DNA of 64,000 nt from an uncultured Eubacteriales bacterium (GTDB lineage Bacteria > Bacillota > Clostridia > Christensenellales > Aristaeellaceae), in contig ONJM01000001.1 of assembly GCA_900318145.1 (NCBI GenBank), forward strand, positions 331,456 to 395,455. The letters run 5' to 3'. Positions within the stretch are counted from its first letter, which is position 1. Every line of letters starts with the position of its first letter. Shown in pieces: positions 1 to 64,000 of the stretch. The notes under the pieces were generated by a model that ran no database searches, had not been told where the DNA came from, and was given only the letters and a program-made list of their open reading frames with translations. The position numbers were made by a program, and so were the translations under genes.

Positions 1-1
1 T

Positions 2-205
2 GCCGCCGCGCCTGAAGCTGCCGCTCCGGCCGCTGTTCCGGCACCGGCCGCAAAGGCGCTTCCCGCCGCTCCCGGAGCTGCCGGCGAAGTGAAGATCTAC
101 GACACGGATCCCAGAGACGCAGCCATGATTATGGCTATTGTGGCGGACAAGCTGCAGAAACCCCTGAACGAGCTTCGGTTCGTATCCATCAAGGAGGTCA
201 AGTAA
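2..205 (+). CDS. C-terminal end of an OadG-like (gamma/delta) subunit of a sodium-pump decarboxylase, truncated by the window edge
   Basis: The reading frame is open from base 2 to a TAA at 203-205, giving about 67 residues. It has an Ala/Pro-rich linker, then a short domain with the motif IYDTDPRDAAMIMAIVADK ending in RFVSIKEVK. This matches the C-terminal tail of small OadG/MmdD-type subunits, which anchor the decarboxylase complex to its membrane pump. The N-terminal membrane helix expected for the family lies outside the window. The next gene, a biotin carrier, starts two bases after the stop, and its ribosome-binding site (191-197) lies inside this gene, so the two are translationally coupled. 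The family assignment rests on a short tail plus context. Confidence 0.7.
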   Translation, partial: AAAPEAAAPAAVPAPAAKALPAAPGAAGEVKIYDTDPRDAAMIMAIVADKLQKPLNELRFVSIKEVK

Positions 206-206
206 G

Positions 207-605
207 ATGAAGTACAAAGTAACCCTGAAGGGAAAAACATACGAGGTTGAAGTAAATCAGGGAGAAGCCATGCTGCTGGATGAATACGAAGCGTATGCTC
301 CCGCTCCTGCCGCTGCGCCCGCTCCTGCGGCACCCGCTGCCGCCGCGCCCGCTGCCCCGGCTGCCGCTCCGGCGCCTGCTGCCGCCGTTGCGGGCGAGCA
401 GGTGGTATCCCCGATGCCCGGCACGATCGTCAAGGTGAACGTCAAGGCCGGCCAGGCTGTCAAGGGCGGAGAAGTACTCGCAGTCCTGGAAGCCATGAAG
501 ATGGAGAACGAAATTATGGCGCCCCATGACGCAACCGTAGTGCAGGTGATTGCGGAAGTCGGCATGAAGGTGGATACCGGAACGCCGATCATCGTACTCG
601 GATAA
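207..605 (+). CDS. Biotin carboxyl carrier subunit of a sodium-translocating decarboxylase
   Basis: This 132-residue protein carries biotin between the carboxyltransferase and the membrane pump. The C-terminal biotinyl domain has the EAMKMENEI motif; the biotinylated lysine is residue 98. A flexible Ala/Pro linker covers roughly residues 31-62, and a short N-terminal segment (MKYKVTLKGKTYEVEV) is typical of the GcdC/MmdC type. The start is set by an AAGGAGG at 191-197. The beta-subunit gene follows after 16 bases. Whether the complex acts on methylmalonyl-CoA, glutaconyl-CoA or oxaloacetate cannot be decided, because the carboxyltransferase alpha subunit lies outside the window. Confidence 0.93.
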   Translation: MKYKVTLKGKTYEVEVNQGEAMLLDEYEAYAPAPAAAPAPAAPAAAAPAAPAAAPAPAAAVAGEQVVSPMPGTIVKVNVKAGQAVKGGEVLAVLEAMKMENEIMAPHDATVVQVIAEVGMKVDTGTPIIVLG

Positions 606-621
606 GGGAGGAAGACAGAAG

Positions 622-1851
622 ATGCTTGATTCCCTTTGGCAACTGGTTTCAGAGTCCGGGTTTGCCGGATTCTTCAGCAACCCGGACGGATGGCGCAACC
701 TTGTGATGATCGCCGTCGCGTGTGTGCTGCTGTATCTGGGTATCAAAAAACAGTACGAGCCGCTGCTGATGGTCGGCATTGCGGTGGGCTGCCTGCTGGC
801 GAATGTCAGCTCCGTATTTATGACAGCGGACGGGAGCCTGCCGGACGCGCTGTATCATCAGAGCCTGTGGGACGATTTCCTGAACAGTGCCTCGCCCTAT
901 TACCATGATTACGGTCACATTCTGGCCACCGGCGGTCTGATCGATATCCTATATATCGGTGTCAAGGCCGGTATCTATCCCTGCCTGATTTTCATGGGTA
1001 TCGGCGCGATGACCGACTTCGGTCCGCTGATCTCCAACCCGAAGAGCCTGCTGCTGGGCGCTGCGGCCCAGTTCGGCGTATTCTTCGCTTTCTTCGGAGC
1101 GAACCTGCTGGGCTTCGACGCGCAGCAGTCTGCTTCCATCGGCATCATCGGCGGCGCGGATGGCCCCACGGCCATCCTGACCACCACGAAACTGGCACCG
1201 GAACTGCTTGGACCGATCGCCGTGGCTGCCTACAGCTACATGGCCCTGATTCCGATGATCCAGCCGCCGATCATGAAGGCCCTGACCACCGAAAAAGAAC
1301 GCTCCGTGAAGATGGAGCAGCTGCGTGAAGTGAGCAAGACCGAAAAGATCCTGTTCCCGATCGTGGTAACGATTTTCGTTGTCCTGCTGCTGCCCTCCAC
1401 CGCGCCCCTGATCGGATGCCTGATGTTCGGCAACCTGCTGAAGGAAACCGGCGTAACGGAGCGTCTGAGCGATGTTGCGCAGAATGCCCTGATGAATATC
1501 GTTACCCTGTTCCTGGGCATCAGCGTCGGCGCGACGATGGTGGGATCCCGCTTCCTGCAGTTTGACACGATCAAGATCGTCGTCCTCGGACTGATTGCTT
1601 TCGCCTTCAGCACCATCGGCGGCCTGCTGGTCGGAAAACTGATGTACAAGCTGAGCGGCGGAAAGATCAATCCGCTGATCGGTTCCGCCGGCGTGTCCGC
1701 GGTGCCGATGGCAGCCCGCGTATCACAGCGTGAAGGCCAGAAGGCCAATCCTTCCAACTTCCTGCTGATGCACGCTATGGGCCCGAACGTGGCCGGTGTT
1801 ATCGGATCCGCGATTGCAGCCGGGTTCCTGATCAAGATGTTCGGCGGCTGA
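622..1851 (+). CDS. Sodium ion-translocating decarboxylase, beta subunit (membrane pump)
   Basis: This 409-residue integral membrane protein belongs to the OadB/MmdB/GcdB family. It decarboxylates carboxybiotin and exports sodium ions. It has many hydrophobic segments and the family hallmark GIIGGADGPTAI near residue 175, followed by a second conserved block near the C-terminus (NPLIGSAGVSAVPMAARV). Its length is normal for the family. The ribosome-binding site GGGAGGA is about 10 bases upstream of the ATG. It is the last gene of the operon; a strong hairpin terminator follows. In anaerobes the complex converts decarboxylation energy into a sodium gradient. Confidence 0.95.
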   Translation: MLDSLWQLVSESGFAGFFSNPDGWRNLVMIAVACVLLYLGIKKQYEPLLMVGIAVGCLLANVSSVFMTADGSLPDALYHQSLWDDFLNSASPYYHDYGHILATGGLIDILYIGVKAGIYPCLIFMGIGAMTDFGPLISNPKSLLLGAAAQFGVFFAFFGANLLGFDAQQSASIGIIGGADGPTAILTTTKLAPELLGPIAVAAYSYMALIPMIQPPIMKALTTEKERSVKMEQLREVSKTEKILFPIVVTIFVVLLLPSTAPLIGCLMFGNLLKETGVTERLSDVAQNALMNIVTLFLGISVGATMVGSRFLQFDTIKIVVLGLIAFAFSTIGGLLVGKLMYKLSGGKINPLIGSAGVSAVPMAARVSQREGQKANPSNFLLMHAMGPNVAGVIGSAIAAGFLIKMFGG

Positions 1852-1908
1852 CGCTGCCGGCAGGAATAAGCCTTCCGAAGAAGCAGGACGGTTTCCTGAA
1901 ATATGATG

Positions 1909-1942
1909 ATCTTCCTCCCGTTTGCGGGAGGAAGATTTTTTT
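1909..1942 (+). terminator. Rho-independent terminator of the decarboxylase operon
   Basis: A perfect 12-bp stem (1909-1920 with 1925-1936) with a TTTG loop is followed by a run of seven T. It separates the decarboxylase operon from the heat-shock operon. Confidence 0.93.
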
Positions 1943-1974
1943 GACTATCTTTGACGAAAAAGGCGGGAAAAGGC

Positions 1975-2003
1975 TTGACAAAGTGCAGGGGCAGTGATAG
2001 AGT
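1975..2003 (+). promoter_or_regulatory. SigmaA-type promoter of the hrcA operon
   Basis: A perfect -35 TTGACA (1975-1980) is followed after 17 bases by TAGAGT (1998-2003), a 4/6 match to the -10 consensus. It lies just upstream of the CIRCE operator, as in other Firmicutes dnaK operons. Confidence 0.75.
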
Positions 2004-2012
2004 ATGCATGGG

Positions 2013-2039
2013 TTAGCACTCAGGGCATGTGAGTGCTAA
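2013..2039 (+). promoter_or_regulatory. CIRCE operator (HrcA binding site)
   Basis: A perfect inverted repeat: TTAGCACTC (2013-2021), nine-base spacer, GAGTGCTAA (2031-2039). This is exactly the CIRCE consensus bound by HrcA. It overlaps the expected transcription start and lies 24 bases before the hrcA ATG. HrcA, kept folded by the GroE chaperonin, represses the operon in the absence of stress. Confidence 0.98.
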
Positions 2040-2062
2040 CAACACAGAAAGGAGGAAGGTTT

Positions 2063-3094
2063 ATGGATATGGATGAACGGAAACTGCGGATCCTGCAGGC
2101 TATCATTGACGACTATATCCTGACCGGCGTTCCCGTCGGCAGCCGTACCATCAGCAAGAAGTACGACATGGGCCTGTCCTCCGCCACCATCCGGAATGAA
2201 ATGAGTGACCTGGAGGAGCTTGGCTTTCTCGACCAGCCGCATGTTTCCGCCGGCCGGATTCCTTCCGCGAAAGCGTACCGCCTGTATGTGGATACCCTGC
2301 TGAAGACGGGGAAGATCCAGGATGATTCCGCGGCCAGTATGAGCCGGCTGTTTACCGGGCGGGCACGCCAGATGGAAGACGTGATCGACCATGCAGCCCA
2401 GGTGATTTCCAGCCTGACACATTATACGGCTGTGGTGCTTTCCCCCAAGGGTGAACAGCCAAGGATCCAGACGGTGCAGCTGGTGCCCGTTTCCGCGGAA
2501 ACAGCGCTTGTGGTCATTGTGACGGACCAGGGCATCGTACGGGACAGCGTGATCCGGATCGGTTCACAGATGGACGGGGATACGCTTTACGCAATTTCCC
2601 GGACACTGACAGAGGAACTCCGGGGCGCTACGCTGCCGGAAGCCTGCGAGCGGATGCCCGGGATTTCTGACCGGATCAGCGGGAACGACAGGGTGCTGCA
2701 GGAACTGTACGGTTTCCTGTCGGAAGGGCAGCGTACACCGCGAAGAGCACACATGGCTGTCGGAGGAACCAGCAATATGCTGGCCTATCCCGAATACAGT
2801 GATGTGGACAAGGCCCGGAATTTCCTCAGCCTGATGGAAACGCGGGATAAACTGGCGGACATCATCCGCGGAAACGGGGGAATGTCCTTTACGGTGCGGA
2901 TCGGCCCGGAAACCGGCGTGCCGGAGATGACTGACTGCTCCATCGTAACGGCCGCATACTCCACAAAGGGCGGACAGCAGGGGACGATCGGTGTTATCGG
3001 ACCTACGCGAATGCAGTATTCCAGGGTGCTGTCGATCCTGAACATCATCGGAAGGCAGCTGACGGATATGTTTAGCGGGGAAGAGAACGATTAG
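2063..3094 (+). CDS. hrcA: Heat-inducible transcription repressor HrcA
   Basis: This is a 343-residue repressor of class I heat-shock genes. The N-terminal winged helix (about residues 1-75) includes YDMGLSSATIRNEMSDLEE and LDQPHVSAGRIPSAKAYR, both HrcA hallmarks. A GAF-like dimerisation region follows, and the C-terminus has GTIGVIGPTRMQYSRVLS. The ATG at 2063 is chosen because AAAGGAGG lies 9 bases upstream; an earlier GTG at 2033 falls inside the CIRCE operator. It is the first gene of hrcA-grpE-dnaK-dnaJ and is autoregulated through CIRCE. Confidence 0.97.
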   Translation: MDMDERKLRILQAIIDDYILTGVPVGSRTISKKYDMGLSSATIRNEMSDLEELGFLDQPHVSAGRIPSAKAYRLYVDTLLKTGKIQDDSAASMSRLFTGRARQMEDVIDHAAQVISSLTHYTAVVLSPKGEQPRIQTVQLVPVSAETALVVIVTDQGIVRDSVIRIGSQMDGDTLYAISRTLTEELRGATLPEACERMPGISDRISGNDRVLQELYGFLSEGQRTPRRAHMAVGGTSNMLAYPEYSDVDKARNFLSLMETRDKLADIIRGNGGMSFTVRIGPETGVPEMTDCSIVTAAYSTKGGQQGTIGVIGPTRMQYSRVLSILNIIGRQLTDMFSGEEND

Positions 3095-3184
3095 CGACTG
3101 AAACGATCCTCTGCCGCACTGGAATGGCACAGGGTTTCCGGCTGAAAAGCCATGGTGATAAGTAACGACAGAAAGGCATGGAAG

Positions 3185-3799
3185 ATGAGCAAGGAAAAGA
3201 AGAACCGTCCGGAGAGGGAAGAAAAGACGGCCGCGGAAGCCGCGGAAGACGCTTTAAAGGAAGCGCTGGAGGCGGAAGCCGAAGAGGAAGCGGCAACGGA
3301 AGAAGCCCCTGAAACGGAAGCCGGCACCGCGGAAAAGGAGAATCCGCTGTCGAAGCAGCTCGAGGAAGCCAACGCGAAGACCGCGGAATATCTGGCGATG
3401 GCCCAGCGCGTACAGGCGGACTTTGAAAATTACCGAAAGCGGAACGAATCGGTACGGGCGGATGCCTTCGGCGAAGGACGCAGGGACGTGGCGGCTGTGA
3501 TGCTTCCGGTGCTGGACAATCTGGAACGGGCGGTGGAAGCCGCAGCCGGATGCGAAAACGAAGCGCTGAAGAACGGCGTGGAGCTTGTGCTGAAGCAGAT
3601 GACGGAGATCTATCAGAAACTGGATGTTACCGCCATCGACCGCAAAGGGGAAAAATTCGACCCGAACCTGGAGAACGCCGTTCTGCAGGGAACGGAGGAC
3701 GAAGGAGAGCCCGGGACCGTATGCCAGGTGCTGCAGAAAGGGTACCGCATGGGGGACAGGGTGCTGCGGCACGCTATGGTTAAGGTTGTTCCGGAATAA
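3185..3799 (+). CDS. grpE: Nucleotide exchange factor GrpE
   Basis: This 204-residue cytoplasmic protein is the ADP/ATP exchange factor for DnaK. It has a long acidic, Ala/Glu-rich N-terminus, then a coiled-coil region (QLEEANAKTAEYLAMAQRVQADFENYRKR) and a C-terminal beta domain ending with GYRMGDRVLRHAMVKV, which is diagnostic. The ATG at 3185 (MSKEKK) is preferred over an upstream in-frame ATG at 3152, which lacks a ribosome-binding site. Between this gene and dnaK lie about 135 bases with possible hairpins. Confidence 0.97.
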   Translation: MSKEKKNRPEREEKTAAEAAEDALKEALEAEAEEEAATEEAPETEAGTAEKENPLSKQLEEANAKTAEYLAMAQRVQADFENYRKRNESVRADAFGEGRRDVAAVMLPVLDNLERAVEAAAGCENEALKNGVELVLKQMTEIYQKLDVTAIDRKGEKFDPNLENAVLQGTEDEGEPGTVCQVLQKGYRMGDRVLRHAMVKVVPE

Positions 3800-3826
3800 T
3801 ATTCCGTAACATATAAAAAAAGGTTT

Positions 3827-3866
3827 CGCGCCTGCGGGCGCGGCCGGGGTTTTCCGAATCCCCCGG
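3827..3866 (+). other. Two hairpins in the grpE-dnaK spacer
   Basis: A GC-rich hairpin (3827-3832 with 3837-3842) is followed by a second (3844-3849 with 3861-3866). No T-run follows, so termination is unlikely. They could be mRNA processing or stability elements that raise dnaK expression relative to hrcA and grpE; this is inference. Confidence 0.35.
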
Positions 3867-3919
3867 ACCTGAAAGGTTTTACCGGTTCGGAACAAAAAGC
3901 GTATTACAGGAACAGATAA

Positions 3920-5761
<1,842 letters not shown>

Positions 5762-5782
5762 ACAGAAAGCAAAGGCCCGGAT

Positions 5783-5813
5783 GCAAGCCCGTTCCAATCG
5801 GGGACGGGCTTGC
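5783..5813 (+). other. Intercistronic hairpin directly before dnaJ
   Basis: A 10-bp perfect stem (5783-5792 with 5804-5813) ends a few bases before the dnaJ ribosome-binding site (AGGAGG at 5819-5824). No T-run follows. It is probably a stability or attenuation element lowering dnaJ relative to dnaK. Confidence 0.5.
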
Positions 5814-5835
5814 TTTCAGGAGGAAGTGATACAGC

Positions 5836-6960
5836 ATGGCAGCAAAACGCGACTATTACGAGGTGCTCGGTGTCAGCAAGAACGCAACGGACGACGAAAT
5901 CAAGCGTGCCTATCGAAAGAAAGCAAAGGAATGTCATCCGGACCTTCATCCGGATGACAAGGGAGCTGTGGAGCGCTTCAAGGAACTGAATGAAGCCAAC
6001 GAGGTGCTGTCTGACCCGGATAAACGGGCCCGGTACGACCAGTTCGGATTTGAAGATCCAATGGCCGGCATGGGCGGCGGCGCCGGCAATCCCTTCGGCG
6101 GGTTTGATTTCGGCGGCATGGGTGATATTTTCGACCAGCTGTTCAACGGCGGCATGGGAGGAAGGACAACCCGGAGCCAGGGCCCTGTACAGGGAAACGA
6201 TCTGCGCTACGAGCTGCGGATCACCTTTGAGGAAGCCGCCAAGGGCTGTGAAAAGAGCTTTGAGATTTACCGGAACGAGCTGTGCGACACCTGCAAAGGT
6301 ACCGGCGCAAAACCCGGCACCTCGCCGGTAACATGTCCGAACTGCAACGGTGCTGGGCAGATCCGGCAAAGCGGCGGATGGATGACCACCGTGCGCACCT
6401 GTCCGGCCTGCGGAGGCGCCGGGAAAGTGATCCGCGACAAATGTACTGCCTGCGGCGGTACCGGAAGGACCAGGAAAAAAAGGACCGTAACTGTAAAGGT
6501 GCCTGCAGGTATTGACAACGGGCAGACCATTATCATGAACGGCCAGGGAGAACCCGGCATGCGGGGAGGCCCCAGCGGAGATCTGTATATTGTGGTAGGG
6601 GTGAAGCCGCACAAGCTTTTCAGGCGGGACGGATATAATCTGATGCTGGATTTTCCGGTAAGCTTCGTGACCGCGGCGCTGGGAGGAGACGTGGAAGTAC
6701 CCACCCTCAGCGGACCGATCAAATACAGGATTCCGGAAGGGACACAGCCCGGTACGGAGTTCCGTATCAAGGGCGCAGGCATACAGATGCTGCGCAGCAC
6801 AGGAAAAGGTGACCTGATACTGAAGGTTAAGGTGGAAATTCCCAAACGGCTGAACAATAAACAAAAGGATCTGCTTCGCCAGTTTGACGAGACGACGACA
6901 GATAAGGAATACGACGGACGGAAGAGCTTTATGGACCGGGTAAAGGAACTCTTCCAGTGA
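5836..6960 (+). CDS. dnaJ: Co-chaperone DnaJ (Hsp40)
   Basis: This is a 374-residue type I Hsp40. The J domain (residues 1-70) carries the catalytic HPD at 34-36, which stimulates the DnaK ATPase. A Gly/Phe/Met-rich region spans about 72-115. Four zinc-binding CxxCxGxG repeats follow (CDTCKGTG, CPNCNGAG, CPACGGAG, CTACGGTG), then the C-terminal substrate-binding domains. AGGAGG lies about 12 bases upstream of the ATG. It is the last gene of the heat-shock operon and is followed by a perfect hairpin. Confidence 0.99.
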   Translation: MAAKRDYYEVLGVSKNATDDEIKRAYRKKAKECHPDLHPDDKGAVERFKELNEANEVLSDPDKRARYDQFGFEDPMAGMGGGAGNPFGGFDFGGMGDIFDQLFNGGMGGRTTRSQGPVQGNDLRYELRITFEEAAKGCEKSFEIYRNELCDTCKGTGAKPGTSPVTCPNCNGAGQIRQSGGWMTTVRTCPACGGAGKVIRDKCTACGGTGRTRKKRTVTVKVPAGIDNGQTIIMNGQGEPGMRGGPSGDLYIVVGVKPHKLFRRDGYNLMLDFPVSFVTAALGGDVEVPTLSGPIKYRIPEGTQPGTEFRIKGAGIQMLRSTGKGDLILKVKVEIPKRLNNKQKDLLRQFDETTTDKEYDGRKSFMDRVKELFQ

Positions 6961-6967
6961 TCCCTGA

Positions 6968-7000
6968 TGAAAACAGGAGGCATTGTGTCTCCTGTTTTCA
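6968..7000 (+). terminator. Hairpin, probable terminator after dnaJ
   Basis: A perfect 12-bp stem (6968-6979 with 6989-7000) with a 9-base loop lies 8 bases after the dnaJ stop. The 3' arm contains TTTT but no longer T-run follows, so termination may be partial. Confidence 0.65.
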
Positions 7001-7036
7001 CGGTATCTTCAGAACACTGTATACGGGAAAGGGATT

Positions 7037-7561
7037 ATGGCGGGAGAAACAGTTACGGAACGGCGCGGAATGCAGCGGACGTGGGTCAGGGTTTTGCTGA
7101 CCGCACTGACGGTCACAGTGATGACACTGATCTTTTTCTTCTCCACTGAACCGGCTGAGCAGTCAGACCGGACAAGCGGGAGAATCGCCATGCTGGTGAT
7201 TCATGCGGTGTACCCGGAGTATGACAGATATCCGGAAAAAGAACAGCAGAAAGTGTATGATGATATCCAGTTCCTGGTGCGAAAGGCAGCGCACTTTACA
7301 GAGTACCTGGTCCTCGGCATCATGATCCGGCTTTGCATCGAAAGCTGGTTCGGAAAAAAGCGGTTTCTGAATACAACGGGCTGGGTATACGGCACATTGT
7401 ACGCATGTACGGATGAACTTCATCAGCTGCTGACGGACGGACGAAGCGGCCAGTGGCAGGATGTGCTGCTGGACAGCTGCGGGGTGCTGGCCGGTATCCT
7501 GATCACGGCGCTGATCCGCAGAAGGCGGGAAAGAAAGGCTGGTAAAAGTCAATGCCCATGA
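7037..7561 (+). CDS. VanZ-like family membrane protein
   Basis: This 174-residue protein has the VanZ-family core: RKAAHFTEYLVLG in one helix region and, near the C-terminus, DELHQLLTDGRSGQWQDVLLD. There are about four hydrophobic segments (residues 17-33, 85-100, 108-125, 148-162). VanZ homologues are common in Firmicutes and mostly of unknown role; only a few affect glycopeptide susceptibility, so no resistance function is claimed. The ATG at 7037 is chosen because AAAGGG lies just upstream; an earlier in-frame ATG at 6983 lies inside the dnaJ terminator hairpin. It overlaps the start of trmL. Confidence 0.85.
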   Translation: MAGETVTERRGMQRTWVRVLLTALTVTVMTLIFFFSTEPAEQSDRTSGRIAMLVIHAVYPEYDRYPEKEQQKVYDDIQFLVRKAAHFTEYLVLGIMIRLCIESWFGKKRFLNTTGWVYGTLYACTDELHQLLTDGRSGQWQDVLLDSCGVLAGILITALIRRRRERKAGKSQCP

Positions 7562-8073
7562 ATATCGTGCTGGTGCATCCTGAAATACCTCAGAACACCG
7601 GAAATATCGCCCGGACCTGCGCCGCCACGGGAACGGTGCTGCATCTGATTGAACCGCTTGGCTTTTCCCTGGCGGACCGATATCTGAAACGAGCCGGCCT
7701 TGATTACTGGAATCTGATGGAGTATCATGTTTACTGTGATATCGAAGATTTCATGCTGCACCATCCCGGAATCCGGGCCCATTACGCGACGACGAAAGCT
7801 CCCAGGAGTTACCACGAAGCGGAATACCGCGACGGGGATTACCTGTTTTTCGGATGTGAAACCCGAGGACTGCCGGAGAACCTGCTGCAGAAGGTATACG
7901 ACCGGTGTGTCCGGATTCCGATGCGTGAGGAGGCCAGGAGCCTGAACCTCGCAAATTCAGCCGCAATTGTACTTTATGAGGCGCTCCGGCAGAATGGATT
8001 CCCCGGACTCAGCACGAAAGGTTCCCTGACCGGCCGGGATGAAGAAGACGGACCCTGGCTGGATTATATCTGA
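7552..8073 (+). CDS. trmL: tRNA (cytidine(34)/uridine(34)-2'-O)-methyltransferase TrmL
   Basis: This 173-residue SPOUT (SpoU) family enzyme methylates the ribose of the wobble nucleotide in certain tRNAs. Visible motifs are MNIVLVHPEIPQNTGNIART at the N-terminus, FGCETRGLPENLL (motif 2), and IPMREEARSLNLANSAAIVLYE, which forms the deep trefoil knot that binds S-adenosylmethionine. Two starts are possible: ATG 7552, with better spacing from AAAGG at 7534, and ATG 7558, which overlaps the upstream TGA. Either gives a full-length enzyme. It is co-directional and overlapping with the VanZ-like gene. Confidence 0.95.
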   Translation: MPMNIVLVHPEIPQNTGNIARTCAATGTVLHLIEPLGFSLADRYLKRAGLDYWNLMEYHVYCDIEDFMLHHPGIRAHYATTKAPRSYHEAEYRDGDYLFFGCETRGLPENLLQKVYDRCVRIPMREEARSLNLANSAAIVLYEALRQNGFPGLSTKGSLTGRDEEDGPWLDYI

Positions 8074-8086
8074 CGGGAGAAGATCA

Positions 8087-8428
8087 ATGGCTTATTTCCG
8101 CGAAAATGAACCGGATGAGATCCTGCGCCAGCAGGTGCTGAACATCTCTCCGGAGGATGAAAAGAAAGAGAATAACATCTATATTGAATCTGATTATGAT
8201 GACGGGTTTGACGACCCGGAAGAGGAACCCGGGGAGGAACTGTCGGAAGATGAGCGCAGGGGAATCCGTATGCACCGGTTCCGGACAGCTTACGATGTCG
8301 GAAATATTGCCGCGGTGATCGGCGGAGCTCTGCTGATTCTTGTACTGCTGGCACTGCTGATGAGCATGATCGGGTTTGTTCTGAACGACGCGGACAGAAA
8401 CTTTATGCTTTTCCAGACAAGATTTTAG
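8087..8428 (+). CDS. Small acidic single-pass membrane protein, function unknown
   Basis: This 113-residue protein was not recognised. The first 70 residues are very acidic, with runs such as DYDDGFDDPEEEPGEELSED. A single strong membrane helix (LLILVLLALLMSMIGFVL) lies near the C-terminus, suggesting a cytoplasmic acidic domain tethered to the membrane. The ATG at 8087 has GGGAG 7 bases upstream and is 13 bases after trmL; an earlier in-frame ATG at 8039 lies inside trmL. A short GC hairpin with TTTT lies just downstream at about 8436-8453. Confidence 0.7.
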   Translation: MAYFRENEPDEILRQQVLNISPEDEKKENNIYIESDYDDGFDDPEEEPGEELSEDERRGIRMHRFRTAYDVGNIAAVIGGALLILVLLALLMSMIGFVLNDADRNFMLFQTRF

Positions 8429-8502
8429 TATGTAACGGCCGGAAAGGCCTTTTCAGCTGAGGAATAATACCTCGGCAAGTTAGAAAAAAAAGGAAAAGGT
8501 TT

Positions 8503-9690
8503 ATGGATCGGATTTATTTGGACTATGCGGCCACCGCACCGGTACTTCCCGAAGTACTGGATGCGATGATGCCTTTTTTTATCTCCAGATACGGAAATCC
8601 CTCCGGCATTCACGGCACGGGACGGGATGCGCATAAGGCAGTGGAAGAAGCCAGGCGCCGGACTGCCGCGGTACTCGGCGCGGAAAGCAGGGAAATCTGC
8701 TTTACTTCAGGCGGAAGCGAAAGTGACAACCTGGCCATACAGGGAACAGCGTTCGCGCTGCGGGAGAAAGGAAATCACCTGATAACCAGCCGGATCGAGC
8801 ATCATGCGGTGCTGAACACATGCCGGTGGCTGGAAAAACAAGGCTTCCGGGTAACATATCTGCCGGTGGACGCAGACGGAACGGTATCACCTGACGCGGT
8901 GCGGGACGCAATCACACCGGAAACAGTACTCGTAAGCATTATGACCGCGAACAACGAAATAGGTACGGTGGAACCTGTCGGTGAGATCGGCAGAATCTGC
9001 CGGGAAAAGGGTGTGCTGTTTCATACAGACGCGGTACAGGCTGCCGGTATGCTGCCCCTGCGGGCAGACGGAATGAACGCCGATCTGATCAGCCTGAGCG
9101 CACATAAATTCCACGGACCGAAAGGAACGGGAGCGCTGTATATACGCAAAGGCACACGGCTGGACGCGCTGATTCACGGCGGATCCCAGGAACGGGGACT
9201 CCGGGCGGGAACAGAAAATGTACCGGGTATTGTCGGACTTGGAAAAGCGATTGAGATTGCTGAAGCGGAAAGAACCGCCAACGCGGAGAGAATCCGGGAA
9301 CTGCGGGACCTGCTGATCCGGCGGATCCGGGGAGCTGTTCCGGATGTAAAACTGAACGGACACCCTGAAAGAAGACTGCCGAACAACTGCCATTTCTCTT
9401 TTGCGGGCGTCGAAAGTGAAGCGCTGCTGCTGCGCCTGGATCTGGCGGGCATTGCGGCATCCGGCGGGAGTGCATGCACTTCGGGCAGCATGGAACCGAG
9501 CCATGTGCTGAAGGCGACCGGTCTGGAGGAAGAACTGATGAAGGGAAGCATCCGGCTGACACTGGGCCGGGAAACCACGGCGGAAGAAATAGAAAAAACC
9601 GCGCAGGTGCTTCCGGAAATCGTGAAGGATCTCCGGGCAATGCGCGGCCTTCAGGAGAAATCAGACTGCTTTCAGAAGAAAGACAGCTGA
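8503..9690 (+). CDS. Cysteine desulfurase (IscS/NifS family)
   Basis: This 395-residue PLP enzyme converts cysteine to alanine and transfers sulfur as a persulfide for Fe-S clusters or tRNA thiolation. The PLP lysine is K202 in SLSAHKFHGPKG and the catalytic cysteine is C325 in GGSACTSGSMEPSHVL. MDRIYLDYAATAPV is the classical N-terminus. The cysteine loop is of the longer IscS-like (group I) type. No iscU or thiI/mnmA is adjacent in this window, so the acceptor is unknown. The last 30 bases overlap the end of the convergent alpha-galactosidase gene. Confidence 0.95.
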   Translation: MDRIYLDYAATAPVLPEVLDAMMPFFISRYGNPSGIHGTGRDAHKAVEEARRRTAAVLGAESREICFTSGGSESDNLAIQGTAFALREKGNHLITSRIEHHAVLNTCRWLEKQGFRVTYLPVDADGTVSPDAVRDAITPETVLVSIMTANNEIGTVEPVGEIGRICREKGVLFHTDAVQAAGMLPLRADGMNADLISLSAHKFHGPKGTGALYIRKGTRLDALIHGGSQERGLRAGTENVPGIVGLGKAIEIAEAERTANAERIRELRDLLIRRIRGAVPDVKLNGHPERRLPNNCHFSFAGVESEALLLRLDLAGIAASGGSACTSGSMEPSHVLKATGLEEELMKGSIRLTLGRETTAEEIEKTAQVLPEIVKDLRAMRGLQEKSDCFQKKDS

Positions 9691-11820
9691 AGAATAATCC
9701 CCCCGCAGGAAAAGAGTGATCCCATGATACATGAGGGCGGCTCCGAGGTAACGACGGCCGTCCTCGGCTTCATACCAGGCATCGGGCTGCAATCCGTGAA
9801 GGCAAAGCCGGAGAGGAGCCGCGTTCGGTTCGGAAAGTACCCGGTAAGCGCACAGGAGGACTTCCCGGCGGTCTTCGGAAACGAATGACCAGGCGGTATA
9901 CTGCCCTTCAAAGGGAGAAAGAAGCCGCCAGAAAGTTCCTTCCCGGATCAGGCCGCGAAGGTTTTTCACCCGCATAACCATGCGCCGGGCTTCTTCCAGC
10001 TCTTCCGGCGTAAGCTTTACCGGATCAAGCTCAAAACCGAAGCAGCCGGAGAGCGCGACATCTCCGCGCATTTTCATGCTCACACTGCGCCCGGTCTGAT
10101 GATTCGGAACGGCGCTGACATGCGCGCCCATAGTGCAGGCAGGATAAACGACAGAGGTACCGTACTGCAGTTTCAGACGTTCCACTGCGTCCGTATCATC
10201 ACTGGTCCAGGTCTGCGGCATATAGTAAAGCATTCCGGGATCGAAACGTCCGCCGCCGCCGGAACAGGATTCAAACAGAACATTCGGGAAAGCGGAAGTG
10301 ATCTTTTCCAGCACATGGTACAGACCCAGCATGTAACGATGCTGGGTTTCCTTTTTCCGTTCAGGCGGCAGAACCGCGGAAAAAGCTTCCGTCATATTCC
10401 GGTTCATATCCCATTTGACATAATCGATACCGGATGAGGCAATGACGGAGGATACGGCGGAAATAATATAATCCTGCACTTCGCGCCTGGAAAGATCCAG
10501 GATCAGCTGCCAGCGCGCTTCCGTACGGGAACGCCCCTGCGCATGCAGGCACCAGTCCGGATGAATACGGTACAGATCGCTGTCCGGAGAAATCATTTCA
10601 GGTTCAAACCAGAGTCCGAACCGCAGACCAAGGGCATGGATTTTTTCAGACAAACCGGAAAGCCCGTCCGGAAGCTTTTCCGTATTGACGACCCAGTCGC
10701 CCAGGGAACAACGGTCGCTGTTTCGTTTTCCGAACCAGCCGTCGTCCAGTACGAACAACTCAATGCCGAGCTCTGCTGCTTTTTGCGCAATGGACAGGAG
10801 CCGCTCCTCATTGAAATCAAAATATGTGCCTTCCCAGTTATTGATCAGCACAGGCCTCGGACGATCACGCCAGTAACCGCGGGCGAGGCGGGTGCGGTAA
10901 AGTTTGTGATACAGTGCGGACATGCCGTTAAAACCATCGCCGCTGTAAACAAGAACAGCCTCCGGAGAGATCAGGTTTTCACCGGGATTCAGGATCCAGG
11001 AGAAAACCTCCGGGTTCATGCCGGCAGAGAGACGTGCATGACCGAAATTGTCCACCCGGCAGGAAGCGAGGAAGCTTCCGCTGTAAACAAGGCTGACGCT
11101 CCACACCTTGCCGGTAAATTCATCCGCGCCGCGTTCACAAAGGGCGAGAAAGGGATTTTCCTCATGACCGGAAGCACCGCGGGCAGAGGAGATCCGCAGT
11201 TCACCATTGCTGACAGGAGTCCGGACAATCCGCCGCTCTCGTGCCCAGGCTCCGCTGAGGTGCACCGCGTCAAGATCGCTGCGCCAGAAAGGAACGGAAG
11301 CGGAGAGCAGGGAAGTAACTGTAAAAGGGGAAATGCCGCTGTTTTCAATCACCAGGCTTCGGGTGATCACGCCGCTTTCCGTGAATACGGTGTAATTCGC
11401 GGTAACACGCAGACCGGTAAGCCTGTCTTCAAGCAAAACGGACAGCGTTTCCGCCTCACTGTCTTTTTCGGTATAGGTGGCAGGCAGGCCGGGCAAGGGG
11501 GGCTTTCCGGGTGATATAACCGCGGAGACGAAACGAAGATCGGTAACGTCTTCCCCGGAAGCGCCGCACACACCGACGGCGGGGAGACCGTACCATCCGG
11601 ATCCGCATACCGGAAGCTCCGCCGGCAGAACGGAGGCAGGAAGGTCAAAGCTTGCAACGGGAAAATATTCCGCGGGGTCATATCTGAGCGCGTTCCCGGG
11701 AAGACGCGGACCCCAGTAAAGATGGAGCAGACGGTTCTCCTGATCCCGGTGCAGGACATAGCTGGTGTTTCCGCCGCTGAGGGTCCAGGTACTGGCTTCC
11801 GGATTTGTTTCAATTGGCAT
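9661..11820 (-). CDS. Alpha-galactosidase, glycoside hydrolase family 36
   Basis: This 719-residue enzyme hydrolyses terminal alpha-1,6-galactosides such as raffinose and melibiose. The N-terminal beta-supersandwich is followed by a TIM barrel with FVLDDGWFGKRN (about 356-367) and YVKWDMNRN, in which D471 is the expected nucleophile. The acid/base aspartate lies in TWTSDDTDA (D541-D544). ESCSGGGGRFD (517-527) is also diagnostic. The absence of a signal peptide suggests a cytoplasmic enzyme acting on imported oligosaccharides. No transporter or regulator is adjacent. It is divergent from priA across a 138-base spacer holding a TATAAT on the minus strand (11853-11858). Confidence 0.96.
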   Translation of the reverse strand: MPIETNPEASTWTLSGGNTSYVLHRDQENRLLHLYWGPRLPGNALRYDPAEYFPVASFDLPASVLPAELPVCGSGWYGLPAVGVCGASGEDVTDLRFVSAVISPGKPPLPGLPATYTEKDSEAETLSVLLEDRLTGLRVTANYTVFTESGVITRSLVIENSGISPFTVTSLLSASVPFWRSDLDAVHLSGAWARERRIVRTPVSNGELRISSARGASGHEENPFLALCERGADEFTGKVWSVSLVYSGSFLASCRVDNFGHARLSAGMNPEVFSWILNPGENLISPEAVLVYSGDGFNGMSALYHKLYRTRLARGYWRDRPRPVLINNWEGTYFDFNEERLLSIAQKAAELGIELFVLDDGWFGKRNSDRCSLGDWVVNTEKLPDGLSGLSEKIHALGLRFGLWFEPEMISPDSDLYRIHPDWCLHAQGRSRTEARWQLILDLSRREVQDYIISAVSSVIASSGIDYVKWDMNRNMTEAFSAVLPPERKKETQHRYMLGLYHVLEKITSAFPNVLFESCSGGGGRFDPGMLYYMPQTWTSDDTDAVERLKLQYGTSVVYPACTMGAHVSAVPNHQTGRSVSMKMRGDVALSGCFGFELDPVKLTPEELEEARRMVMRVKNLRGLIREGTFWRLLSPFEGQYTAWSFVSEDRREVLLCAYRVLSEPNAAPLRLCLHGLQPDAWYEAEDGRRYLGAALMYHGITLFLRGDYSSAVFLLKAV

Positions 11821-11891
11821 AACAGACCTCCGTGAGGCTTATTTCTGCGGTTATTATATATGAACAAGGGAAGGGAAAGCAACGGTTTCTC

Positions 11892-11920
11892 TTGTCTTTC
11901 CGCGCACAAACCGATATAAT
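11892..11920 (+). promoter_or_regulatory. Promoter of the priA-def-fmt-rsmB... block
   Basis: TTGTCT (11892-11897), 17-base spacer, perfect TATAAT (11915-11920), 38 bases before the priA start. This is the only convincing promoter seen for the long downstream gene block. Confidence 0.75.
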
Positions 11921-11958
11921 AAAAAATGGTCATTTGTGCCCGGAAAGGAGGAAAAAGG

Positions 11959-14196
11959 ATGTATTGCCGGGTGATCGTGGACATTGTTCATGAGAATGTG
12001 GCAAAGCCTTTTACCTACCTGGTTCCGGAAGGGATGAAGCTGGCCGCCGGCCAGCGTGTTGCCGTCCCGTTCGGCCCCCGTGAAAAGGAAGGTATTGTGA
12101 CTGAACTGACAACGGAGTGCGACATCCCGGCTGAAAAGATCCGGGCGGTTCTCCGTCCGCTGGAGGATTATCCCGCAATTCCTCCGGAACTGATGGCACT
12201 GGCACAGGAAATGGCTGTCAGGGCGCACTGCCCTCCGGCAGAGACGCTGCGCCTGATGCTGCCGGCGCAGATGCGCGGCGGACGGATACGGGTGAAAACC
12301 ATACGGATGGCTCAGATTGCCGTTCCCGCCGCGGAAGCGGAGGCGGAAATCCGTAAGGACAGACGGAATACAAAACGATCCCGGCTGCTGGAGCTTCTGA
12401 TGAACGGCGAAGCGGCAGCCGTTCCGGAACTGGCGGGGCAGGTAAAGGATCCCGGGGAAGCCCTGAAAAAACTTGAGAAGGACGGACTGATCCGCCTGTT
12501 TTCCGAGGAATTCATGAGGAACCCCGTCAGCGCTTTCACGGACACGAAAGATCCAGGCTATGAACTGACCCCGGGACAGCAGGAAGCGCTGGAGGAAATA
12601 CTGCCCAGCCTGAAAGGCGGGGGCGGAAAATTCCTGCTTCACGGCGTTACCGGCAGCGGGAAAACAGAAGTATTCATGAAGGCAGTGCGAGAGACGCTGG
12701 CAATGCGGAAAAGCGCCATTATCCTGGTTCCGGAAATCGCGCTGACGCCTCAGATGGTTTCATGGTTCCGGGGGCGCTTCGGTCCGGTAGCCGCTGTTAT
12801 TCATTCCAGGCTGAGCGCGGGAGAACGCTATGACGAGTGGCGGCGTATCCGGCGGGGAGAGGCCCGTGTGGTGATCGGTGCACGGAGTGCCGTTTTTTCC
12901 CCGGTGGAACGGCTGGGGCTCATCGTCGTGGACGAGGAACACGAGAACACCTATCAGAACGACAGGCATCCCCGGTACGACACCCGGGAAGTTGCCTGCA
13001 GCCGCTGCGGCAGGGAAAATGCCACGCTTATCCTTGCCAGCGCCACGCCAAGCATTCTCAGCTTCGCGAAAGCGCGGCGGGGGGATTATGTTCTGCTGGA
13101 AATGCCGAACCGGGTGAATGACCGGCCTCTTCCGGAAGTTGAAATCGTGGACATGCGCCGTGAACTGGAGAACGGAAACCGGACCGTACTGAGCGGCGCG
13201 CTGCGCGCGGCGCTGAAAGAATGCGCCGCAAAAGGCGATCAGGCGATTCTTCTGATGAACCGGAGGGGATACAATTCCTTTGTTTCCTGCCGAACGTGCG
13301 GATACGTGGTAAAATGTCGGAACTGCGATATCAGCATGACCTACCATATCGGGGATTCGGACGGACGGCTGCGCTGCCATTACTGCGGAGCGGAGACTGC
13401 CCCCCCGGAGGTTTGCCCTGCCTGCGGCGGACATTATATCCGGTATTTCGGCGCCGGCACCCAGAAAGTGGAGGAAGAGGTTCATAAGCTTCTGCCCGGA
13501 GTACCTGTCGCTCGCATGGACTACGATACCACGGGAACAAAGGACGGGCATGGTAAAATTCTGGAGGAATTTCGCAGCGGCAGGGCACGGATTCTGATCG
13601 GGACGCAGATGATCGCGAAAGGGCTGGATTTTCCGCAGGTTACATTAGTCGGTGTGGTAGCGGCGGATATTGCGCTGCATCTTCCGGATTACCGGAGCAG
13701 GGAAAGAGCCTTCCAGCTGTTTACACAGGTGGCGGGACGCGCGGGACGCGGACGGCAGAGCGGCCGGGTAATTCTTCAGACATACCGTCCGGAGGATCCG
13801 GTGATCGGATTTGCCGCGAAGCAGGATTACCGGGCATTCTTTGAAAGTGAATTCCGGCGACGGCGGAACGGACTGTATCCGCCGTTCACGATCCTGGCAC
13901 GCCTGCTGGCGGAAAGTAGTGCGGAAGAGAAGGTGTCTGAAGCCGCGGATATGCTGGAAAAACAGGTTCGGTCACTGCTTGAGACACATCCCGAGTGGAA
14001 GAAAAAGGTACTGATTCTGCTGAAAGATACGCCGCCGGTGAAGTTCCTGAAGGGTAAATTCAGGAGGCATATTGTAATCAAGGCACTGGTCAGCAGGGAA
14101 ACGGACGAATTTTTCGGAGCTCTGACAGATACGGCGGCTGAAGGCGCGGAAGGCGCAGAAGTATGGTTTGAGGTTAATCCGGCGTCGATGATGTAA
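11959..14196 (+). CDS. priA: Primosomal protein N' (replication restart helicase PriA)
   Basis: This 745-residue superfamily 2 helicase reloads the replisome at stalled forks. It has an N-terminal DNA-binding domain, Walker A GVTGSGKTEVF (about 229), Walker B DEEH (about 326), and a zinc-binding insertion with paired cysteines between about 443 and 495 (CRTCGYVVKCRNC, CHYC, CPACGG). GTQMIAKGLDFPQVTLVGV and QVAGRAGRG are helicase motifs V and VI. The ATG at 11959 follows AAAGGAGG; an earlier in-frame ATG at 11926 lacks one. Confidence 0.98.
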   Translation: MYCRVIVDIVHENVAKPFTYLVPEGMKLAAGQRVAVPFGPREKEGIVTELTTECDIPAEKIRAVLRPLEDYPAIPPELMALAQEMAVRAHCPPAETLRLMLPAQMRGGRIRVKTIRMAQIAVPAAEAEAEIRKDRRNTKRSRLLELLMNGEAAAVPELAGQVKDPGEALKKLEKDGLIRLFSEEFMRNPVSAFTDTKDPGYELTPGQQEALEEILPSLKGGGGKFLLHGVTGSGKTEVFMKAVRETLAMRKSAIILVPEIALTPQMVSWFRGRFGPVAAVIHSRLSAGERYDEWRRIRRGEARVVIGARSAVFSPVERLGLIVVDEEHENTYQNDRHPRYDTREVACSRCGRENATLILASATPSILSFAKARRGDYVLLEMPNRVNDRPLPEVEIVDMRRELENGNRTVLSGALRAALKECAAKGDQAILLMNRRGYNSFVSCRTCGYVVKCRNCDISMTYHIGDSDGRLRCHYCGAETAPPEVCPACGGHYIRYFGAGTQKVEEEVHKLLPGVPVARMDYDTTGTKDGHGKILEEFRSGRARILIGTQMIAKGLDFPQVTLVGVVAADIALHLPDYRSRERAFQLFTQVAGRAGRGRQSGRVILQTYRPEDPVIGFAAKQDYRAFFESEFRRRRNGLYPPFTILARLLAESSAEEKVSEAADMLEKQVRSLLETHPEWKKKVLILLKDTPPVKFLKGKFRRHIVIKALVSRETDEFFGALTDTAAEGAEGAEVWFEVNPASMM

Positions 14197-14247
14197 AGCT
14201 ACGGCGCTTCCTGGAACAGAGATATATGCAAGCGAGGAAACAAGGAT

Positions 14248-14748
14248 ATGGGAACACGGAAAATCGTGACGATCGGGGACGAGACACTGCGGAAAGTCTG
14301 CAGGAAACAGGAAAAGTTTGATCTGCGGCTTGCGATCCTGCTGAAGGATATGGCGGATACCATGTACAAGGCGGAAGGCGTCGGGCTGGCGGCGCCGCAG
14401 GTCGGCATCCTCAGGCGGATTGCGGTGGTGGATGTGACGGAAGACCACAGCGGACTGGTGGAACTGATCAATCCGGAAATAACGGACCGGGAGGGTACAC
14501 AGACAGGCAGGGAAGGATGCCTGAGCGTTCCCGGCAGACAGGGTGTTGTGACGCGGCCGATGAAGATTACGGTCCGTTTCCAGAACCGGAAAGGCGAATG
14601 GATGGAAATGGAGACGGAAGGCTTTGAAGCCCGCGCTGTCTGCCATGAAATCGACCATCTGAACGGCACGCTGTATGTGGACGTTATGGACAGAGAACTG
14701 ACTCCTGAAGAAATCGAAGGACATATTCCGGAGGATGACGCGCAGTGA
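14248..14748 (+). CDS. def: Peptide deformylase
   Basis: This 166-residue metalloenzyme removes the formyl group from nascent N-terminal methionine. All three family motifs are present: GVGLAAPQVG, EGCLSVPG (metal-ligand Cys) and HEIDHLNG (two metal-ligand His and the catalytic Glu). The gene overlaps the fmt start by four bases, giving paired formylation and deformylation functions in one operon. Confidence 0.98.
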   Translation: MGTRKIVTIGDETLRKVCRKQEKFDLRLAILLKDMADTMYKAEGVGLAAPQVGILRRIAVVDVTEDHSGLVELINPEITDREGTQTGREGCLSVPGRQGVVTRPMKITVRFQNRKGEWMEMETEGFEARAVCHEIDHLNGTLYVDVMDRELTPEEIEGHIPEDDAQ

Positions 14749-15656
14749 GAATTGTATTTATGGGAACGCCTGAATTTGCGGTTCCGACATTGCGTATGCT
14801 GCTGAACTACCCGAACGCTGAAGTTGCGGGCGTGTTTACACAGCCGGATCGGCCGAAAGGACGCGGGAACAAACTGGCCGCAAGCCCGGTGAAGGAAACG
14901 GCGCTTGCTGCGGGAGTCCCGGTATTTCAGCCTGAAAAAATCCGCAGGGACGGCGTCGGGACCCTGCGTGATCTGCAGCCGGATCTCTGTATAACTGCCG
15001 CGTTCGGGCAGATTCTGAGCAAGGAAATTCTGGATATTCCTCCGCTCGGCAATATCAATGTACACGCGTCCCTGCTGCCCAAACACCGCGGATCCGCGCC
15101 GATCGCCCACGCTATTATGAACAGCGACCGGAAAACCGGCGTGACGACCATGATGATGGACGAAGGAATTGATACCGGTGATATGCTGCTGCAGGCGGAA
15201 ACGGAGATTGGTGAAACAGAAACATGCGGAGAATTGACAGAACGGCTGAGCCTGATCGGAGCTGAAATACTGCAAAAAACGCTGGACGCGCTGGCAGCGG
15301 GAACGCTGCGGCGGATTCCGCAGAATCACGCGGAGATGACCTATGATCCGATGCTGAAAAAGGATATGGGTATTGTTGATTTCAGTGAAAGCGCGGACCG
15401 GGTCCGCGGGCTCGTGAACGGATTGAATCCCTGGCCCTGCGTAAGCATTCCGTGCGGAGAGGGACAGCTGAAGCTGCTGCGGGCAGCCTGTACAGGAGGG
15501 TCCGGTACGCCTGGCACGATCCTGCATGCTGATCCGAAGGAGGGACTGGTGATTGCCTGCGGGAAGGACGCGGTAAGAATTCTGGAGGTGCAGGCACCGG
15601 GCGGAAAACGCATGCGGGCGGAAGATTATCTGCGGGGGCATAAACTCACGGAGTGA
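14745..15656 (+). CDS. fmt: Methionyl-tRNA formyltransferase
   Basis: This 303-residue enzyme formylates initiator Met-tRNA using 10-formyl-tetrahydrofolate. The N-terminal FMGTPEFAVPTLRM, the catalytic NINVHASLLPKHRGSAPI loop and MDEGIDTGDML are diagnostic. The C-terminal OB-like domain is complete. The start is GTG at 14745, overlapping the TGA of def (GTGA arrangement), so translation is coupled. Confidence 0.97.
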   Translation: MRIVFMGTPEFAVPTLRMLLNYPNAEVAGVFTQPDRPKGRGNKLAASPVKETALAAGVPVFQPEKIRRDGVGTLRDLQPDLCITAAFGQILSKEILDIPPLGNINVHASLLPKHRGSAPIAHAIMNSDRKTGVTTMMMDEGIDTGDMLLQAETEIGETETCGELTERLSLIGAEILQKTLDALAAGTLRRIPQNHAEMTYDPMLKKDMGIVDFSESADRVRGLVNGLNPWPCVSIPCGEGQLKLLRAACTGGSGTPGTILHADPKEGLVIACGKDAVRILEVQAPGGKRMRAEDYLRGHKLTE

Positions 15657-15695
15657 TCCGCCGAAAATGAAGAAAAATGATTTGGAGAAAAAAAC

Positions 15696-17228
15696 GTGAA
15701 GGAAGAGAAGAAGGAATACAGGACGAAAGGATCAGGAACGAAACCGCAGGAGCCGCGGAAAGGCGGAATGCCGGGGAAAAAAAGCTTCAGCGGAAAATCC
15801 GGGACTCCGTACAGAAAAATGCCCGCGAAGGGCGTACCTGTGAGGATTGCACCGGGAAAGGGATCCGCCGTAAAGTCCGCTCCGGAAATGGAAGGCCTGG
15901 CGACGCGCCGCCTTGCGCTTCGGGTGATCCGGCAGGTGACGGAACAGGGTGCCTATGCCTCGCTGAGTCTGGATAAAGCACTGGAGAACTGCGGTCTTTC
16001 TTCCGCGGACCGCAGGCTGGTGTCCCGGCTGGCGTATGATACACTGGATCATCTGATCTACCTGGATTACGTGCTGAATCAGGTGATGGCCCGGGAGGAT
16101 ACGGACATTAAACTGCGGAATATCCTGCGTCTGGGCGCGTGCCAGATCCTGCTGGAAGACCGGATCCCGGAAAGCGCTGCCACGAACACCTGTGTTCAGC
16201 TGTGCGTGGAAACAGGTATGGAAGGGTTGAAAGGGGTATGCAACGGGATTCTGCGGAATCTTGTGCGAAAAAAGGATGAGCTGGTTTTTCCGGATCCTGA
16301 TACGGAACCGGACAGGGCGGCGGCCATCCGCTGCAGTCTGCCGGAATGGCTCTGGATTCTGCTGAAGCACCATTACGGGGCAGAGGAAGCGGAACGGATG
16401 GTGACGCACCGCTCATCTTCCGAAAGCTGGACAGTACGTCCGAACCTGACCAGAATACAGGACGAGGAATTCGAAAAGATCCTGGAAAAGAAAGTCTGGG
16501 CAAAAGAAAAAACGGATCTGCCCCATGCATGGAAAATAAGGGGCGCGATGAATATCGCGAAGGATGCTGATTTTCTGAACGGATCCTTTTCCATTATGAC
16601 ACCGGGCAGCATGATGGCCTGCCTGGCAATGGAACCGCGGCGCGGCAGGCAGATCCTGGACTGCTGCGCCGCACCGGGCGGAAAAACCTGCTACATCGCT
16701 GAACTGATGGGCGGCACCGGCCGCGTGCAGGCCTGGGACATCCATGAACACCGCACGGCGCTGATTGAAGCACAGGCGAAACGGCTGGGACTGGAAAATG
16801 TGCGGCCCATGGTACGGGACGCGGGAAAAAGACGGGAAGACCTGATCATGACGATGGACGGGGTGCTTCTGGACGCACCGTGCACCGGGCTGGGCATGCT
16901 GGCAGAGAAACCGGATATCAAGCTGAGGGTTACGGAAGAAAGCCTGCAGGAACTGGTTCGGATTCAGCAGAAACTGCTGGATACGGTCTGCGAATATGTG
17001 AAACCCGGCGGGACACTGGTGTACGCCACTTGTTCGGTCCTGCCGGAGGAGAACGAAGCGCAGGTGGAGGTTTTCCTGCGGAATCATCCCGACTTTACGG
17101 TCTGCGAATTGCCGGAAAGTATTCCGGAAAGATACAGGGATCACCGAAAGCTCGGACTGCAGCTGCTGCCGTCCAGGGATGATACGGAAGGTTTCTACTT
17201 CTGCCGGATGAAACGGCGGGAACTATGA
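15696..17228 (+). CDS. rsmB: 16S rRNA (cytosine-5)-methyltransferase RsmB
   Basis: This 510-residue protein resembles Sun/RsmB, which methylates C967 (E. coli numbering) of 16S rRNA. An NusB-like RNA-binding domain spans about 70-200. The SAM site is ILDCCAAPGGKTCYIAELM, and the two catalytic cysteine motifs are LDAPCTGLGML and VYATCSVLPEENE. The N-terminal 65 residues are a basic, low-complexity Lys/Gly/Pro extension longer than in typical homologues. The start is GTG at 15696 with GGAG 10 bases upstream; the true start inside the extension is uncertain. Confidence 0.93.
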   Translation: MKEEKKEYRTKGSGTKPQEPRKGGMPGKKSFSGKSGTPYRKMPAKGVPVRIAPGKGSAVKSAPEMEGLATRRLALRVIRQVTEQGAYASLSLDKALENCGLSSADRRLVSRLAYDTLDHLIYLDYVLNQVMAREDTDIKLRNILRLGACQILLEDRIPESAATNTCVQLCVETGMEGLKGVCNGILRNLVRKKDELVFPDPDTEPDRAAAIRCSLPEWLWILLKHHYGAEEAERMVTHRSSSESWTVRPNLTRIQDEEFEKILEKKVWAKEKTDLPHAWKIRGAMNIAKDADFLNGSFSIMTPGSMMACLAMEPRRGRQILDCCAAPGGKTCYIAELMGGTGRVQAWDIHEHRTALIEAQAKRLGLENVRPMVRDAGKRREDLIMTMDGVLLDAPCTGLGMLAEKPDIKLRVTEESLQELVRIQQKLLDTVCEYVKPGGTLVYATCSVLPEENEAQVEVFLRNHPDFTVCELPESIPERYRDHRKLGLQLLPSRDDTEGFYFCRMKRREL

Positions 17229-17277
17229 TCGGCAGTCCGGCGTACGCAGAACCGGCGGACGGCAGGGGAGTCGGAAA

Positions 17278-18327
17278 TTGGAAAAGACAGAACTGGCGGG
17301 GATGACGCAGGAAGAAATCACCGGTTGGGTCCGGGAACAAGGATTTCCGGCTTTTCGGGGCAAACAGATTTTCGAATGGATTCACCGCGGCGCGGATTTT
17401 GACGGGATGACCAATCTGTCCCTGGAAATGCGGGAGAAACTGAAATCCTGCGCCGTGGCGCAGAGCGTTTCCATTCGCCTGCACCGGAAGAGCGAACTGG
17501 ACGGAACGGTGAAATTCCTGTTTGAACTGACGGACGGCAATTGTGTGGAAGGTGTGCTGATGCGATACAGATACGGCGTCAGCCTGTGCATCTCCACGCA
17601 GGTGGGATGCCGGATGGGGTGCAGGTTTTGTGCTTCCACACTGGAAGGCAGAGTGCGTGACCTGACCGCAGGGGAAATGCTTGGGGAAATTCTTGCGGCG
17701 AACCGTTTTCTCGAAGAGGAAAAGGAAAAAGTAAGCCATGTTGTTCTGATGGGCAGCGGCGAACCGCTGGACAATTATGAGCAGGTGATCCGTTTCCTGA
17801 AACTGCTTCGGGAGGAAAACGGCATCCGGATCAGCCTCCGGAACGTATCCCTGTCCACGTGCGGTATCGTGCCGCGTATGTATGATCTTGCCCGGGAAAA
17901 GCTGCCGGTGACGCTGTGTGTGTCCCTTCACGCGCCGAACGACGAGATCCGGAAAAAAACCATGCCCGTGGCGAACACCTGGTCGATTAAGGAAATCCTT
18001 GAAGCCTGCAGATACTATATCCGTGAAACAGGGCGGCGTGTCATCTTTGAATACGCCCTGGTGGACGGACTGAACGCGGGTACCGCGGAGGCGTCAGCGC
18101 TTGCGGAGCTCCTGCGGGGGATGCAGTGCCACGTGAACCTGATTCCGCTTAATGAGGTGAAGGAGCGGAATCTGAAAGGCGTCAGCGAAGATACGGTGCG
18201 TGCCTTTATGCGCATTCTGGAGGACCGCCGGATATCCGTGACACGGCGCCGGGAGATGGGCGATGATATTGAAGGCGCCTGCGGGCAGCTCCGCAGAACT
18301 GTGATAAACACGCAGCCAACAGCATAA
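17278..18327 (+). CDS. rlmN: 23S rRNA/tRNA adenine-C2 methyltransferase RlmN
   Basis: This 349-residue radical-SAM enzyme methylates A2503 of 23S rRNA (E. coli numbering) and A37 of some tRNAs. The radical-SAM motif is CRMGCRFC (C111, C115, C118). The accessory domain, MGSGEPLDNYEQV, and the conserved C-terminal GACGQL segment with its catalytic cysteine are present. It starts with TTG at 17278, 10 bases after GGGGAG; no ATG is available. RlmN rather than Cfr is inferred from the gene order. Confidence 0.96.
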   Translation: MEKTELAGMTQEEITGWVREQGFPAFRGKQIFEWIHRGADFDGMTNLSLEMREKLKSCAVAQSVSIRLHRKSELDGTVKFLFELTDGNCVEGVLMRYRYGVSLCISTQVGCRMGCRFCASTLEGRVRDLTAGEMLGEILAANRFLEEEKEKVSHVVLMGSGEPLDNYEQVIRFLKLLREENGIRISLRNVSLSTCGIVPRMYDLAREKLPVTLCVSLHAPNDEIRKKTMPVANTWSIKEILEACRYYIRETGRRVIFEYALVDGLNAGTAEASALAELLRGMQCHVNLIPLNEVKERNLKGVSEDTVRAFMRILEDRRISVTRRREMGDDIEGACGQLRRTVINTQPTA

Positions 18328-18390
18328 ATCCGGGAAAAACGACAGGAACGGCGGAAAAAAGCGCCGGAAAAGACCAAGGAGAGTTGCAGG

Positions 18391-19263
18391 ATGAGAAAGT
18401 TTAACCTGAAGGAAAACGCCGTCCGGCGGATGAAGAATCCGGAGCAGTCTGAAAAAACAGTTCTGCAGGAAGCGGTACAGGCAGATATGCCTGTGCCGGG
18501 ATTCGGCATCGTCAGCAGGACAGACGTGGGCAGAGTGCGGAAAAGCAATCAGGACGCGCTGATTATCGGCAGCGGACTGGCCGGCGTAGCTGACGGAATG
18601 GGCGGCCACAACGGCGGGGAAATTGCGTCCGGCGCCACACGGGACGGTTTGCTTCGGGAAATCAGGGATCATAAACCGGACGGTATACTGCTGAGAGAGA
18701 TTGTTCAGAAAATCAACCTGGAAATCTGGGAGCGGCAGGAGAGGGACGCGTCCCTGACCGGTATGGGAACGACGCTGACGCTGCTCTGGCCGTCCGAAAC
18801 GGAGATGCTGATTGCTCAGGTGGGCGACAGCAGGGCGTATCTGCTTCGGGATGGAAAAATGCGTCAGATCACAGACGATCATTCCCTGGTGGGGGATATG
18901 GTCCGCAGGGGCGTGCTGACGGAGGAACAGGCGGCCTGCCATCCCATGCGCAACTATATTACCCGCGCTGTCGGCACGGATGACACGCTGGAAGTGGATC
19001 TTTTCCGGGAAAACCGGAAACGCGGAGACCGCTGGCTGATCTGTTCCGACGGACTGTACGGACAGATGAGCCGCAGCGTACTGGAGGAGCTTGCGGCTCT
19101 GGAGAATCCGGAGGAAGCGGCGGACCGGCTGATGCAGACAGCACTGGATAACGGGGGAAAAGACAATATAACACTGATCCTGCTTACGGACGAGACGGGA
19201 GCGGGTCCGGAAACGGAACAAACAGCAGCCCCGACTGAAGGAAACGGGGAGGCGGAAGCATGA
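18391..19263 (+). CDS. prpC: PP2C-type serine/threonine phosphatase (Stp/PrpC)
   Basis: This 290-residue metal-dependent phosphatase reverses phosphorylation by the adjacent PASTA kinase. Metal-binding motifs are RKSNQDA (D55), VADGMGGHNGGE (D68), a QVGDSRAYLLRDGKM block, and CSDGLYGQ and DNGGKDNITLIL near the C-terminus. About 35 extra residues precede the catalytic domain. AAGGAGAG lies upstream of the ATG, and the stop overlaps the kinase ATG by four bases, so the two are co-translated. Confidence 0.96.
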   Translation: MRKFNLKENAVRRMKNPEQSEKTVLQEAVQADMPVPGFGIVSRTDVGRVRKSNQDALIIGSGLAGVADGMGGHNGGEIASGATRDGLLREIRDHKPDGILLREIVQKINLEIWERQERDASLTGMGTTLTLLWPSETEMLIAQVGDSRAYLLRDGKMRQITDDHSLVGDMVRRGVLTEEQAACHPMRNYITRAVGTDDTLEVDLFRENRKRGDRWLICSDGLYGQMSRSVLEELAALENPEEAADRLMQTALDNGGKDNITLILLTDETGAGPETEQTAAPTEGNGEAEA

Positions 19264-21170
19264 CGGAAAAAATCCTCGCCAATCGCTACCGCCTGACAGA
19301 ACAGATCGGTATGGGCGGCATGGCGATTGTATACCGTGCGGTGGATCTTCGGACCGGCCACAATGTCGCTGTGAAGGTGCTGCGGCCTGAATACAACGAA
19401 GACCGGGAATTCATCAGCCGGTTCCAGCGGGAAGCGGAAGCTGCCAGCAAAATGACACATCACAATATTGTGAATCTGCTGGACGTCGGAATGGACGGGG
19501 AAAACCGCTACCTGGTAATGGAATATGTGCAGGGGAAAACCCTGAAGGCTGTAATTCAGGAACGGGGAAAACTGAACGCGCCGCTGGCATGCCAGATTGC
19601 AATCCGGATTCTCAGCGCTCTGGAACACGCGCACAGAAACGGAATTGTTCACCGGGACATCAAACCGCAGAATATTCTGGTGCACGAGGACGGCCATATC
19701 AAGGTTGCGGATTTCGGTATTGCCCGGATTGCGGACAGCGCAACACTGACCCGCGGGGACAATGTCATGGGTTCCGTACATTATTTTTCTCCCGAACAGG
19801 CGCGCGGTGAAGGAGCGACAGCGGCGAGCGATATTTACTCCACCGGCGTTGTACTGTACGAAATGCTGACCGGGCGTGTTCCTTTTGACGGTGACAATCC
19901 GGTGGCTGTTGCGATGCAGCATCTCCACGCTGCGCCTGTACCGATCCAGACGCTGGCACCGGATGTACCGCCGGCTGTTGTGCGGGTCTGCATGAAGGCT
20001 ATGGAAAAAAATCCGGCCATGCGTTATCAGAGTGCCCGGGACATGGCGGCGGATCTCCGTGCGGCGCTGGACGAACGCGGAGAGCAGGCTGTGTTTCCGG
20101 AAAACGAGCTGGAAGTTCGCCAGCCAAAGCCGCAGATTACGGGGGAAAGGAACAGCAGCACAGGATCCAGGCGGCGGATCATCCACACGCCGGACCGGCG
20201 CGCCCGGAGAATCATCCTGGATGCCGTGATCGCGCTGGCAGTGCTTGCCGGCCTTATCCTCGGAGGTAAAGCAATCTATGATCAGACCATTTTTACCGTA
20301 AAGGTTCCGAATGTCATGGGAATGAACATTGAGGAAGCAGTGAAGGTGCTGAAACAGGTCGGCCTGACGGAAACACACAAAGCCATGCCAAGTGACCAGG
20401 TGGAACTGAACCAGGTATATGTGCAGAATCCTGATGCGGATACGACGATCCGGAAAGGCGACGCAGTGATTCTGGTGATTTCAAGCGGACCCGTTCCTTT
20501 TGAAATGCCGGATGTGGTCGGAAAAACAGCAGAGGAAGCAACAAGTCTGCTGACAGAAAAGAAGATGACCATTACCCGGGACCGGGCAGCCAGTTCCGAT
20601 GTGCCGAAGGGCAGCGTAATGAATCAGGTGCCCGCGGCCGGAACACAGGTAACCCGGGACGATCCTGTAACGCTGACGATCAGCGGTGGAAGTACAGTAG
20701 TACCCATGCTGACCGGCTGTACACTGGAGGAAGCGGAAGAGCTGCTGACCAGACAGAATCTTATCCTGATGCCATCCCTGAAATATGTGACAACGGAGGA
20801 TGAAAAGGAACACGGGCTGATTGCTTCCTCTTCTCCCGAAGCGGAGAACCGGGTGGCAGAGGATACACCCGTACAGTTGACCCTTTGCAGATATCCGGAA
20901 GCGGTAAGTACGGCTGCCATGAGCTTCCGTGTGCCTGAAAGCGATCAGCAGCTAAAAGTGAGAGTAAGTATCCGCGCGGAACAGTCCAGTGTCGCGGTCG
21001 ATACAAGAACTTACACACTGGAACCGGAGGATCCCCGTGTGATTGAGGATACGGTGGATATTCCGGACGGCAGGACTTACACATACACTGTGTATATCGG
21101 CGAACAGCAGCAGGAGCAGAAGGTTCTGGTGCCCGGTACGTTGGGCAGGGATGGTACCGGCAATGAGTGA
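19260..21170 (+). CDS. prkC: PASTA-domain serine/threonine protein kinase (PrkC/Stk)
   Basis: This 636-residue membrane kinase senses cell-wall fragments and controls growth and dormancy. The N-terminal kinase domain has K39 (VAVKV), catalytic D133 in HRDIKPQNIL and DFG at 151-153. A single membrane helix lies at about 318-338. Three extracellular PASTA repeats follow (about 345-410, 414-477, 479-545), then a C-terminal beta-rich segment of about 90 residues, as seen in Clostridia-type PrkC. Its ATG overlaps the phosphatase stop, and its stop overlaps the rsgA start. Confidence 0.98.
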   Translation: MTEKILANRYRLTEQIGMGGMAIVYRAVDLRTGHNVAVKVLRPEYNEDREFISRFQREAEAASKMTHHNIVNLLDVGMDGENRYLVMEYVQGKTLKAVIQERGKLNAPLACQIAIRILSALEHAHRNGIVHRDIKPQNILVHEDGHIKVADFGIARIADSATLTRGDNVMGSVHYFSPEQARGEGATAASDIYSTGVVLYEMLTGRVPFDGDNPVAVAMQHLHAAPVPIQTLAPDVPPAVVRVCMKAMEKNPAMRYQSARDMAADLRAALDERGEQAVFPENELEVRQPKPQITGERNSSTGSRRRIIHTPDRRARRIILDAVIALAVLAGLILGGKAIYDQTIFTVKVPNVMGMNIEEAVKVLKQVGLTETHKAMPSDQVELNQVYVQNPDADTTIRKGDAVILVISSGPVPFEMPDVVGKTAEEATSLLTEKKMTITRDRAASSDVPKGSVMNQVPAAGTQVTRDDPVTLTISGGSTVVPMLTGCTLEEAEELLTRQNLILMPSLKYVTTEDEKEHGLIASSSPEAENRVAEDTPVQLTLCRYPEAVSTAAMSFRVPESDQQLKVRVSIRAEQSSVAVDTRTYTLEPEDPRVIEDTVDIPDGRTYTYTVYIGEQQQEQKVLVPGTLGRDGTGNE

Positions 21171-22062
21171 GCGTCAGGAACTATATCTGCGCGGAACGCT
21201 GATCCGCGGAATCGGCAGTTTTTATACAGCAAAGGATGAAACGGGAAACTGCTATATACTCCGATGCAAAAAAAAATTCCGGCGCCAGGGAATCAGTCCG
21301 CTGACGGGTGACGAAGTACTCTTTTCGCCTGGAGAAGCTGAGGAACATGGATGGATTGAGGAAATCCTTCCCAGAAAGACTGTCTGTCTGCGCCCGCCTG
21401 TGGCCAATGTTACGCGTCTTGTCCTTGTTATCGCTCCGGTACCTGAACCGGATCTTCTGCTGACAGACCGGCTGATTTCACGGGCGGTTGCACAGGAAAT
21501 GGATGTTCTGCTGGCAGTGAATAAATCCGATCTGGACAGCGGACTTGCGGCAAGGATTGCCGAACAATACCGGACTGCCGGCTTTCCGGTGTTTGCGGTG
21601 AGCGCAAAGGAAAAAACAGGACTGGAATCACTGAAGGAAGCTATGAAAGGCGCTCTTTGCTGTCTGACCGGTCAGAGCGGCGCCGGCAAGAGTACCCTGC
21701 TGAATGCCCTGATGGATCTGCAGCTGGAAACAGGAGATATTTCCCGGAAAATTGCCCGCGGCAAAAACACAACCAGACAATCTGAACTGATCGAACAGGA
21801 CGGGCTGCGCGTTATGGATACCGCCGGATTCAACCTGCTGGAACCGGAAAAAACGCTGGCGCCTGAAAAGCTGCGGGAGCGGTATCCGGAATTCAGACCG
21901 TTTGAGGGGAAATGCCGCTTCCGGGAATGCCTGCATGACAGGGAACCCGGCTGCGCCGTACAGGAAGCTGCTGAAAAAGGGGTCATTCACACTGGCAGAC
22001 TGCAGCGTTACCGCCAGCTGCTGGCGGAAACGCGGGAAGTATGGAGGGAACGATATGATTAA
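21163..22062 (+). CDS. rsgA: Ribosome small-subunit biogenesis GTPase RsgA
   Basis: This is a 299-residue circularly permuted GTPase. An N-terminal OB fold is followed by G4 (VNKSDL), then G1 (TGQSGAGKSTLLNAL), then G3 (DTAGF), and finally a zinc finger with CRFRECLHDREPGC. It checks late 30S assembly. The ATG at 21163 overlaps the prkC stop by eight bases; ATG 21151 is also in frame but its ribosome-binding site would be too close. The end overlaps rpe by eight bases. Confidence 0.96.
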   Translation: MSERQELYLRGTLIRGIGSFYTAKDETGNCYILRCKKKFRRQGISPLTGDEVLFSPGEAEEHGWIEEILPRKTVCLRPPVANVTRLVLVIAPVPEPDLLLTDRLISRAVAQEMDVLLAVNKSDLDSGLAARIAEQYRTAGFPVFAVSAKEKTGLESLKEAMKGALCCLTGQSGAGKSTLLNALMDLQLETGDISRKIARGKNTTRQSELIEQDGLRVMDTAGFNLLEPEKTLAPEKLRERYPEFRPFEGKCRFRECLHDREPGCAVQEAAEKGVIHTGRLQRYRQLLAETREVWRERYD

Positions 22063-22699
22063 GATAGCCCCGAGTATTCTGGCGGCAGATCCGCTTTGCC
22101 TGGGAAGGGATGCTGAGCGGGCCGCGGAAGCCGGATGCGACTGGATCCATGTGGATGTCATGGACGCGCATTTTGTCCCGAATCTTGCATATACGCCGGA
22201 AACCGTCCGGCATCTGAAAAAGATTGTATCCGTTCCGCTGGACGTTCATCTGATGATGGACCATCCGGAGACGCTTCTGGACGCGTTTCTGCAGGCCGGA
22301 GCGGATATCGTGACCATACATGCGGAGATCAGCGCGGACATTTCAGCTGTACTGGAACGGATCCATGCAGCAGGCGCGGCAGCCGGCATTGCATTGAAAC
22401 CCGGAACGCCGGCAGAGACAGTTTTGCCCTACTTCAAAAAGGCTGATATGATTCTGGCTATGACCGTGGAACCGGGATTTGGGGGACAAAAGCTGGATGA
22501 TCGCGTCCTGGATAAAATCCGGAAGCTGCGGAAAATGGGATATACCGGAGAAATTGAAGCCGATGGCGGTATCCGGGAGGATAACCTGCAGGCACTTGCG
22601 GACTGCGGCCTGACGGTGGCCGTGATGGGTACGGCGCTGTTCCGCAGCGAAGACATGGCAGCATCCATCATGCGGCTGCATGCAATGGGGCGTAAGTAA
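22055..22699 (+). CDS. rpe: Ribulose-phosphate 3-epimerase
   Basis: This 214-residue TIM-barrel enzyme of the pentose phosphate pathway interconverts ribulose-5-P and xylulose-5-P. MIKIAPSILAAD, HVDVMDAHFVPN, HLMM, MTVEPGFGGQ and EADGGI are all present, including the two metal-binding Asp and His residues. The ATG at 22055 is set by GGAGGG at 22043-22048 and overlaps rsgA. Confidence 0.97.
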   Translation: MIKIAPSILAADPLCLGRDAERAAEAGCDWIHVDVMDAHFVPNLAYTPETVRHLKKIVSVPLDVHLMMDHPETLLDAFLQAGADIVTIHAEISADISAVLERIHAAGAAAGIALKPGTPAETVLPYFKKADMILAMTVEPGFGGQKLDDRVLDKIRKLRKMGYTGEIEADGGIREDNLQALADCGLTVAVMGTALFRSEDMAASIMRLHAMGRK

Positions 22700-22723
22700 A
22701 AACAGAGAGCAGGATACAGGCAG

Positions 22724-24076
22724 ATGAACCAGGATACCATCGCAGCAATTGCCACAGCGCCGGGACAGGGCGGTATCGGCATTATCCGGATCAGCGGGCC
22801 GGAAGCGGAAAAAATACTTACGGAGATCTTTCATCCTGCAGGAAACCGGCAGGGTGTTCCGCCGGAAAGCCATCGGCTTGTATACGGCCGGATTATGGAC
22901 GGAAATGAAGAGCTGGATGAGTGCATGGCTGTACTGATGCGGGCTCCTTCCAGCTATACGAGGGAAGATGTTGCAGAGATACAGATTCATGGCGGCACCC
23001 AGGTGCTGCAGAGCGTACTGGATCTTTGCATGCGCAGAGGCGCAAGACTTGCGGAGGCCGGAGAATTTACACGCAGGGCTTTTCTGAACGGCCGGATTGA
23101 TCTCAGCAGGGCAGAGGCAGTCATGAGTCTGATTGCTGCCCGAGGAGAACAGGAACGCCGCGCTGCTGTGCGACAGATGAGCGGAGGTACAGCGCAGTTT
23201 GTACGTGCCGCATCGGAAAAACTTTATCGCCTGCAGGCCGGCCTGGCCGCGTGCATCGATTATCCGGAAGAAATTTCCGATGAGGAAGGCGCCGGATCGC
23301 TTCGTGAAGGGTTGGAGCAGCTTACAGCCGAGCTGGAAAGATCCATCGACGAACGTTCTTCCCGGCTTATTCACGACGGAATGCACGTTACGCTTTTCGG
23401 AGCTCCGAACGCCGGCAAAAGCAGCCTGCTGAACGCGCTGATCGGGCAGGACAAAGCCATTGTTACAGACATTCCGGGAACGACGCGGGACACGGTGGAA
23501 GGAGAAATCCGGATGGACGGAATCCGGGTTATTCTGACGGATACAGCCGGAATGCGGGAAACCGATGATCCTATTGAGAAAATCGGCGTGGAAAGATCCG
23601 AGCGGGCGCTGCAGAACGCGGATGTGGCTCTGCTTGTGCTTGACGGTTCAAAGGAACCGGACGGGGATGAAATTACCTGGCTGAAGGAACTGCGGGGAGA
23701 AGACGCGGTAATCATCAACAAGTCCGATCTTCCGCAGCGCACAACAGAAGAGAGCATCCGGAAGATACGTTCGGATGTGCTGTGTATGACGGTATCCGCG
23801 TTGGATGAGGCATCCCTGCAGCCTCTGCGGGAACTGTTCCGGAAACGGGCGGAGATTTCAGACGGGCTTGTGCTGACTCAGCCCAGGCATCTTGAAGCGG
23901 TAAAGCGGGCTGTTTCCTGCCTGCGGGATGCCGAACACACGCTTGATGTGTTTACACCGGATATGGCGGCGACGGATCTGCAGGCGGCACAGAACGCACT
24001 GAGCGAGATTACCGGTGACCGGGCGGATGAAAAACTCCTGGATGCTGTTTTCTCCGGCTTCTGTGTCGGAAAATAG
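22724..24076 (+). CDS. mnmE: tRNA uridine-5-carboxymethylaminomethyl modification GTPase MnmE
   Basis: This 450-residue G protein works with MnmG to modify the wobble uridine of several tRNAs. The N-terminal TrmE domain has DTIAAIATAPGQGGIGIIRISG. The embedded GTPase has GAPNAGKSSLLNAL (about 226), IPGTTRDTVEG and DTAGMRETDD. The C-terminal catalytic CVGK is a variant of the usual CIGK with the cysteine retained. mnmG is not adjacent here. It is followed after 37 bases by an Fe-alcohol dehydrogenase gene. Confidence 0.97.
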   Translation: MNQDTIAAIATAPGQGGIGIIRISGPEAEKILTEIFHPAGNRQGVPPESHRLVYGRIMDGNEELDECMAVLMRAPSSYTREDVAEIQIHGGTQVLQSVLDLCMRRGARLAEAGEFTRRAFLNGRIDLSRAEAVMSLIAARGEQERRAAVRQMSGGTAQFVRAASEKLYRLQAGLAACIDYPEEISDEEGAGSLREGLEQLTAELERSIDERSSRLIHDGMHVTLFGAPNAGKSSLLNALIGQDKAIVTDIPGTTRDTVEGEIRMDGIRVILTDTAGMRETDDPIEKIGVERSERALQNADVALLVLDGSKEPDGDEITWLKELRGEDAVIINKSDLPQRTTEESIRKIRSDVLCMTVSALDEASLQPLRELFRKRAEISDGLVLTQPRHLEAVKRAVSCLRDAEHTLDVFTPDMAATDLQAAQNALSEITGDRADEKLLDAVFSGFCVGK

Positions 24077-24113
24077 AAAGATTCCGGTTATATGAAGAGA
24101 GGACAAGGAATAT

Positions 24114-25241
24114 ATGTATCAGAAAGTAATCCGGGGACGGGGGAGTCTTGGAAAGCTTCCTCAGATGTCCGGCAAACTGGGGATTACACATCCGCTGATC
24201 ATCGGATCGAAGCACCTTATCGGAAATTTGCTGAAGAAGGATCCTGAACTGCTGAACGCACCGGTGTTCAGCGATTATCACCCGAATCCGGATCTGCAGG
24301 ATGCCCTGCCCGCAGCGGAACTATACCGTGCGCGGCAATGTGACGGTATCATTTCAATCGGCGGAGGATCCGCCATAGATTCAGCAAAAGCTGCTAAAGC
24401 AATTCTGCACACAGGAAGCCTGGAAGACACAGCTGCCGGAAAGCTGCCTGAACGAATGAACACACCGCATATAGCGATCCCCGGAACAGCAGGAACCGGC
24501 TCGGAGGCGACGCAGACGGCGGTTGTATACCTGGAAAACAAGAAAATGTCACTGAACCATCCTGACCTGCAGCCCGACGGAGTGATTCTGGACGCGGAAC
24601 TGCTGGATACGCTTCCGCTGTATCATAAAAAATCCGCCGCACTGGACGCGCTCAGCCAGGGAATCGAAAGCTACTGGTGCGCGGGTGCTACAGACGACAG
24701 CAGAGTTCATGCATATCTGGCTGTTCTGGGCGTACTGGATAATCTGAAGACATACCTGGCAGGAGATATACACGCGGCGGAAGAAATGCTGGACGCCAGT
24801 TTCCAGAGCGGTAAAGCAATTCAGATCACCCGTACGACAGCTGCGCACGCGATGTCATACCAGATTACTAAAACCATGGGATACGCCCATGGTCACGCGT
24901 GCATGCTGACGCTTCCGGTGCTTTGGGAAATGGCGGAAAAAGAGGAAAGCATGCAGGAAATACTGCAGGACCTGAGCGCAAAGATGCGTCTGGGTGACCC
25001 GCAAATGGTTCCCCGACTGCTGAGAGGTATTCTGTACGACCTGGAAATGGAGATTCCCGGCATGCCTGCGGAAGAAACACTGAATGCGCTGGCCGCCTCC
25101 GTGAACCTTGAAAGGCTGGGTAATCATCCGGTTAAAATGACAGCTGAAGATGTGAAGGAAGCATACAGAAGAGCGTTTACTCCTCTGTGTGCCGCGGAAC
25201 AGAAGGCCTGCCAGGATATCTGGAAATACTACAGCGAATAA
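24114..25241 (+). CDS. Iron-containing alcohol dehydrogenase family protein
   Basis: This 375-residue group III (Fe-type) dehydrogenase has the NAD(P)-binding motif SIGGGSAIDSAKAAK (about 82-95), PGTAGTGSEAT, and metal ligands in LDALSQGIESYW and TMGYAHGHAC. The substrate cannot be read from sequence. The ALDALSQGIESYW segment recalls phosphonoacetaldehyde reductases of this family, which may matter because a phosphonopyruvate decarboxylase lies at 40.4-41.6 kb, but the link is weak. AGAGGACAAGG precedes the ATG. Confidence 0.85.
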   Translation: MYQKVIRGRGSLGKLPQMSGKLGITHPLIIGSKHLIGNLLKKDPELLNAPVFSDYHPNPDLQDALPAAELYRARQCDGIISIGGGSAIDSAKAAKAILHTGSLEDTAAGKLPERMNTPHIAIPGTAGTGSEATQTAVVYLENKKMSLNHPDLQPDGVILDAELLDTLPLYHKKSAALDALSQGIESYWCAGATDDSRVHAYLAVLGVLDNLKTYLAGDIHAAEEMLDASFQSGKAIQITRTTAAHAMSYQITKTMGYAHGHACMLTLPVLWEMAEKEESMQEILQDLSAKMRLGDPQMVPRLLRGILYDLEMEIPGMPAEETLNALAASVNLERLGNHPVKMTAEDVKEAYRRAFTPLCAAEQKACQDIWKYYSE

Positions 25242-25260
25242 AAGAAAGGAGATGCGTGAA

Positions 25261-25977
25261 ATGGCGGAAAAAAAGCCAAACCCGCATGAAGGCCACCGGG
25301 AGAAGCTGCGGCAGCGGTTTATCCGGGAAAACGGATTTGAAAACTTCGAGGATCATCAGATCCTTGAACTGCTGCTTTTTTACGCCAATGCCAGGAGTGA
25401 TACAAATCCGGTTGCGCACTCGCTGCTGGAAACATTCGGATCGCTTAAGGGTGTTCTGGAAGCCAGGCCGGAGATGCTGATGAACGTTTCCGGGGTTGGC
25501 GAGAAAGCCGCAACGCTGATTTCCATGGTAGTACCGCTGACCCGGGTATGGAACCGCTGCGCGATGACTGTGCCGGACAGGATCGGGAACAGCCGGGAAG
25601 CGGAAAAATACTGCCTTTCCATTCTGGCGGGACATCGGACCGAGCAGTTTTACGTCGTATCACTGAACGCAAAATGCGCGGTGCTGGGCCGACGGAAGAT
25701 CAGCGACGGATCCCTCAGCGAAGTTTCTGCCTATCCGCGGATGGTGATGGAAACAGCACTGAATTATAACGCTCACAGCGTACTGCTGTGCCATAACCAT
25801 CCCGGCGGGACATGCGCGCCTTCTCCGGAAGATATAGCCTCTACCCTGCAGCTGCAGCGTCTGCTGAACGGAGTAGGGATCCTTCTGCTGGACCATATTA
25901 TCGTCGCGAACGAAAAAACCTACAGCATGATTCAGCATGGCGATATCGATTACCGGATCCGGAACAGCAAGGCATAA
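25261..25977 (+). CDS. radC: DNA repair protein RadC (JAMM metalloprotease-like fold)
   Basis: This 238-residue protein has an N-terminal helix-hairpin-helix-like region (MNVSGVGEKAATLISM) and the C-terminal RadC/MPN domain with the JAMM motif: CHNHPGGTCAPSPED, where two His and the Asp would bind metal. The biochemical role of RadC is still unclear. The ATG at 25261 is set by GAAAGGAG at 25244-25251. Confidence 0.95.
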   Translation: MAEKKPNPHEGHREKLRQRFIRENGFENFEDHQILELLLFYANARSDTNPVAHSLLETFGSLKGVLEARPEMLMNVSGVGEKAATLISMVVPLTRVWNRCAMTVPDRIGNSREAEKYCLSILAGHRTEQFYVVSLNAKCAVLGRRKISDGSLSEVSAYPRMVMETALNYNAHSVLLCHNHPGGTCAPSPEDIASTLQLQRLLNGVGILLLDHIIVANEKTYSMIQHGDIDYRIRNSKA

Positions 25978-25999
25978 AACGCAGCTTATGGAGGAAAAA

Positions 26000-26632
26000 A
26001 TGGGAAAAGGCAGGAAAAAAATGAATCCGTTCCTGAAAATTCTGATTATACTCATATCACTGGGCGTTGTCGGTTTTGGCGGATTGCTTGGTTATGTCAC
26101 CGTTCTTGAATCGCGGGTGCCGAAATCTGCGGATGAACTGACCGGCGGGTTTGACGCGGTGATTGTGCTGGGAGCACAGGTAAAGCCGGACGGTGAGCCA
26201 AGCGTACAGCTTTCCTGGCGGCTGGATACGGCCGTGAAGGTATGGCACAGGAAAAATGTTCCGATTGTCGTGTGCGGTGCGCAAGGGAAAGACGAACCTG
26301 CTACGGAAGCCGCTGTCATGAAACAGTATCTTTCAGCAAAGGGCATCCCGGAAGAGATGATCCTGACAGACCCGGACTCCTTTAATACACAGCAGAATCT
26401 GAAAAACGCAAAAGCGCTGCTCGATCAATATCCGGGGACAATCCGCAAAGTCGTGATTGTTACCAGCGATTATCATGTACCGCGTTCCATGGCGCTGGCG
26501 GAAGACCTGGGGATGAACGCCGACGGAATCGGCAGCCCGTGTCTGCAGGAATTCTGGATCAAAAATCACAGCCGGGAAGCACTGGCCTGGGTTAAATACT
26601 GGATGAACAAATATCTGCATCTGAACCTGTAG
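26000..26632 (+). CDS. YdcF/SanA-like (DUF218) membrane-anchored protein
   Basis: This is a 210-residue protein with one N-terminal membrane anchor (FLKILIILISLGVVGFGGLLGY) followed by the DUF218 fold: FDAVIVLGAQVKPDGEPSVQLSWRL, ADMKQYL-like helices and SDYHVPRSMALAE. SanA and YdcF relatives are linked to envelope barrier function, but the enzymatic activity is unknown. The ATG at 26000 follows TGGAGG at 25989-25994; the in-frame ATG at 25988 overlaps that site. Confidence 0.88.
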   Translation: MGKGRKKMNPFLKILIILISLGVVGFGGLLGYVTVLESRVPKSADELTGGFDAVIVLGAQVKPDGEPSVQLSWRLDTAVKVWHRKNVPIVVCGAQGKDEPATEAAVMKQYLSAKGIPEEMILTDPDSFNTQQNLKNAKALLDQYPGTIRKVVIVTSDYHVPRSMALAEDLGMNADGIGSPCLQEFWIKNHSREALAWVKYWMNKYLHLNL

Positions 26633-26643
26633 GAGGATAGAGA

Positions 26644-27372
26644 ATGGATCGCAAAGGGATTTGCGAAGTGCTGGACAGGAACAGAATTCCCTGCGGAACG
26701 GATTTGCCGGAAAAGCTGGAAATATACCTGCGGATGCTGCAGGAATGGAACAGCAGGATGGACCTGACCGCAACAGCGGAAGATGAAGAAATTGTGGACC
26801 GGCATTTTGCTGACAGTCTTGCGGTTCTGCGTACAGATCTGATTTCCGCAGGTGCGTCACTGATTGACGTAGGGACCGGGGCCGGTTTTCCGGGAATGGT
26901 GCTGGCGCTGGCACGGCCGGATCTTTCGGTGACACTGCTGGACGCGCAGCGGAAACGGCTGAATTTTCTTGAGGCAGTCCGGGACGGAACCGGTGCCGGG
27001 AATGTAACAATTGTGCATACCCGGGCAGAGGACGGCGCGCGGAATCGTATCCACAGGGAACAGTATGATATCGCCGCGGCAAGGGCACTTGCGCCTTTGA
27101 ATGTACTGTGCGAATATCTGCTGCCGTATGTGCGGATCGGAGGATACGCATTGTGCTGGAAAGGCCCTTCCCTGCGGGAAGAACTGGAAAAGGGAAGGCG
27201 AGCTTCAAGAATACTGGGAGGGCGGCTGGAAATGCCGGTATCATGCCCGATCGCCGGGAGGGATTGGGAGCACATGATCCTTCCGGTCCGGAAGACAGAA
27301 AAAACTGCCCCCGCATATCCGCGGAAGGCGGGAACCCCAAAAACAAAACCGCTTGGGGAAGAAAACGGATGA
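26644..27372 (+). CDS. rsmG: 16S rRNA (guanine(527)-N7)-methyltransferase RsmG
   Basis: This 242-residue SAM-dependent methyltransferase (GidB) modifies G527 of 16S rRNA. The SAM site is IDVGTGAGFPGMVLAL followed by LLDAQRKRLNFLEAV. HFADSL and ARALAPLNVLCEYLLPY are typical of the family. AGGAGG lies 7 bases upstream. The last codons overlap the strong terminator that closes the block. Confidence 0.96.
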   Translation: MDRKGICEVLDRNRIPCGTDLPEKLEIYLRMLQEWNSRMDLTATAEDEEIVDRHFADSLAVLRTDLISAGASLIDVGTGAGFPGMVLALARPDLSVTLLDAQRKRLNFLEAVRDGTGAGNVTIVHTRAEDGARNRIHREQYDIAAARALAPLNVLCEYLLPYVRIGGYALCWKGPSLREELEKGRRASRILGGRLEMPVSCPIAGRDWEHMILPVRKTEKTAPAYPRKAGTPKTKPLGEENG

Positions 27373-27397
27373 GCTGAGCACTGATCCGTTTTTTTTT
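27362..27397 (+). terminator. Rho-independent terminator after rsmG
   Basis: Stem 27362-27370 with 27384-27392, loop of 13 bases, then a T-run to 27397. The rsmG stop codon lies within the hairpin. Confidence 0.92.
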
Positions 27398-27462
27398 CGG
27401 AATACAACAATGCAGGCAGTACCGGCGGTCTGCCGCACAGCCCGTATTCCGGAATGCCATTC

Positions 27463-29070
27463 TCATGAATTATGATTCTCCGGAATATCACCGGCCTGAT
27501 GGCCGCCAATCTGTGCGTTGCGCTGTATGGTTGTGGCGCCTTCCTGCAGGTCAGTTCCTTTCAAAAGAGCGTTCTTTCCGAATTTATCCAGAACAGTAAG
27601 GGTTGTTTTCTGCAACTGTTTTTCTTTTTCGTCATCCTTTTCCTCTTCTGCTCTGCGCTTTTCAATTGCGGCATAATCCGTGAAAAAATCAAGCTGCCGC
27701 GGAGCTTCTGCCGGCATCCGCTGCTCCGGAAAAAGACCGCATACGGCGATGTATATACGCCGGACAGAAAAATCCGGATCGGTAATCCGGTCATAGAGTT
27801 CCAGCATTGCGGTGATGATCCGCCGGGAAGAATTCGTCCAGCGACTGAGATTTGCGGAACCATGGGCGGGCTTCGGATAAATCCGGCCGTAGTGGTCGTG
27901 AGCTATGTCACCGGTGTAACGCTGCCCGGTGGAAGCGGTATAAAAAACTGAATCTTTAGCTGTTTGGGCCTGACAGGCGGTTACGATGCTGCCGGGATCA
28001 TATACGATAGTCAGTGCCACCTGGCGGGTAATCATACCTTTCCGCACAAGATCAAGGGAAAGGAGCTCTGTCATCTCCCGCACAATTATTTTCGCCTTTT
28101 TCGCAGGGTACGGTTCGGCCAGCACCTGGCCGGAGGAAAGACTGGTATCATCCGGCTGATAGGATTGTATCATGCTGATCTCCGTCGGCTCCCATCCCCA
28201 TGCGTGATCGATCAGAAGTTCAGCGTTGATGCCCAGTATATCATAAAGTTTCTGCTCGTCCACCAGGCTCTTGCGCGCGATATCGCCCATTGTAAAGCAA
28301 CCGACTGCTGCGAGACGCCGCGCGGTACCTGCGCCGATTCGCCAGAAATCAGTGAGCGGCATATGGCACCACAGCAGCCTGCGGTATTCTTTTTCATCCA
28401 GTTCCGCGATGCGGACGCCATCCTGACCCGGCGGGACGCGCTTTGCCATAATATCCATGGCGACTTTGGCCAGATACATGTTTGTGCCAATGCCGACGGT
28501 AGCGGTGATACCGGCGCTGCGCAGCACATCCCGGACAATGCGGGCAGCCAGGGAGCGGGCGGTCGTATGATAGGTTTTAAGATAACCGGTAACGTCTATA
28601 AAGCATTCATCGATACTGTAGACATGAATATCCTCTGCGCTGACATACTGAAGATAAACACCGAGAATGCGGGTGCTGATCTGCTCATACAGGAGCATCC
28701 GGGGAGGCGCGACAATATAGCTGAGTTCAAGTGAAGGATCTGCTGCCAGATCGTTTGCGTCAAAAGAAGAACCGGAAAAGACATATTTTCCCGTAACGGG
28801 ATTTCTGGGAAGCAATCCGAGCTCCAGCGCTCTTTTGTACCGCTCGGCGTTGATCTCCTTCACACGCTGAACAACTTCGAAGAGGCGTGCGCGGCCGGGG
28901 ATGCCATAGGCTTTCAGGGAAGGTGAGACAGCCAGACAGATTGTTTTTTCCGTGCGGCTTTTGTCCGCCACGACAAGGTTGACGGCCAGCGGATCGTACT
29001 TCCTTTCGGCAAGCTCAACACTGGCATAAAATGACTTCAGGTCGATGGCAATATAGACGCGACCCGTCAT
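27463..29070 (-). CDS. Y-family DNA polymerase (UmuC/UvrX-like)
   Basis: This 535-residue translesion polymerase begins with VYIAIDLKSFYASVE, with the first metal-binding Asp and the steric-gate region. The second catalytic motif is VYSIDECFIDVT (Asp-Glu). A helix-hairpin-helix thumb (WRIGAGTARRLAAVG) and little-finger domain follow. The C-terminus RNAQIGGHQAGDIPE matches the plasmid/SOS-type UvrX subgroup of Firmicutes more than DinB. It is longer than DinB (about 410) because of a coiled, charged C-terminal segment (about 470-500). No LexA box was recognised upstream. Confidence 0.92.
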   Translation of the reverse strand: MTGRVYIAIDLKSFYASVELAERKYDPLAVNLVVADKSRTEKTICLAVSPSLKAYGIPGRARLFEVVQRVKEINAERYKRALELGLLPRNPVTGKYVFSGSSFDANDLAADPSLELSYIVAPPRMLLYEQISTRILGVYLQYVSAEDIHVYSIDECFIDVTGYLKTYHTTARSLAARIVRDVLRSAGITATVGIGTNMYLAKVAMDIMAKRVPPGQDGVRIAELDEKEYRRLLWCHMPLTDFWRIGAGTARRLAAVGCFTMGDIARKSLVDEQKLYDILGINAELLIDHAWGWEPTEISMIQSYQPDDTSLSSGQVLAEPYPAKKAKIIVREMTELLSLDLVRKGMITRQVALTIVYDPGSIVTACQAQTAKDSVFYTASTGQRYTGDIAHDHYGRIYPKPAHGSANLSRWTNSSRRIITAMLELYDRITDPDFSVRRIYIAVCGLFPEQRMPAEAPRQLDFFTDYAAIEKRRAEEEKDDEKEKQLQKTTLTVLDKFGKNALLKGTDLQEGATTIQRNAQIGGHQAGDIPENHNS

Positions 29071-29210
29071 GCGCCCTCCTTTCGCCGGGAAAAGAAAAAA
29101 CCGGAGAACCTTCTTCTGAAACGCTTTTTCCGTATATTATTTTACACAGGCCGGGCAGCGATTGAAAGGGGAACAAATAATTTCGCGCAAAAAACAGGCG
29201 GGAAGGGAAA

Positions 29211-29612
29211 TCAGATGACGACAGTCAGTACGTTCAGACCGAGCAGCGACTGATAGCTGACGCTGTAGGCCATATCGTATACCATCCGGATTCCGATATT
29301 CTTTGTGATGTCTTCGGGATCAACGATTTCCCTGCGCGTTGCGGGATCGAAGGCTGCACAGTCGTCCTTGATCCGGAGGATCAGGCTGCCGCTTTTGTAT
29401 ATTACCTGTACATCCACAAAATGATGCTTTTTATCCTTCGAAAACCCGTGGGTTACGACGTTCCCGGCCATTTCCTCCATACACAGGCCGGATAGGTAGG
29501 AACGCCGTGCGTCGACGCCCTTATCAAGGCAAAAGGCCTGTATTTTCTGAGAAATCCGGATTACGTCACCCATGCTCCTGACGGAGAGGCTCATACGGTC
29601 CTGCGCTGACAC
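29211..29612 (-). pseudogene. C-terminal HATPase (RsbW-like anti-sigma/histidine kinase-like ATPase) domain, 5'-truncated
   Basis: About 130 residues form a HATPase_c_2 domain: YLSGLCMEEMAGNVVTHGF is the N-box with Glu and Asn, LRIKDDCAAFDP the G1 box, and KNIGIRMVYDMA the G2-like part. The only start is a GTG at 29612 with no ribosome-binding site, and an in-frame TAG lies 21 bases further upstream. Directly upstream, homology switches to the opposite-strand integrase remnant. This domain usually forms the end of longer membrane or SpoIIE-like proteins, so the gene was probably cut when the integrative element arrived or left. Confidence 0.7.
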
Positions 29613-29784
29613 GCCGAATTGTTCACTGCTGATCTATTCCCGGGAGCTTTCTGTTGAGGAAGTCGCTGCCCAGATGGGTCACGAGCAGACAAGTACCACT
29701 CTGGATATCTATACCCATGCTTTCAAAAAGGCAAATGAGAGAGCAACAAAAGCACTTGAAAATGTGCTCAAAAATGCTGAGTAG
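29607..29784 (+). pseudogene. C-terminal remnant of a tyrosine recombinase (phage-type integrase)
   Basis: About 60 residues are readable: [18 protein letters not shown], then [20 protein letters not shown], containing the box II GHxxTSTTLxIYxH pattern and the catalytic tyrosine in DIYTHAF. The N-terminal 300 residues and the box I arginine are missing; the catalytic His normally preceding T-x-C-S-L-L is replaced at the breakpoint. The fragment points away from the truncated ATPase gene and ends 86 bases from the 3' end of tRNA-Leu, the usual position of an integrase at an attachment site. Confidence 0.88.
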
Positions 29785-29803
29785 TCCCCAAAATAGTCCC
29801 CAT

Positions 29804-29827
29804 GGCCCCTTTCCGGGGCCTATTTTT
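29804..29827 (+). terminator. Terminator of the integrase remnant
   Basis: Stem GGCCCC (29804-29809) with GGGGCC (29815-29820), then TATTTTT. It is probably the original integrase terminator, left with the scar. Confidence 0.7.
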
Positions 29828-29835
29828 ACGCAAAA

Positions 29836-29866
29836 GAAAAAACCCTGTGAACGTTGATTCACAAGG
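29836..29866 (-). terminator. Terminator of tRNA-Leu
   Basis: Read on the minus strand, a 9-bp stem (29858-29866 with 29843-29851, one G-T pair) is followed by six T (29837-29842). It lies 5 bases after the tRNA 3' end. Confidence 0.75.
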
Positions 29867-29870
29867 CTTG

Positions 29871-29953
29871 TGCGGATGGCGGGACTCGAACCCGCACGGT
29901 TTTGAAGCCAGGGGATTTTAAGTCCCCGGTGTCTGCCATTCCACCACATCCGC
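29871..29953 (-). tRNA. tRNA-Leu (anticodon TAA)
   Basis: An 83-base class II tRNA on the minus strand with acceptor GCGGATG pairing with CATCCGC, a D-loop, an anticodon loop with TAA, a short variable arm and a T-arm GGTTCGAGTCC. CCA is not encoded; the sequence after the discriminator A is CAAG. Its 3' end faces the integrase remnant. Confidence 0.96.
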
Positions 29954-29997
29954 ATGTCCCCGCAAGTATATCACCTGCGGGAAATTATCGTCAATAA

Positions 29998-30297
29998 TTA
30001 TTCCTGATCAAGCTCGTCTGTCAGCTTCAGCAGCTGTTCAAATACCGCGTCAGCCACATCATCTTCCGGAACATTGTAGACGTCGTTGCCGTCTTCATCC
30101 TGCTCGATCTTCAGGATGAAAACTTCCAGATCCTCCTCGTCCGCTTCCGGGTCGCACAGGGCAAGATAGTTTTCGCCTTCGTACTCAAGAGTAGCCAGAT
30201 GCTCGAAGAAAGTATGTTCTCCGTTTTCGTCGATCAGTTCCACCAGTTCGTCGTCGGCGCCATCTTCGGGGATATTGTTCCTGATTTCATCAGCCAT
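29998..30297 (-). CDS. DUF1292 domain protein
   Basis: This is a 99-residue very acidic cytoplasmic protein with the DUF1292 core (ELIDENGEHTFFEHLATLEYEGENYLAL and VFILKIEQDEDG). Its function is unknown, but it is conserved downstream of ruvX in Firmicutes, as here: GAAAGGAG precedes its ATG and it lies 12 bases after ruvX. Nothing unusual was seen. Confidence 0.9.
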   Translation of the reverse strand: MADEIRNNIPEDGADDELVELIDENGEHTFFEHLATLEYEGENYLALCDPEADEEDLEVFILKIEQDEDGNDVYNVPEDDVADAVFEQLLKLTDELDQE

Positions 30298-30309
30298 TGT
30301 TTTCTCCTT

Positions 30310-30735
30310 TCAGTGCTGCTGTTCCTGCAGCCATTGTTCCAGAATAATTGCCGCGGCGACTTTGTCCACTTTGCTTTTTCGCCCGGAACGGGAAATGTTT
30401 CCTTCCAGAAGGATATCCTCCGCGGAAACGGTGGAAAGCCGTTCATCCTGGAAAAAAACAGTAAGACCGGCTTTTTCCAGCTGACTGCAGAGATCCCGTA
30501 CCTTTTTTGCCTGAAAACCTTCCGTGCCGTCCATGTTAAGCGGAAGACCGGAAACTATCTGATCCGTATCATACCGGGAGCAGATTTCGCGGATTCTGCG
30601 GACGTCCGGTCCCCAGCCAATCCGGGTGATTACTTCCACAGGCGTGGCAATTGTACGGGAAAGATCGGACACAGCCACGCCGATCCGGACATCACCGATG
30701 TCCAGGGCGACAATTCTTCGGTTTACATTCTCCAT
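30310..30735 (-). CDS. ruvX: Putative pre-16S rRNA nuclease / Holliday junction resolvase RuvX (YqgF)
   Basis: This 141-residue RNase H-fold nuclease is implicated in 16S rRNA 5'-end maturation. VALDIGDVRIGVAVSD contains the first catalytic Asp, VSGLPLNMDGTEG is the central conserved block, and FFQDERLSTVSAEDIL carries the Glu. A final Asp lies in KVDKVAAAIILEQWL. It is the first gene of the ruvX-DUF1292 pair. Confidence 0.95.
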   Translation of the reverse strand: MENVNRRIVALDIGDVRIGVAVSDLSRTIATPVEVITRIGWGPDVRRIREICSRYDTDQIVSGLPLNMDGTEGFQAKKVRDLCSQLEKAGLTVFFQDERLSTVSAEDILLEGNISRSGRKSKVDKVAAAIILEQWLQEQQH

Positions 30736-30748
30736 ATGCTTTCATGAA

Positions 30749-30778
30749 TGCAGCCTCCGGCACAGGCCGGAGGCTGCA
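30749..30778 (-). terminator. Hairpin downstream of pnp
   Basis: A perfect 12-bp stem (30749-30760 with 30767-30778) with a 6-base loop lies 9 bases after the pnp stop. The minus-strand sequence after it is TTCATG, with no T-run, so it may block exonucleases or terminate weakly before ruvX. Confidence 0.5.
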
Positions 30779-30787
30779 GACCTTTCA

Positions 30788-32935
30788 TCAGTCCTGGCTG
30801 CTGCGGCGCGGGGGACGACGGAAACCGCCCTCCGTGTGGCGAGGAGCCTCGCTGTAGGTGATGTCGTTACGGATCAGGTTGATCCGGCCCTGTGCGTCAA
30901 TTTCGTTGACTTTGACTTCCAGTTCATCACCGATGTTGACTACATCCTCAACTTTTTCAACACGCTTGGTATCCAGCTTGGAAATATGGATCATGCCGTC
31001 CTTGCCGGGTGCAAGCTCCACAAAAGCGCCGAAGTTCATAATCCGGACTACCTTGCCGGTGAAAATGTCGCCTACCTCGATATCTTTGGCTATGCCTTCG
31101 ATAATCTTCCGGGCTTTGTCGGCAGCTTCCTGGTCGGGAGTGGAAATGAATACGCGGCCGTCATCTTCGATGTCAATCTTTACACCGGTTTCAGCAATGA
31201 TCTTGTTGATCATTTTGCCGCCGGGTCCGATAACTTCGCGGATCTTATCGGGGTTGATTGTGAACCGGATGATTTTGGGAGCATAGGGGCTCAGTTCTTC
31301 CCTGGGCTGTCCCAGCGTGTCAAGCATGATCTTCAGGATATGAAGACGGCCTTCCAGTGCCTGGTGCAGTGCCTGCTGCAGGATTGCACGGTTAATGCCC
31401 GCAATTTTGATATCCATCTGCAGGGCAGTAATGCCGTTCATGGAACCGGCAACCTTGAAGTCCATATCGCCAAGGAAATCTTCCAGACCCTGAATGTCAG
31501 TCAGTACAGCCAGCTTGCCGCTTTCTTTATCAGTAATCAGGCCCATCGCAACGCCGGCAACGGGAGCAGTGATCGGGACACCGGCATCCATCAGGCTCAG
31601 GGTGGAACCACAGACGGAAGCCATGGAAGAGGAACCGTTGGAGGAAAGAATTTCGCTTACAAGGCGCAGGGCGTAAGGGAACTTATCCTCGTCGGGAATC
31701 ACGGGCAGCAGCGCGCGCTCCGCCAGAGCGCCGTGACCGATCTCACGGCGGCCGGGGCTCTTCATGCGGCCGGCTTCACCGGTGGCGTACGGGGGCATAT
31801 TGTAATGGTGGATATACCGCTTGAAATCTTCGTTGCTCAGACCATCCAGCGTCTGGCCTTCGCTGATGGTGCCCAGCGTGGTGACGGTCAGAGCCTGCGT
31901 CTGCCCGCGGGTAAAGATGGCGCTGCCGTGTGTGCGGGGAAGTACTCCGACATCGCACCAGATGGGGCGGATTTCCGTAACCTTCCGGCCGTCAGGGCGG
32001 ATTCCCTCATTCAGAATTCTGGCACGCATGACTTCCTTGTTCAGGTAGTACAGGGCATCCTCGATCTCGCTTTCACGCTCGGGGAACCGTTCGGCAAGCG
32101 CGGTCAGGGTTTCTTCCTTCGTCCGGGCTTCGCGTTCCTGACGCTCCTTCCGGTCAAAGGTTTCAAAGGTCCATACGCACTTGTCATATGCATACTCACG
32201 TACGGCGGCTTTAATATCGTCACCGGTGGTGATCAGCGGAACAACTTTCTTTTCCTTGCCGATTTCCGCGACAATTGCCTTCTGGAAGGCGACCAGTTTC
32301 TTGATCTCCTCATGGCCGAAGAGAATCGCGTCGAGCATCGTGTCCTCAGACAGTTCCTTCGCACCGGCTTCCACCATCATGATAGCTTCTTCCGTACCGG
32401 CGACATACAGACTCAGATCGCTTTTCTCACGCTGCTCCTCATTAGGGCAGATTACGAACTGTCCGTCGATCCGTCCGACCTGAACAGCGCCGGTGGGGCC
32501 GTTCCACGGAATATCGCTTACGGCAAGGGCAATGGAAGAACCGATCATGGCCGGGATTTCAGGCGGACAGTCCTGCTCCACGCTCAGAATTGTGACGACA
32601 ACCTGGACGTCATTCCGCATTCCTTTGTCAAACAGAGGACGAAGAGGACGGTCGATCAGGCGGCAGGTGAGGGTGGCTTTTTCGGAAGGACGGCCTTCAC
32701 GCTTGATGAATCCTCCGGGGATCTTGCCGACGGAATACTGCTTCTCTTCAACATCCACAGCAAGCGGGAAAAAGTCCACACCGTCACGGGGAGAGGGAGC
32801 CATCGTGGCGTTTACCATTACGACAGTATCACCGTGATGCACCCACACGGAGCCGTTGGCCTGTTCGCAATAGCGGCCAAACTCCAGTGTCAGCGGCCTG
32901 CCGGCAAAGTCCATGGTATAAAGTTTATGGTCCAT
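30788..32935 (-). CDS. pnp: Polyribonucleotide nucleotidyltransferase (PNPase)
   Basis: This 715-residue phosphorolytic 3'-5' exoribonuclease has two RNase PH domains, the second with [15 protein letters not shown] and the active-site [19 protein letters not shown] segment. The KH domain ([26 protein letters not shown] split over about 560-610) and the S1 domain ([20 protein letters not shown]) follow. The C-terminus is short and basic. AAAAGGAG precedes the ATG. It follows rpsO, the usual bacterial arrangement. Confidence 0.98.
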
Positions 32936-33052
32936 ACGCTACTCCTTTTCTGCGGAGCACAGCTCCGCTGTTCTGTTGCGGAGTGCCGTATGCTATCATA
33001 TGAAAACCCCACCGGGGATTTTCAAGGGATAACATACGATACTCCGGAAAAA

Positions 33053-33090
33053 GTTTAAAACCGCCGGAAGAAAATGGAATCCTCCGGCGG
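33053..33090 (-). terminator. Terminator between rpsO and pnp
   Basis: Stem CCGCCGGA/TCCGGCGG (33061-33068 with 33083-33090) followed on the minus strand by TTTTAAAC. It is probably partial, uncoupling pnp from rpsO. Confidence 0.75.
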
Positions 33091-33128
33091 CTTTAAAAGC
33101 TACTTGGGTACCGGGAACCCGGGACGGC

Positions 33129-33383
33129 TTATTTACGCAGATTCAGCCGCGCGATCAGTGTACGGTAGCGCTCAATATCCGTCTTCTTCAGGTACTCCAG
33201 CATGTTGCGGCGGCGGCCGACCATCAGCAGCAGGCCGCGGTTGGAATGATGGTCATTCTTGTTGAGCTTCAGATGCTCGTTCAGGTGGTTGATTCTCTCT
33301 GTGAGCAGAGCGATCTGCACTTCGGGAGAACCGGTGTCGCCTTCGTGCTGCGCATAGGCGGCGATGATTTCTGACTTGGTCAT
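33129..33383 (-). CDS. rpsO: 30S ribosomal protein S15
   Basis: This 84-residue protein binds the 16S rRNA central domain. The sequence is typical throughout: [50 protein letters not shown] and [23 protein letters not shown] immediately precedes the ATG. Confidence 0.99.
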
Positions 33384-33495
33384 AGTTTCCTCCTAAATAT
33401 TTGCCGATTGCGGCATATTCGGCCCGGCAATCGCCGTGGACTCGGAGAAGCGTCGGAGATTCGGCAGCCTGAGTCTACGGTTCATTTGAGAGCCG
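33384..33495 (-). promoter_or_regulatory. rpsO 5' leader, possible S15 autoregulatory RNA
   Basis: About 110 bases between the promoter and rpsO are GC-rich and able to form stems, unlike the flanking AT-rich promoter. S15 commonly represses its own mRNA through a structured leader, but no specific Rfam S15 leader motif was recognised by eye. Confidence 0.35.
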
Positions 33496-33501
33496 ACAAA
33501 T

Positions 33502-33530
33502 ATATTACCAAAATCAAGGTCGTTTGTAAA
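33502..33530 (-). promoter_or_regulatory. Promoter of rpsO
   Basis: Minus strand: TTTACA (33525-33530), exactly 17 bases, TAATAT (33502-33507). It sits about 120 bases upstream of rpsO. Confidence 0.8.
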
Positions 33531-33578
33531 CTGTTAAACAAAAGTTTTTGAGGAAATATAAGGGATTCAGTCGTAAAA

Positions 33579-34115
33579 CTACAGCTGATAGAGACAGACG
33601 CCCGTCTGACCGTCATACTCATTCACCATGACGGAAACAACTTCCGTATGGCTTGTTGGAATATTCTTGCCGACGTAGTCAGCGCGGATAGGGAGCTCCC
33701 GATGCCCGCGGTCAATAAGAACCGCCAGCTGAATGCTTTTCGGGCGACCGTAGTGGAATACGGCTTCAATGGCGGCACGAACCGTCCGGCCGGTATATAT
33801 GACGTCATCCACGAGAATTACGGTCTTTCCGGTGATATCACAGGGAATATCGCTGTCTCCCTTTTCAGGAGCGTCCGCAAGTTCGGTCAGATCGTCGCGG
33901 TAAAGCGAGATATCGATGCTTCCGACGGGAAGCTCCCGGTTTTCGAAACGGCGGATATTATCCCGAAGCATTGCGGCAAGGGGAATTCCTCGGCGGCGGA
34001 TTCCCAGCAGCACAATGTTGGCTGTGCCGCTGTTCTTTTCGATGATCTCATGCGTGATGCGGGTCATACTGCGGCGGACAGCCGCTTCATCCATAATTAC
34101 GGATTTCAGTTTCAT
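33579..34115 (-). CDS. pyrR: Bifunctional pyrimidine regulator / uracil phosphoribosyltransferase PyrR
   Basis: This 178-residue PRTase-fold protein has VILVDDVIYTGRTVRAAI (PRPP loop) and GHRELPIRADYVGKNIPTS, typical of PyrR. It binds UMP/UTP and pyr mRNA leaders to promote attenuation. The ATG at 34115 (MKLKSVIMDE) is chosen; a second in-frame ATG at 34130 lies within the 3' arm of the preceding terminator hairpin. Neither has a clear ribosome-binding site. It lies downstream of the uracil permease on the same strand. Confidence 0.95.
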   Translation of the reverse strand: MKLKSVIMDEAAVRRSMTRITHEIIEKNSGTANIVLLGIRRRGIPLAAMLRDNIRRFENRELPVGSIDISLYRDDLTELADAPEKGDSDIPCDITGKTVILVDDVIYTGRTVRAAIEAVFHYGRPKSIQLAVLIDRGHRELPIRADYVGKNIPTSHTEVVSVMVNEYDGQTGVCLYQL

Positions 34116-34120
34116 GGCTT

Positions 34121-34155
34121 TAAAAACCATGCGGGGTACACCAGGTACCCCGCAT
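34121..34155 (-). terminator. Terminator/attenuator between uracil permease and pyrR
   Basis: A perfect 11-bp stem (34145-34155 with 34129-34139) with a 5-base loop is followed on the minus strand by GGTTTTTA. It ends 6 bases before the pyrR start, so read-through is needed for pyrR expression unless another promoter exists. Confidence 0.85.
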
Positions 34156-34164
34156 GCCTTTCAT

Positions 34165-35517
34165 TCAATCGGAATTGAATTGCTTTTCGTCCTTTGCGGG
34201 ACGGTTGAACAACAGATTGACGATGACGCCGAGAATCAGGGCGCAGGCGACTTCGGTCAGGGTTACGGAACCGATGTTCATGGTCATGCCGCCGATGCCG
34301 GCGATCAGGATTACAGAAGCGGTGAACAGATTCCGGTTGTCATTCAGATCCACCGGCTGCAGCATCTTCAGACCGGAGACGGCGATGAAGCCGTACAGGG
34401 TGATGCACACGCCGCCCATAACACAGGTCGGGATCGTGCTCAGAAAAGTTACAAACGGAGCGCAGAAGCTTGCGGCAATAGCCAGGACCGCAGTAGTAAG
34501 GATCGTAAGGATGGAAGCGTTGCCTGTAATAGCCACACAGCCGACGGACTCACCGTAGGTGGTGTTGGGGCAGCCGCCGAAGAAGGCGCCGGCAATAGAT
34601 CCGATACCGTCACCCAGCAGAGTCCTGTGCAGGCCGGGTTCCTGGAGCAGATCCTGCCCGATAATGGTGGACAGGTTCCTGTGGTCGGCAATATGTTCCG
34701 CGAATACGACAAAGGCGACGGGTACATACGCGACGGCGATGGTGGCGATGTATTTCGCGTCGATTTCCTTCAGGCCCTTGAAGGCTTCCGTGAAGGTGAA
34801 ATCGGGGACCCATTTCATGTTTTCAAAAGCCGCAAAGTTCAGGATTTTCAACGCATCGTTGCTGGTCGCTCTTCCGATGAGGGTGAAGATCAGCGCGACA
34901 ATATAGCCGGCAATGATACCAAGGATGAAGGGAATCAGTTTGAACATCTTCTTGCCCTTAACCGAGAAGAAAATAACAGTCAGCAGGGTGACAATCGCGC
35001 ATACCAGATTAACCCACATTGAGGTATCCATCGTATAGGATGACTGAGGGCTGCCGAAGCCGAAGGAATTTCCGATGGCGTTTCCAGCCAGGGAAAGTCC
35101 GATAATCGCGACAGTCGGGCCGATCACGACCGGAGGCATCAGTTTGGAAACCCAGCCTACGCCGCCGATCTTCACAAAGATGGCGATAATTACATATACA
35201 AGACCGGCAAAGGCTGCACCGATGATCAGTCCGGCATATCCGACGGATGTAGAAGCAGCTCCGCCGAAAGCGGCGAACATGGAACCAAGAAAAGCAAAGC
35301 TGGAGCCGAGGAAAACAGGGCTCTTGAACTTTGTCAAAAGCAGGTAGACAATCGTGCCGACGCCGGCGCCGAAAAGAGCCGCGCTCTGGCTCATACCGTT
35401 ACCGATGATGCTGGGCACTGCAATCGTGGCGGCCAGGATCGCAAGCAGCTGCTGGAAAGCAAATACGAGCAGCTGGGGAAATTTCGGCTTGTCGTTGACT
35501 TTGTAAACGAGATTCAT
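34165..35517 (-). CDS. pyrP: Uracil permease (NCS2 family, UraA/PyrP-like)
   Basis: This is a 450-residue membrane transporter with about 14 hydrophobic segments. Family features are QQLLAILAATIAVPSIIG, SSFAFLG, VVFAEHIADHRNLSTIIGQDLL with the substrate-binding Glu, and GGCPNTTYGESVG. It takes up uracil by proton symport. The ATG at 35517 (MNLVYK) follows AAAGGAGG with good spacing; the upstream in-frame ATG at 35526 is too close. Regulation is by a leader with a terminator. Confidence 0.95.
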   Translation of the reverse strand: MNLVYKVNDKPKFPQLLVFAFQQLLAILAATIAVPSIIGNGMSQSAALFGAGVGTIVYLLLTKFKSPVFLGSSFAFLGSMFAAFGGAASTSVGYAGLIIGAAFAGLVYVIIAIFVKIGGVGWVSKLMPPVVIGPTVAIIGLSLAGNAIGNSFGFGSPQSSYTMDTSMWVNLVCAIVTLLTVIFFSVKGKKMFKLIPFILGIIAGYIVALIFTLIGRATSNDALKILNFAAFENMKWVPDFTFTEAFKGLKEIDAKYIATIAVAYVPVAFVVFAEHIADHRNLSTIIGQDLLQEPGLHRTLLGDGIGSIAGAFFGGCPNTTYGESVGCVAITGNASILTILTTAVLAIAASFCAPFVTFLSTIPTCVMGGVCITLYGFIAVSGLKMLQPVDLNDNRNLFTASVILIAGIGGMTMNIGSVTLTEVACALILGVIVNLLFNRPAKDEKQFNSD

Positions 35518-35558
35518 AGGGAGCATTCCTCCTTTCAATTTCGGAAGGCCTCAGACAT

Positions 35559-35667
35559 AAAAAGAGCCTGCCGGCTGTTTCGGCAAGCTACGATCAACGC
35601 TGTTATGACCCGCACAGGTCACACGGTCGCATCTTGTCGGCATCCCGTACCGTCTTAAAGACCCACC
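35559..35667 (-). promoter_or_regulatory. Transcription attenuator leader of the uracil permease gene, probably PyrR-responsive
   Basis: Between the promoter and the gene, the minus strand reads CTTTAAGAC, then a small hairpin (GGTA...TGCC), GACAAG, and finally a terminator: stem 35581-35589 with 35565-35573 followed by CTCTTTTTAT. This order matches PyrR-type pyrimidine leaders (CTTTAA-AC, binding hairpin, antiterminator, terminator), but the hairpin loop CGGGA only loosely fits the canonical PyrR loop. The identification is inference supported by pyrR next door. Confidence 0.6.
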
Positions 35668-35673
35668 TGCGAA

Positions 35674-35702
35674 AATATAGCACGGCAGAACGGCAGAAGC
35701 AA
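35674..35702 (-). promoter_or_regulatory. Promoter of the uracil permease-pyrR unit
   Basis: Minus strand: TTGCTT (35697-35702), 17 bases, TATATT (35674-35679). Confidence 0.65.
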
Positions 35703-35739
35703 GTACATAATCTTTACAAATGAATGAATAAAAATTTCC

Positions 35740-35768
35740 TTGACAAACCATTTTCAATGCGATATTAT
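35740..35768 (+). promoter_or_regulatory. Strong promoter of the tRNA cluster
   Basis: TTGACA (35740-35745), exactly 17 bases, TATTAT (35763-35768), 53 bases before the first tRNA. It is divergent from the uracil permease promoter. Confidence 0.88.
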
Positions 35769-35820
35769 ATCAAAGCCGCTTGCGAGACAAAGCCGTTACC
35801 GGTGATCCCGTGCGGTATGC

Positions 35821-35896
35821 GGGAGCATAGCTCAGCTGGGAGAGCATTTGCCTTACAAGCAAAGGGTCACAGGTTCGAGCCCTGTTGTTCCCACCA
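35821..35896 (+). tRNA. tRNA-Val (anticodon TAC), CCA encoded
   Basis: Acceptor GGGAGCA pairs with TGTTCCC (one G-T pair). The anticodon loop CTTACAA gives TAC. The T-arm has GGTTCGAGCC and the gene ends in ACCA. Confidence 0.97.
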
Positions 35897-35903
35897 ATTA
35901 TCC

Positions 35904-35980
35904 GGCCCGGTAGCTCAGTTGGTTAGAGCGCCAGCCTGTCACGCTGGAGGTCGAGGGTTCGAGCCCCTTCCGGGTCGCCA
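35904..35980 (+). tRNA. tRNA-Asp (anticodon GTC), CCA encoded
   Basis: Acceptor GGCCCGG pairs with CCGGGTC. The anticodon loop CTGTCAC gives GTC. The 77-base gene ends in GCCA. Confidence 0.97.
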
Positions 35981-35986
35981 TCATAT

Positions 35987-36062
35987 GCCTTGGTAGCTCA
36001 GTCGGTAGAGCATGTGACTGAAAATCACAGTGTCGGTGGTTCGATTCCGCCCCAAGGCACCA
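35987..36062 (+). tRNA. tRNA-Phe (anticodon GAA), CCA encoded
   Basis: Acceptor GCCTTGG pairs with CCAAGGC. The anticodon loop CTGAAAA gives GAA. The gene ends in ACCA. Confidence 0.97.
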
Positions 36063-36067
36063 TTTAT

Positions 36068-36143
36068 GCGGTAGTAGCTCAGTTGGTAGAGTGCCACCTT
36101 GCCAAGGTGGATGTCGCGGGTCCGAGTCCCGTCTACCGCTCCA
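36068..36143 (+). tRNA. tRNA-Gly (anticodon GCC), CCA encoded
   Basis: Acceptor GCGGTAG pairs with CTACCGC. The anticodon loop TTGCCAA gives GCC. The gene ends in TCCA. Confidence 0.97.
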
Positions 36144-36151
36144 TTTTTTGT

Positions 36152-36223
36152 GGTGCCATAGCCAAGTGGTAAGGCGAAGGTCTGCAAAACCTTTATTCTC
36201 CAGTTCGAATCTGGATGGCACCT
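36152..36223 (+). tRNA. tRNA-Cys (anticodon GCA), CCA not encoded
   Basis: Acceptor GGTGCCA pairs with TGGCACC. The anticodon loop TCTGCAAAA contains GCA. After the discriminator T the sequence is CGT, so CCA must be added post-transcriptionally, unlike the four preceding tRNAs. Confidence 0.95.
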
Positions 36224-36227
36224 CGTA

Positions 36228-36257
36228 AGCCCTGCGGAAAAGCAGGGCTTTTCTTTT
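36228..36257 (+). terminator. Terminator of the tRNA cluster
   Basis: Stem AAGCCCTGC (36228-36236) with GCAGGGCTT (36242-36250), then TTCTTTTG. Confidence 0.92.
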
Positions 36258-36332
36258 GCCGGAAATCCGAATGGCCGGTCGGGAACTGAAAAAGCCGGTT
36301 CAATTATCTTCAGCTCAAAAACGGAATATAAT

Positions 36333-36360
36333 ACCACCGGTCATGTTTATAACCGGTGGT
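36333..36360 (-). terminator. Hairpin downstream of the 36.4-37.1 kb secreted-protein gene
   Basis: A perfect 9-bp stem (36333-36341 with 36352-36360) lies 20 bases after the gene's stop. The minus-strand sequence after it is ATTATATTCCGTTTTT, so termination is plausible. Confidence 0.5.
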
Positions 36361-36379
36361 GCAGAGTGGGTTTCTGCTT

Positions 36380-37123
36380 TTATCCTTCGCTTCCGTCATC
36401 GTTCAGCAGAACTACACTTGGGAAGGATTCGTTTTCCGCTGCTGTGTCGATAAAAAGCAGTACGAAAACGGGAGCTGAATCCGGGACCGCGGACGATGCC
36501 TCACACAGTACGCAGAGTTTAGTGTCTTTCTCAGCCAGAATCATCTGCGGTTCGCAGCCTGCGCCCAGAATACCATCCAGTGCTTTTTCACAGGTTTTCC
36601 TGGCTTCCTCAGACAGTTTCTTTCCCTTTTCAACGCCGGAGACCCTGGTGAAGCCCATCAGGAAAATGTCGTTCTCATTATCTTCCATATAGGCTTCGTT
36701 TCTCAGGAGCAGGGTACCGTCTTCGTCAAGTTTAAAAACTGTTTGGCTTTCGCGGTCGTAAATCGGGGTTACAACCGGTTCGCTGCTGCTTTCCGTGTAG
36801 TTCTCCCTGACGCACACGACCCGGTCAGCTTTCAGGGTATGGATATACGGGTCATAGTTGCAGTAGAAAGTCATTACGATGCTTTCGTCCGCTCCGTTGG
36901 ACTGGATGAGGACAGCCTTGAATTCATCTTCTCCGTCCGGATCAGGTTCGATATCCAGGGTGATACGGTTCCCGTTTTTTTCCATCCAGCCGGTATTCGT
37001 CAGGCTATCACGCAGCCAGGATTCCTGCTGTACCGTCAAATCACCGGTATGCTCAGCAAATGCGGCGCATCCCAGCGCAAAGGCAAGTACCAGGGCTATC
37101 ATCATTGCTGTCAGCTTCTTCAT
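36380..37123 (-). CDS. Secreted protein of unknown function
   Basis: This 247-residue protein was not recognised. The N-terminus (MKKLTAMMIALVLAFALG, then CAAFAE) is a clear Sec signal peptide with a likely cleavage after AFA; the cysteine before AAFAEH is not in a good lipobox. The mature part is acidic and beta-rich (LDIEPDPDGEDEFKAVLIQS, TVFKLDEDGTLLLRNEAYM), somewhat like lipocalin-type domains, and resembles in style the 283-residue secreted protein at 48.0-48.8 kb. AGGAGG precedes the ATG at 37123; the in-frame TTG at 37129 is less likely. Confidence 0.75.
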   Translation of the reverse strand: MKKLTAMMIALVLAFALGCAAFAEHTGDLTVQQESWLRDSLTNTGWMEKNGNRITLDIEPDPDGEDEFKAVLIQSNGADESIVMTFYCNYDPYIHTLKADRVVCVRENYTESSSEPVVTPIYDRESQTVFKLDEDGTLLLRNEAYMEDNENDIFLMGFTRVSGVEKGKKLSEEARKTCEKALDGILGAGCEPQMILAEKDTKLCVLCEASSAVPDSAPVFVLLFIDTAAENESFPSVVLLNDDGSEG

Positions 37124-37493
37124 TACCAATTCCTCCTATATTTAAATGATGTTCAGATGCAGGCAGTTATTTCATGCCTCAGTAATTGATACGCAGATAT
37201 ACACCGGATAGCAGTTTTCCTGTCAGCTCCACCTGTATCCCGTTTAACAACGCAAGTTTATGGTTGCTTCGGCACATGGGGAAACTTATCCGTGCCGATT
37301 TTCGCAAGGGGCAGACGGAACGGGAAATGCATCTTCCGGAAGAAAAACGGATTCTTACGCACAGTACAATGGCGGCAAACAGGTGCGGGCGCACGCTGAA
37401 ACATCAGAGTTCATCGCGTTTTAAAAGCCGACTCTGAAAAGGCGGACACATTCGGAAAACAATATTTGGTTTCCTTTTTCTGTAAAAAAGTTC
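37124..37493. other. Intergenic region, no gene recognised
   Basis: About 370 bases between the secreted-protein gene and the next promoter. Short open frames on both strands (37186-37437 plus, 37179-37394 minus) have no ribosome-binding site and no recognisable motif. Confidence 0.5.
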
Positions 37494-37522
37494 TGTACAA
37501 AATAAAAACAACATGATATACT
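37494..37522 (+). promoter_or_regulatory. Promoter of the zinc-ribbon gene
   Basis: TGTACA (37494-37499), exactly 17 bases, TATACT (37517-37522), embedded in AT-rich DNA. Confidence 0.75.
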
Positions 37523-37529
37523 TTAAAAC

Positions 37530-37658
37530 AAACCCAACCCCTGGTCGTTACGGCGGTTCATTTCCTCCATGGTTGTTTCTCATAACCATTGTCTGGAACG
37601 GGGCACAGTTCATAACCAATGGCGCGGGTAAACAACATTTATTTAGGAGGATTCATCC
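37530..37658 (+). promoter_or_regulatory. Long structured 5' leader of the zinc-ribbon gene
   Basis: About 130 untranslated bases precede the gene. ATGGTT (37569-37574) can pair with AACCAT (37584-37589), and an identical octamer CATAACCA occurs at 37581-37588 and 37611-37618, so the same 5' arm could pair with either copy. Such alternative pairing suggests leader-based control. The ribosome-binding site AGGAGG is at about 37646-37651. Confidence 0.45.
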
Positions 37659-37949
37659 ATGTACGAGGACAAGACCCTGACCTGCCGTGAATGCGGCAAC
37701 GAATTCGTTTTCTCTGCCAGCGAACAGGAATTTTTTGCTCAGAAGGGCTTCCAGAATGAGCCCAGCCGCTGCCCTGCCTGCCGCGCTGCCCGCCGTGCCC
37801 AGAACGGCAACGGAGGAGCTCCCCGCCAGATGTTCACTGTGATCTGTGATGGCTGCGGATGCGAAACCCAGGTTCCCTTCCAGCCCCGCGGAGATCGTCC
37901 CGTGTACTGCCGTGAGTGCTTCGAAGCACAGCGCCAGGCCCGGTTCTGA
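37659..37949 (+). CDS. Double zinc-ribbon protein (probable zinc-ribbon family, zf-trcl-like)
   Basis: This 96-residue protein has two zinc ribbons: CRECGNEF with CPACRAAR in the N-terminal half and CDGCGCET with CRECFEAQ in the C-terminal half, eight metal-ligand cysteines in all. The N-terminal KTLTCRECGNEFVFSASEQE and FFAQKGFQNEPSRCPACR pattern is typical of a Firmicutes small zinc-ribbon family of unknown function, probably nucleic-acid binding. Codon use is strongly biased, suggesting high expression, in line with the strong promoter and long leader. Confidence 0.88.
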   Translation: MYEDKTLTCRECGNEFVFSASEQEFFAQKGFQNEPSRCPACRAARRAQNGNGGAPRQMFTVICDGCGCETQVPFQPRGDRPVYCRECFEAQRQARF

Positions 37950-37958
37950 GAATGAGAA

Positions 37959-37987
37959 AAACAGGCTGCCGTTCAGGCAGCCTGTTT
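37959..37987. terminator. Bidirectional terminator-like hairpin between zinc-ribbon gene and phosphohexomutase
   Basis: A perfect 12-bp stem (37959-37970 with 37976-37987), 5-base loop, A-rich on the left and T-rich on the right, separates two convergent genes. Confidence 0.8.
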
Positions 37988-38001
37988 ACTTATGTCTGAT
38001 T

Positions 38002-39666
38002 TTATTCACACAGCCTTCGGACTTCCCGTTCAAGCAGATCAAGAGTCCGCTCCGCTGCAGCCTGGGTTGTGCCTCGTGCGAAAAGATAGGCCTTCAGCTT
38101 TGGCTCCGTGCCGGAAGGGCGGACGATGAATTTTCGGTCTTCCGGCAGGCTGAAGGAGAGAACGTCGCTCTTCGGGAGGCCTGTATCGTCCAGCAGATAA
38201 TCCGTACGGGCGGAAACGGGAAGAAACTGCGTATTGATATCAGCCAACGGAGCCCGGAGATGTTCCATAATCTGCGCCATGCGCCGGGCGCCTTCGCTGC
38301 CTTCATACTGGAAGGTGAGGAGACGCTGGGCATAGAAGCCGAATTCAGCGCGGAGTTCATCAAGACGGGAAAGAAGCGTTTTTCCTTCCGCTTTCAGGTT
38401 TGCAGCCATTTCACACAGCAGGAGGGCGGCATTGACGGCATCCTTGTCCCGGACATCCGTGCCGGAAAGATAGCCGTAGCTTTCCTCAAAGCCGAAGAGG
38501 AAGCGATCCGCTTCGCCGGCCTGCTCCAGGAGGCCGATCTGTTCCCCGATGAATTTAAAACCCGTGAGAACGTTCCGCAACTCTACACCGTATTTTGCGC
38601 AGACAGCGGACGCCATTTCCGTGGTTACGATTGTTTTGACCGCGACGCGCGGCAGTGCGCCGGAAACAGCGTTTCGGCAGAGATAGTCCAGCATCAGGAT
38701 TCCCATATCGTTGCCGCTGATCAGGACAACCTGATCACCTGTGCGGACACCGGCGCCCATACGGTCGCAGTCCGGATCCGTGGCAAAGCAGAAATCGGCA
38801 CCGGTTTCAACCGTTTTCGCGATGGCAAGGGACATGGCTTCCCGGATTTCCGGATTCGGGTACGGGCAGGTGGGGAAGTTTCCATCCGGCAGTTCCTGTT
38901 CTTCGACGATATCCACACGGATATTGCCCATGCGTCGCAGAATTTCACGCACAGGAACGTTGCCGGTGCCATTCAGTGGTGAATAGACCAGATGCAGCGG
39001 TTCGGAGGAAGGGCGGACACGCAGCTTCCATATGGCTTTGTAATATGCCTCGATTGTGTCGTCTCCGATGAGAGAGATCATTCCTTCTGCGAGATATGCA
39101 GAATAGTCCGGGAGAGTTTCGGTTAAGTCATCTTCGTCGTCAATGAAATGCTGAATGCGCCCGGCGGCTTCCAGTGTGATCTGGCAGCCGTCCGGTCCGT
39201 AGACTTTATATCCGTTGAATTTGGCCGGGTTGTGGGAGGCAGTGATCATCACGCCTGCGGATGTATGAAGGTGCCGTACGGCGAATGAAAGCATGGGTGT
39301 GGGCTGCAGCTGCGGATAGAGATATACCCGGACGCCTGATGAAGCGAAGACAGCAGCAGCAAGTTCAGCGAAATCTTTGCTGTGAATGCGGCTGTCATAG
39401 CTGACAGCGCAGGAGGGAGACGTGAATGATTCCTTCAGGTAAGCCGCGAGACCGCGGGTGGCTTTGGCAACAGTGAAAGCGTTCATGCGGTTGGTGCCTG
39501 CGCCAAGGATGCCCCGCAGACCGCCTGTGCCGAAGGCAAGGTCCCGGTAAAAGCTGTCGAAACGGGCCTCGTCATCCATCTGCTGAAGATTGGTCAGCAG
39601 TTCTTTGTCCATAGCAGGGCAGGCGAGCCAGGCATTGTATTTTTCCATTATATCCATTATATCCAT
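38002..39666 (-). CDS. Phosphoglucomutase/phosphomannomutase family protein
   Basis: This 554-residue alpha-D-phosphohexomutase has the phosphoserine loop GVMITASHNPAKFNGYKVY, the Mg-binding loop ATDPDCDRMG, the sugar-binding loop GFEESYGYLSG and the C-terminal phosphate site RPSGTEPKLKAYL. The length and GTGGLRGILGAGTNRMN fit PgcA-type phosphoglucomutases of Firmicutes. The N-terminus repeats MDIMDIM; AAGGAG at 39675-39680 favours the first ATG. Confidence 0.95.
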   Translation of the reverse strand: MDIMDIMEKYNAWLACPAMDKELLTNLQQMDDEARFDSFYRDLAFGTGGLRGILGAGTNRMNAFTVAKATRGLAAYLKESFTSPSCAVSYDSRIHSKDFAELAAAVFASSGVRVYLYPQLQPTPMLSFAVRHLHTSAGVMITASHNPAKFNGYKVYGPDGCQITLEAAGRIQHFIDDEDDLTETLPDYSAYLAEGMISLIGDDTIEAYYKAIWKLRVRPSSEPLHLVYSPLNGTGNVPVREILRRMGNIRVDIVEEQELPDGNFPTCPYPNPEIREAMSLAIAKTVETGADFCFATDPDCDRMGAGVRTGDQVVLISGNDMGILMLDYLCRNAVSGALPRVAVKTIVTTEMASAVCAKYGVELRNVLTGFKFIGEQIGLLEQAGEADRFLFGFEESYGYLSGTDVRDKDAVNAALLLCEMAANLKAEGKTLLSRLDELRAEFGFYAQRLLTFQYEGSEGARRMAQIMEHLRAPLADINTQFLPVSARTDYLLDDTGLPKSDVLSFSLPEDRKFIVRPSGTEPKLKAYLFARGTTQAAAERTLDLLEREVRRLCE

Positions 39667-39680
39667 TGCGCATTCTCCTT

Positions 39681-39708
39681 AAAAACAGCGTACCGGATCC
39701 GGTACGCT
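39681..39708 (-). terminator. Terminator of the 39.7-40.3 kb gene
   Basis: A perfect 22-base palindrome (39687-39708) is followed on the minus strand by TGTTTTTAAGG. It lies just upstream of the phosphohexomutase ribosome-binding site. Confidence 0.8.
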
Positions 39709-39722
39709 GCTGTTGACTGTTT

Positions 39723-40250
39723 TCAGATAACACCCTGCCGGCCGGAAGTGTAAAGCTGATTCTTTCGGAAAGGATGTATTACATTATTGTCCCATGTAAA
39801 ACCATCCAGCGTAAGGCGGATTCCGTTTTCCGCAAGCAGGTTTGCCACATCTTCAAAGAGAACATACAGATGCCTGGCGAAAAAACCCATTTCGGAACCG
39901 GCGGGTTCACAGATCAGTTCGTTCATTCCCCAGATCCTGATCGGATCGTATCCGTCAAAGGCGAAGGAAGAAGCATACGGTGAAACGTTGGATGCGCGGA
40001 GATCCACCGGGGAGGAACCGAGCCAGCTGCCGGCGTTGCGCAGCAGGCTGAAGAAACATTGCATCACGCGGCCGGGAAGACTGAAACACAGCTCATCTAT
40101 AAAAAGACCGGCAGCATCATATGTGCTGAAAGAAAGGATGCGGTTTTCATACAGAATGATGCAGAATCCGCCGTCCGCGGCGCGGTGATCATGCACGAGG
40201 GGACGGAACTGATACTGGAATACAGGCTTACAGCTGTACCCTGCAATCAT
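39723..40250 (-). CDS. Conserved-looking hypothetical protein
   Basis: This is a 175-residue protein with no recognised domain, no signal peptide and no membrane helix. It is rich in aromatic residues (GGFCIILYENRILSFSTYD, CFFSLLRNAGSWLGSS, LDGFTWDNN). It has its own promoter and terminator, which supports a real, monocistronic gene. The ATG at 40250 is favoured by AAGGTGGG upstream; ATG 40256 is an alternative two codons earlier. Confidence 0.7.
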   Translation of the reverse strand: MIAGYSCKPVFQYQFRPLVHDHRAADGGFCIILYENRILSFSTYDAAGLFIDELCFSLPGRVMQCFFSLLRNAGSWLGSSPVDLRASNVSPYASSFAFDGYDPIRIWGMNELICEPAGSEMGFFARHLYVLFEDVANLLAENGIRLTLDGFTWDNNVIHPFRKNQLYTSGRQGVI

Positions 40251-40287
40251 ATTCATCCCACCTTCATGATTTCTTCATTTCCTGTCT

Positions 40288-40316
40288 ATATTAACTAAAT
40301 ATGCACCGGTGGTCAA
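40288..40316 (-). promoter_or_regulatory. Promoter of the 39.7-40.3 kb gene
   Basis: Minus strand: TTGACC (40311-40316), exactly 17 bases, TAATAT (40288-40293), 38 bases before the ATG. Confidence 0.78.
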
Positions 40317-40365
40317 CTGACGAACACTACATCTTGGGGTCAATTTTTTTAATTTTTTGTAACAA

Positions 40366-40390
40366 TTAAAAAAGCCGGGTGAGCCCGGCT
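40366..40390 (-). terminator. Terminator of the lrp-aminotransferase-capA-ppd operon
   Basis: Stem AGCCGGG/CCCGGCT (40384-40390 with 40373-40379) with a short loop, then TTTTTTAATTG on the minus strand, 35 bases after the decarboxylase stop. Confidence 0.88.
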
Positions 40391-40425
40391 GTGCAATGCA
40401 TGTGCAGGATGATATATGTTTTTTG

Positions 40426-41559
40426 TCAGGCTTCCTGAAGAAAGCTCATGAACGCATCGCGATTCTGCTGCGGGGTGGTGGTGGGGCGGCCGAGATCAGG
40501 GCGGGCGCCGCAGGCGCATCGGACTTCCAGCAGAACGGGGCCTTCATTTTCCGGAAAACCGTGAATCGCGGCAGCGAGTGAATTTTCACTGTCTGCGCTG
40601 AGGACACTTGCATATCCCGCGGCGCGGGCAAAAGCGCAGATATCCAGTCTGCCGGAACATACCGGCATACCGCCAACGGTTTCGTGAGCTCCGTTATTGA
40701 TGACGACATGGATATAATTTTTCGGGCTCCGGCAACCGATCAGCGGCAAGGCACCGAGGTGCATCATCATGGCTCCGTCTCCATCCAGACACCAGACCCG
40801 CCGGTCCGGTTTTTCTTCAGCAACGCGAAGGGCAATCATGGATGCATGGCCCATGGAACCGACAGTAAGAAAATCACGGGAATGGTCTTCATTTCTTGCT
40901 TCACGGAGCTCGAAAATCTCCCTTGAAAGCTTGCCGGTTGTGGAGATAAAGATATCGGAAGCACGGGACTCACGCAGAATGATCTCCGCTGCCTTTTCCC
41001 GGGTAAGGGAAACTGCGCTGCCGTAGGTCGGATGTGTGTCTGAAGTCAGCGCGCCTTTCCGGATGACCAGCGCCGCCATTCTGCCGGATTTCAGTTCGGT
41101 GAGGAGCGATGTGAATACACTCCGGAAAGCGGCTTCGTCCGTATCAGGGGAAATAATTTCATAGCGTATACCGAGAAGGTCCAGCTGAGCGAGGGTAACT
41201 GCGCCCTGGGTAACGTGCTGCGGCTCATCCTTCGTACCAGGCTCGCCCCGCCAGCCGACAACCAGAAGGCACGGAAGGCAGTAGACCTTGGGATCCATGA
41301 GAGAGGCTGCGGGATTGACGGCGTTGCCGAGGCCGCTGTTCTGCATATAACAGAGGGCGGGTTTTCCGCTGGCCAGAAAATGTCCGGCGCAGAGGCCGAT
41401 GGCACCGCCTTCGTTATGTGCGACAATATGATTTTTCGAATCCACTCCGTAGCGGGAGTAAAGCTCGTCACAGAGTCCTTTGAGAAAAGAATCCGGAACA
41501 CCGGTGAAAAAATCAATACCGGCATCAAGGCAGGCGTCCAGTAATACAGAGGCTTGCAT
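40426..41559 (-). CDS. aepY: Phosphonopyruvate decarboxylase (AepY/Ppd family, thiamine diphosphate enzyme)
   Basis: This 377-residue ThDP enzyme would convert phosphonopyruvate to phosphonoacetaldehyde. The N-terminal PYR domain has DFFTGVPDSFLKGLCDEL, HNEGGAIGLCAGHFLASGK with the cofactor-activating Glu, and QNSGLGNAVNPAASL. GWRGEPGTKDEPQHVTQG is characteristic of Ppd. The PP domain has the CLDGDGAMMMHLGAL...NNGAHETVGG ThDP-binding pattern. No PEP mutase (AepX) is nearby, so the substrate source is unclear; a sulfopyruvate-like substrate is an alternative. The ATG at 41559 follows GGAAAGGAG. It is the last gene of a four-gene operon. Confidence 0.9.
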   Translation of the reverse strand: MQASVLLDACLDAGIDFFTGVPDSFLKGLCDELYSRYGVDSKNHIVAHNEGGAIGLCAGHFLASGKPALCYMQNSGLGNAVNPAASLMDPKVYCLPCLLVVGWRGEPGTKDEPQHVTQGAVTLAQLDLLGIRYEIISPDTDEAAFRSVFTSLLTELKSGRMAALVIRKGALTSDTHPTYGSAVSLTREKAAEIILRESRASDIFISTTGKLSREIFELREARNEDHSRDFLTVGSMGHASMIALRVAEEKPDRRVWCLDGDGAMMMHLGALPLIGCRSPKNYIHVVINNGAHETVGGMPVCSGRLDICAFARAAGYASVLSADSENSLAAAIHGFPENEGPVLLEVRCACGARPDLGRPTTTPQQNRDAFMSFLQEA

Positions 41560-41592
41560 ATACGTACTCCTTTCCGGCATGTCACAACAGTT

Positions 41593-42774
41593 TTACTGCC
41601 AGTCAAAAGGGAACTGCCTGACAACGTAATCAAGGCCTTTGGTATTGCTTTTATCCGTCAGGGTGTTGATCACGCTGTCGGAAGAATAACCATCGCCAAG
41701 CGGTTTGGGGATGAAATCGTTGGAATCTTTGTTGGAGGAAATTCGGATCGGGATGATACGGAAATCCTTATAGGAAACCTCACCGTTCTTTACCCGGAAG
41801 CGGATCTGGAAGATGATGGACGATTTGTCACGGGGATTGCTGTGGCCGGCAAAACAGAAGTTGCCGAGGGAGTACAGGATATAAACACCTTTGTAATACT
41901 CAATTGGCTGTATCCGGTGCGGATGGTGGCCGATGACAAGATCCGCACCTGCGTCCACAGCAGCCCGTCCGAGACGAATCTGGTTGGACGTGGGGATATA
42001 AACAGCTTCTGTGCCCCAATGAAAGGAAACAAAAACAAGGGGATACTGCTGTTTTGCCTTGGCAATCGTTGCGCAGACCGCTTCATCGAAGCTGTCGTAC
42101 TGCAGGAATTCATCGGTGTATTCGCTGGCATACTTTCTTTTAAATCTGTCGCCCCACCTGTCGATACAGTGAAAGGAAAGCATGCAGACATCAATGATCC
42201 CCTTGTAATTGAAGATTCCTTCCTCCAGCGGAGTGGAATAGATGACTCCGGCTTCAGTCAGCGCGTTTTTTGTATCTGTCAGACCTTCTTCGCCATGATC
42301 ACGGACATGGTTATTGTCCAGAGAAACCGCTTCGATACCGTTATCCGGAAGAACGGTTGCGTAGACAGGATCGATATTGAAAAGGAATTCGTTTTCACGT
42401 TTGCTTTTCGGGACGTTTTTTGTATTCGTGAAAGTACCCTCGAAATTTATGATGGACAGGTCATCATTCATAAAGATATCTTTCGTTTCCTGGAATATGA
42501 AATTGATGTCCCCGTCGTGGGCATCCAGCGCGGGGGTGAAAATATCCTTTTTATGATAGTTGTCACCGCCGATGGTAAAATCCCCGGTGCAGGTAACGGT
42601 CATAATATAGGCGCCGTCGCTGTCCTTTTTATCTTTGGCTTTTTCTTCCTCCGCAACCTTGATCAGATCATTGATATCAAGCTCATCTTCCACCTCCATT
42701 CCGCCTGTTTCCGCAAAGGCGGCGGAAAAAAGAAGAAATACGGCGGAAATCATGGAAACAATTTTTCTAAACAT
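41593..42774 (-). CDS. CapA family protein (poly-gamma-glutamate/capsule metallophosphoesterase-like), secreted
   Basis: This 393-residue protein starts with a signal peptide (MFRKIVSMISAVFLLFSAAF) and then has the PGA_cap fold: TCTGDFTIGG, INFEGTFTNT, LDNNHVRDHGEEGL, FVSFHWGTEA, VIGHHPHRIQPIEYYKG and YSLGNFCFAG. These are the metal-ligand motifs of the CapA branch of metallophosphoesterases. GGAG is 6 bases before the ATG at 42774. It lies 16 bases after the aminotransferase and 33 before the decarboxylase. Confidence 0.93.
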   Translation of the reverse strand: MFRKIVSMISAVFLLFSAAFAETGGMEVEDELDINDLIKVAEEEKAKDKKDSDGAYIMTVTCTGDFTIGGDNYHKKDIFTPALDAHDGDINFIFQETKDIFMNDDLSIINFEGTFTNTKNVPKSKRENEFLFNIDPVYATVLPDNGIEAVSLDNNHVRDHGEEGLTDTKNALTEAGVIYSTPLEEGIFNYKGIIDVCMLSFHCIDRWGDRFKRKYASEYTDEFLQYDSFDEAVCATIAKAKQQYPLVFVSFHWGTEAVYIPTSNQIRLGRAAVDAGADLVIGHHPHRIQPIEYYKGVYILYSLGNFCFAGHSNPRDKSSIIFQIRFRVKNGEVSYKDFRIIPIRISSNKDSNDFIPKPLGDGYSSDSVINTLTDKSNTKGLDYVVRQFPFDWQ

Positions 42775-42790
42775 GTTTTTCTCCAATCTG

Positions 42791-43972
42791 TCAGGTGTTT
42801 TCTTTAACAAAAGCAGCTATACGTTCCAGGGCAGTACTGAGCTTGTCAAGCGCGGTGGCGTAGCAGCAGCGGATATTGCCCTCGCCTCCCGGGCCAAAGG
42901 CGGTTCCCGGTACGGCAGCAACGTTCTTTTCCCTCAGGAGTCTGGCACAGAATTCCTCGCTGGTCATTCCGGAGGAACGGATGGAAGGGAAGGCGTAGAA
43001 GGCGCCGTAGGGTTCAAAGCAGTGCAGTCCCATTGAACGGAAGGCGTCAACCATTAAACGGCGGCGGCGGTCATAACTGTCCCGCATACGCAGAACTTCC
43101 TCATAGCCGTTTTCACGCCCCATCCGCAAAGCGGCGGCCGCGGCGACCTGACCCTGACGCGGCGCACACATGATAGCGTACTGATGAATCTTGTTCATGA
43201 CGGAGATAATTTCCGCCGGTCCGCAGGCGTAGCCGACGCGCCAGCCGGTCATGGCGAAAGCTTTGCTGAATCCGTTGATGGTCAGTGTTCTGTCGTACAT
43301 ATCCTCCAGGGAGGCGAAGGAAACGTGCGAATGTCCGTCATAGATCAGTTCTGAATAGATTTCATCCGAGATAACGAATAAATCGTGTTTACGGATGACA
43401 TCGGCGACAGCCTCCAGATCCCGCTTTTCCATAACAGCGCCTGTGGGATTGTTGGGATAGGGCAGAATCAGCGCTTTTGTGCGAGGAGTGACTGCTTTTT
43501 CCAGTTTTTCTGCCGTAAGACGGAAATCATCTTTCTCCAGGGTCTCAACACCGACCGGATTTCCGCCGGCGAAAATGACACCGGGAGAATAGGAAACATA
43601 GCTGGGCTCCGGAACAAGAACTTCATCACCGGGTGAACAGAGGGAGCGCAGTGCCAGATCAATGGCTTCCGATGCTCCGATGGTAACGAGAATCTGATTG
43701 TCCGGATCGTATGAAACGCCGTAACGGCCGGATAGGTACAAGCTGATTTCACTGCGAAGCTCAGGCAGACCGCGGTTGGCAGTATACTGGGTTTCTCCGT
43801 CCATGATGGAATCAACAGCGGCATTACGGATGTGGTACGGTGTTTTGAAATCCGGCTCACCGACACCCAGGGAAATCGTATCCTTCATGGTGGCGGCCAG
43901 GTCGAAAAACCTGCGGATTCCGCTGGGCGGGACTGAAGTGATGCGGGGATTCAGGAATTTATCATAATTCAC
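42791..43972 (-). CDS. Class I/II pyridoxal-phosphate aminotransferase
   Basis: This 393-residue fold type I aminotransferase has GASEAIDLALRSL, LPYPNNPTGAVM, ISDEIYSELIYDG and the PLP lysine in INGFSKAFAMTGWRVGY. It resembles PatA/AspC-like enzymes; the amino acceptor is unknown. Its start overlaps the Lrp-type regulator stop by four bases, suggesting amino-acid-dependent control. In this operon it could act on an oxo-acid related to the decarboxylase substrate, which is inference. Confidence 0.94.
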   Translation of the reverse strand: MNYDKFLNPRITSVPPSGIRRFFDLAATMKDTISLGVGEPDFKTPYHIRNAAVDSIMDGETQYTANRGLPELRSEISLYLSGRYGVSYDPDNQILVTIGASEAIDLALRSLCSPGDEVLVPEPSYVSYSPGVIFAGGNPVGVETLEKDDFRLTAEKLEKAVTPRTKALILPYPNNPTGAVMEKRDLEAVADVIRKHDLFVISDEIYSELIYDGHSHVSFASLEDMYDRTLTINGFSKAFAMTGWRVGYACGPAEIISVMNKIHQYAIMCAPRQGQVAAAAALRMGRENGYEEVLRMRDSYDRRRRLMVDAFRSMGLHCFEPYGAFYAFPSIRSSGMTSEEFCARLLREKNVAAVPGTAFGPGGEGNIRCCYATALDKLSTALERIAAFVKENT

Positions 43973-44460
43973 GGTGAAATCACCAGCCTGCGATCTGATT
44001 CACCGGAGTCAAAAATCACGCCTTCTTCCTTATAGCGCTTCAGAACGAAGCTGGTTGCCGTTCCGGTAACGGTTTCCAGGGGAGAAAGCTTGCCGCTGAC
44101 AAAAGCGGCCAGCTCTTTCAGCGTACGAGCCTCCACAAGGACAAGCAGGTCATACGAACCGGACATCAGGAAAACACTTTTTACTTCGTCAAAGCAGTAA
44201 ATGCGGCGGGCAATCGCATCGAAACCCATATCCCGCTGAGGCGTAACACGAACCTCGATCATCGCTTCGACGCGCTCACGGTCCGTCAGGTCCCAGTTGA
44301 TCATAGGGGAATACCTCAGGATAACCCGGCGATTTTCAAGATTTTCTATGGTTGCCGCAACCTCCTCAAGAGACGCTCCGGTCATTACCGCGAGTTTCTC
44401 AAGAGGAAGGCGGCAGTCCTCCTTCAGAAGATCGAGGAGATCCATTTCAAGCTTTGTCAC
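43969..44460 (-). CDS. Lrp/AsnC family transcriptional regulator
   Basis: This 163-residue regulator has an N-terminal helix-turn-helix (DLLDLLKEDCRLPLEKLAVMTGASLEEV) and a C-terminal RAM/ligand-binding domain (VEAMIEVRVTPQRDMGFDAI, VKSVFLMSGSYDLLVLVEA). It starts with GTG at 44460 preceded by AGAAGGG. The stop overlaps the aminotransferase start, so it probably autoregulates the operon. Confidence 0.93.
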   Translation of the reverse strand: MTKLEMDLLDLLKEDCRLPLEKLAVMTGASLEEVAATIENLENRRVILRYSPMINWDLTDRERVEAMIEVRVTPQRDMGFDAIARRIYCFDEVKSVFLMSGSYDLLVLVEARTLKELAAFVSGKLSPLETVTGTATSFVLKRYKEEGVIFDSGESDRRLVISP

Positions 44461-44790
44461 TGAAAGCCCTTCTTTCCAGAAAAATATAACAGAAAAATTT
44501 TACAACAGAAGGAGAAGGATGGCAAGTTTTTCAGATGGATTGCGGCGGGAACAATCTGAACGATGAATAAACTGATATAACCAAAGGATCCGCAGATCGA
44601 TCAGGGATCGGGAAAGCGCAATAAAACGCTCTTCGCAATTCATTGAACATGCTGTCAGAACCGGCGGGGAAAAGGGGACTGACCGGCGACGGTTTTCACG
44701 TTCATAAACTGAAAGAGCGCATCGATGAAAAGCATCTAGTCCGGAAGACAAAAACCGGAACAAATGTCATCTTCCGTCTGAATGAAACAA
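44461..44790. other. Intergenic region between lrp and the PPK2 gene
   Basis: 330 bases, AT-rich near lrp (probable promoter area, with no confident -35/-10 pair). No gene or RNA was recognised. Confidence 0.5.
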
Positions 44791-46281
44791 TCAGGCCATT
44801 GAATTTTCAAAACTTTTTTCACAGGCTTTTTCGAGCTTTTTGACAATCAGGCGGAGAACCTTGATCCGGGCATATTTCTTGTCGTTGGATTCAATAATAT
44901 ACCACGGAGCGTTTTCTGTACTTGTTTTGCGGAGCATTTCGTCCACTGCAACTTCATACTGGGGCCATTTGTCGCGGTTTCGCCAGTCTTCATCCGTTAT
45001 CTTCCATTGCTTTTCAGGTGTGTTCTGCCGGTCGGTGAAGCGGGCCAGCTGCGTATCCTGATCGATATGGATCCAGAATTTCATGACAACAGCACCCCAA
45101 TCAGTCAGCTGGCGTTCGAACTCATTGATTTCGTTATAGGCTCGCTGCCAGTCCTTTTCTGTACAGAAGCCCTCGAGACGTTCCACCATCACGCGGCCGT
45201 ACCATGTACGGTCAAAAATACAGATATGACCGGTGCGCGGCAGACGCGTCCAGAAACGCCAAAGGAACTGACGATTAAGTTCATGCGGTTCCGGAGAGGC
45301 GATGGGATGCACGTCAACGCCGCGCGGATCGAGCGGATAGGCAACACGGCGGATATTGCCACCTTTGCCGGCAGCATCCCAGCCTTCGTAGCACAGAATG
45401 ACAGGGATCTTTTTTCGGTACAGAACGTTATGGAGTTCGCTGAGGCGGGACTGAAGCTTTTTAAGCTCTTTCTGATACTCTTCGTCGCTGATCACCGGGG
45501 AGAGATCCACATCCTTCAGCATGGGCATCTTCACGAGCGGAAATTTCTCCTCAAAGGGTTCACCGATATAGCGGCCCTTTTCAAGGGCTTTGTCTATTTT
45601 TGCGACAAGAAGCTTCAGCGCGTCGCGAACCGCGGTTTTTTTGCGTTTGCCGTCCAGAATATGCCACGGAACGGTTTCATTGGTCTTTTCCATGAAATCA
45701 TCATAAGTTTTAAGGAACTGAGCATATTCCTGATGCTGCCAGAGATCATCCTTTGTAACACGCCATTCAGTATCCACCGATTCACTGAGCGCTTTCAGCC
45801 GTTCGAACTGTTCCTCACGGCCGATATGAAGGAAAATTTTCAATATAAGATATCCGCCGTCACGCAGCTGACGTTCAAATTCATTGACCATGCGGATCCG
45901 GCGTTTATATTCTTCCCGGGTGATTTCAAGACGGAGCTTTTTCCGCACGGCGCTTTCCATCCAGCCGGAATCCAGAAATACGATCTGTCCGTTTTCGGGA
46001 ATTGCACTGGCGAAAGGATAAAGGAAAGGATACCGGGATTCACTCTCCGGAATAACAGCCGGAGAAGTAACCTGGTAAAACCGGGGATCCATTTCGCTGA
46101 TTATCTCCTTGATCAGGCTTCCTTTCCCGGCTGCGGACCAGCCCTCGATCAGGACAAGCACAGGAAGCTTTCCTGCGCGCAGCAGCTGCTGCTGAGCCAT
46201 AAGGCGCGCCCGAAGTTTTTTGATCTCCTGATTCAGCTTGCTTTTGTCTTCCTGCTTGGCTTTTTCGAAATCTGAGAGCAT
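44791..46281 (-). CDS. Polyphosphate:AMP phosphotransferase-like protein with tandem PPK2 domains
   Basis: This 496-residue protein contains two PPK2 modules. The first has LVLIEGWSAAGKGSLIK and FLDSGWMESAV; the second has ILCYEGWDAAGKGGNIRR and IFDRTWYGRVMVERLEG, each with a Walker A and lid region. Tandem-domain PPK2 proteins phosphorylate AMP to ADP using polyphosphate. The first module lacks the D-R-[ST] of the second (FLDSGWM instead of FDRTWY), so it may be catalytically impaired, as in known two-domain enzymes. The ATG at 46281 follows AGGAGGAGG. Confidence 0.9.
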   Translation of the reverse strand: MLSDFEKAKQEDKSKLNQEIKKLRARLMAQQQLLRAGKLPVLVLIEGWSAAGKGSLIKEIISEMDPRFYQVTSPAVIPESESRYPFLYPFASAIPENGQIVFLDSGWMESAVRKKLRLEITREEYKRRIRMVNEFERQLRDGGYLILKIFLHIGREEQFERLKALSESVDTEWRVTKDDLWQHQEYAQFLKTYDDFMEKTNETVPWHILDGKRKKTAVRDALKLLVAKIDKALEKGRYIGEPFEEKFPLVKMPMLKDVDLSPVISDEEYQKELKKLQSRLSELHNVLYRKKIPVILCYEGWDAAGKGGNIRRVAYPLDPRGVDVHPIASPEPHELNRQFLWRFWTRLPRTGHICIFDRTWYGRVMVERLEGFCTEKDWQRAYNEINEFERQLTDWGAVVMKFWIHIDQDTQLARFTDRQNTPEKQWKITDEDWRNRDKWPQYEVAVDEMLRKTSTENAPWYIIESNDKKYARIKVLRLIVKKLEKACEKSFENSMA

Positions 46282-46519
46282 TTTGGCAATCCTCCTCCTG
46301 CGATATAAAAAGAAATAAAAGATGTAAAAAACATATGGTTTTTTCCTTTCTTTCATCATGCCGAAAAAAAGGCGGAATGTCAAGAAGAAGCTGCATTTTT
46401 TTCCGGATACGGACAGTCAGATTGTTTGTTTAAATGATATGATTCGTTGATGCATGGCCGGAATATGTGATATCATAATATACGGTTTCTTGAAAATGAT
46501 GTTCGGGAGAATCCGGTTT

Positions 46520-47428
46520 ATGAGTCTGTACTATCGTAATCTGAAAAGGATCGGAATCTATACGATCGTGATTTCCATTTTAAACCTGGTTTATGAAATG
46601 CTTCTCCGGAGTTATCTGTCCGGAATCAGTTCTCCCTTTACAAATAATATTCCGCTTCCGTGGGGAATCTGGACAAAAAACATGATCGGCGTGCTGGCCG
46701 GACTTACGGCGCTGCTTTTTCATTTGAAAAAAAAGCATTATCTGACCGGAACCGTGATTCTCGCACTGATGGATGCAGCGGAAATTGCCGTGATTATCCT
46801 GAGCACAGTCGGCAACGTGGGAAGAAGAACGAACGGGCTGATAGATATTACACTTCTGATGATGACGCTGCTTACTTATACGTTCTCCCAGACGGATCGC
46901 GACCAGAAACGCTGGATCCGGGTCAGCAGACGCGATCCGGAAACGCTGGATCTGCAGCTTCCGAACAAGGAGGATTTTTTCGATCCGATCCAGATCGGCC
47001 CCAAAATGGCCATCAATCAGAAATACGCAAAAGTAATCAACCGCTATATCGCTTCCATGAAAACGGCTGCTCCGCTGCAGATTAACCTATTATTCCGGCA
47101 GCCTGTTTCGGAAGTTATGCGGGATATGATGCAGGAAGTCTACACGATGCACTACGAGGCGGAAGAGAACCGTGTCGTAAAAACACTGGAAAAGAAATAC
47201 TGCCGGATCATGCTGCTGATCGCTGTCAGCGCATTTGCGGTCGGTATTGTACACCAGTTCACGCTGTTTAACGAAGAGATGGTCGTATGGGAAATAATCG
47301 CCAACTTCACAGCCTTCGGCCTGTGGCAGATCGGATATACACACTATGAGCGAACGGAGGGTTATGAAGAACTCCTGCTCGTACATATAGCAAAGTATTC
47401 AAAACTCTGCTTTATCGAAAAGCAGTAA
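46520..47428 (+). CDS. Multi-pass membrane protein of unknown function
   Basis: This 302-residue protein has about four N-terminal membrane helices (IGIYTIVISILNLVYEML, MIGVLAGLTALLFHL, TGTVILALMDAAEIAVIIL, GLIDITLLMMTLLTYTF), a cytoplasmic charged middle (about residues 125-215), and two C-terminal helices (IMLLIAVSAFAVGIVHQF, IIANFTAFGLWQIGYTHY). No domain was recognised. GGGAG precedes the ATG at 46520; an in-frame ATG at 46454 would add 22 residues without a good ribosome-binding site. Confidence 0.7.
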   Translation: MSLYYRNLKRIGIYTIVISILNLVYEMLLRSYLSGISSPFTNNIPLPWGIWTKNMIGVLAGLTALLFHLKKKHYLTGTVILALMDAAEIAVIILSTVGNVGRRTNGLIDITLLMMTLLTYTFSQTDRDQKRWIRVSRRDPETLDLQLPNKEDFFDPIQIGPKMAINQKYAKVINRYIASMKTAAPLQINLLFRQPVSEVMRDMMQEVYTMHYEAEENRVVKTLEKKYCRIMLLIAVSAFAVGIVHQFTLFNEEMVVWEIIANFTAFGLWQIGYTHYERTEGYEELLLVHIAKYSKLCFIEKQ

Positions 47429-47979
47429 ATCAAAGAGAAAACAAGACTGAACAAAGGAGTTCAGGAAATACCGGATGCATCTGAAAAAGGAATCAGGTCT
47501 GTTCCGGTCGCCGGCAGAATACAGTTTATATATTATCAACCGCGTTCTGTCAGTTATGTTTTATAGGCATGCCGTTCCGGTTTATATGAAAGAAAAGACA
47601 CAAATAGGCCTTCCGGCAGCATTCCTGCAGGATCGTTTCAAAATCTGGATTCTTGCCAGGATTTGCTTGCAAAGCCGCCGTTTAACAATGCCATACGGCT
47701 TAACACCAGGTAATATGTCCTTTAATATCCTCCTGCTTTGTATTTGTACAATACTGCACATAAGTATGCAAACCGGGAAATTCCATCATGCGTAAAGGTC
47801 CGGTACCGGAGATGTAAAGAGTGCAGGCAACTGACTGTTGCCTGCACATCTGCCTGGTTATTGTGTTTAAGTCAGATGCTTCAGATATGAGCAGTCTGAC
47901 TTTGGAAAAGTAAAAACTTAAAAACTTGAAATGTAAAGCCTTGCCTGACGACAGCACTGATATGGTGGGTGACCCGGCA
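47429..47979. other. Gene-poor region with one hairpin
   Basis: About 550 bases. An open frame at 47475-47795 (106 residues, plus strand) has AAAGGAG 15 bases upstream but no coding character. A perfect 10-bp hairpin (47821-47830 with 47838-47847) has no T-run. Nothing else was recognised. Confidence 0.45.
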
Positions 47980-48831
47980 TTATTCTCCGGTACGTGTGAA
48001 ATACGCCAGGAAACTACTGCAGACCATGACCAGTCCTCCGTCCTCTGTCAGGACATAGGTCGTCCAGTTGTCTTCACCCCGTTTTACTTTCAGTACACCG
48101 TCTCTCAGCGACAATTCCGCGGTTTCCGGATATAAGTATTCAGGACCCTTTTCCCCGTTTACAGTAATATAATATGTGTTTTCAGCGATGAACACACCTT
48201 CGCCGCAATCGGACATGTCGTAATCTTCACCGTTGAAAACATATTTTGTTTCGGTCCAGGTGCCGTAAAATTCATCAATGCTTTCAGCTGCCTTCCGGTT
48301 GGGAACATTTTCTCCGGTTGCGGCTTCAGCTTCTTTGTTCATCCGGTCTATCGTGTCATTGAGCTCTTTTTCGTCCTCTTCAGTCCATTCACTGTTTCCG
48401 TCTTCAGAACCGGAATTACCGAACAGGCCGCCCAGCAGGCTGCCCAATCCGGAATCGCCGTCTCCACCCAGTTTGTCCTTCAGTCCGGAAACCAGCCCGC
48501 TCAGATCAATATCGCTGATGCCGGCCAGTTTATCCTTCAGCCCGGAAACCAGCGCCCCGAGATCTTTTCCTTCAGAGCCGAGCAGATTCTCCAGCTTTTG
48601 ACCAAGTTTGGTGAGGAGTACGGAAAACTCCGCTTTGTGACCGGTGAATTGATTTTTCAGATCGGAAATCAGAGTCAGCAGTCTGCTGGTTTTACCTTCG
48701 GAACTGTCCTCACTCTTCATAATGTCAGTGAGCATATCATCCAGGCTGGTGCTGTCTGCGGATTCCGCGACAGCCGGGAGAACGGCGGTCATTATACACA
48801 GCAAAAGAATCAGTGCAAGTATTTTTTTCAT
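47980..48831 (-). CDS. Secreted protein with short internal repeats, function unknown
   Basis: This 283-residue protein begins with a clear signal peptide (MKKILALILLLCIMTAVLPAVA, cut after AVA). A helical low-complexity region contains two copies of LVSGLKDKL (about residues 90-120), followed by Gly/Ser-rich and acidic stretches. The C-terminal 90 residues (FYGTWTETKYVFNGEDYDM..., ITVNGEKGPEYLYPETAELS) look like a lipocalin-type beta domain. GGAGGGAAAAC precedes the ATG. No family name can be given. Confidence 0.75.
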   Translation of the reverse strand: MKKILALILLLCIMTAVLPAVAESADSTSLDDMLTDIMKSEDSSEGKTSRLLTLISDLKNQFTGHKAEFSVLLTKLGQKLENLLGSEGKDLGALVSGLKDKLAGISDIDLSGLVSGLKDKLGGDGDSGLGSLLGGLFGNSGSEDGNSEWTEEDEKELNDTIDRMNKEAEAATGENVPNRKAAESIDEFYGTWTETKYVFNGEDYDMSDCGEGVFIAENTYYITVNGEKGPEYLYPETAELSLRDGVLKVKRGEDNWTTYVLTEDGGLVMVCSSFLAYFTRTGE

Positions 48832-48968
48832 TTGTTTTCCCTCCTGTGAATCTGCATTTTTACCGGATTCGGTTTTGCTGTATTATACCATTTATGAGCC
48901 TGAAGATCAAAAAATGAAAAACGTGAACAGAAAAATACCGGCGGGATACTGAGACCGGTTTTCCGAAA

Positions 48969-49000
48969 CTCCGGTTCCGGAGCGTCTTTTTGTTTTTTTG
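48969..49000 (+). terminator. Orphan terminator
   Basis: Stem CTCCGG-TT-CCGGAG (48969-48982), then CGTCTTTTTGTTTTTTT. No intact gene precedes it on the plus strand, so it probably belongs to a lost gene or a small transcript. Confidence 0.6.
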
Positions 49001-49159
49001 GGAATGGGATTGTTGTTTGATGCGTGAGAAAGTATAATACGTGAGAAGCACCTGAACAGGACAAACCGAAGTTTAGAGCAACTTGCAAAATTTGAATTGT
49101 CCATGGACGTGCAGACAGTTTATAGACAATCGGCAAAATTGACATGCAGAAAGATGAAT

Positions 49160-49378
49160 AACAGGTGTATTTGTAAGGCTGCTGAATCCCAATCTGAAAC
49201 AGACTCCTGAACATACGGTCGAGCTTTGCGTCTTCCGGACCAGCAAAGCATACCAGGACCAGGGCTGTTTCTCAAAGCTGAAGGAATTTATGCTGAAAGA
49301 CATGAAGCTCAAAGGATACACAAAAGCGGTCCCGGGAGTGGAGCCGGAGGAGATACGGAATCAGGAAAAGGAGTATAA
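49160..49378 (+). pseudogene. Remnant of a GNAT acetyltransferase gene
   Basis: In the frame containing codon 49184, about 65 residues read TVELCVFRTSKAYQDQGCFS, KLKEFMLKDMKLKGYTK and AVPGVEPEEIRN. The R-x-S-x-x-Y-x-x-x-G-x-F-S-K-L pattern resembles the acetyl-CoA-binding motif A of GNAT enzymes of the VEPEEI-type, with the usual Gly of the P-loop replaced by Cys. There is no start, the N-terminal half is missing, and the frame runs into the next gene's start. It is evidently a decayed copy. Confidence 0.6.
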
Positions 49379-49380
49379 AC

Positions 49381-49938
49381 ATGCCGGAAATTGTTTACCT
49401 GCCGAAGGAAAAGTATAAAGGAACACCAGTGCCGCTGGATTACCGGAACGACAGCTATTATGATCTGGAAATCAGCCCGATGAATGAAAACGGGTGTACG
49501 GTTTCCCTGGTGCGGAAGCCAACGGAAGCTTTTGAAGCGAACCATCATGATACGCTTTACCAGGAATACTGGGAAAACCCTGAGGCTTACGGTATTGTGG
49601 ATGAACATGGAAAAGTGCTGGCCTGTATCGAGATAACCCCGGAGGAATGGTCAAACCGTCTTCTGGTCACAGAGCTCTGGGTGTCAAAGGATCTCCGCGG
49701 CAAAGGCATGGGGAAACGCCTGATGGATAAGGCGAAAGAGATTGCGGCAAACCAGAAGCGCCGGGCTGTGATTCTGGAGACCCAGTCCTGCAATACGGAC
49801 GCTATCGGGTTCTATCTGCATGAAGGCTTTGAACTGATCGGTTTCGATACCTGCTGCTATACGAACGACGATATCGGAAAGAAGGAAGTCCGGCTCAACC
49901 TCGGATACTTCTTCCACCGGGAACCGCGCAGATGGTAA
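49381..49938 (+). CDS. GNAT family N-acetyltransferase
   Basis: This 185-residue acetyltransferase has the acetyl-CoA P-loop in LWVSKDLRGKGMGKRLMDKA, then VILETQSCNTDAIGFYLHEGFELIGFD. The arrangement resembles streptothricin-type or related small-molecule acetyltransferases, but the substrate cannot be read. AAAAGGAG precedes the ATG. It heads a co-directional accessory group with the kinase fusion, a second GNAT and an oxidoreductase. Confidence 0.88.
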   Translation: MPEIVYLPKEKYKGTPVPLDYRNDSYYDLEISPMNENGCTVSLVRKPTEAFEANHHDTLYQEYWENPEAYGIVDEHGKVLACIEITPEEWSNRLLVTELWVSKDLRGKGMGKRLMDKAKEIAANQKRRAVILETQSCNTDAIGFYLHEGFELIGFDTCCYTNDDIGKKEVRLNLGYFFHREPRRW

Positions 49939-49957
49939 AGAGAAGAGGCCTGGCAGC

Positions 49958-50902
49958 ATGAAAGTCATTATCATCAACGGGCCCATGGGCGTCGGGAAGA
50001 CCACGGCCGGAAAGCTGATCGCTGAATGGAATCCCGGGACCGCGTTTATTGACGGGGACTGGTGCATGGATATCCACCCGTTTGTCGGAAACCGGGAAAC
50101 AAAGACCATGGCGGTGGACAACATCCTGCATATGATCGGAAATTACAAGCAGTATTCCGCCTGCAGCTTGGTTGTGCTGGTCTGGCTGATGGACGATGCA
50201 TGGGTCCGGGAAAAGATCAGAGACGGCCTTGCCGCATTGGAGGCGGAGGTACGGTCTGTCACTCTGATCTGCGACAGGGAAAGTCTGGTCCGGCGCTGGA
50301 AAGGTGACCGGAGCTGTGAATGGAGAACAGACCGCTGGCTGGAAGCCAGCCTGGCGTCCCTGTCCGGTTTTGCGGCCATGGAGAATACGATTGACACGAG
50401 CGGCCTTTCTGCTGAACAGACGGCGGAAATGATTATGCAGTGCGGGAAAGAAAACACGGAGTTCAGGAAACTGACGATAAAGGAGCCTGAACAATTATCC
50501 GGACACATGGAGGAACTGAGAGCGACTTGTAAATATATGCGGATTCAGGGCAGGGAGAACTCCTGGGTTACGAAGTACCCCAAAGGGATTTTCAGCATGT
50601 GCTGGCGGATGATATCGGACGGAATCATGAGTCCGGAGGATGAAAAAACCTTCAGGGAGATTGACGACTGGTTTAAGAAAAACCTTCCGGAACCTGATCC
50701 CTGCAAAGCGCACGAGAAAGTGATCACCTTTTTCAAGACGGAAACGACTGAGGAGATGCTGAAAAAGATCGAACCAGCCATCCGGATCCTGGACAGGTAT
50801 CATCATGCGTATGACATTGTTTATACGAATGATGTCGGAACGATCATTTATGAAGATGAATGGCAGGTCGCCGTCCGGGTGAAAGACGGAAAGATGATAT
50901 GA
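49958..50902 (+). CDS. P-loop kinase fused to an uncharacterised C-terminal domain
   Basis: This is a 314-residue protein. The first about 165 residues form an AAA/gluconate-kinase-like nucleotide kinase with Walker A INGPMGVGKTTAG (residues 6-18), AFIDGDW and ICDRESLVRRWKGDR (LID-like Arg residues). From about residue 175 a second domain follows with GRENSWVTKYPKG and LDRYHHAYDIVYTNDVGTII, which I do not recognise. The substrate may be a small molecule. It lies 19 bases after the GNAT gene. Confidence 0.7.
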   Translation: MKVIIINGPMGVGKTTAGKLIAEWNPGTAFIDGDWCMDIHPFVGNRETKTMAVDNILHMIGNYKQYSACSLVVLVWLMDDAWVREKIRDGLAALEAEVRSVTLICDRESLVRRWKGDRSCEWRTDRWLEASLASLSGFAAMENTIDTSGLSAEQTAEMIMQCGKENTEFRKLTIKEPEQLSGHMEELRATCKYMRIQGRENSWVTKYPKGIFSMCWRMISDGIMSPEDEKTFREIDDWFKKNLPEPDPCKAHEKVITFFKTETTEEMLKKIEPAIRILDRYHHAYDIVYTNDVGTIIYEDEWQVAVRVKDGKMI

Positions 50903-50918
50903 ACGCAGGATAGGAGGG

Positions 50919-51644
50919 ATGAATCCGGGGCCCCTGGTCGGGCATTCGGTCAACACCGGGATTGTCGTGAGAAACATTGCTGAAAAGGTATTCTGGCCGG
51001 TGCGGGAGTATATTGGAAAGAAAAAAAGTGAGATTGTGAGGTACAGCAAAACAGTTCTCCTGAAAGACGGAAGAGCATGCATTATACGTAACGGAACAGA
51101 GCGGGACGCGCAGGGCGTATGGGACAATTTCGTTCTTACCCACGGGGAGACGGAATTCCTGACGACCTATCCTGAAGAAGTCACTTTTACCCTGGAACAG
51201 GAAGAAGCATACCTGAAAAAGAAAGAGGAAAGCAACCGGGATGCGGAGCTGCTGGCGGAGGTCAGCGGGAAGGTTGTCGGCACGGCAGGGATCTGCGGTA
51301 TCAATGCGTCTGAAAAAACAAGGCACAGGGCTTCTTTCGGTATCAGTATCGCAAAAGCCTGGTGGGGACTCGGGATCGGACGGGCACTGACAGAGGCCTG
51401 TATTGAATGTGCCCGGGAGGCAGGATATCTTCAGCTGGAGCTGGAGGTTGTCGCGGACAACCGAAAGGCGACGGAACTTTACAAAAGCGTCGGGTTTATA
51501 GAATACGGAAGGAATCCGAAGGGATTCCGTTCCCGGAACAGCGGCTGGCAGGAAAACGTACTCATGCGGCTGGAATTGCAACCAGAGGAGGGCAAAAACG
51601 TGTGTCCTGAGTTATATTTCAAAGGAGAGAAAAATTCTGTATGA
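50919..51644 (+). CDS. GNAT family N-acetyltransferase with an odd N-terminal extension
   Basis: This 241-residue protein has a GNAT domain from about residue 45 (GRACIIRNGTERDAQGVWDNF, AGICGINASEKTRHRASFGI, GLGIGRALTEACIECAREAG, ELEVVADNRKATELYKSVGF). The first 44 residues (MNPGPLVGHSVNTGIVVRNI and on) do not look like a GNAT start and may be foreign. The AGGAGG is only one base from the ATG at 50919, too close. The true start may be further in, such as GTG 51036. The stop overlaps the next ATG by four bases. Confidence 0.78.
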   Translation: MNPGPLVGHSVNTGIVVRNIAEKVFWPVREYIGKKKSEIVRYSKTVLLKDGRACIIRNGTERDAQGVWDNFVLTHGETEFLTTYPEEVTFTLEQEEAYLKKKEESNRDAELLAEVSGKVVGTAGICGINASEKTRHRASFGISIAKAWWGLGIGRALTEACIECAREAGYLQLELEVVADNRKATELYKSVGFIEYGRNPKGFRSRNSGWQENVLMRLELQPEEGKNVCPELYFKGEKNSV

Positions 51645-52228
51645 AGATATTTATCGTTTATTGCCATCCGTCGGATAATTCTTTTACAAAACATATGCGA
51701 GATGCGTTTATAAGAGGCATTGTGGATTCCGGAAATGAGTACATTCTGTCGGATCTTTACAAAATGGATTTCGATCCGACGATGACGGAGCAGGAGTATT
51801 TACGGGATGCATACTACAGAAACACACCGGACATCTCCGCCGATATACTTACCGAGCAGGAAAAGATCAATTCAGCGGATGCAATTGCTTTTATCTATCC
51901 GGTATTTTGGACGGAAGCTCCCGCAAAACTTGTAGGCTGGTTTGACAGAGTATGGACTTATGGATTCGCATATGGAGAAAAGACCATGAAGGAACTTGAA
52001 AAAGCGATCATCCTTTGCTCTGCGGGCAATCCGATCGAACGACTCGAACAGTTCGGCCTTCTGGACAGTATGAAAAGAGTGATGCTGGGAGACAGACTTT
52101 TTGGCCGGGTCCGGAAGACGGAATTTATTGTTTTTGATAATACATCCAGGGAAAACGAACTCCGTGAAAAAAACTGGGACATGAATCTTCAGAAAGCATA
52201 CGAGAAAGGTAAATCTTTCTTCTCATAG
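51641..52228 (+). CDS. Flavodoxin-fold NAD(P)H dehydrogenase (quinone) family protein
   Basis: This 195-residue flavoenzyme resembles MdaB/KefF-type quinone reductases: IFIVYCHPSDNSFTKHMRDA (FMN/FAD phosphate loop), DAIAFIYPVFWTEAPAKLVGWFDRVW and GFAYGE. It reduces quinones or related electrophiles with two electrons. It overlaps the GNAT gene (ATGA) and ends the accessory group. Confidence 0.9.
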   Translation: MKIFIVYCHPSDNSFTKHMRDAFIRGIVDSGNEYILSDLYKMDFDPTMTEQEYLRDAYYRNTPDISADILTEQEKINSADAIAFIYPVFWTEAPAKLVGWFDRVWTYGFAYGEKTMKELEKAIILCSAGNPIERLEQFGLLDSMKRVMLGDRLFGRVRKTEFIVFDNTSRENELREKNWDMNLQKAYEKGKSFFS

Positions 52229-52404
52229 AATTGAAAAGCGGAACCCATTTCTCCCCAATGTGAGTATTTTGTCCGTAATTTCAAACCCGCCAATTTAGCA
52301 ACAAACCGGGGTCTGCAAGTGAAATTCCAAAAAGGAGCGGATGCGATTCGTCAGGTCATTCTGCGAAACGGTATCAGTCTTGTGTTTTTGCCGATAAAAT
52401 ATGC

Positions 52405-52665
52405 AATAGCAAGTAACAGCCTGTGCGGTTGGCAGATCGTATTTGCGCCTGCGAGGTCGCAGGCTAGTAATCTAGGGCTATGCCCGCATACGAAAAGCCA
52501 CCGGCTAGGCCGGTGGATGTTTACTGAGGAAGCAAAAAATGGAAGGCATGGGAATCCACGCGTCAAGGTGGATTCTTAAGCCATTGGGAACCAGATACAC
52601 GACGGCGGTAAGATATCTGCTGCGGGTGCGCCTTCGATGGGCAACAAGTACGTCCATAGAGAGGT
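52405..52665 (+). ncRNA. Candidate structured RNA resembling a HEARO/IscB- or TnpB-type guide RNA
   Basis: About 260 non-coding bases hold a series of strong hairpins on one strand: 52447-52464 (8-bp stem), 52475-52485 (4-bp), 52498-52516 (8-bp CCACCGGC/GCCGGTGG) and 52552-52575 (8-bp). They are separated by unpaired, conserved-looking segments such as GCAAGTAACAGCC and GAAAAGCC. No open frame runs through. The overall look matches HEARO (omega) RNAs associated with IscB, or the 3' RNA of IS200/IS605 TnpB, but no IscB or TnpB gene is present. The identification is by memory of the family appearance and is not proven; orientation and ends are estimates. Confidence 0.45.
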
Positions 52666-52672
52666 ATGATTT

Positions 52673-53218
52673 ATGGCATACGCGATTAAGACAGCAACAC
52701 GAATTCAGGCCTGGGAGTTAGGTGCAGGCTCCAATATGGAAGAAGAAATGCTCAGAAGAAAGAAGATTATTAAACATCCTGATGGTACATTTGAACTATT
52801 TTCTCTTGAGGCTGCGGAGGGAAAAGGTCAGATTGCAAAAGCGGGCGATTTTTTCAAAGTGGATAATAGAGGATTTCCTTGTCCAAATGAAAGGGCCTTT
52901 TTCTTACAAAACCATCAGCATCTGGAGGATGACTGGTATCTTCAGGCTGCTCATCCTCTGAAAATTTGGCGTTTAGGTGATCCGGAATGTGAAGAGATTC
53001 ATTTCTTACAGGACAATGGTTTCCTGCAGATTTGTCCTGAAAACCCGCAGCGTTGCTTTTCTGCTTTTTTATGGGGAACAACAGAAACGGCTCCTGCAGA
53101 AGCCATAATCATCTTTTATGATGTTGTACAGAATCCGGAAGGAATAATCACATCCGTTGATTTCAACTTTGTTGATTCAAGTTATTTCAATACTCACTAC
53201 CAGGTGCTTCCATCGTGA
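52673..53218 (+). CDS. Hypothetical protein, possibly PGDYG-like
   Basis: This is a 181-residue cytoplasmic protein, more AT-rich than its neighbours. The middle segment (AKAGDFFKVDNRGFPCPNERAF...) loosely recalls PGDYG-type domains that bind small ligands; the rest is unrecognised (LGDPECEEIHFLQDNGFLQI, SAFLWGTTETAPAEAIIIFY). AGAGAGG precedes the ATG at 52673. It immediately follows the candidate structured RNA. It is likely horizontally acquired. Confidence 0.6.
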   Translation: MAYAIKTATRIQAWELGAGSNMEEEMLRRKKIIKHPDGTFELFSLEAAEGKGQIAKAGDFFKVDNRGFPCPNERAFFLQNHQHLEDDWYLQAAHPLKIWRLGDPECEEIHFLQDNGFLQICPENPQRCFSAFLWGTTETAPAEAIIIFYDVVQNPEGIITSVDFNFVDSSYFNTHYQVLPS

Positions 53219-53405
53219 AAGCATTGCAGAACTGCGAAGCTTACCGGAGGAAGCAAAGCTATTCAGGAAGCTATCGGAGCAGGGAGAAGAAATGAATTCG
53301 TTGTACATCACACACTACTATGTAAAAGGGACAGATCCAAGGAAGAATATCATGCTGCTCCCGGAGGAAGCGTTTCAGAAAGCTGCCGAACTGGCCTCAG
53401 CATAG
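53219..53405 (+). other. Short open stretch, possible tiny gene or remnant
   Basis: One frame (open from 53157 to a TAG at 53403-53405) encodes ELRSLPEEAKLFRKLSEQGE and an Ala-rich end. An ATG at 53292 preceded by GGGAGAAGA would give 37 residues. The coding nature is uncertain. Confidence 0.2.
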
Positions 53406-53659
53406 CTTTCTTCCTCCAAATTCAAGGTACAACTGACAACGGCATCAAAAAGCAGAGAGTCTTCATCGACTCTCACATTTTTCGTAAATTCCAAAAGCAT
53501 GTCTTCTATGTAAGCCGAATCCGGATACTTTACACGGGAGTATGTCAAATCCAGAAGCGAAAGGTGCTGGACAAGGTATTCTGATAATGATGCCCATATG
53601 GGCTGATAGCAGATTTCATATATGAACCGTTCTATTTCGTCTCGATAGGTGCCCAACAT
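53375..53659 (-). CDS. Small hypothetical protein
   Basis: This 94-residue acidic helical protein begins MLGTYRDEIERFIYEICYQP; no domain was recognised. GAGGAGGACAG lies just upstream of the ATG at 53659, supporting a real start. It is convergent with the short stretch at 53219-53405 and divergent from the defence operon promoter. Confidence 0.5.
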   Translation of the reverse strand: MLGTYRDEIERFIYEICYQPIWASLSEYLVQHLSLLDLTYSRVKYPDSAYIEDMLLEFTKNVRVDEDSLLFDAVVSCTLNLEEESYAEASSAAF

Positions 53660-53766
53660 TCTGTCCTCCTCTCGTGTCGAAGTGACCAACACATGGAATT
53701 ATAGCACGATGCCGGAGAATTTTCAATCTTAGCGAAAGTAAATTCTCCTATTCATGAAGATTTACC

Positions 53767-53796
53767 TTGTGATTTTGTTCTCGAATATGCTATAAT
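53767..53796 (+). promoter_or_regulatory. Promoter of the XRE-TcmP-radical SAM-BREX operon
   Basis: TTGTGA (53767-53772), 18 bases, perfect TATAAT (53791-53796), 51 bases before the XRE regulator. No other promoter was seen in the tight gaps downstream. Confidence 0.75.
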
Positions 53797-53847
53797 CGTT
53801 CAGTAGTCTCAATTTGATGTCACGTTCAGCATACTGGAGGTAACAAG

Positions 53848-54069
53848 ATGGAAGTCAGTTACAAAAAACTTTGGAAGATCCTGATTGACAAGGATATGAA
53901 GAAAAAGGATCTCCAAGCGGCAGCTGGCATTAGTTGGGCGTCCGTAACAAAGCTCTCAAAAGGCGAGACGGTCAGCCTGGAAGTATTGATGAAGATTTGC
54001 AAGGTCCTCAGATGTGATATTGGCGATATTATGGAGCTAATTCCAGAGGCGGATGAAGCGGCTAAGTAG
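53848..54069 (+). CDS. XRE family helix-turn-helix transcriptional regulator
   Basis: This 73-residue Cro/CI-type protein has the HTH KKKDLQAAAGISWASVTKLSKGE (about 18-40) and the typical LEVLMKICKVLRCDIGDIME. Such short regulators are often autorepressors. It occupies the first position of the defence operon, where many BREX loci carry BrxR or other regulators. GGAGG lies just before the ATG, and the next gene starts 14 bases downstream. Confidence 0.93.
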   Translation: MEVSYKKLWKILIDKDMKKKDLQAAAGISWASVTKLSKGETVSLEVLMKICKVLRCDIGDIMELIPEADEAAK

Positions 54070-54083
54070 TGGGGTGACATTGA

Positions 54084-55226
54084 ATGACAAACGGTAACAA
54101 CGACGAGATTATTAGCCTGGTCAGCCCTCACACGATTAAGAAGTTTGAACTGATTGAGGCGTATGTCGTTGCGTGGGCACATAAACTGTTGGAGTATGGC
54201 AGACGTAGCGGCAACTGCAATGGTATCGTTTTTATCGACTGCATGTGCAACAGCGGCGTGTATAGGGATGAAGAAACGGGAAAAATAGTTGAAGGGACAC
54301 CCATACGGGTGGCTCGTGTTCTTGCTGATGTCATGCGGGAACAAAACTATCAAGCGCAGCAAGCGTGGCTGTATTTCAATGATCTTTCGCAAGCCAAGAT
54401 CACTGAGTTAAAAAAGCATCTCCCTGATGATACTCGCAATTTCCATATCTATCCTTCAGTTGGCGATGGAAATGATCTTCTGAAGAGGATTGGAAGTAAG
54501 CTGAATCCTCAAACTAAGGTTCATTTTTTGCTGGTTTACGATCCGTTTCAGGCGACGATTGACTGGGCTGCTTTGTTGCCGTTCATCCGAAACTGGGGAG
54601 AAATCATATTAAACCACATGGTCTCGGATTCAATTCGTGCAGTATCGCAGGCAAAGAGGCCAGCAACTATCTCGAAGTATGAATCGACTTATCTTGCTAA
54701 GATTGAAGACCTGATTGACTTTGGGAGTGACCGAGACGCTTTTGAACAGAGGATACGAGACATCATCACTGCTCTAAATGGCGAGAATCATAAGCGTTAC
54801 TACATTGCATCGTATCCATTTTTCAACAGCAGGAACTCGGTTGTGTATAACCTCCTTCACTGCACAAGTAACATCGAAGGATTCAAACTCTATAAAAGCA
54901 CAGCTTGGTCTACTTTCGGTGACAGGTCTTCCGGAAAGAAGCCAACAAAGATTGATCCAAATCAGTTGACATTCGATTTTAGTGCTGGAGCCAGCGAACC
55001 GGTTATGACCACGACCACTGATGAGAGCTGCTACTATGTTCAGGACATTGTGAAGTTCGTTGTTGCGACCTTTTCCGGGAGGATGGATGTACCACTTAAC
55101 GAAGTATGGGCCGTTTTAGACGAGCACCCGATATTTCCATCAGATCTGTACAAAGATCAGATCAAGAAGCGTCTTAAAGAGCAAGGCTATAAAGTGCACC
55201 GGAGCTCTATTGATTTCGTAATGTAA
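54084..55226 (+). CDS. tcmP: Three-Cys-motif partner protein TcmP
   Basis: This is a 380-residue protein of the TcmP family, found next to a radical-SAM-like protein with a three-Cys motif. Visible features: the N-terminal HTIKKFELIEAYVVAWAHKL, then GIVFIDCMCNSGVY (D52, C53, C55), which resembles a methyltransferase or nuclease-like motif I, and LLVYDPFQATIDWAALLP. The C-terminal about 90 residues (from about 290) resemble a winged-helix/DNA-binding tail. The molecular function of the family is not established. It lies between the XRE gene (14 bases) and its partner (15 bases). Confidence 0.88.
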   Translation: MTNGNNDEIISLVSPHTIKKFELIEAYVVAWAHKLLEYGRRSGNCNGIVFIDCMCNSGVYRDEETGKIVEGTPIRVARVLADVMREQNYQAQQAWLYFNDLSQAKITELKKHLPDDTRNFHIYPSVGDGNDLLKRIGSKLNPQTKVHFLLVYDPFQATIDWAALLPFIRNWGEIILNHMVSDSIRAVSQAKRPATISKYESTYLAKIEDLIDFGSDRDAFEQRIRDIITALNGENHKRYYIASYPFFNSRNSVVYNLLHCTSNIEGFKLYKSTAWSTFGDRSSGKKPTKIDPNQLTFDFSAGASEPVMTTTTDESCYYVQDIVKFVVATFSGRMDVPLNEVWAVLDEHPIFPSDLYKDQIKKRLKEQGYKVHRSSIDFVM

Positions 55227-55241
55227 GCAGGAGTGAACAGA

Positions 55242-56027
55242 ATGGCAAAGGTCAAGGGATACATCCGAAGAAAATCGATGCTCTATGTGACGGGTGTCGA
55301 ATACGGGGATTACACCATGAACCACGTCCTGGGATGTGCGCATGGATGTAAGTACCCTTGCTATGCTTTTATGATGAAAAAGCGCTTTGGAAAAGTATCC
55401 TCTTACGAAGAATGGCTGGAGCCGTATCTGGTTGAGAACACTCTGGAGTTGTTGGATGCCGAGATACCGAAACTGAAGAATAGAATTGTTTCTGTGCAGC
55501 TCTGCTTTTCAACCGACCCGTTCATGTATGGTTATGACGAGATCTGTGAGATGAGCATGAACGCGATACGGAAGCTAAACGAGCACAGCATCACATGCAC
55601 AGTTCTGACGAAGGGGTTGTTGCCCATAGAACTGGCTGAACTCTCATCGAAAAACGAATATGGAATAACACTTATCTCGCTGACAGAAGCTTTCCGAAAA
55701 CGGATGGAACCCCATGCTGCGCCATATAAAGAACGGCTGGCAGCTCTCCGCGCTCTTCATGACCGAGGTTGCAGAACGTGGGTTAGCATCGAGCCTTATC
55801 CGACCCCCAACCTCGTGCGCCAGAATCTGGACAAGTTGTTGGAAGCAGTCTCTTTTGTGGATCGGATTATCTTCGGTAGGATGAACTATAGCAGAGAGGT
55901 TAGCTCTTTCCTAGAGCATAAGGTTTTTTACAATCGGTGTGCGAGACGCGTGATTAAATTCTGTGATGAGCACGGGATTGCTTATCACATTAAAGACGGA
56001 ACCCTGACTGAATTAGAAGATGACTGA
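55242..56027 (+). CDS. Radical-SAM-like three-Cys-motif protein, partner of TcmP
   Basis: This 261-residue protein has GCAHGCKYPCYAFMMKKR, i.e. C32, C36 and C40 spaced Cx3Cx3C, instead of the Cx3Cx2C usual in radical SAM enzymes. A TIM-barrel pattern follows (LCFSTDPFMYGYDEI, TVLTKGLLPIEL, YGITLISLTEAF, WVSIEPYPTPNL, RIIFGRMNYS), close to SplB/DUF5131-like radical SAM proteins. The ATG at 55242 has AGGAG nine bases upstream. It precedes brxA by 28 bases. Confidence 0.88.
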   Translation: MAKVKGYIRRKSMLYVTGVEYGDYTMNHVLGCAHGCKYPCYAFMMKKRFGKVSSYEEWLEPYLVENTLELLDAEIPKLKNRIVSVQLCFSTDPFMYGYDEICEMSMNAIRKLNEHSITCTVLTKGLLPIELAELSSKNEYGITLISLTEAFRKRMEPHAAPYKERLAALRALHDRGCRTWVSIEPYPTPNLVRQNLDKLLEAVSFVDRIIFGRMNYSREVSSFLEHKVFYNRCARRVIKFCDEHGIAYHIKDGTLTELEDD

Positions 56028-56055
56028 GGATTCCCTCGGAGGAGGATAAGGATAA

Positions 56056-56685
56056 ATGCTTGAAAAAGACAAAATCGTTCTGCGTGACGCCAGCCCATAC
56101 AACGCGGCTATTACGCGGGAACAGTTCCTGTTTTACGAAGTCAGAACCACGGCAAAGCTGGTTTATGAAGGGCTGAGCAATGATGAGGTTGTGGACCGCA
56201 TCGTAAAAGAAAACTTGTTTCAGTACCCGACAGAAAAATCCGTAAAGAAGATGGCCCTCGCCTGCCTCCGGAGGCTTGAAGCTCTCGAAGACCGGACCTT
56301 GGTAGAAGCCATCGCCGATCAGCCCAGCGACGTATCCAGACAGATCTGCCTCTACGCCATGATGCGCCAGTACCGCCTTGTCCAGGACTTTATGCTGACG
56401 GTCATCGGCGAGAAGTACAGAAAACTGGACAGTTCGTTTGGTAAGATAGACTTGAACATATTCTTCCAGCGCCTACAGGAGCAGGATGACTGGGTGGCCA
56501 CATGGAGCGAGAGCACTATCACAAAGCTCAAACAGGTGTTGCAGAAACTGCTGGTGGACAACGAGTATCTGGATAGCGCTGATGCCACCCGACTCAACCC
56601 CGTGCTCATCAGCCCGCTGCTTGAGAATGCGATCCGCGCAGACGGCCAGGAATACCTGCTCCCCGCCTTCAACTGTTTATCGTAA
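56056..56685 (+). CDS. brxA: BREX protein BrxA (DUF1819)
   Basis: This 209-residue helical protein matches the DUF1819/BrxA family: DASPYNAAITREQFLFYEVRTTA, NLFQYPTEKSVKKMALACL and LRRLEAL are typical. BrxA is a NusB-like-fold protein needed for phage resistance in BREX type 1. GGAGGAGGAT is upstream of the ATG. It is followed by brxB after 15 bases. Confidence 0.94.
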   Translation: MLEKDKIVLRDASPYNAAITREQFLFYEVRTTAKLVYEGLSNDEVVDRIVKENLFQYPTEKSVKKMALACLRRLEALEDRTLVEAIADQPSDVSRQICLYAMMRQYRLVQDFMLTVIGEKYRKLDSSFGKIDLNIFFQRLQEQDDWVATWSESTITKLKQVLQKLLVDNEYLDSADATRLNPVLISPLLENAIRADGQEYLLPAFNCLS

Positions 56686-56700
56686 GGAGAAACGCCGCAA

Positions 56701-57258
56701 ATGAGTGAGCTGATGCAAAGACTGGATAATCTCCGGGCGCTGATACAGACGCCCGAGTTCCTGGAAGGGAAAGGCCTCAGCAATGAGGTTAACATCCGCA
56801 TCTTCTGCTATGACCCAAAGCAGGAAATGGCGGTGCGCTATTTCACCGAAACACTGGTTACGGACCAGAGCCTGAACTGCCATGTGATCGAGTATAACCT
56901 CTACCGCGTCTTCCTCTCCATTTGCGACGATAAGCGCATCACCGACCGGGTCGCCCAGCAGGAGGAGAAAAAGGGAAAGCAGTTCGTGCTGGATCAGATG
57001 AAGCGCATGGCCAACAATACCGCCTTCGTGAACAAGATGCAGTATGAGCCGCACAACAAGGGCGACGTGCTACTGATCACCGGTGTTGGCGAAGCATTCC
57101 CCTTTATCCGGGTACATGCCCTGCTGGATGCTATGCAGCCGTATTTCTCCGACGTGCCTGTGCTGGTCATGTACCCCGGCACCTATGACGGCCACTACGT
57201 TAAACTGTTCGATAAGCTCACGCCCAATCCGTACTACCGGGCATTCAATGTGATTTGA
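56701..57258 (+). CDS. brxB: BREX protein BrxB (DUF1788)
   Basis: This 185-residue protein belongs to DUF1788/BrxB: NIRIFCYDPKQEMAVRYFTE, DVLLITGVGEAFPFIRVHALLDAMQ and VLVMYPGTYDGHYVKLFDKL are all family features. BrxB is essential for BREX function; its activity is unknown. It sits 14 bases before brxC. Confidence 0.95.
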   Translation: MSELMQRLDNLRALIQTPEFLEGKGLSNEVNIRIFCYDPKQEMAVRYFTETLVTDQSLNCHVIEYNLYRVFLSICDDKRITDRVAQQEEKKGKQFVLDQMKRMANNTAFVNKMQYEPHNKGDVLLITGVGEAFPFIRVHALLDAMQPYFSDVPVLVMYPGTYDGHYVKLFDKLTPNPYYRAFNVI

Positions 57259-57272
57259 GGAGGAGACGCCGC

Positions 57273-60200
57273 ATGAGAATACAGGACATGTTCGCAAAAG
57301 GCATTGATCGCCCGATTAACGGTGTCGTCAAGGTCAACCAGGACGAGCTGGATATCCTGGTGCAGGAACTGGATGAGTATGTCATCACCCGGGAGCTGAA
57401 GAAGCACATCATCACCTTCTTTAACAACTACCTGGAGTCTTTCAATGCTCCTACCGCAGATATCGGCGTATGGATTTCCGGCTTCTTCGGCAGTGGTAAA
57501 TCCCACTTTCTGAAGATGCTGTCCTACCTGCTGCAGAACCGCGAGGTGAACGGCGTCCGCACCGTGGAGCGCTTCCGCCATAAGCCCGAGCTGGCGGATG
57601 ACCCTGCGACCTTTATGCTGATTGACCGCGCGACCCGCTCCGGCCACACGGATACGATCCTGTTCAACATCGACATCGAGGGCTCCATCAACAAAGACAA
57701 GACCGCAGTGCTACGCGTCTTCGCCAAGATGTTCTATACCTATCTGGGCTACTACGGCGAAAACCTGAAGGTGGCCAAGCTGGAGCAGTTCATCGACCGC
57801 AAGGGCAAGACCGCTGAGTTCCGCCGCGTGTTTGAGGAGAAGAACGGCGCACCCTGGGTGGAGTCCCGTGACGCCTACGCCTTCTTTGAGGACGACATCG
57901 TTGCCACTCTCATGGAAGTGCTGGGCATGAGCGAACAGGCCGCTACCAACTGGTTCAACGGCGCGGAGACCGTGGAGACCTCCATCGCGCAGTTGGTGTC
58001 GGAGATCAAGGAATATGTGGACAGCAAGCCCGATGATTTCCGCCTGCTGTTCATGATCGACGAGGTCGGGCAGTATGTCGGCGGCGATACCGATCTCTTG
58101 ATCAACTTGCAGAGCCTGGTGGAAGATATCGGCAGTAAGTGCGGTGGCAAAGTCTGGGTGGTCTGCACTGGCCAGGAAGCCGTGGATGAAATCATCAAGA
58201 CCCGCGAGAACGAATTCTCCCGCATTCAGGCACGTTTCAAGACCCGCCTATCCCTGTCCTCCTCCTCTGCGGATGAGGTTATCCAGAAGCGTATTCTGCT
58301 GAAGAAGGACGATGTGGAGCCGCAGCTGGAGAAGGTTTACAACGCCAACGATTCTGTGCTCAGAAACCTGTTCTCCTTTACGGATGCCGTGCTGGATATC
58401 AAGGGCTTCAGCGGCCCCGGGGAGTTTGCCCGGAATTTCCCCTTCGTGCCGTATCAGTTTATCCTTATGCAGAAAGTCTTTGCCGAGATCCGCAAGCACG
58501 GCAATTCCGGTAAGCACCTCTCTGGTGGCGAGCGCTCCATGCTCTCCGGCTTCCAGGAAGCTGCGCAGAAGATTGAGGACAAGGACGAGTTCGCCCTGGC
58601 CCCGTTCTATCTGTTCTATGATACCGTGCACACTTTCCTGGACAGCTCCATCCGCCGCGTAATTGAGCGCTGCCAGCGCGCCGCCGATGACGGCAACGGT
58701 ATCGAGCCGCAGGACGTGAATGTGCTGAAGCTCCTGTATCTGGTGCGCTACGTGGATGACGTAAAGGCCAATCTGGACAACATCGTCATCCTGATGGCGG
58801 ACGACATCCGTCTGGACAAGATCACGATGCGGGAACAGGTGCGCGGCTCCCTGGACCGTCTGCTCAGTCAGAACTATATCGGCCGCACCGGCGATACTTA
58901 TAACTTCCTGACCGACGAGGAACAGGATATTCAGCGGGAGATCAAAAACACCGCTGTACCTAACTCCGATATCATCCGCAGCATCTCTCAGATGGTGTTC
59001 GCGGATATCTATACCGCAAAGAAATACCGCTATTCCGGTCGGTATGACTTCACCTTTGACCAGATGGTGGACGGTCAACCCAACGGCGTGCTGACTGGCG
59101 GCATGCTGCTCCGCGTGCTGACAGCGGCCTCTGACCCCGTGGAGAAGACCGAGATGCGTTTGGTGACCGAGTCCAAGGGACAGGCCATCATCGTGCTGGC
59201 AGACAACCCCTACTACGAATCACTGGAAAGCGCGATGAAGATCCGCAAGTATGTGAAGGGCCGCAACGTTAGCCAGCTGCCCAAGTCTGTGCAGGACATC
59301 ATCCGTGATCAGCAGGACGAGGCTGCGAATTACGAGATGCGCGCTGCCGCCTTCCTGGCGGAGGCCATCGCCACAGGCCGGTTCTATGTAGATGGCGAGT
59401 CCATCGATATTCACCCTGGCAACGTGTCCGTTTCCGAGATCGACACAGAGAAGCGCGACCTGAAGGTCAAGCAGGCCCGCGCCCGCAGCGTCATCGACCA
59501 GGCGCTTGAGTATCTGGTTTCTCATGTGTACAGCGACCTGGGGCTGATTACGAAATTCGCAGAAACAGATGATGATGTCCTTTCCATCCTGCGCGGCACT
59601 GAGATTGCCATTGAAGGAACAGAGCCCAACCGGGACGCTGCCGCCAAGGTGGAGGAATTCCTGGAGGTGCAGCACAACATGAACCGCAACACCACCATGG
59701 ACGATGTGCAGAAGCGTTACCAGGCTAAGCCCTACGGCTGGCGCGAGATCGACATCGCCGCTGTGGTGGCCATGCTGATCCAGCAGCAAAAGGTGACTAT
59801 CAAATACGGTGGCGTAACCATCCAGCCGGACAATCCGAAGCTGACGGACATGCTGCGCAAAAGGACAGAGATCGGCAGGACGACTATCTCCAAGCGTCAG
59901 ACGCCCCGTGTGCAGGACATCCGCGAAGTGCGCGAGTTCCTGCGGGACTTCTTCCCGGAGAAGATGAACGTGCCGGAGGATGAGGACGGCCTGATCCGCT
60001 ATATCGTGGATGCCTTCACCGGTGAGCTGCAGCATTATACTGACCTGCTGACCAAGTATCAGGGGCACAAGTATCCCGATCAGACCAAGGTGGACAAGGC
60101 CATCGCGCTGGTAAAGGATGTGCTGTCCCAGCAGAATGACAACATCGCCCTGATTCGCCGGGTCATCGAGCGCGAAGATGATCTCTACGCCATGCACGAA

Positions 60201-60890
60201 TCGATGCAGGAGGTGGAGGAATTCTTCAAGTCCCGCGTTACGCTGTTCGATTCCGCTGTACGCTTTGAGCAGGGCCTGCGCCATGACCTGGATTATATCG
60301 CCAAGGATACAGAGGCCAACGCTGCTCTCAATCGTATCCGGCTGATCACCATGGTGCAGTCTGGGGCCAAGTTTGACTACAGCCGTCTGCCGGAACTGAA
60401 TGAGCTGATGGCCAAGGTGAAGGCCAGCCACGACGCTATGCTGGATGCGAAACGCGAGGAGCTGCTGGAGATCGTCCGGCAGTGCATGGCGGACATTCAT
60501 CAGGCCGCTGGCGACGATCCAACCGCCCGCAACGTTTCCGCAACGGCAGATACCTTCTATGACCAGAAGAAACAGCAGATCGCCACAACGACAGAGCTGG
60601 CGCTGCTGGACGGATTGATCCCGCCTATGTGGCAGTACAAGGACACTACACTTGAAAAGATCGAGGCTATCATCAATCCTCCCAAGCCCAAGCCTCCTGT
60701 GGTGCCTGTTCCCGGTGGCGGGTCCACAATGAAAGAGCCGCCAAAGAAGATCTATAAGATCATGCCTCGCATGTCGCTTTTCCCGGCAAAGACACTGACC
60801 ACTGAAGACGAAATCGACGCTTATGTGGAGAAAATCCGCGCCAATATGAAGCAGCTGCTCCAAGGCTGTGATGGCATCAAACTGAGCTAA
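57273..60890 (+). CDS. brxC: BREX protein BrxC (AAA+ P-loop ATPase)
   Basis: This 1205-residue ATPase has Walker A WISGFFGSGKSHFLKML (K76) and a Walker B around residue 262 (FMIDEVGQYVGG). It is the expected size of BrxC. RIQDMFAKGIDRPINGVVKV is a conserved N-terminus. BrxC is required both for phage exclusion and host methylation. The ATG at 57273 is chosen by the GAGGAGGAG eight bases upstream; an earlier in-frame codon at 57255 overlaps brxB. Codon use is GC-rich, unlike the TcmP pair. Confidence 0.97.
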   Translation: MRIQDMFAKGIDRPINGVVKVNQDELDILVQELDEYVITRELKKHIITFFNNYLESFNAPTADIGVWISGFFGSGKSHFLKMLSYLLQNREVNGVRTVERFRHKPELADDPATFMLIDRATRSGHTDTILFNIDIEGSINKDKTAVLRVFAKMFYTYLGYYGENLKVAKLEQFIDRKGKTAEFRRVFEEKNGAPWVESRDAYAFFEDDIVATLMEVLGMSEQAATNWFNGAETVETSIAQLVSEIKEYVDSKPDDFRLLFMIDEVGQYVGGDTDLLINLQSLVEDIGSKCGGKVWVVCTGQEAVDEIIKTRENEFSRIQARFKTRLSLSSSSADEVIQKRILLKKDDVEPQLEKVYNANDSVLRNLFSFTDAVLDIKGFSGPGEFARNFPFVPYQFILMQKVFAEIRKHGNSGKHLSGGERSMLSGFQEAAQKIEDKDEFALAPFYLFYDTVHTFLDSSIRRVIERCQRAADDGNGIEPQDVNVLKLLYLVRYVDDVKANLDNIVILMADDIRLDKITMREQVRGSLDRLLSQNYIGRTGDTYNFLTDEEQDIQREIKNTAVPNSDIIRSISQMVFADIYTAKKYRYSGRYDFTFDQMVDGQPNGVLTGGMLLRVLTAASDPVEKTEMRLVTESKGQAIIVLADNPYYESLESAMKIRKYVKGRNVSQLPKSVQDIIRDQQDEAANYEMRAAAFLAEAIATGRFYVDGESIDIHPGNVSVSEIDTEKRDLKVKQARARSVIDQALEYLVSHVYSDLGLITKFAETDDDVLSILRGTEIAIEGTEPNRDAAAKVEEFLEVQHNMNRNTTMDDVQKRYQAKPYGWREIDIAAVVAMLIQQQKVTIKYGGVTIQPDNPKLTDMLRKRTEIGRTTISKRQTPRVQDIREVREFLRDFFPEKMNVPEDEDGLIRYIVDAFTGELQHYTDLLTKYQGHKYPDQTKVDKAIALVKDVLSQQNDNIALIRRVIEREDDLYAMHESMQEVEEFFKSRVTLFDSAVRFEQGLRHDLDYIAKDTEANAALNRIRLITMVQSGAKFDYSRLPELNELMAKVKASHDAMLDAKREELLEIVRQCMADIHQAAGDDPTARNVSATADTFYDQKKQQIATTTELALLDGLIPPMWQYKDTTLEKIEAIINPPKPKPPVVPVPGGGSTMKEPPKKIYKIMPRMSLFPAKTLTTEDEIDAYVEKIRANMKQLLQGCDGIKLS

Positions 60891-60901
60891 GGGGTGTACT
60901 C

Positions 60902-63900
60902 ATGGATAAGAACGCAATCAAGAAATACGCGGTGTGGGCGCGGCGAGAATTGATCGACCGCGTGTCCAAGCGCGCCGCCGTTTATGGCATCACCGAAAAG
61001 GATATGGGCAATCCCAATGCGGACAGCGTGAACGGCCACCTGCTGACTGCTGCAGAAAAGCGGCAGCGGCAGGCATTGATTCGTCGTATCCAGGAGAAGG
61101 GCTATCAGCAGGTGATGGAAGAAGTGGCCTACACCTGGTTTAACCGTTTCGCCGCCCTGCGGTTCATGGAGGTCAACGGCTACCTGCCCACCCACATCAG
61201 GGTATTCACGGATGACGAAGGTCGGTTCAAACCGCAGATTCTGGCGGAGGCGATCCATTTGGAGCTTGATGGCCTGAGCATGGAAAAGGTTTATCAGCTG
61301 AAGGACGCCAATCAGGAGGAGGAGCTTTTCAAATACCTGCTGATCGTACAGTGTAATGCCCTGAACAGTATCCTGCCCGGCATGTTCCAGAAGATCGAAG
61401 ACTATACCGAGCTGCTGCTGCCGGACTACCTTCTGCGTGAGGGCAGCGTCATTGAGCAGATGATCACCCTGATCCCGGAGGACGACTGGAAGGATCAGGT
61501 GCAGATCATCGGATGGCTCTATCAGTACTACAATACGGAACCGAAAGATAAGGTCTTCGCCGACCTGAAACGTAATATCAAGATCAGCAAGCAGAACATC
61601 CCTGCCGCCACGCAGCTGTTTACCCCGGACTGGATCGTCCATTACATGGTGGAAAACAGCCTGGGCCGCCTGTGGGTGGAAGGGCACCCCTCTGCCCGAG
61701 ACAAGTACCTGCCCGCCCATAATGAGGACGGGTCTGTCCGTGTGGAAAAAGGCAAGTGGAACTATTATCTGGAAGAAGCTGAGCAGGAGCCGGAGGTACA
61801 GGCGCAGTTGGCGGATATCCGCAAGCAGTATGCCGCCCTGAAACCGGAAGAGATTCTCGTCATCGATCCCTGCGCCGGTTCCGGACACATTCTCTGCGTG
61901 CTCTTTGATGTTCTGGTCAATATCTATGAGGACTACGGTTATACCGCCCGCGAAGCGGCGGTCAGCATTGTACAGAACAATTTGTGGGGGCTGGACATTG
62001 ATGACCGCGCTGCTCAGTTGGCATATTTTGCCGTCATGATGAAAGCCCGGCAATATGACCGGCGTTTCTTCAGAAAGGGTGTACAGCCGCATGTCTATGC
62101 CATTCAGGAGAGCAACGGTATCAACCGGGAACATCTGAACTATCTAGGGCGTGGCATGAGCGACATTGAGCGCAACAATGCTGTTACCCAGATGAATGCC
62201 CTGCTGGACGAGTTTATCGACGCCAAGGAGTACGGCTCCATCCTACAGCCCAGGGAATATGACTGGGCTTTGTTGTTGCGCTTAGTGGATGATACCACAC
62301 CGATGCAGCAGATGAGTTTTGGCGAGGCGGGGCTGGACGCTACGCAGGCAGAGCTTCTGTTGATGATTGCGCAGGGGCAGGCGCTGGCGCAGAAATATCA
62401 TGCGGTGGTGACGAATCCGCCGTATATGAATCCTGGCAACTCAGGTGGCGGATTAGCCGGATATGTTAAAAAGTATTATTCCGACAGCAGAGCAGATATG
62501 TTTGCTGTGTTTATTGAGCATTGCCAAAAGATGCTACAAAATGGTGGATTCCAGGGAATGATTACCATGCATGCCTGGATGTTCCTATCAAGTTTTGAAA
62601 GTTTACGTCAAAAGCTACAGGCAGTAACAATTGTCAATATGGCCCATTTAGGGACTCGCGCATTCGAAGAAATCGGTGGTGAAGTTGTGCAAACCACTAC
62701 ATTCGTTATTCGCAAGTTCAATTTATTGAAATATCGTGGTTTATATTATAGATTACTGGGTCCCAACACGCAAAACGGTAAGGAAAACATGTTTCTTTCT
62801 GGACAGAATAGATATTTCGCATGTCAAGAAAGTTTCTCGCATATACCTGGAGCTCCTGTAGCGTATTGGATCGGAAGTGCATACTATAACGCTTTCTCAC
62901 ATTCCAATCTTGATAAAAGCGGCTATTCTTTCCAAGGAATTATCACAGGCGATGTGGATCGTTATCTTCGCTTATGGCATGAGATATGTTTTGATGATAT
63001 TAGTTTTGGAGAGACTGATTATAACTTGCTGACAACTATAGAGACCTACTTCCCATATATCAAAGGTGGCACATTTAGGAAGTGGGCAGGTAATAATGAC
63101 TATGTTATCCATTGGACAGATAATGGAAGTGGTCTGGTTAGATCCCGAACCGAGAATCGCCATATGTTCCTCAAGCAGGGCATATCCTGGTCTTTGATTG
63201 CTACTCAAGCCTTCTCGTTTAGATATTTTGGTGACGGATTTTTGTGCGATGTTTCAGGCTCAAGCTATTATCCGACTGATACGCACATGGTTAATTACAT
63301 CCTTGGGTTTCTCAATTCAGTTGTTTGTTCGGAACTCGTCCATATTATCAATCCCACTATCAATCTCAATATCCGGGATATTCTAATGATGCCTCTCATC
63401 AGTAAGCAGCAGGAACGCGTTAACATAATTGTTAAAGCATGCGTAACAGAATCAGTACGAGACTGGGACGCCTTTGAAACCTCCTGGGACTTCCAGCGAC
63501 ACCCCCTCGTCACCCCGGCCATCGACCAGCACTACATGCGCCTTGCCGACTGCTGGCGCGACTGGGAGAAGGCCTGCAACGAGCGCTTTGCCCAGCTGAA
63601 GGCAAATGAGGAAGAGCTAAACCGCATTTTCATTGGAATCTACGGTCTGCAGGACGAGCTGACCCCAGAGGTGGATGACAAGGACGTGACTGTTCGTAAG
63701 GCTGACCTTGGCCGCGACATCCGCAGTCTGATCTCCTATGCCGTGGGTTGTATGCTGGGCCGCTACTCGCTGGACAAGCCCGGTCTGGCCTTTGCAGGCG
63801 GCAACTGGCAGGAGTGGCTGGCGCAGCAGGACGCCATGACCTATGCGCCGGATAAGGACGGCATCCTGCCCATCACGGATGATGAGTACTTCTATGACGA

Positions 63901-64000
63901 CATCGTGACCATGTTCGTGGATTGGGTGAAGACGGTCTACGGTGCAGCCACGCTGGAAGAGAACCTGACCTTTATCGCCAATGCGCTGGGTGGTAAGGGC
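60902..64000 (+). CDS. pglX: BREX type 1 adenine-specific DNA methyltransferase PglX (BrxX), cut by the window end
   Basis: The frame from ATG 60902 stays open to base 64000, giving 1033 codons without a stop. The N-terminus is MDKNAIKKYAVWARRELIDR, typical of PglX. The SAM motif I is IDPCAGSGHI (D322 onward) and the catalytic motif IV is VTNPPYMNPG (N505-Y508), an N6-adenine methyltransferase. After motif IV a long target-recognition region follows, then a conserved helical C-terminal part (SYAVGCMLGRYSLDKPG). It methylates host DNA at a non-palindromic site, marking it as self. pglZ and brxL are expected just beyond the window. About 62460-63470 is clearly more AT-rich than the flanks. Confidence 0.97.
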   Translation, partial: MDKNAIKKYAVWARRELIDRVSKRAAVYGITEKDMGNPNADSVNGHLLTAAEKRQRQALIRRIQEKGYQQVMEEVAYTWFNRFAALRFMEVNGYLPTHIRVFTDDEGRFKPQILAEAIHLELDGLSMEKVYQLKDANQEEELFKYLLIVQCNALNSILPGMFQKIEDYTELLLPDYLLREGSVIEQMITLIPEDDWKDQVQIIGWLYQYYNTEPKDKVFADLKRNIKISKQNIPAATQLFTPDWIVHYMVENSLGRLWVEGHPSARDKYLPAHNEDGSVRVEKGKWNYYLEEAEQEPEVQAQLADIRKQYAALKPEEILVIDPCAGSGHILCVLFDVLVNIYEDYGYTAREAAVSIVQNNLWGLDIDDRAAQLAYFAVMMKARQYDRRFFRKGVQPHVYAIQESNGINREHLNYLGRGMSDIERNNAVTQMNALLDEFIDAKEYGSILQPREYDWALLLRLVDDTTPMQQMSFGEAGLDATQAELLLMIAQGQALAQKYHAVVTNPPYMNPGNSGGGLAGYVKKYYSDSRADMFAVFIEHCQKMLQNGGFQGMITMHAWMFLSSFESLRQKLQAVTIVNMAHLGTRAFEEIGGEVVQTTTFVIRKFNLLKYRGLYYRLLGPNTQNGKENMFLSGQNRYFACQESFSHIPGAPVAYWIGSAYYNAFSHSNLDKSGYSFQGIITGDVDRYLRLWHEICFDDISFGETDYNLLTTIETYFPYIKGGTFRKWAGNNDYVIHWTDNGSGLVRSRTENRHMFLKQGISWSLIATQAFSFRYFGDGFLCDVSGSSYYPTDTHMVNYILGFLNSVVCSELVHIINPTINLNIRDILMMPLISKQQERVNIIVKACVTESVRDWDAFETSWDFQRHPLVTPAIDQHYMRLADCWRDWEKACNERFAQLKANEEELNRIFIGIYGLQDELTPEVDDKDVTVRKADLGRDIRSLISYAVGCMLGRYSLDKPGLAFAGGNWQEWLAQQDAMTYAPDKDGILPITDDEYFYDDIVTMFVDWVKTVYGAATLEENLTFIANALGGKG

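Follow-up and report, generated by a model that had tools for sequence, protein, structure and literature searches.

The type 1 BREX operon of the analysed DNA (the window, 64,000 nucleotides in full) begins with three genes, encoding an XRE regulator, TcmP and a radical-SAM protein (rSAM), which, by sequence comparison, took the place of the native single XRE gene heading the close BREX relatives. The same comparisons identify TcmP-rSAM as a mobile gene pair, here with an XRE of its own. The best joint explanation, to which a probability of about one half may be given, is that the exchanged mobile XRE-TcmP-rSAM unit heads the BREX operon and that the pair would serve as a portable, nucleic-acid-modifying second layer of defence. 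The features concerned are the following.

53378..53692, minus strand: protease relic (HExxH, M78/ImmA-IrrE, CapP-like), the N-terminal part of a divergent gene, located by tblastn with the relatives' proteins
53698..53726, minus strand: promoter-like site directed towards the protease relic, with the sequence TTGAAA-N17-TATAAT, 11/12, by consensus match only
53767..53796, plus strand: promoter-like site of the operon, TTGTGA-N18-TATAAT, 10/12, with TG before the second hexamer, by consensus match only
53848..54069, plus strand: XRE / HTH_26 regulator, 73 aa (HTH_26 E 8e-25)
54084..55226, plus strand: TcmP (clade A), 380 aa (TIGR04474 94.7 bits, cut-off 53, E 8.8e-27)
55242..56027, plus strand: radical-SAM protein, rSAM (PF04055 E 1.3e-11; ATG at 55242, alternative GTG start at 55233)
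56028..56055, plus strand: BREX-derived spacer with ribosome-binding site, from the match to locus L161; its left edge is the exchange junction
56056..56685, plus strand: brxA (PF08849 E 3.6e-62)
56701..57258, plus strand: brxB (PF08747 E 4e-38)
57273..60890, plus strand: brxC (NF033441 1174 bits; alternative TTG start at 57255)
60902..64000, plus strand: pglX, cut by the contig end (NF033452, BREX-1 PglX, 1183 bits)

According to the ORF calls, XRE, tcmP, rSAM, brxA, brxB, brxC and pglX follow one another in this order on the plus strand, and the intergenic gaps from XRE to pglX measure 14, 15, 28, 15, 14 and 11 bases, exactly as given in the earlier note. The single promoter without internal promoter or terminator described there also holds apart from two exceptions: besides the 10/12 site at the head, the only other plus-strand promoter-like site in 53200-61200 is a 9/12 match at 54084, and the only plus-strand terminator-like site from XRE to brxC is a 5-pair stem within brxC at 60761. 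Both strands together contain 11 promoter-like sites versus a mean of 7.2 in shuffles. The layout suggests that the seven genes are co-transcribed, and by layout the TcmP-rSAM pair is genuinely part of the BREX operon.

Type 1 BREX has the gene order brxA-brxB-brxC-pglX-pglZ-brxL. In the window brxA, brxB and brxC are followed by the gene for a BREX-1 PglX, all on the same strand and in the type 1 order, and brxL is found on contig C57 of the same assembly, the order across the two contigs being presumed: the window ends at the contig end, and its last 76 bases recur at the end of C57, which encodes a PglX C-terminus and, shortly after it, a BrxL of 687 aa. Two differences from type 1 BREX were observed, namely that the operon begins with XRE-TcmP-rSAM instead of a lone XRE, and that pglZ was not found in the assembly (88% complete), where the only matches to PF08665 (pglZ) are a 492-aa frame and a sub-threshold 459-aa frame, both located elsewhere. 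Sister loci L196 and L197 have the arrangement brxC-pglX-(protein of ~875 aa)-pglX-brxL, in which the ~875-aa protein is pglZ by position only, and a third, L195, shows the same layout as far as the second pglX. Because of this protein in the sisters and the contig break within pglX, absence of pglZ cannot be claimed and a BREX without pglZ was rejected; a gap in the incomplete assembly is the likelier reason.

The exchange at the head of the operon becomes apparent from the close relatives. A closely related BREX (L143; BrxB 100% identical in amino acids, 90% nucleotide identity over 1.7 kb) has the arrangement XRE-brxA and lacks the pair. The homology between the window and L161 begins at 56029, two bases past the rSAM stop codon, and continues from there at 80% nucleotide identity; on the L161 side it starts inside the stop codon of that locus's own XRE. 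Since the close relative has the XRE only and the L161 homology starts at the rSAM stop codon, XRE-TcmP-rSAM appears to have replaced the native XRE. The junction adjoins the stop codon of rSAM, the last gene of the incoming unit, which leaves TcmP and rSAM ahead of the BREX genes, co-directional with them and closely spaced. The GC3 values are 0.50-0.55 for XRE, TcmP and rSAM versus 0.69-0.76 for brxA-C, with 0.62 for pglX. In a tree of 38 rows with modest to weak support, the window XRE groups among the XREs of TcmP-rSAM loci; the exceptions in this tree are L147, a BREX without the pair that falls in the TcmP-rSAM group, and three TcmP-rSAM XREs positioned among the BREX-only ones. This grouping favours an exchange of all three genes together, so that in the window the exchanged unit would take in the regulator as well as the pair. 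Insertion of the pair behind the BREX operon's own XRE was rejected, as the window XRE belongs with the TcmP-rSAM XREs in this weakly supported tree.

An accessory module of BREX in particular, as the pair had been interpreted before, is not what the relatives revealed. Searches with BrxA led to 53 distinct places, of which 48 were examined and 5 left out; the pair was present at 2 of the 48 loci in related genomes, one of these decayed, and it could be missed in some of them because at most 1500 bases upstream were covered and several loci are cut by contig ends. Among the BREX relatives in viral contigs, XRE stands directly before brxA in 5/5 and the pair is found in 0/5. A BREX-specific accessory was rejected on these counts. 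It had been named as a refutation that the pair would lie next to brxA only in this strain and otherwise at unrelated loci: the first half came close to being the case, the pair adjoining brxA almost only here, while the second did not, the other loci being non-random. The main text of the BREX survey (NAR 2026) contains no mention of TcmP, radical SAM, three-Cys, SPL, rSAM or DUF5131, in line with the earlier remark that no named BREX subtype includes the pair, and no description of TcmP together with radical SAM was found in the main texts of the published papers searched.

The distribution of the pair was followed in 81 loci, derived from 99 viral and genome loci (the latter being the best 80 of 379 by similarity) after removal of 6 repeats, 2 loci without a usable rSAM call (L026, L039) and 10 with an rSAM more than 97% identical. 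In this best-80-of-379 set the gene immediately preceding rSAM encodes TcmP at 80 of 81 loci, and it overlaps the rSAM start in 56 of the 80, with starts taken as longest frames; the gap in the window is 15 bases. The systems adjoining the pair elsewhere comprise restriction systems of types I, II, IIG, III and IV as well as Hma, and some pairs are alone. As an R-M-type gene was detected by HMMs in the same-strand cluster at 43 of the 81 loci (again from the best 80 of 379), a more fitting description of the pair is that of a portable companion to defence systems based on methylation, also occurring alone. The ten R-M HMMs were applied at all positions, their clusters, helicases included, having mostly been picked for being seen beside the pair, and by position R-M-type genes in the best-80-of-379 set peak at +1, the gene directly downstream of the pair (37/77); the value is 1/35 by +5, and positions -5 to -8 give 0/80. 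The frequency at -1 is 6/74 in the same best-80-of-379 set, so that the pair is not always the operon head. Among the 25 commonest families listed, those at +1 are mostly DNA methyltransferases (N6_N4_Mtase 24/79, MTase_III 23/79, N6_Mtase 6/79, MTase_I 5/79), followed by PDC-S14 (4/79) and PDC-S53 (3/79), and the gap from the pair to the following R-M gene is 1-20 bases in 20 of 36 cases. In a sample not ranked by similarity, an R-M gene adjoins TcmP-rSAM at only 3/9 loci. The non-defence neighbours of the pair include a symporter and BacA.

It is possible, if rather unlikely, that the pair is a free-standing antiphage unit (PADLOC candidates PDC-M30/PDC-M41), the tight spacing reflecting island packing and shared promoters and no functional interaction with the adjoining genes. 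TcmP does match PDC-M30A (E 1.7e-13) and PDC-M41A (E 3e-9), and the pair can stand alone, since 37 of the 81 loci have no assigned R-M gene when hand labels are used (38 by HMM alone; best-80-of-379 set). PDC-M30 calls in 32 P. aeruginosa strains are given in PMC10855318, and an expression table for S. meliloti in PMC12445080 holds both a TcmP gene and the gene of the Hna defence helicase. The sharpness of the +1 peak, the short gaps and the prevalence of methyltransferases at +1 argue against mere co-residence and for the portable companion. On the rSAM tree the partner type changes 26 times, compared with a least possible number of 8 and with 39.2 for shuffled labels, the latter indicating that partners are partly inherited. 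The rSAMs of L034 and L035 are 98% identical and their downstream genes differ. No match to TcmP at E 1e-5 was found in plasmids, and in phages a single unannotated contig from human faeces (MT838542.1) matched, with 85% identity.

A purely regulatory role was also considered, in which TcmP, rSAM, XRE and the protease would only sense or time the downstream defence genes, without antiphage activity of their own, in the manner of CapH+CapP, CapW/BrxR or CapK+CapS. CapH+CapP is described in PMC13373217 as a damage-responsive controller of adjacent defence operons, and named controllers are placed there at the head of several kinds of defence operon. In the window, the protease relic aligns with the relatives' proteins along 68-89 aa at 40-62% identity, in most cases along 80 aa at 51-62%, with no further match in the window by tblastn; some relatives have an intact divergent gene, one of which matches PADLOC capP with E 1e-12, and of the 27 ORFs in the protease cluster, a number that includes the window relic and same-contig repeats, 17 contain HExxH. 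Some relatives thus resemble the known controllers in having a small HTH protein and a divergent CapP-like protease at the head of defence operons, and L098 and L110 show a CapH+CapP-like layout with HExxH. The window module differs: it brings two SAM-enzyme genes, its XRE is a putative repressor, and of the intact HExxH protease that accompanies the HTH repressor in a CapH+CapP-type controller it retains an N-terminal relic only. The exchange itself, which swapped one regulator for XRE-TcmP-rSAM, would suit such a controller, as would the protease cluster at 17/81 loci (best-80-of-379 set) and the M78 (6/78, some of the six maybe belonging to the same cluster) or S24 (2/78) domains of the nearest upstream genes. 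However, XRE relatives were found at only 23/81 loci of the best-80-of-379 set, and with the protease at only 17 the switch does not always accompany the pair; moreover, the loci without an R-M gene, the R-M genes that precede the pair in some loci (MmeI in L059, L071 and L103, type III in L060) and the two SAM enzymes, which would make an unusual switch, render a controller unlikely.

The portable second layer of defence draws further on the two proteins themselves. The cut-off of TIGR04474 was passed by the window TcmP and by 7/7 other TcmPs tested, in the clades seen. A pooled profile of all TcmP clades aligned with six RlmJ sequences with Prob 96 and P 7.6e-9 in hhalign, the reversed RlmJ control giving P 0.62. 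In single-clade comparisons, the only ones for which part of the control panel was rerun, clade B gave P 0.001 and clade A, to which the window protein belongs, a weak P 0.016, a helicase control reaching 0.048; against a single RlmJ sequence Prob was only 7.8, in another register. RlmJ is the 23S rRNA m6A2030 methyltransferase. The similarity of the TcmP profile to it runs from the N-terminal helix across SAM motif I as far as the DP motif, the differences being DP[YF] in TcmP versus DPP in RlmJ and, in clade A, DCMCNSG versus the FAGxG form of motif I. TcmP may thus be assigned a methyltransferase-type, RlmJ-like profile, weak for clade A alone, and its C-terminal part looks, by eye on the sequence, like a winged helix. 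Sequence searches of the PDB returned one match, a thiazole kinase (E 0.028), for query A2, no homologue for query A3, six matches no better than E 1 for query A6, five of them RlmJ and one unrelated, and nothing below E 0.04 for the canonical TcmP and three-Cys partner of L006. No function for the TcmP family was found in the literature searched.

The rSAM scores 45.4 bits against PF04055 (cut-off 29.5), and its motif CxxxCxxxC (GC[SA]HGCx[YF]PCYA) has three cysteines that do not vary across two alignments, one of 17 and one of 59 sequences, the window's among them; the usual radical-SAM spacing is CxxxCxxC. TcmP of TIGR04474 pairs with a DUF5131 three-Cys protein; PADLOC lists such pairs as the candidates PDC-M30 and PDC-M41. 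The window pair is similar in that its TcmP exceeds the TIGR04474 cut-off and its neighbour is small and carries three conserved cysteines, but the partner reaches only 19.4 bits against DUF5131 (Gp37/Gp68), under the cut-off of 28.9, and matches PDC-M30B and PDC-M41B only at 5e-4 and 8e-5; it belongs to PF04055 and stands closer to rSAM_PA0069, mobile pair B and Rv2578c, although far under their cut-offs.

In the proposed mechanism, XRE, with the protease where present, would act as the switch. In the window genome the protease is truncated, and the XRE therefore probably no longer responds to its signal. TcmP would be a SAM-dependent methyltransferase of RlmJ-like type whose C-terminal part is a putative binder of DNA or RNA, while rSAM should cleave SAM by means of an iron-sulphur cluster. 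The two may act jointly on nucleic acid, with the target chosen by TcmP and the chemistry provided by rSAM, and, made together with restriction or BREX genes, would form a second, portable anti-phage layer. The nucleic-acid or nucleotide modifier suggested earlier is made plausible by the methyltransferase-type profile of TcmP and its radical-SAM partner.

Still less probable is a general guard of methylation-based immunity, which would sense phage attack on SAM or the methyltransferase and then itself act on nucleic acid as a backup effector. Both enzymes of the pair should need S-adenosylmethionine, as do PglX and R-M methyltransferases, so that a guard could sense attack on this shared cofactor; T3 SAM lyase and Ocr are each reported to block BREX and R-M (PMC11580459), and PARIS beside BREX, a backup effector as proposed in PMC12839542, serves as the model. 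Equally improbable is a self-protection or establishment factor, which through DNA modification or an action on the restriction machinery would avert self-restriction following DNA damage or while the system becomes established in a new host. In its favour, the pair often adjoins methylation-based systems, TcmP has a methyltransferase-type profile and some loci are linked to damage-responsive-type regulators; against it, some BREX and type III relatives lack the pair, and the pair is found alone.

If the guard were true, BREX and the systems of types I, II, III and IV would all be served by a single portable cassette. For TcmP, the RlmJ-like profile offers an initial concrete hypothesis, namely that it transfers a methyl group to a nucleic-acid base, and as close BREX operons with and without the pair exist, its effect is directly testable. 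Controllers common to many defence systems are already known; a portable pair of SAM enzymes common to many methylation-based systems would, if true, be a new kind of part.

Re-calling the open reading frames of the window gave the gene order, strand and gaps of XRE-tcmP-rSAM-brxA-brxB-brxC-pglX as they had been read by eye in the earlier note. Profile matches make the family assignments of XRE, BrxA, BrxB, BrxC and PglX firm and that of TcmP good (94.7 bits with TIGR04474, whose cut-off is 53). The neighbour of TcmP, previously described as a radical-SAM-like ‘three-Cys’ protein, exceeds the PF04055 cut-off and is thus assigned as a radical-SAM protein (rSAM); it lies below the cut-off of DUF5131. 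Of the single promoter proposed for the operon, the promoter-like site upstream of XRE was recovered, together with a second, weaker match at the TcmP start, the only other one on the plus strand up to position 61200; no plus-strand terminator-like site was found between XRE, TcmP, rSAM and brxA, in agreement with the earlier note. Since these sites are matches to consensus only, co-transcription from XRE into the BREX genes is an expectation from sequence.

A reading of TcmP-rSAM as an accessory module specific to BREX is not supported. Searches with PF08849 (BrxA) hit 31 genomes out of 391 for the class and 15 out of 308 for the family; together the two yielded 53 distinct places, 48 of which, the window included, were examined as loci, and the pair lies upstream in only two, the window and contig C346 of genome G285. 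The G285 pair is decayed, an N-terminal piece of TcmP fusing into rSAM from about residue 81 with broken frames, and lies ahead of brxA and brxB frames that are still open and of a brxC reaching the contig end. Because its TcmP piece looks like the long clade B type and the window TcmP belongs to the long clade A (motif I read by eye), a pair of this type was probably taken up by BREX at least twice. In ten of the 48, including two copies within one genome, an XRE of 44–79% identity precedes brxA, and all five viral-contig loci found with a close BREX query are XRE-brxA without the pair.

The simplest reading of the window is that a native XRE was replaced by XRE-TcmP-rSAM. In locus L143, from another genus of the same family, the available sequence matches that of the window at 100% for BrxB and, over 184 residues, at 99% for BrxC, and the DNA is 90% identical over 1.7 kb, more weakly toward the brxA 5′ end; upstream of brxA stands a different XRE (49%) and no pair. 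In another compared locus, L161, the match to the window starts at 56029, two bases past the rSAM stop codon and corresponding to the stop codon of the L161 XRE, and continues at 80% identity across the spacer and on into brxA. Sequence comparison thereby places a junction between rSAM and the BREX side. GC3 is 0.50–0.55 in XRE, TcmP and rSAM, 0.69–0.76 in brxA-C and 0.62 in pglX. When 38 XREs are placed in a tree, that of the window groups, with modest support, among those of TcmP-rSAM loci; the exceptions are L147 (BREX without the pair), which also falls there, and three XREs from TcmP-rSAM loci placed among BREX-only ones.

Relatives of rSAM numbered 18 in viral contigs and 379 in genomes, and the best 80 of the 379 were kept with the viral ones, giving a non-redundant set of 81 loci. 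In 80 of these 81 a TcmP gene lies immediately before rSAM, and in 56 of the 80 it overlaps the rSAM start. Conservation is high in the radical-SAM protein (65% mean column identity) and lower in TcmP (35%), clade B members being 14–20% identical to the window TcmP. A restriction-modification (R-M) type gene stands within the same-strand cluster in 43 of the 81 loci, falling with downstream position from 37/77 at +1 through 23/63, 10/56 and 6/48 to 1/35, 1/20 and 1/10 at +7; upstream the counts are 6/74, 4/67, 3/62 and 2/53 at -1 to -4 and 0/80 at -5 to -8. Among the matches listed for the first downstream gene (n = 79) are N6_N4_Mtase (24) and N6_Mtase (6) and, for PADLOC at E 1e-20, MTase_III (23), MTase_I (5), PDC-S14 (4) and PDC-S53 (3). 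Partners identified individually are:

Partner systems of the TcmP-rSAM pair
Type III methyltransferase with Res
GmrSD
HindIII-like enzyme with type II methyltransferase
HsdM (in two sets of loci, in one with HsdR)
MvaI/BcnI
BsuBI/PstI with Eco57I methyltransferase
HmaA and a DrmD-like helicase
MmeI, upstream of the pair (4/78)

Partner type changes 26 times on the rSAM tree (minimum possible 8; shuffled mean 39.2). The nearest relative of the window rSAM (L033, 81%) lies upstream of a type III system, and two rSAMs that are 98% identical (L034 and L035) have different next genes. Directly after the pair in L035 (2613-4190), a single ORF has matches to a phage integrase as well as to the MvaI/BcnI family of restriction endonucleases. 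The pair looks optional beside type III methyltransferases too, since rSAM at least precedes 6 of 18 relatives of one such enzyme, a sample in which four of the six are contigs already counted and some others have short upstream sequence. Two observations count against the R-M association: no R-M gene was assigned in 37 of the 81 loci, and in a second sample, not ranked by similarity (rSAM at E 1e-30 in 14 of 398 genomes, one being the source genome of the window), TcmP was present in 9 of 14 loci from the other 13 genomes and an R-M gene adjoined only three of these nine. Two TcmP genes precede rSAM in L022, L023, L024, L027, L062, L072, L090, L091, L098, L099, L101 and L108, one long (clade A or B) and one short and canonical; the L098 copy matches PDC-M41A. 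Four rSAM relatives are without TcmP (L212, L213, L214 and L215), one adjoining a transposase-like protein (read by eye) and one within a frame of about 600 aa, and possibly form a transposon-borne branch.

That the pair is not known from any named BREX subtype agrees with the main text of a 2026 BREX survey, where TcmP and radical SAM are unmentioned (PMC12839542). A literature search never found the two together in one paper. PADLOC candidate families already include TcmP-type proteins. PDC in these family names presumably denotes a defence candidate; a look-up in PMC9252829 found no mention of it.

The window contig (C61) ends within pglX and shares its last 76 bases with the end of C57, another contig of this genome. 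There (L194:11227-13748) a pglX C-terminus, frameshifted close to its end, is followed shortly by brxL. In sister loci L195, L196 and L197 two pglX genes flank a protein of about 875 aa at the pglZ position, and brxL comes next in two of the three; such a duplication would explain the assembly break. The paired pglX genes share stretches of 72–92% nucleotide identity, through which specificities could recombine. Elsewhere in the genome (contig C19, L003:781-2977), a PglZ-domain protein of 491 aa and its 246-aa neighbour, BrxA-like by eye, perhaps mark a second BREX-related locus.

Pooled TcmP has a methyltransferase-type profile as judged by profile comparison. Against a six-sequence RlmJ profile, clades A and B together gave P 1.1e-6, short canonical TcmP 1.6e-7 and all combined 7.6e-9, with a reversed RlmJ control at 0.62; single clades gave 0.001 (B) and 0.016 (A, where a helicase control reached 0.048). 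In a control panel that used the first RlmJ set, cluster c14, which we take to contain rRNA m5U methyltransferase and TRAM domains, ranked next after RlmJ (P 1e-4; not reproduced with single clades, 0.13 and 0.15), followed by a DNA methyltransferase cluster (0.0012), one further cluster (0.01) and all others at 0.036 or above. The region aligned with RlmJ starts with the N-terminal helix, takes in SAM motif I and extends as far as the DP motif; residues invariant in clades A and B include D52, G58, D153 and P154, and in rSAM the motif CxxxCxxxC is invariant.

In the same 81 loci (viral plus best 80 of 379), an XRE relative occurs in 23, and 17 have a member of a protein cluster encoded upstream, mostly divergently, the L067 member being a downstream fragment. 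HExxH is present in 17 of the 27 ORFs of this cluster (16 of 623–684 aa and one shorter frame), and one representative matches PADLOC capP at 1e-12. The window retains a relic, minus-strand ORF 53378-53692, with the first 80–100 residues of the HExxH protease. In other loci the regulator found upstream is a different M78-like one or an S24-like one (single-cluster readings by eye). PMC13373217 describes CapH+CapP as a DNA-damage controller of adjacent defence operons; the likeness lies in locus layout and protease type, and a regulatory role here is putative.

It is clear from the compared loci that TcmP and rSAM are paired and recurrently adjoin R-M and BREX genes; the substrate of the pair and the direction of its effect are what we infer. 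In the favoured reading the pair would modify nucleic acid, TcmP supplying the target and rSAM the chemistry, and may be expressed alongside a defence system based on methylation, forming a second layer controlled by the XRE switch.
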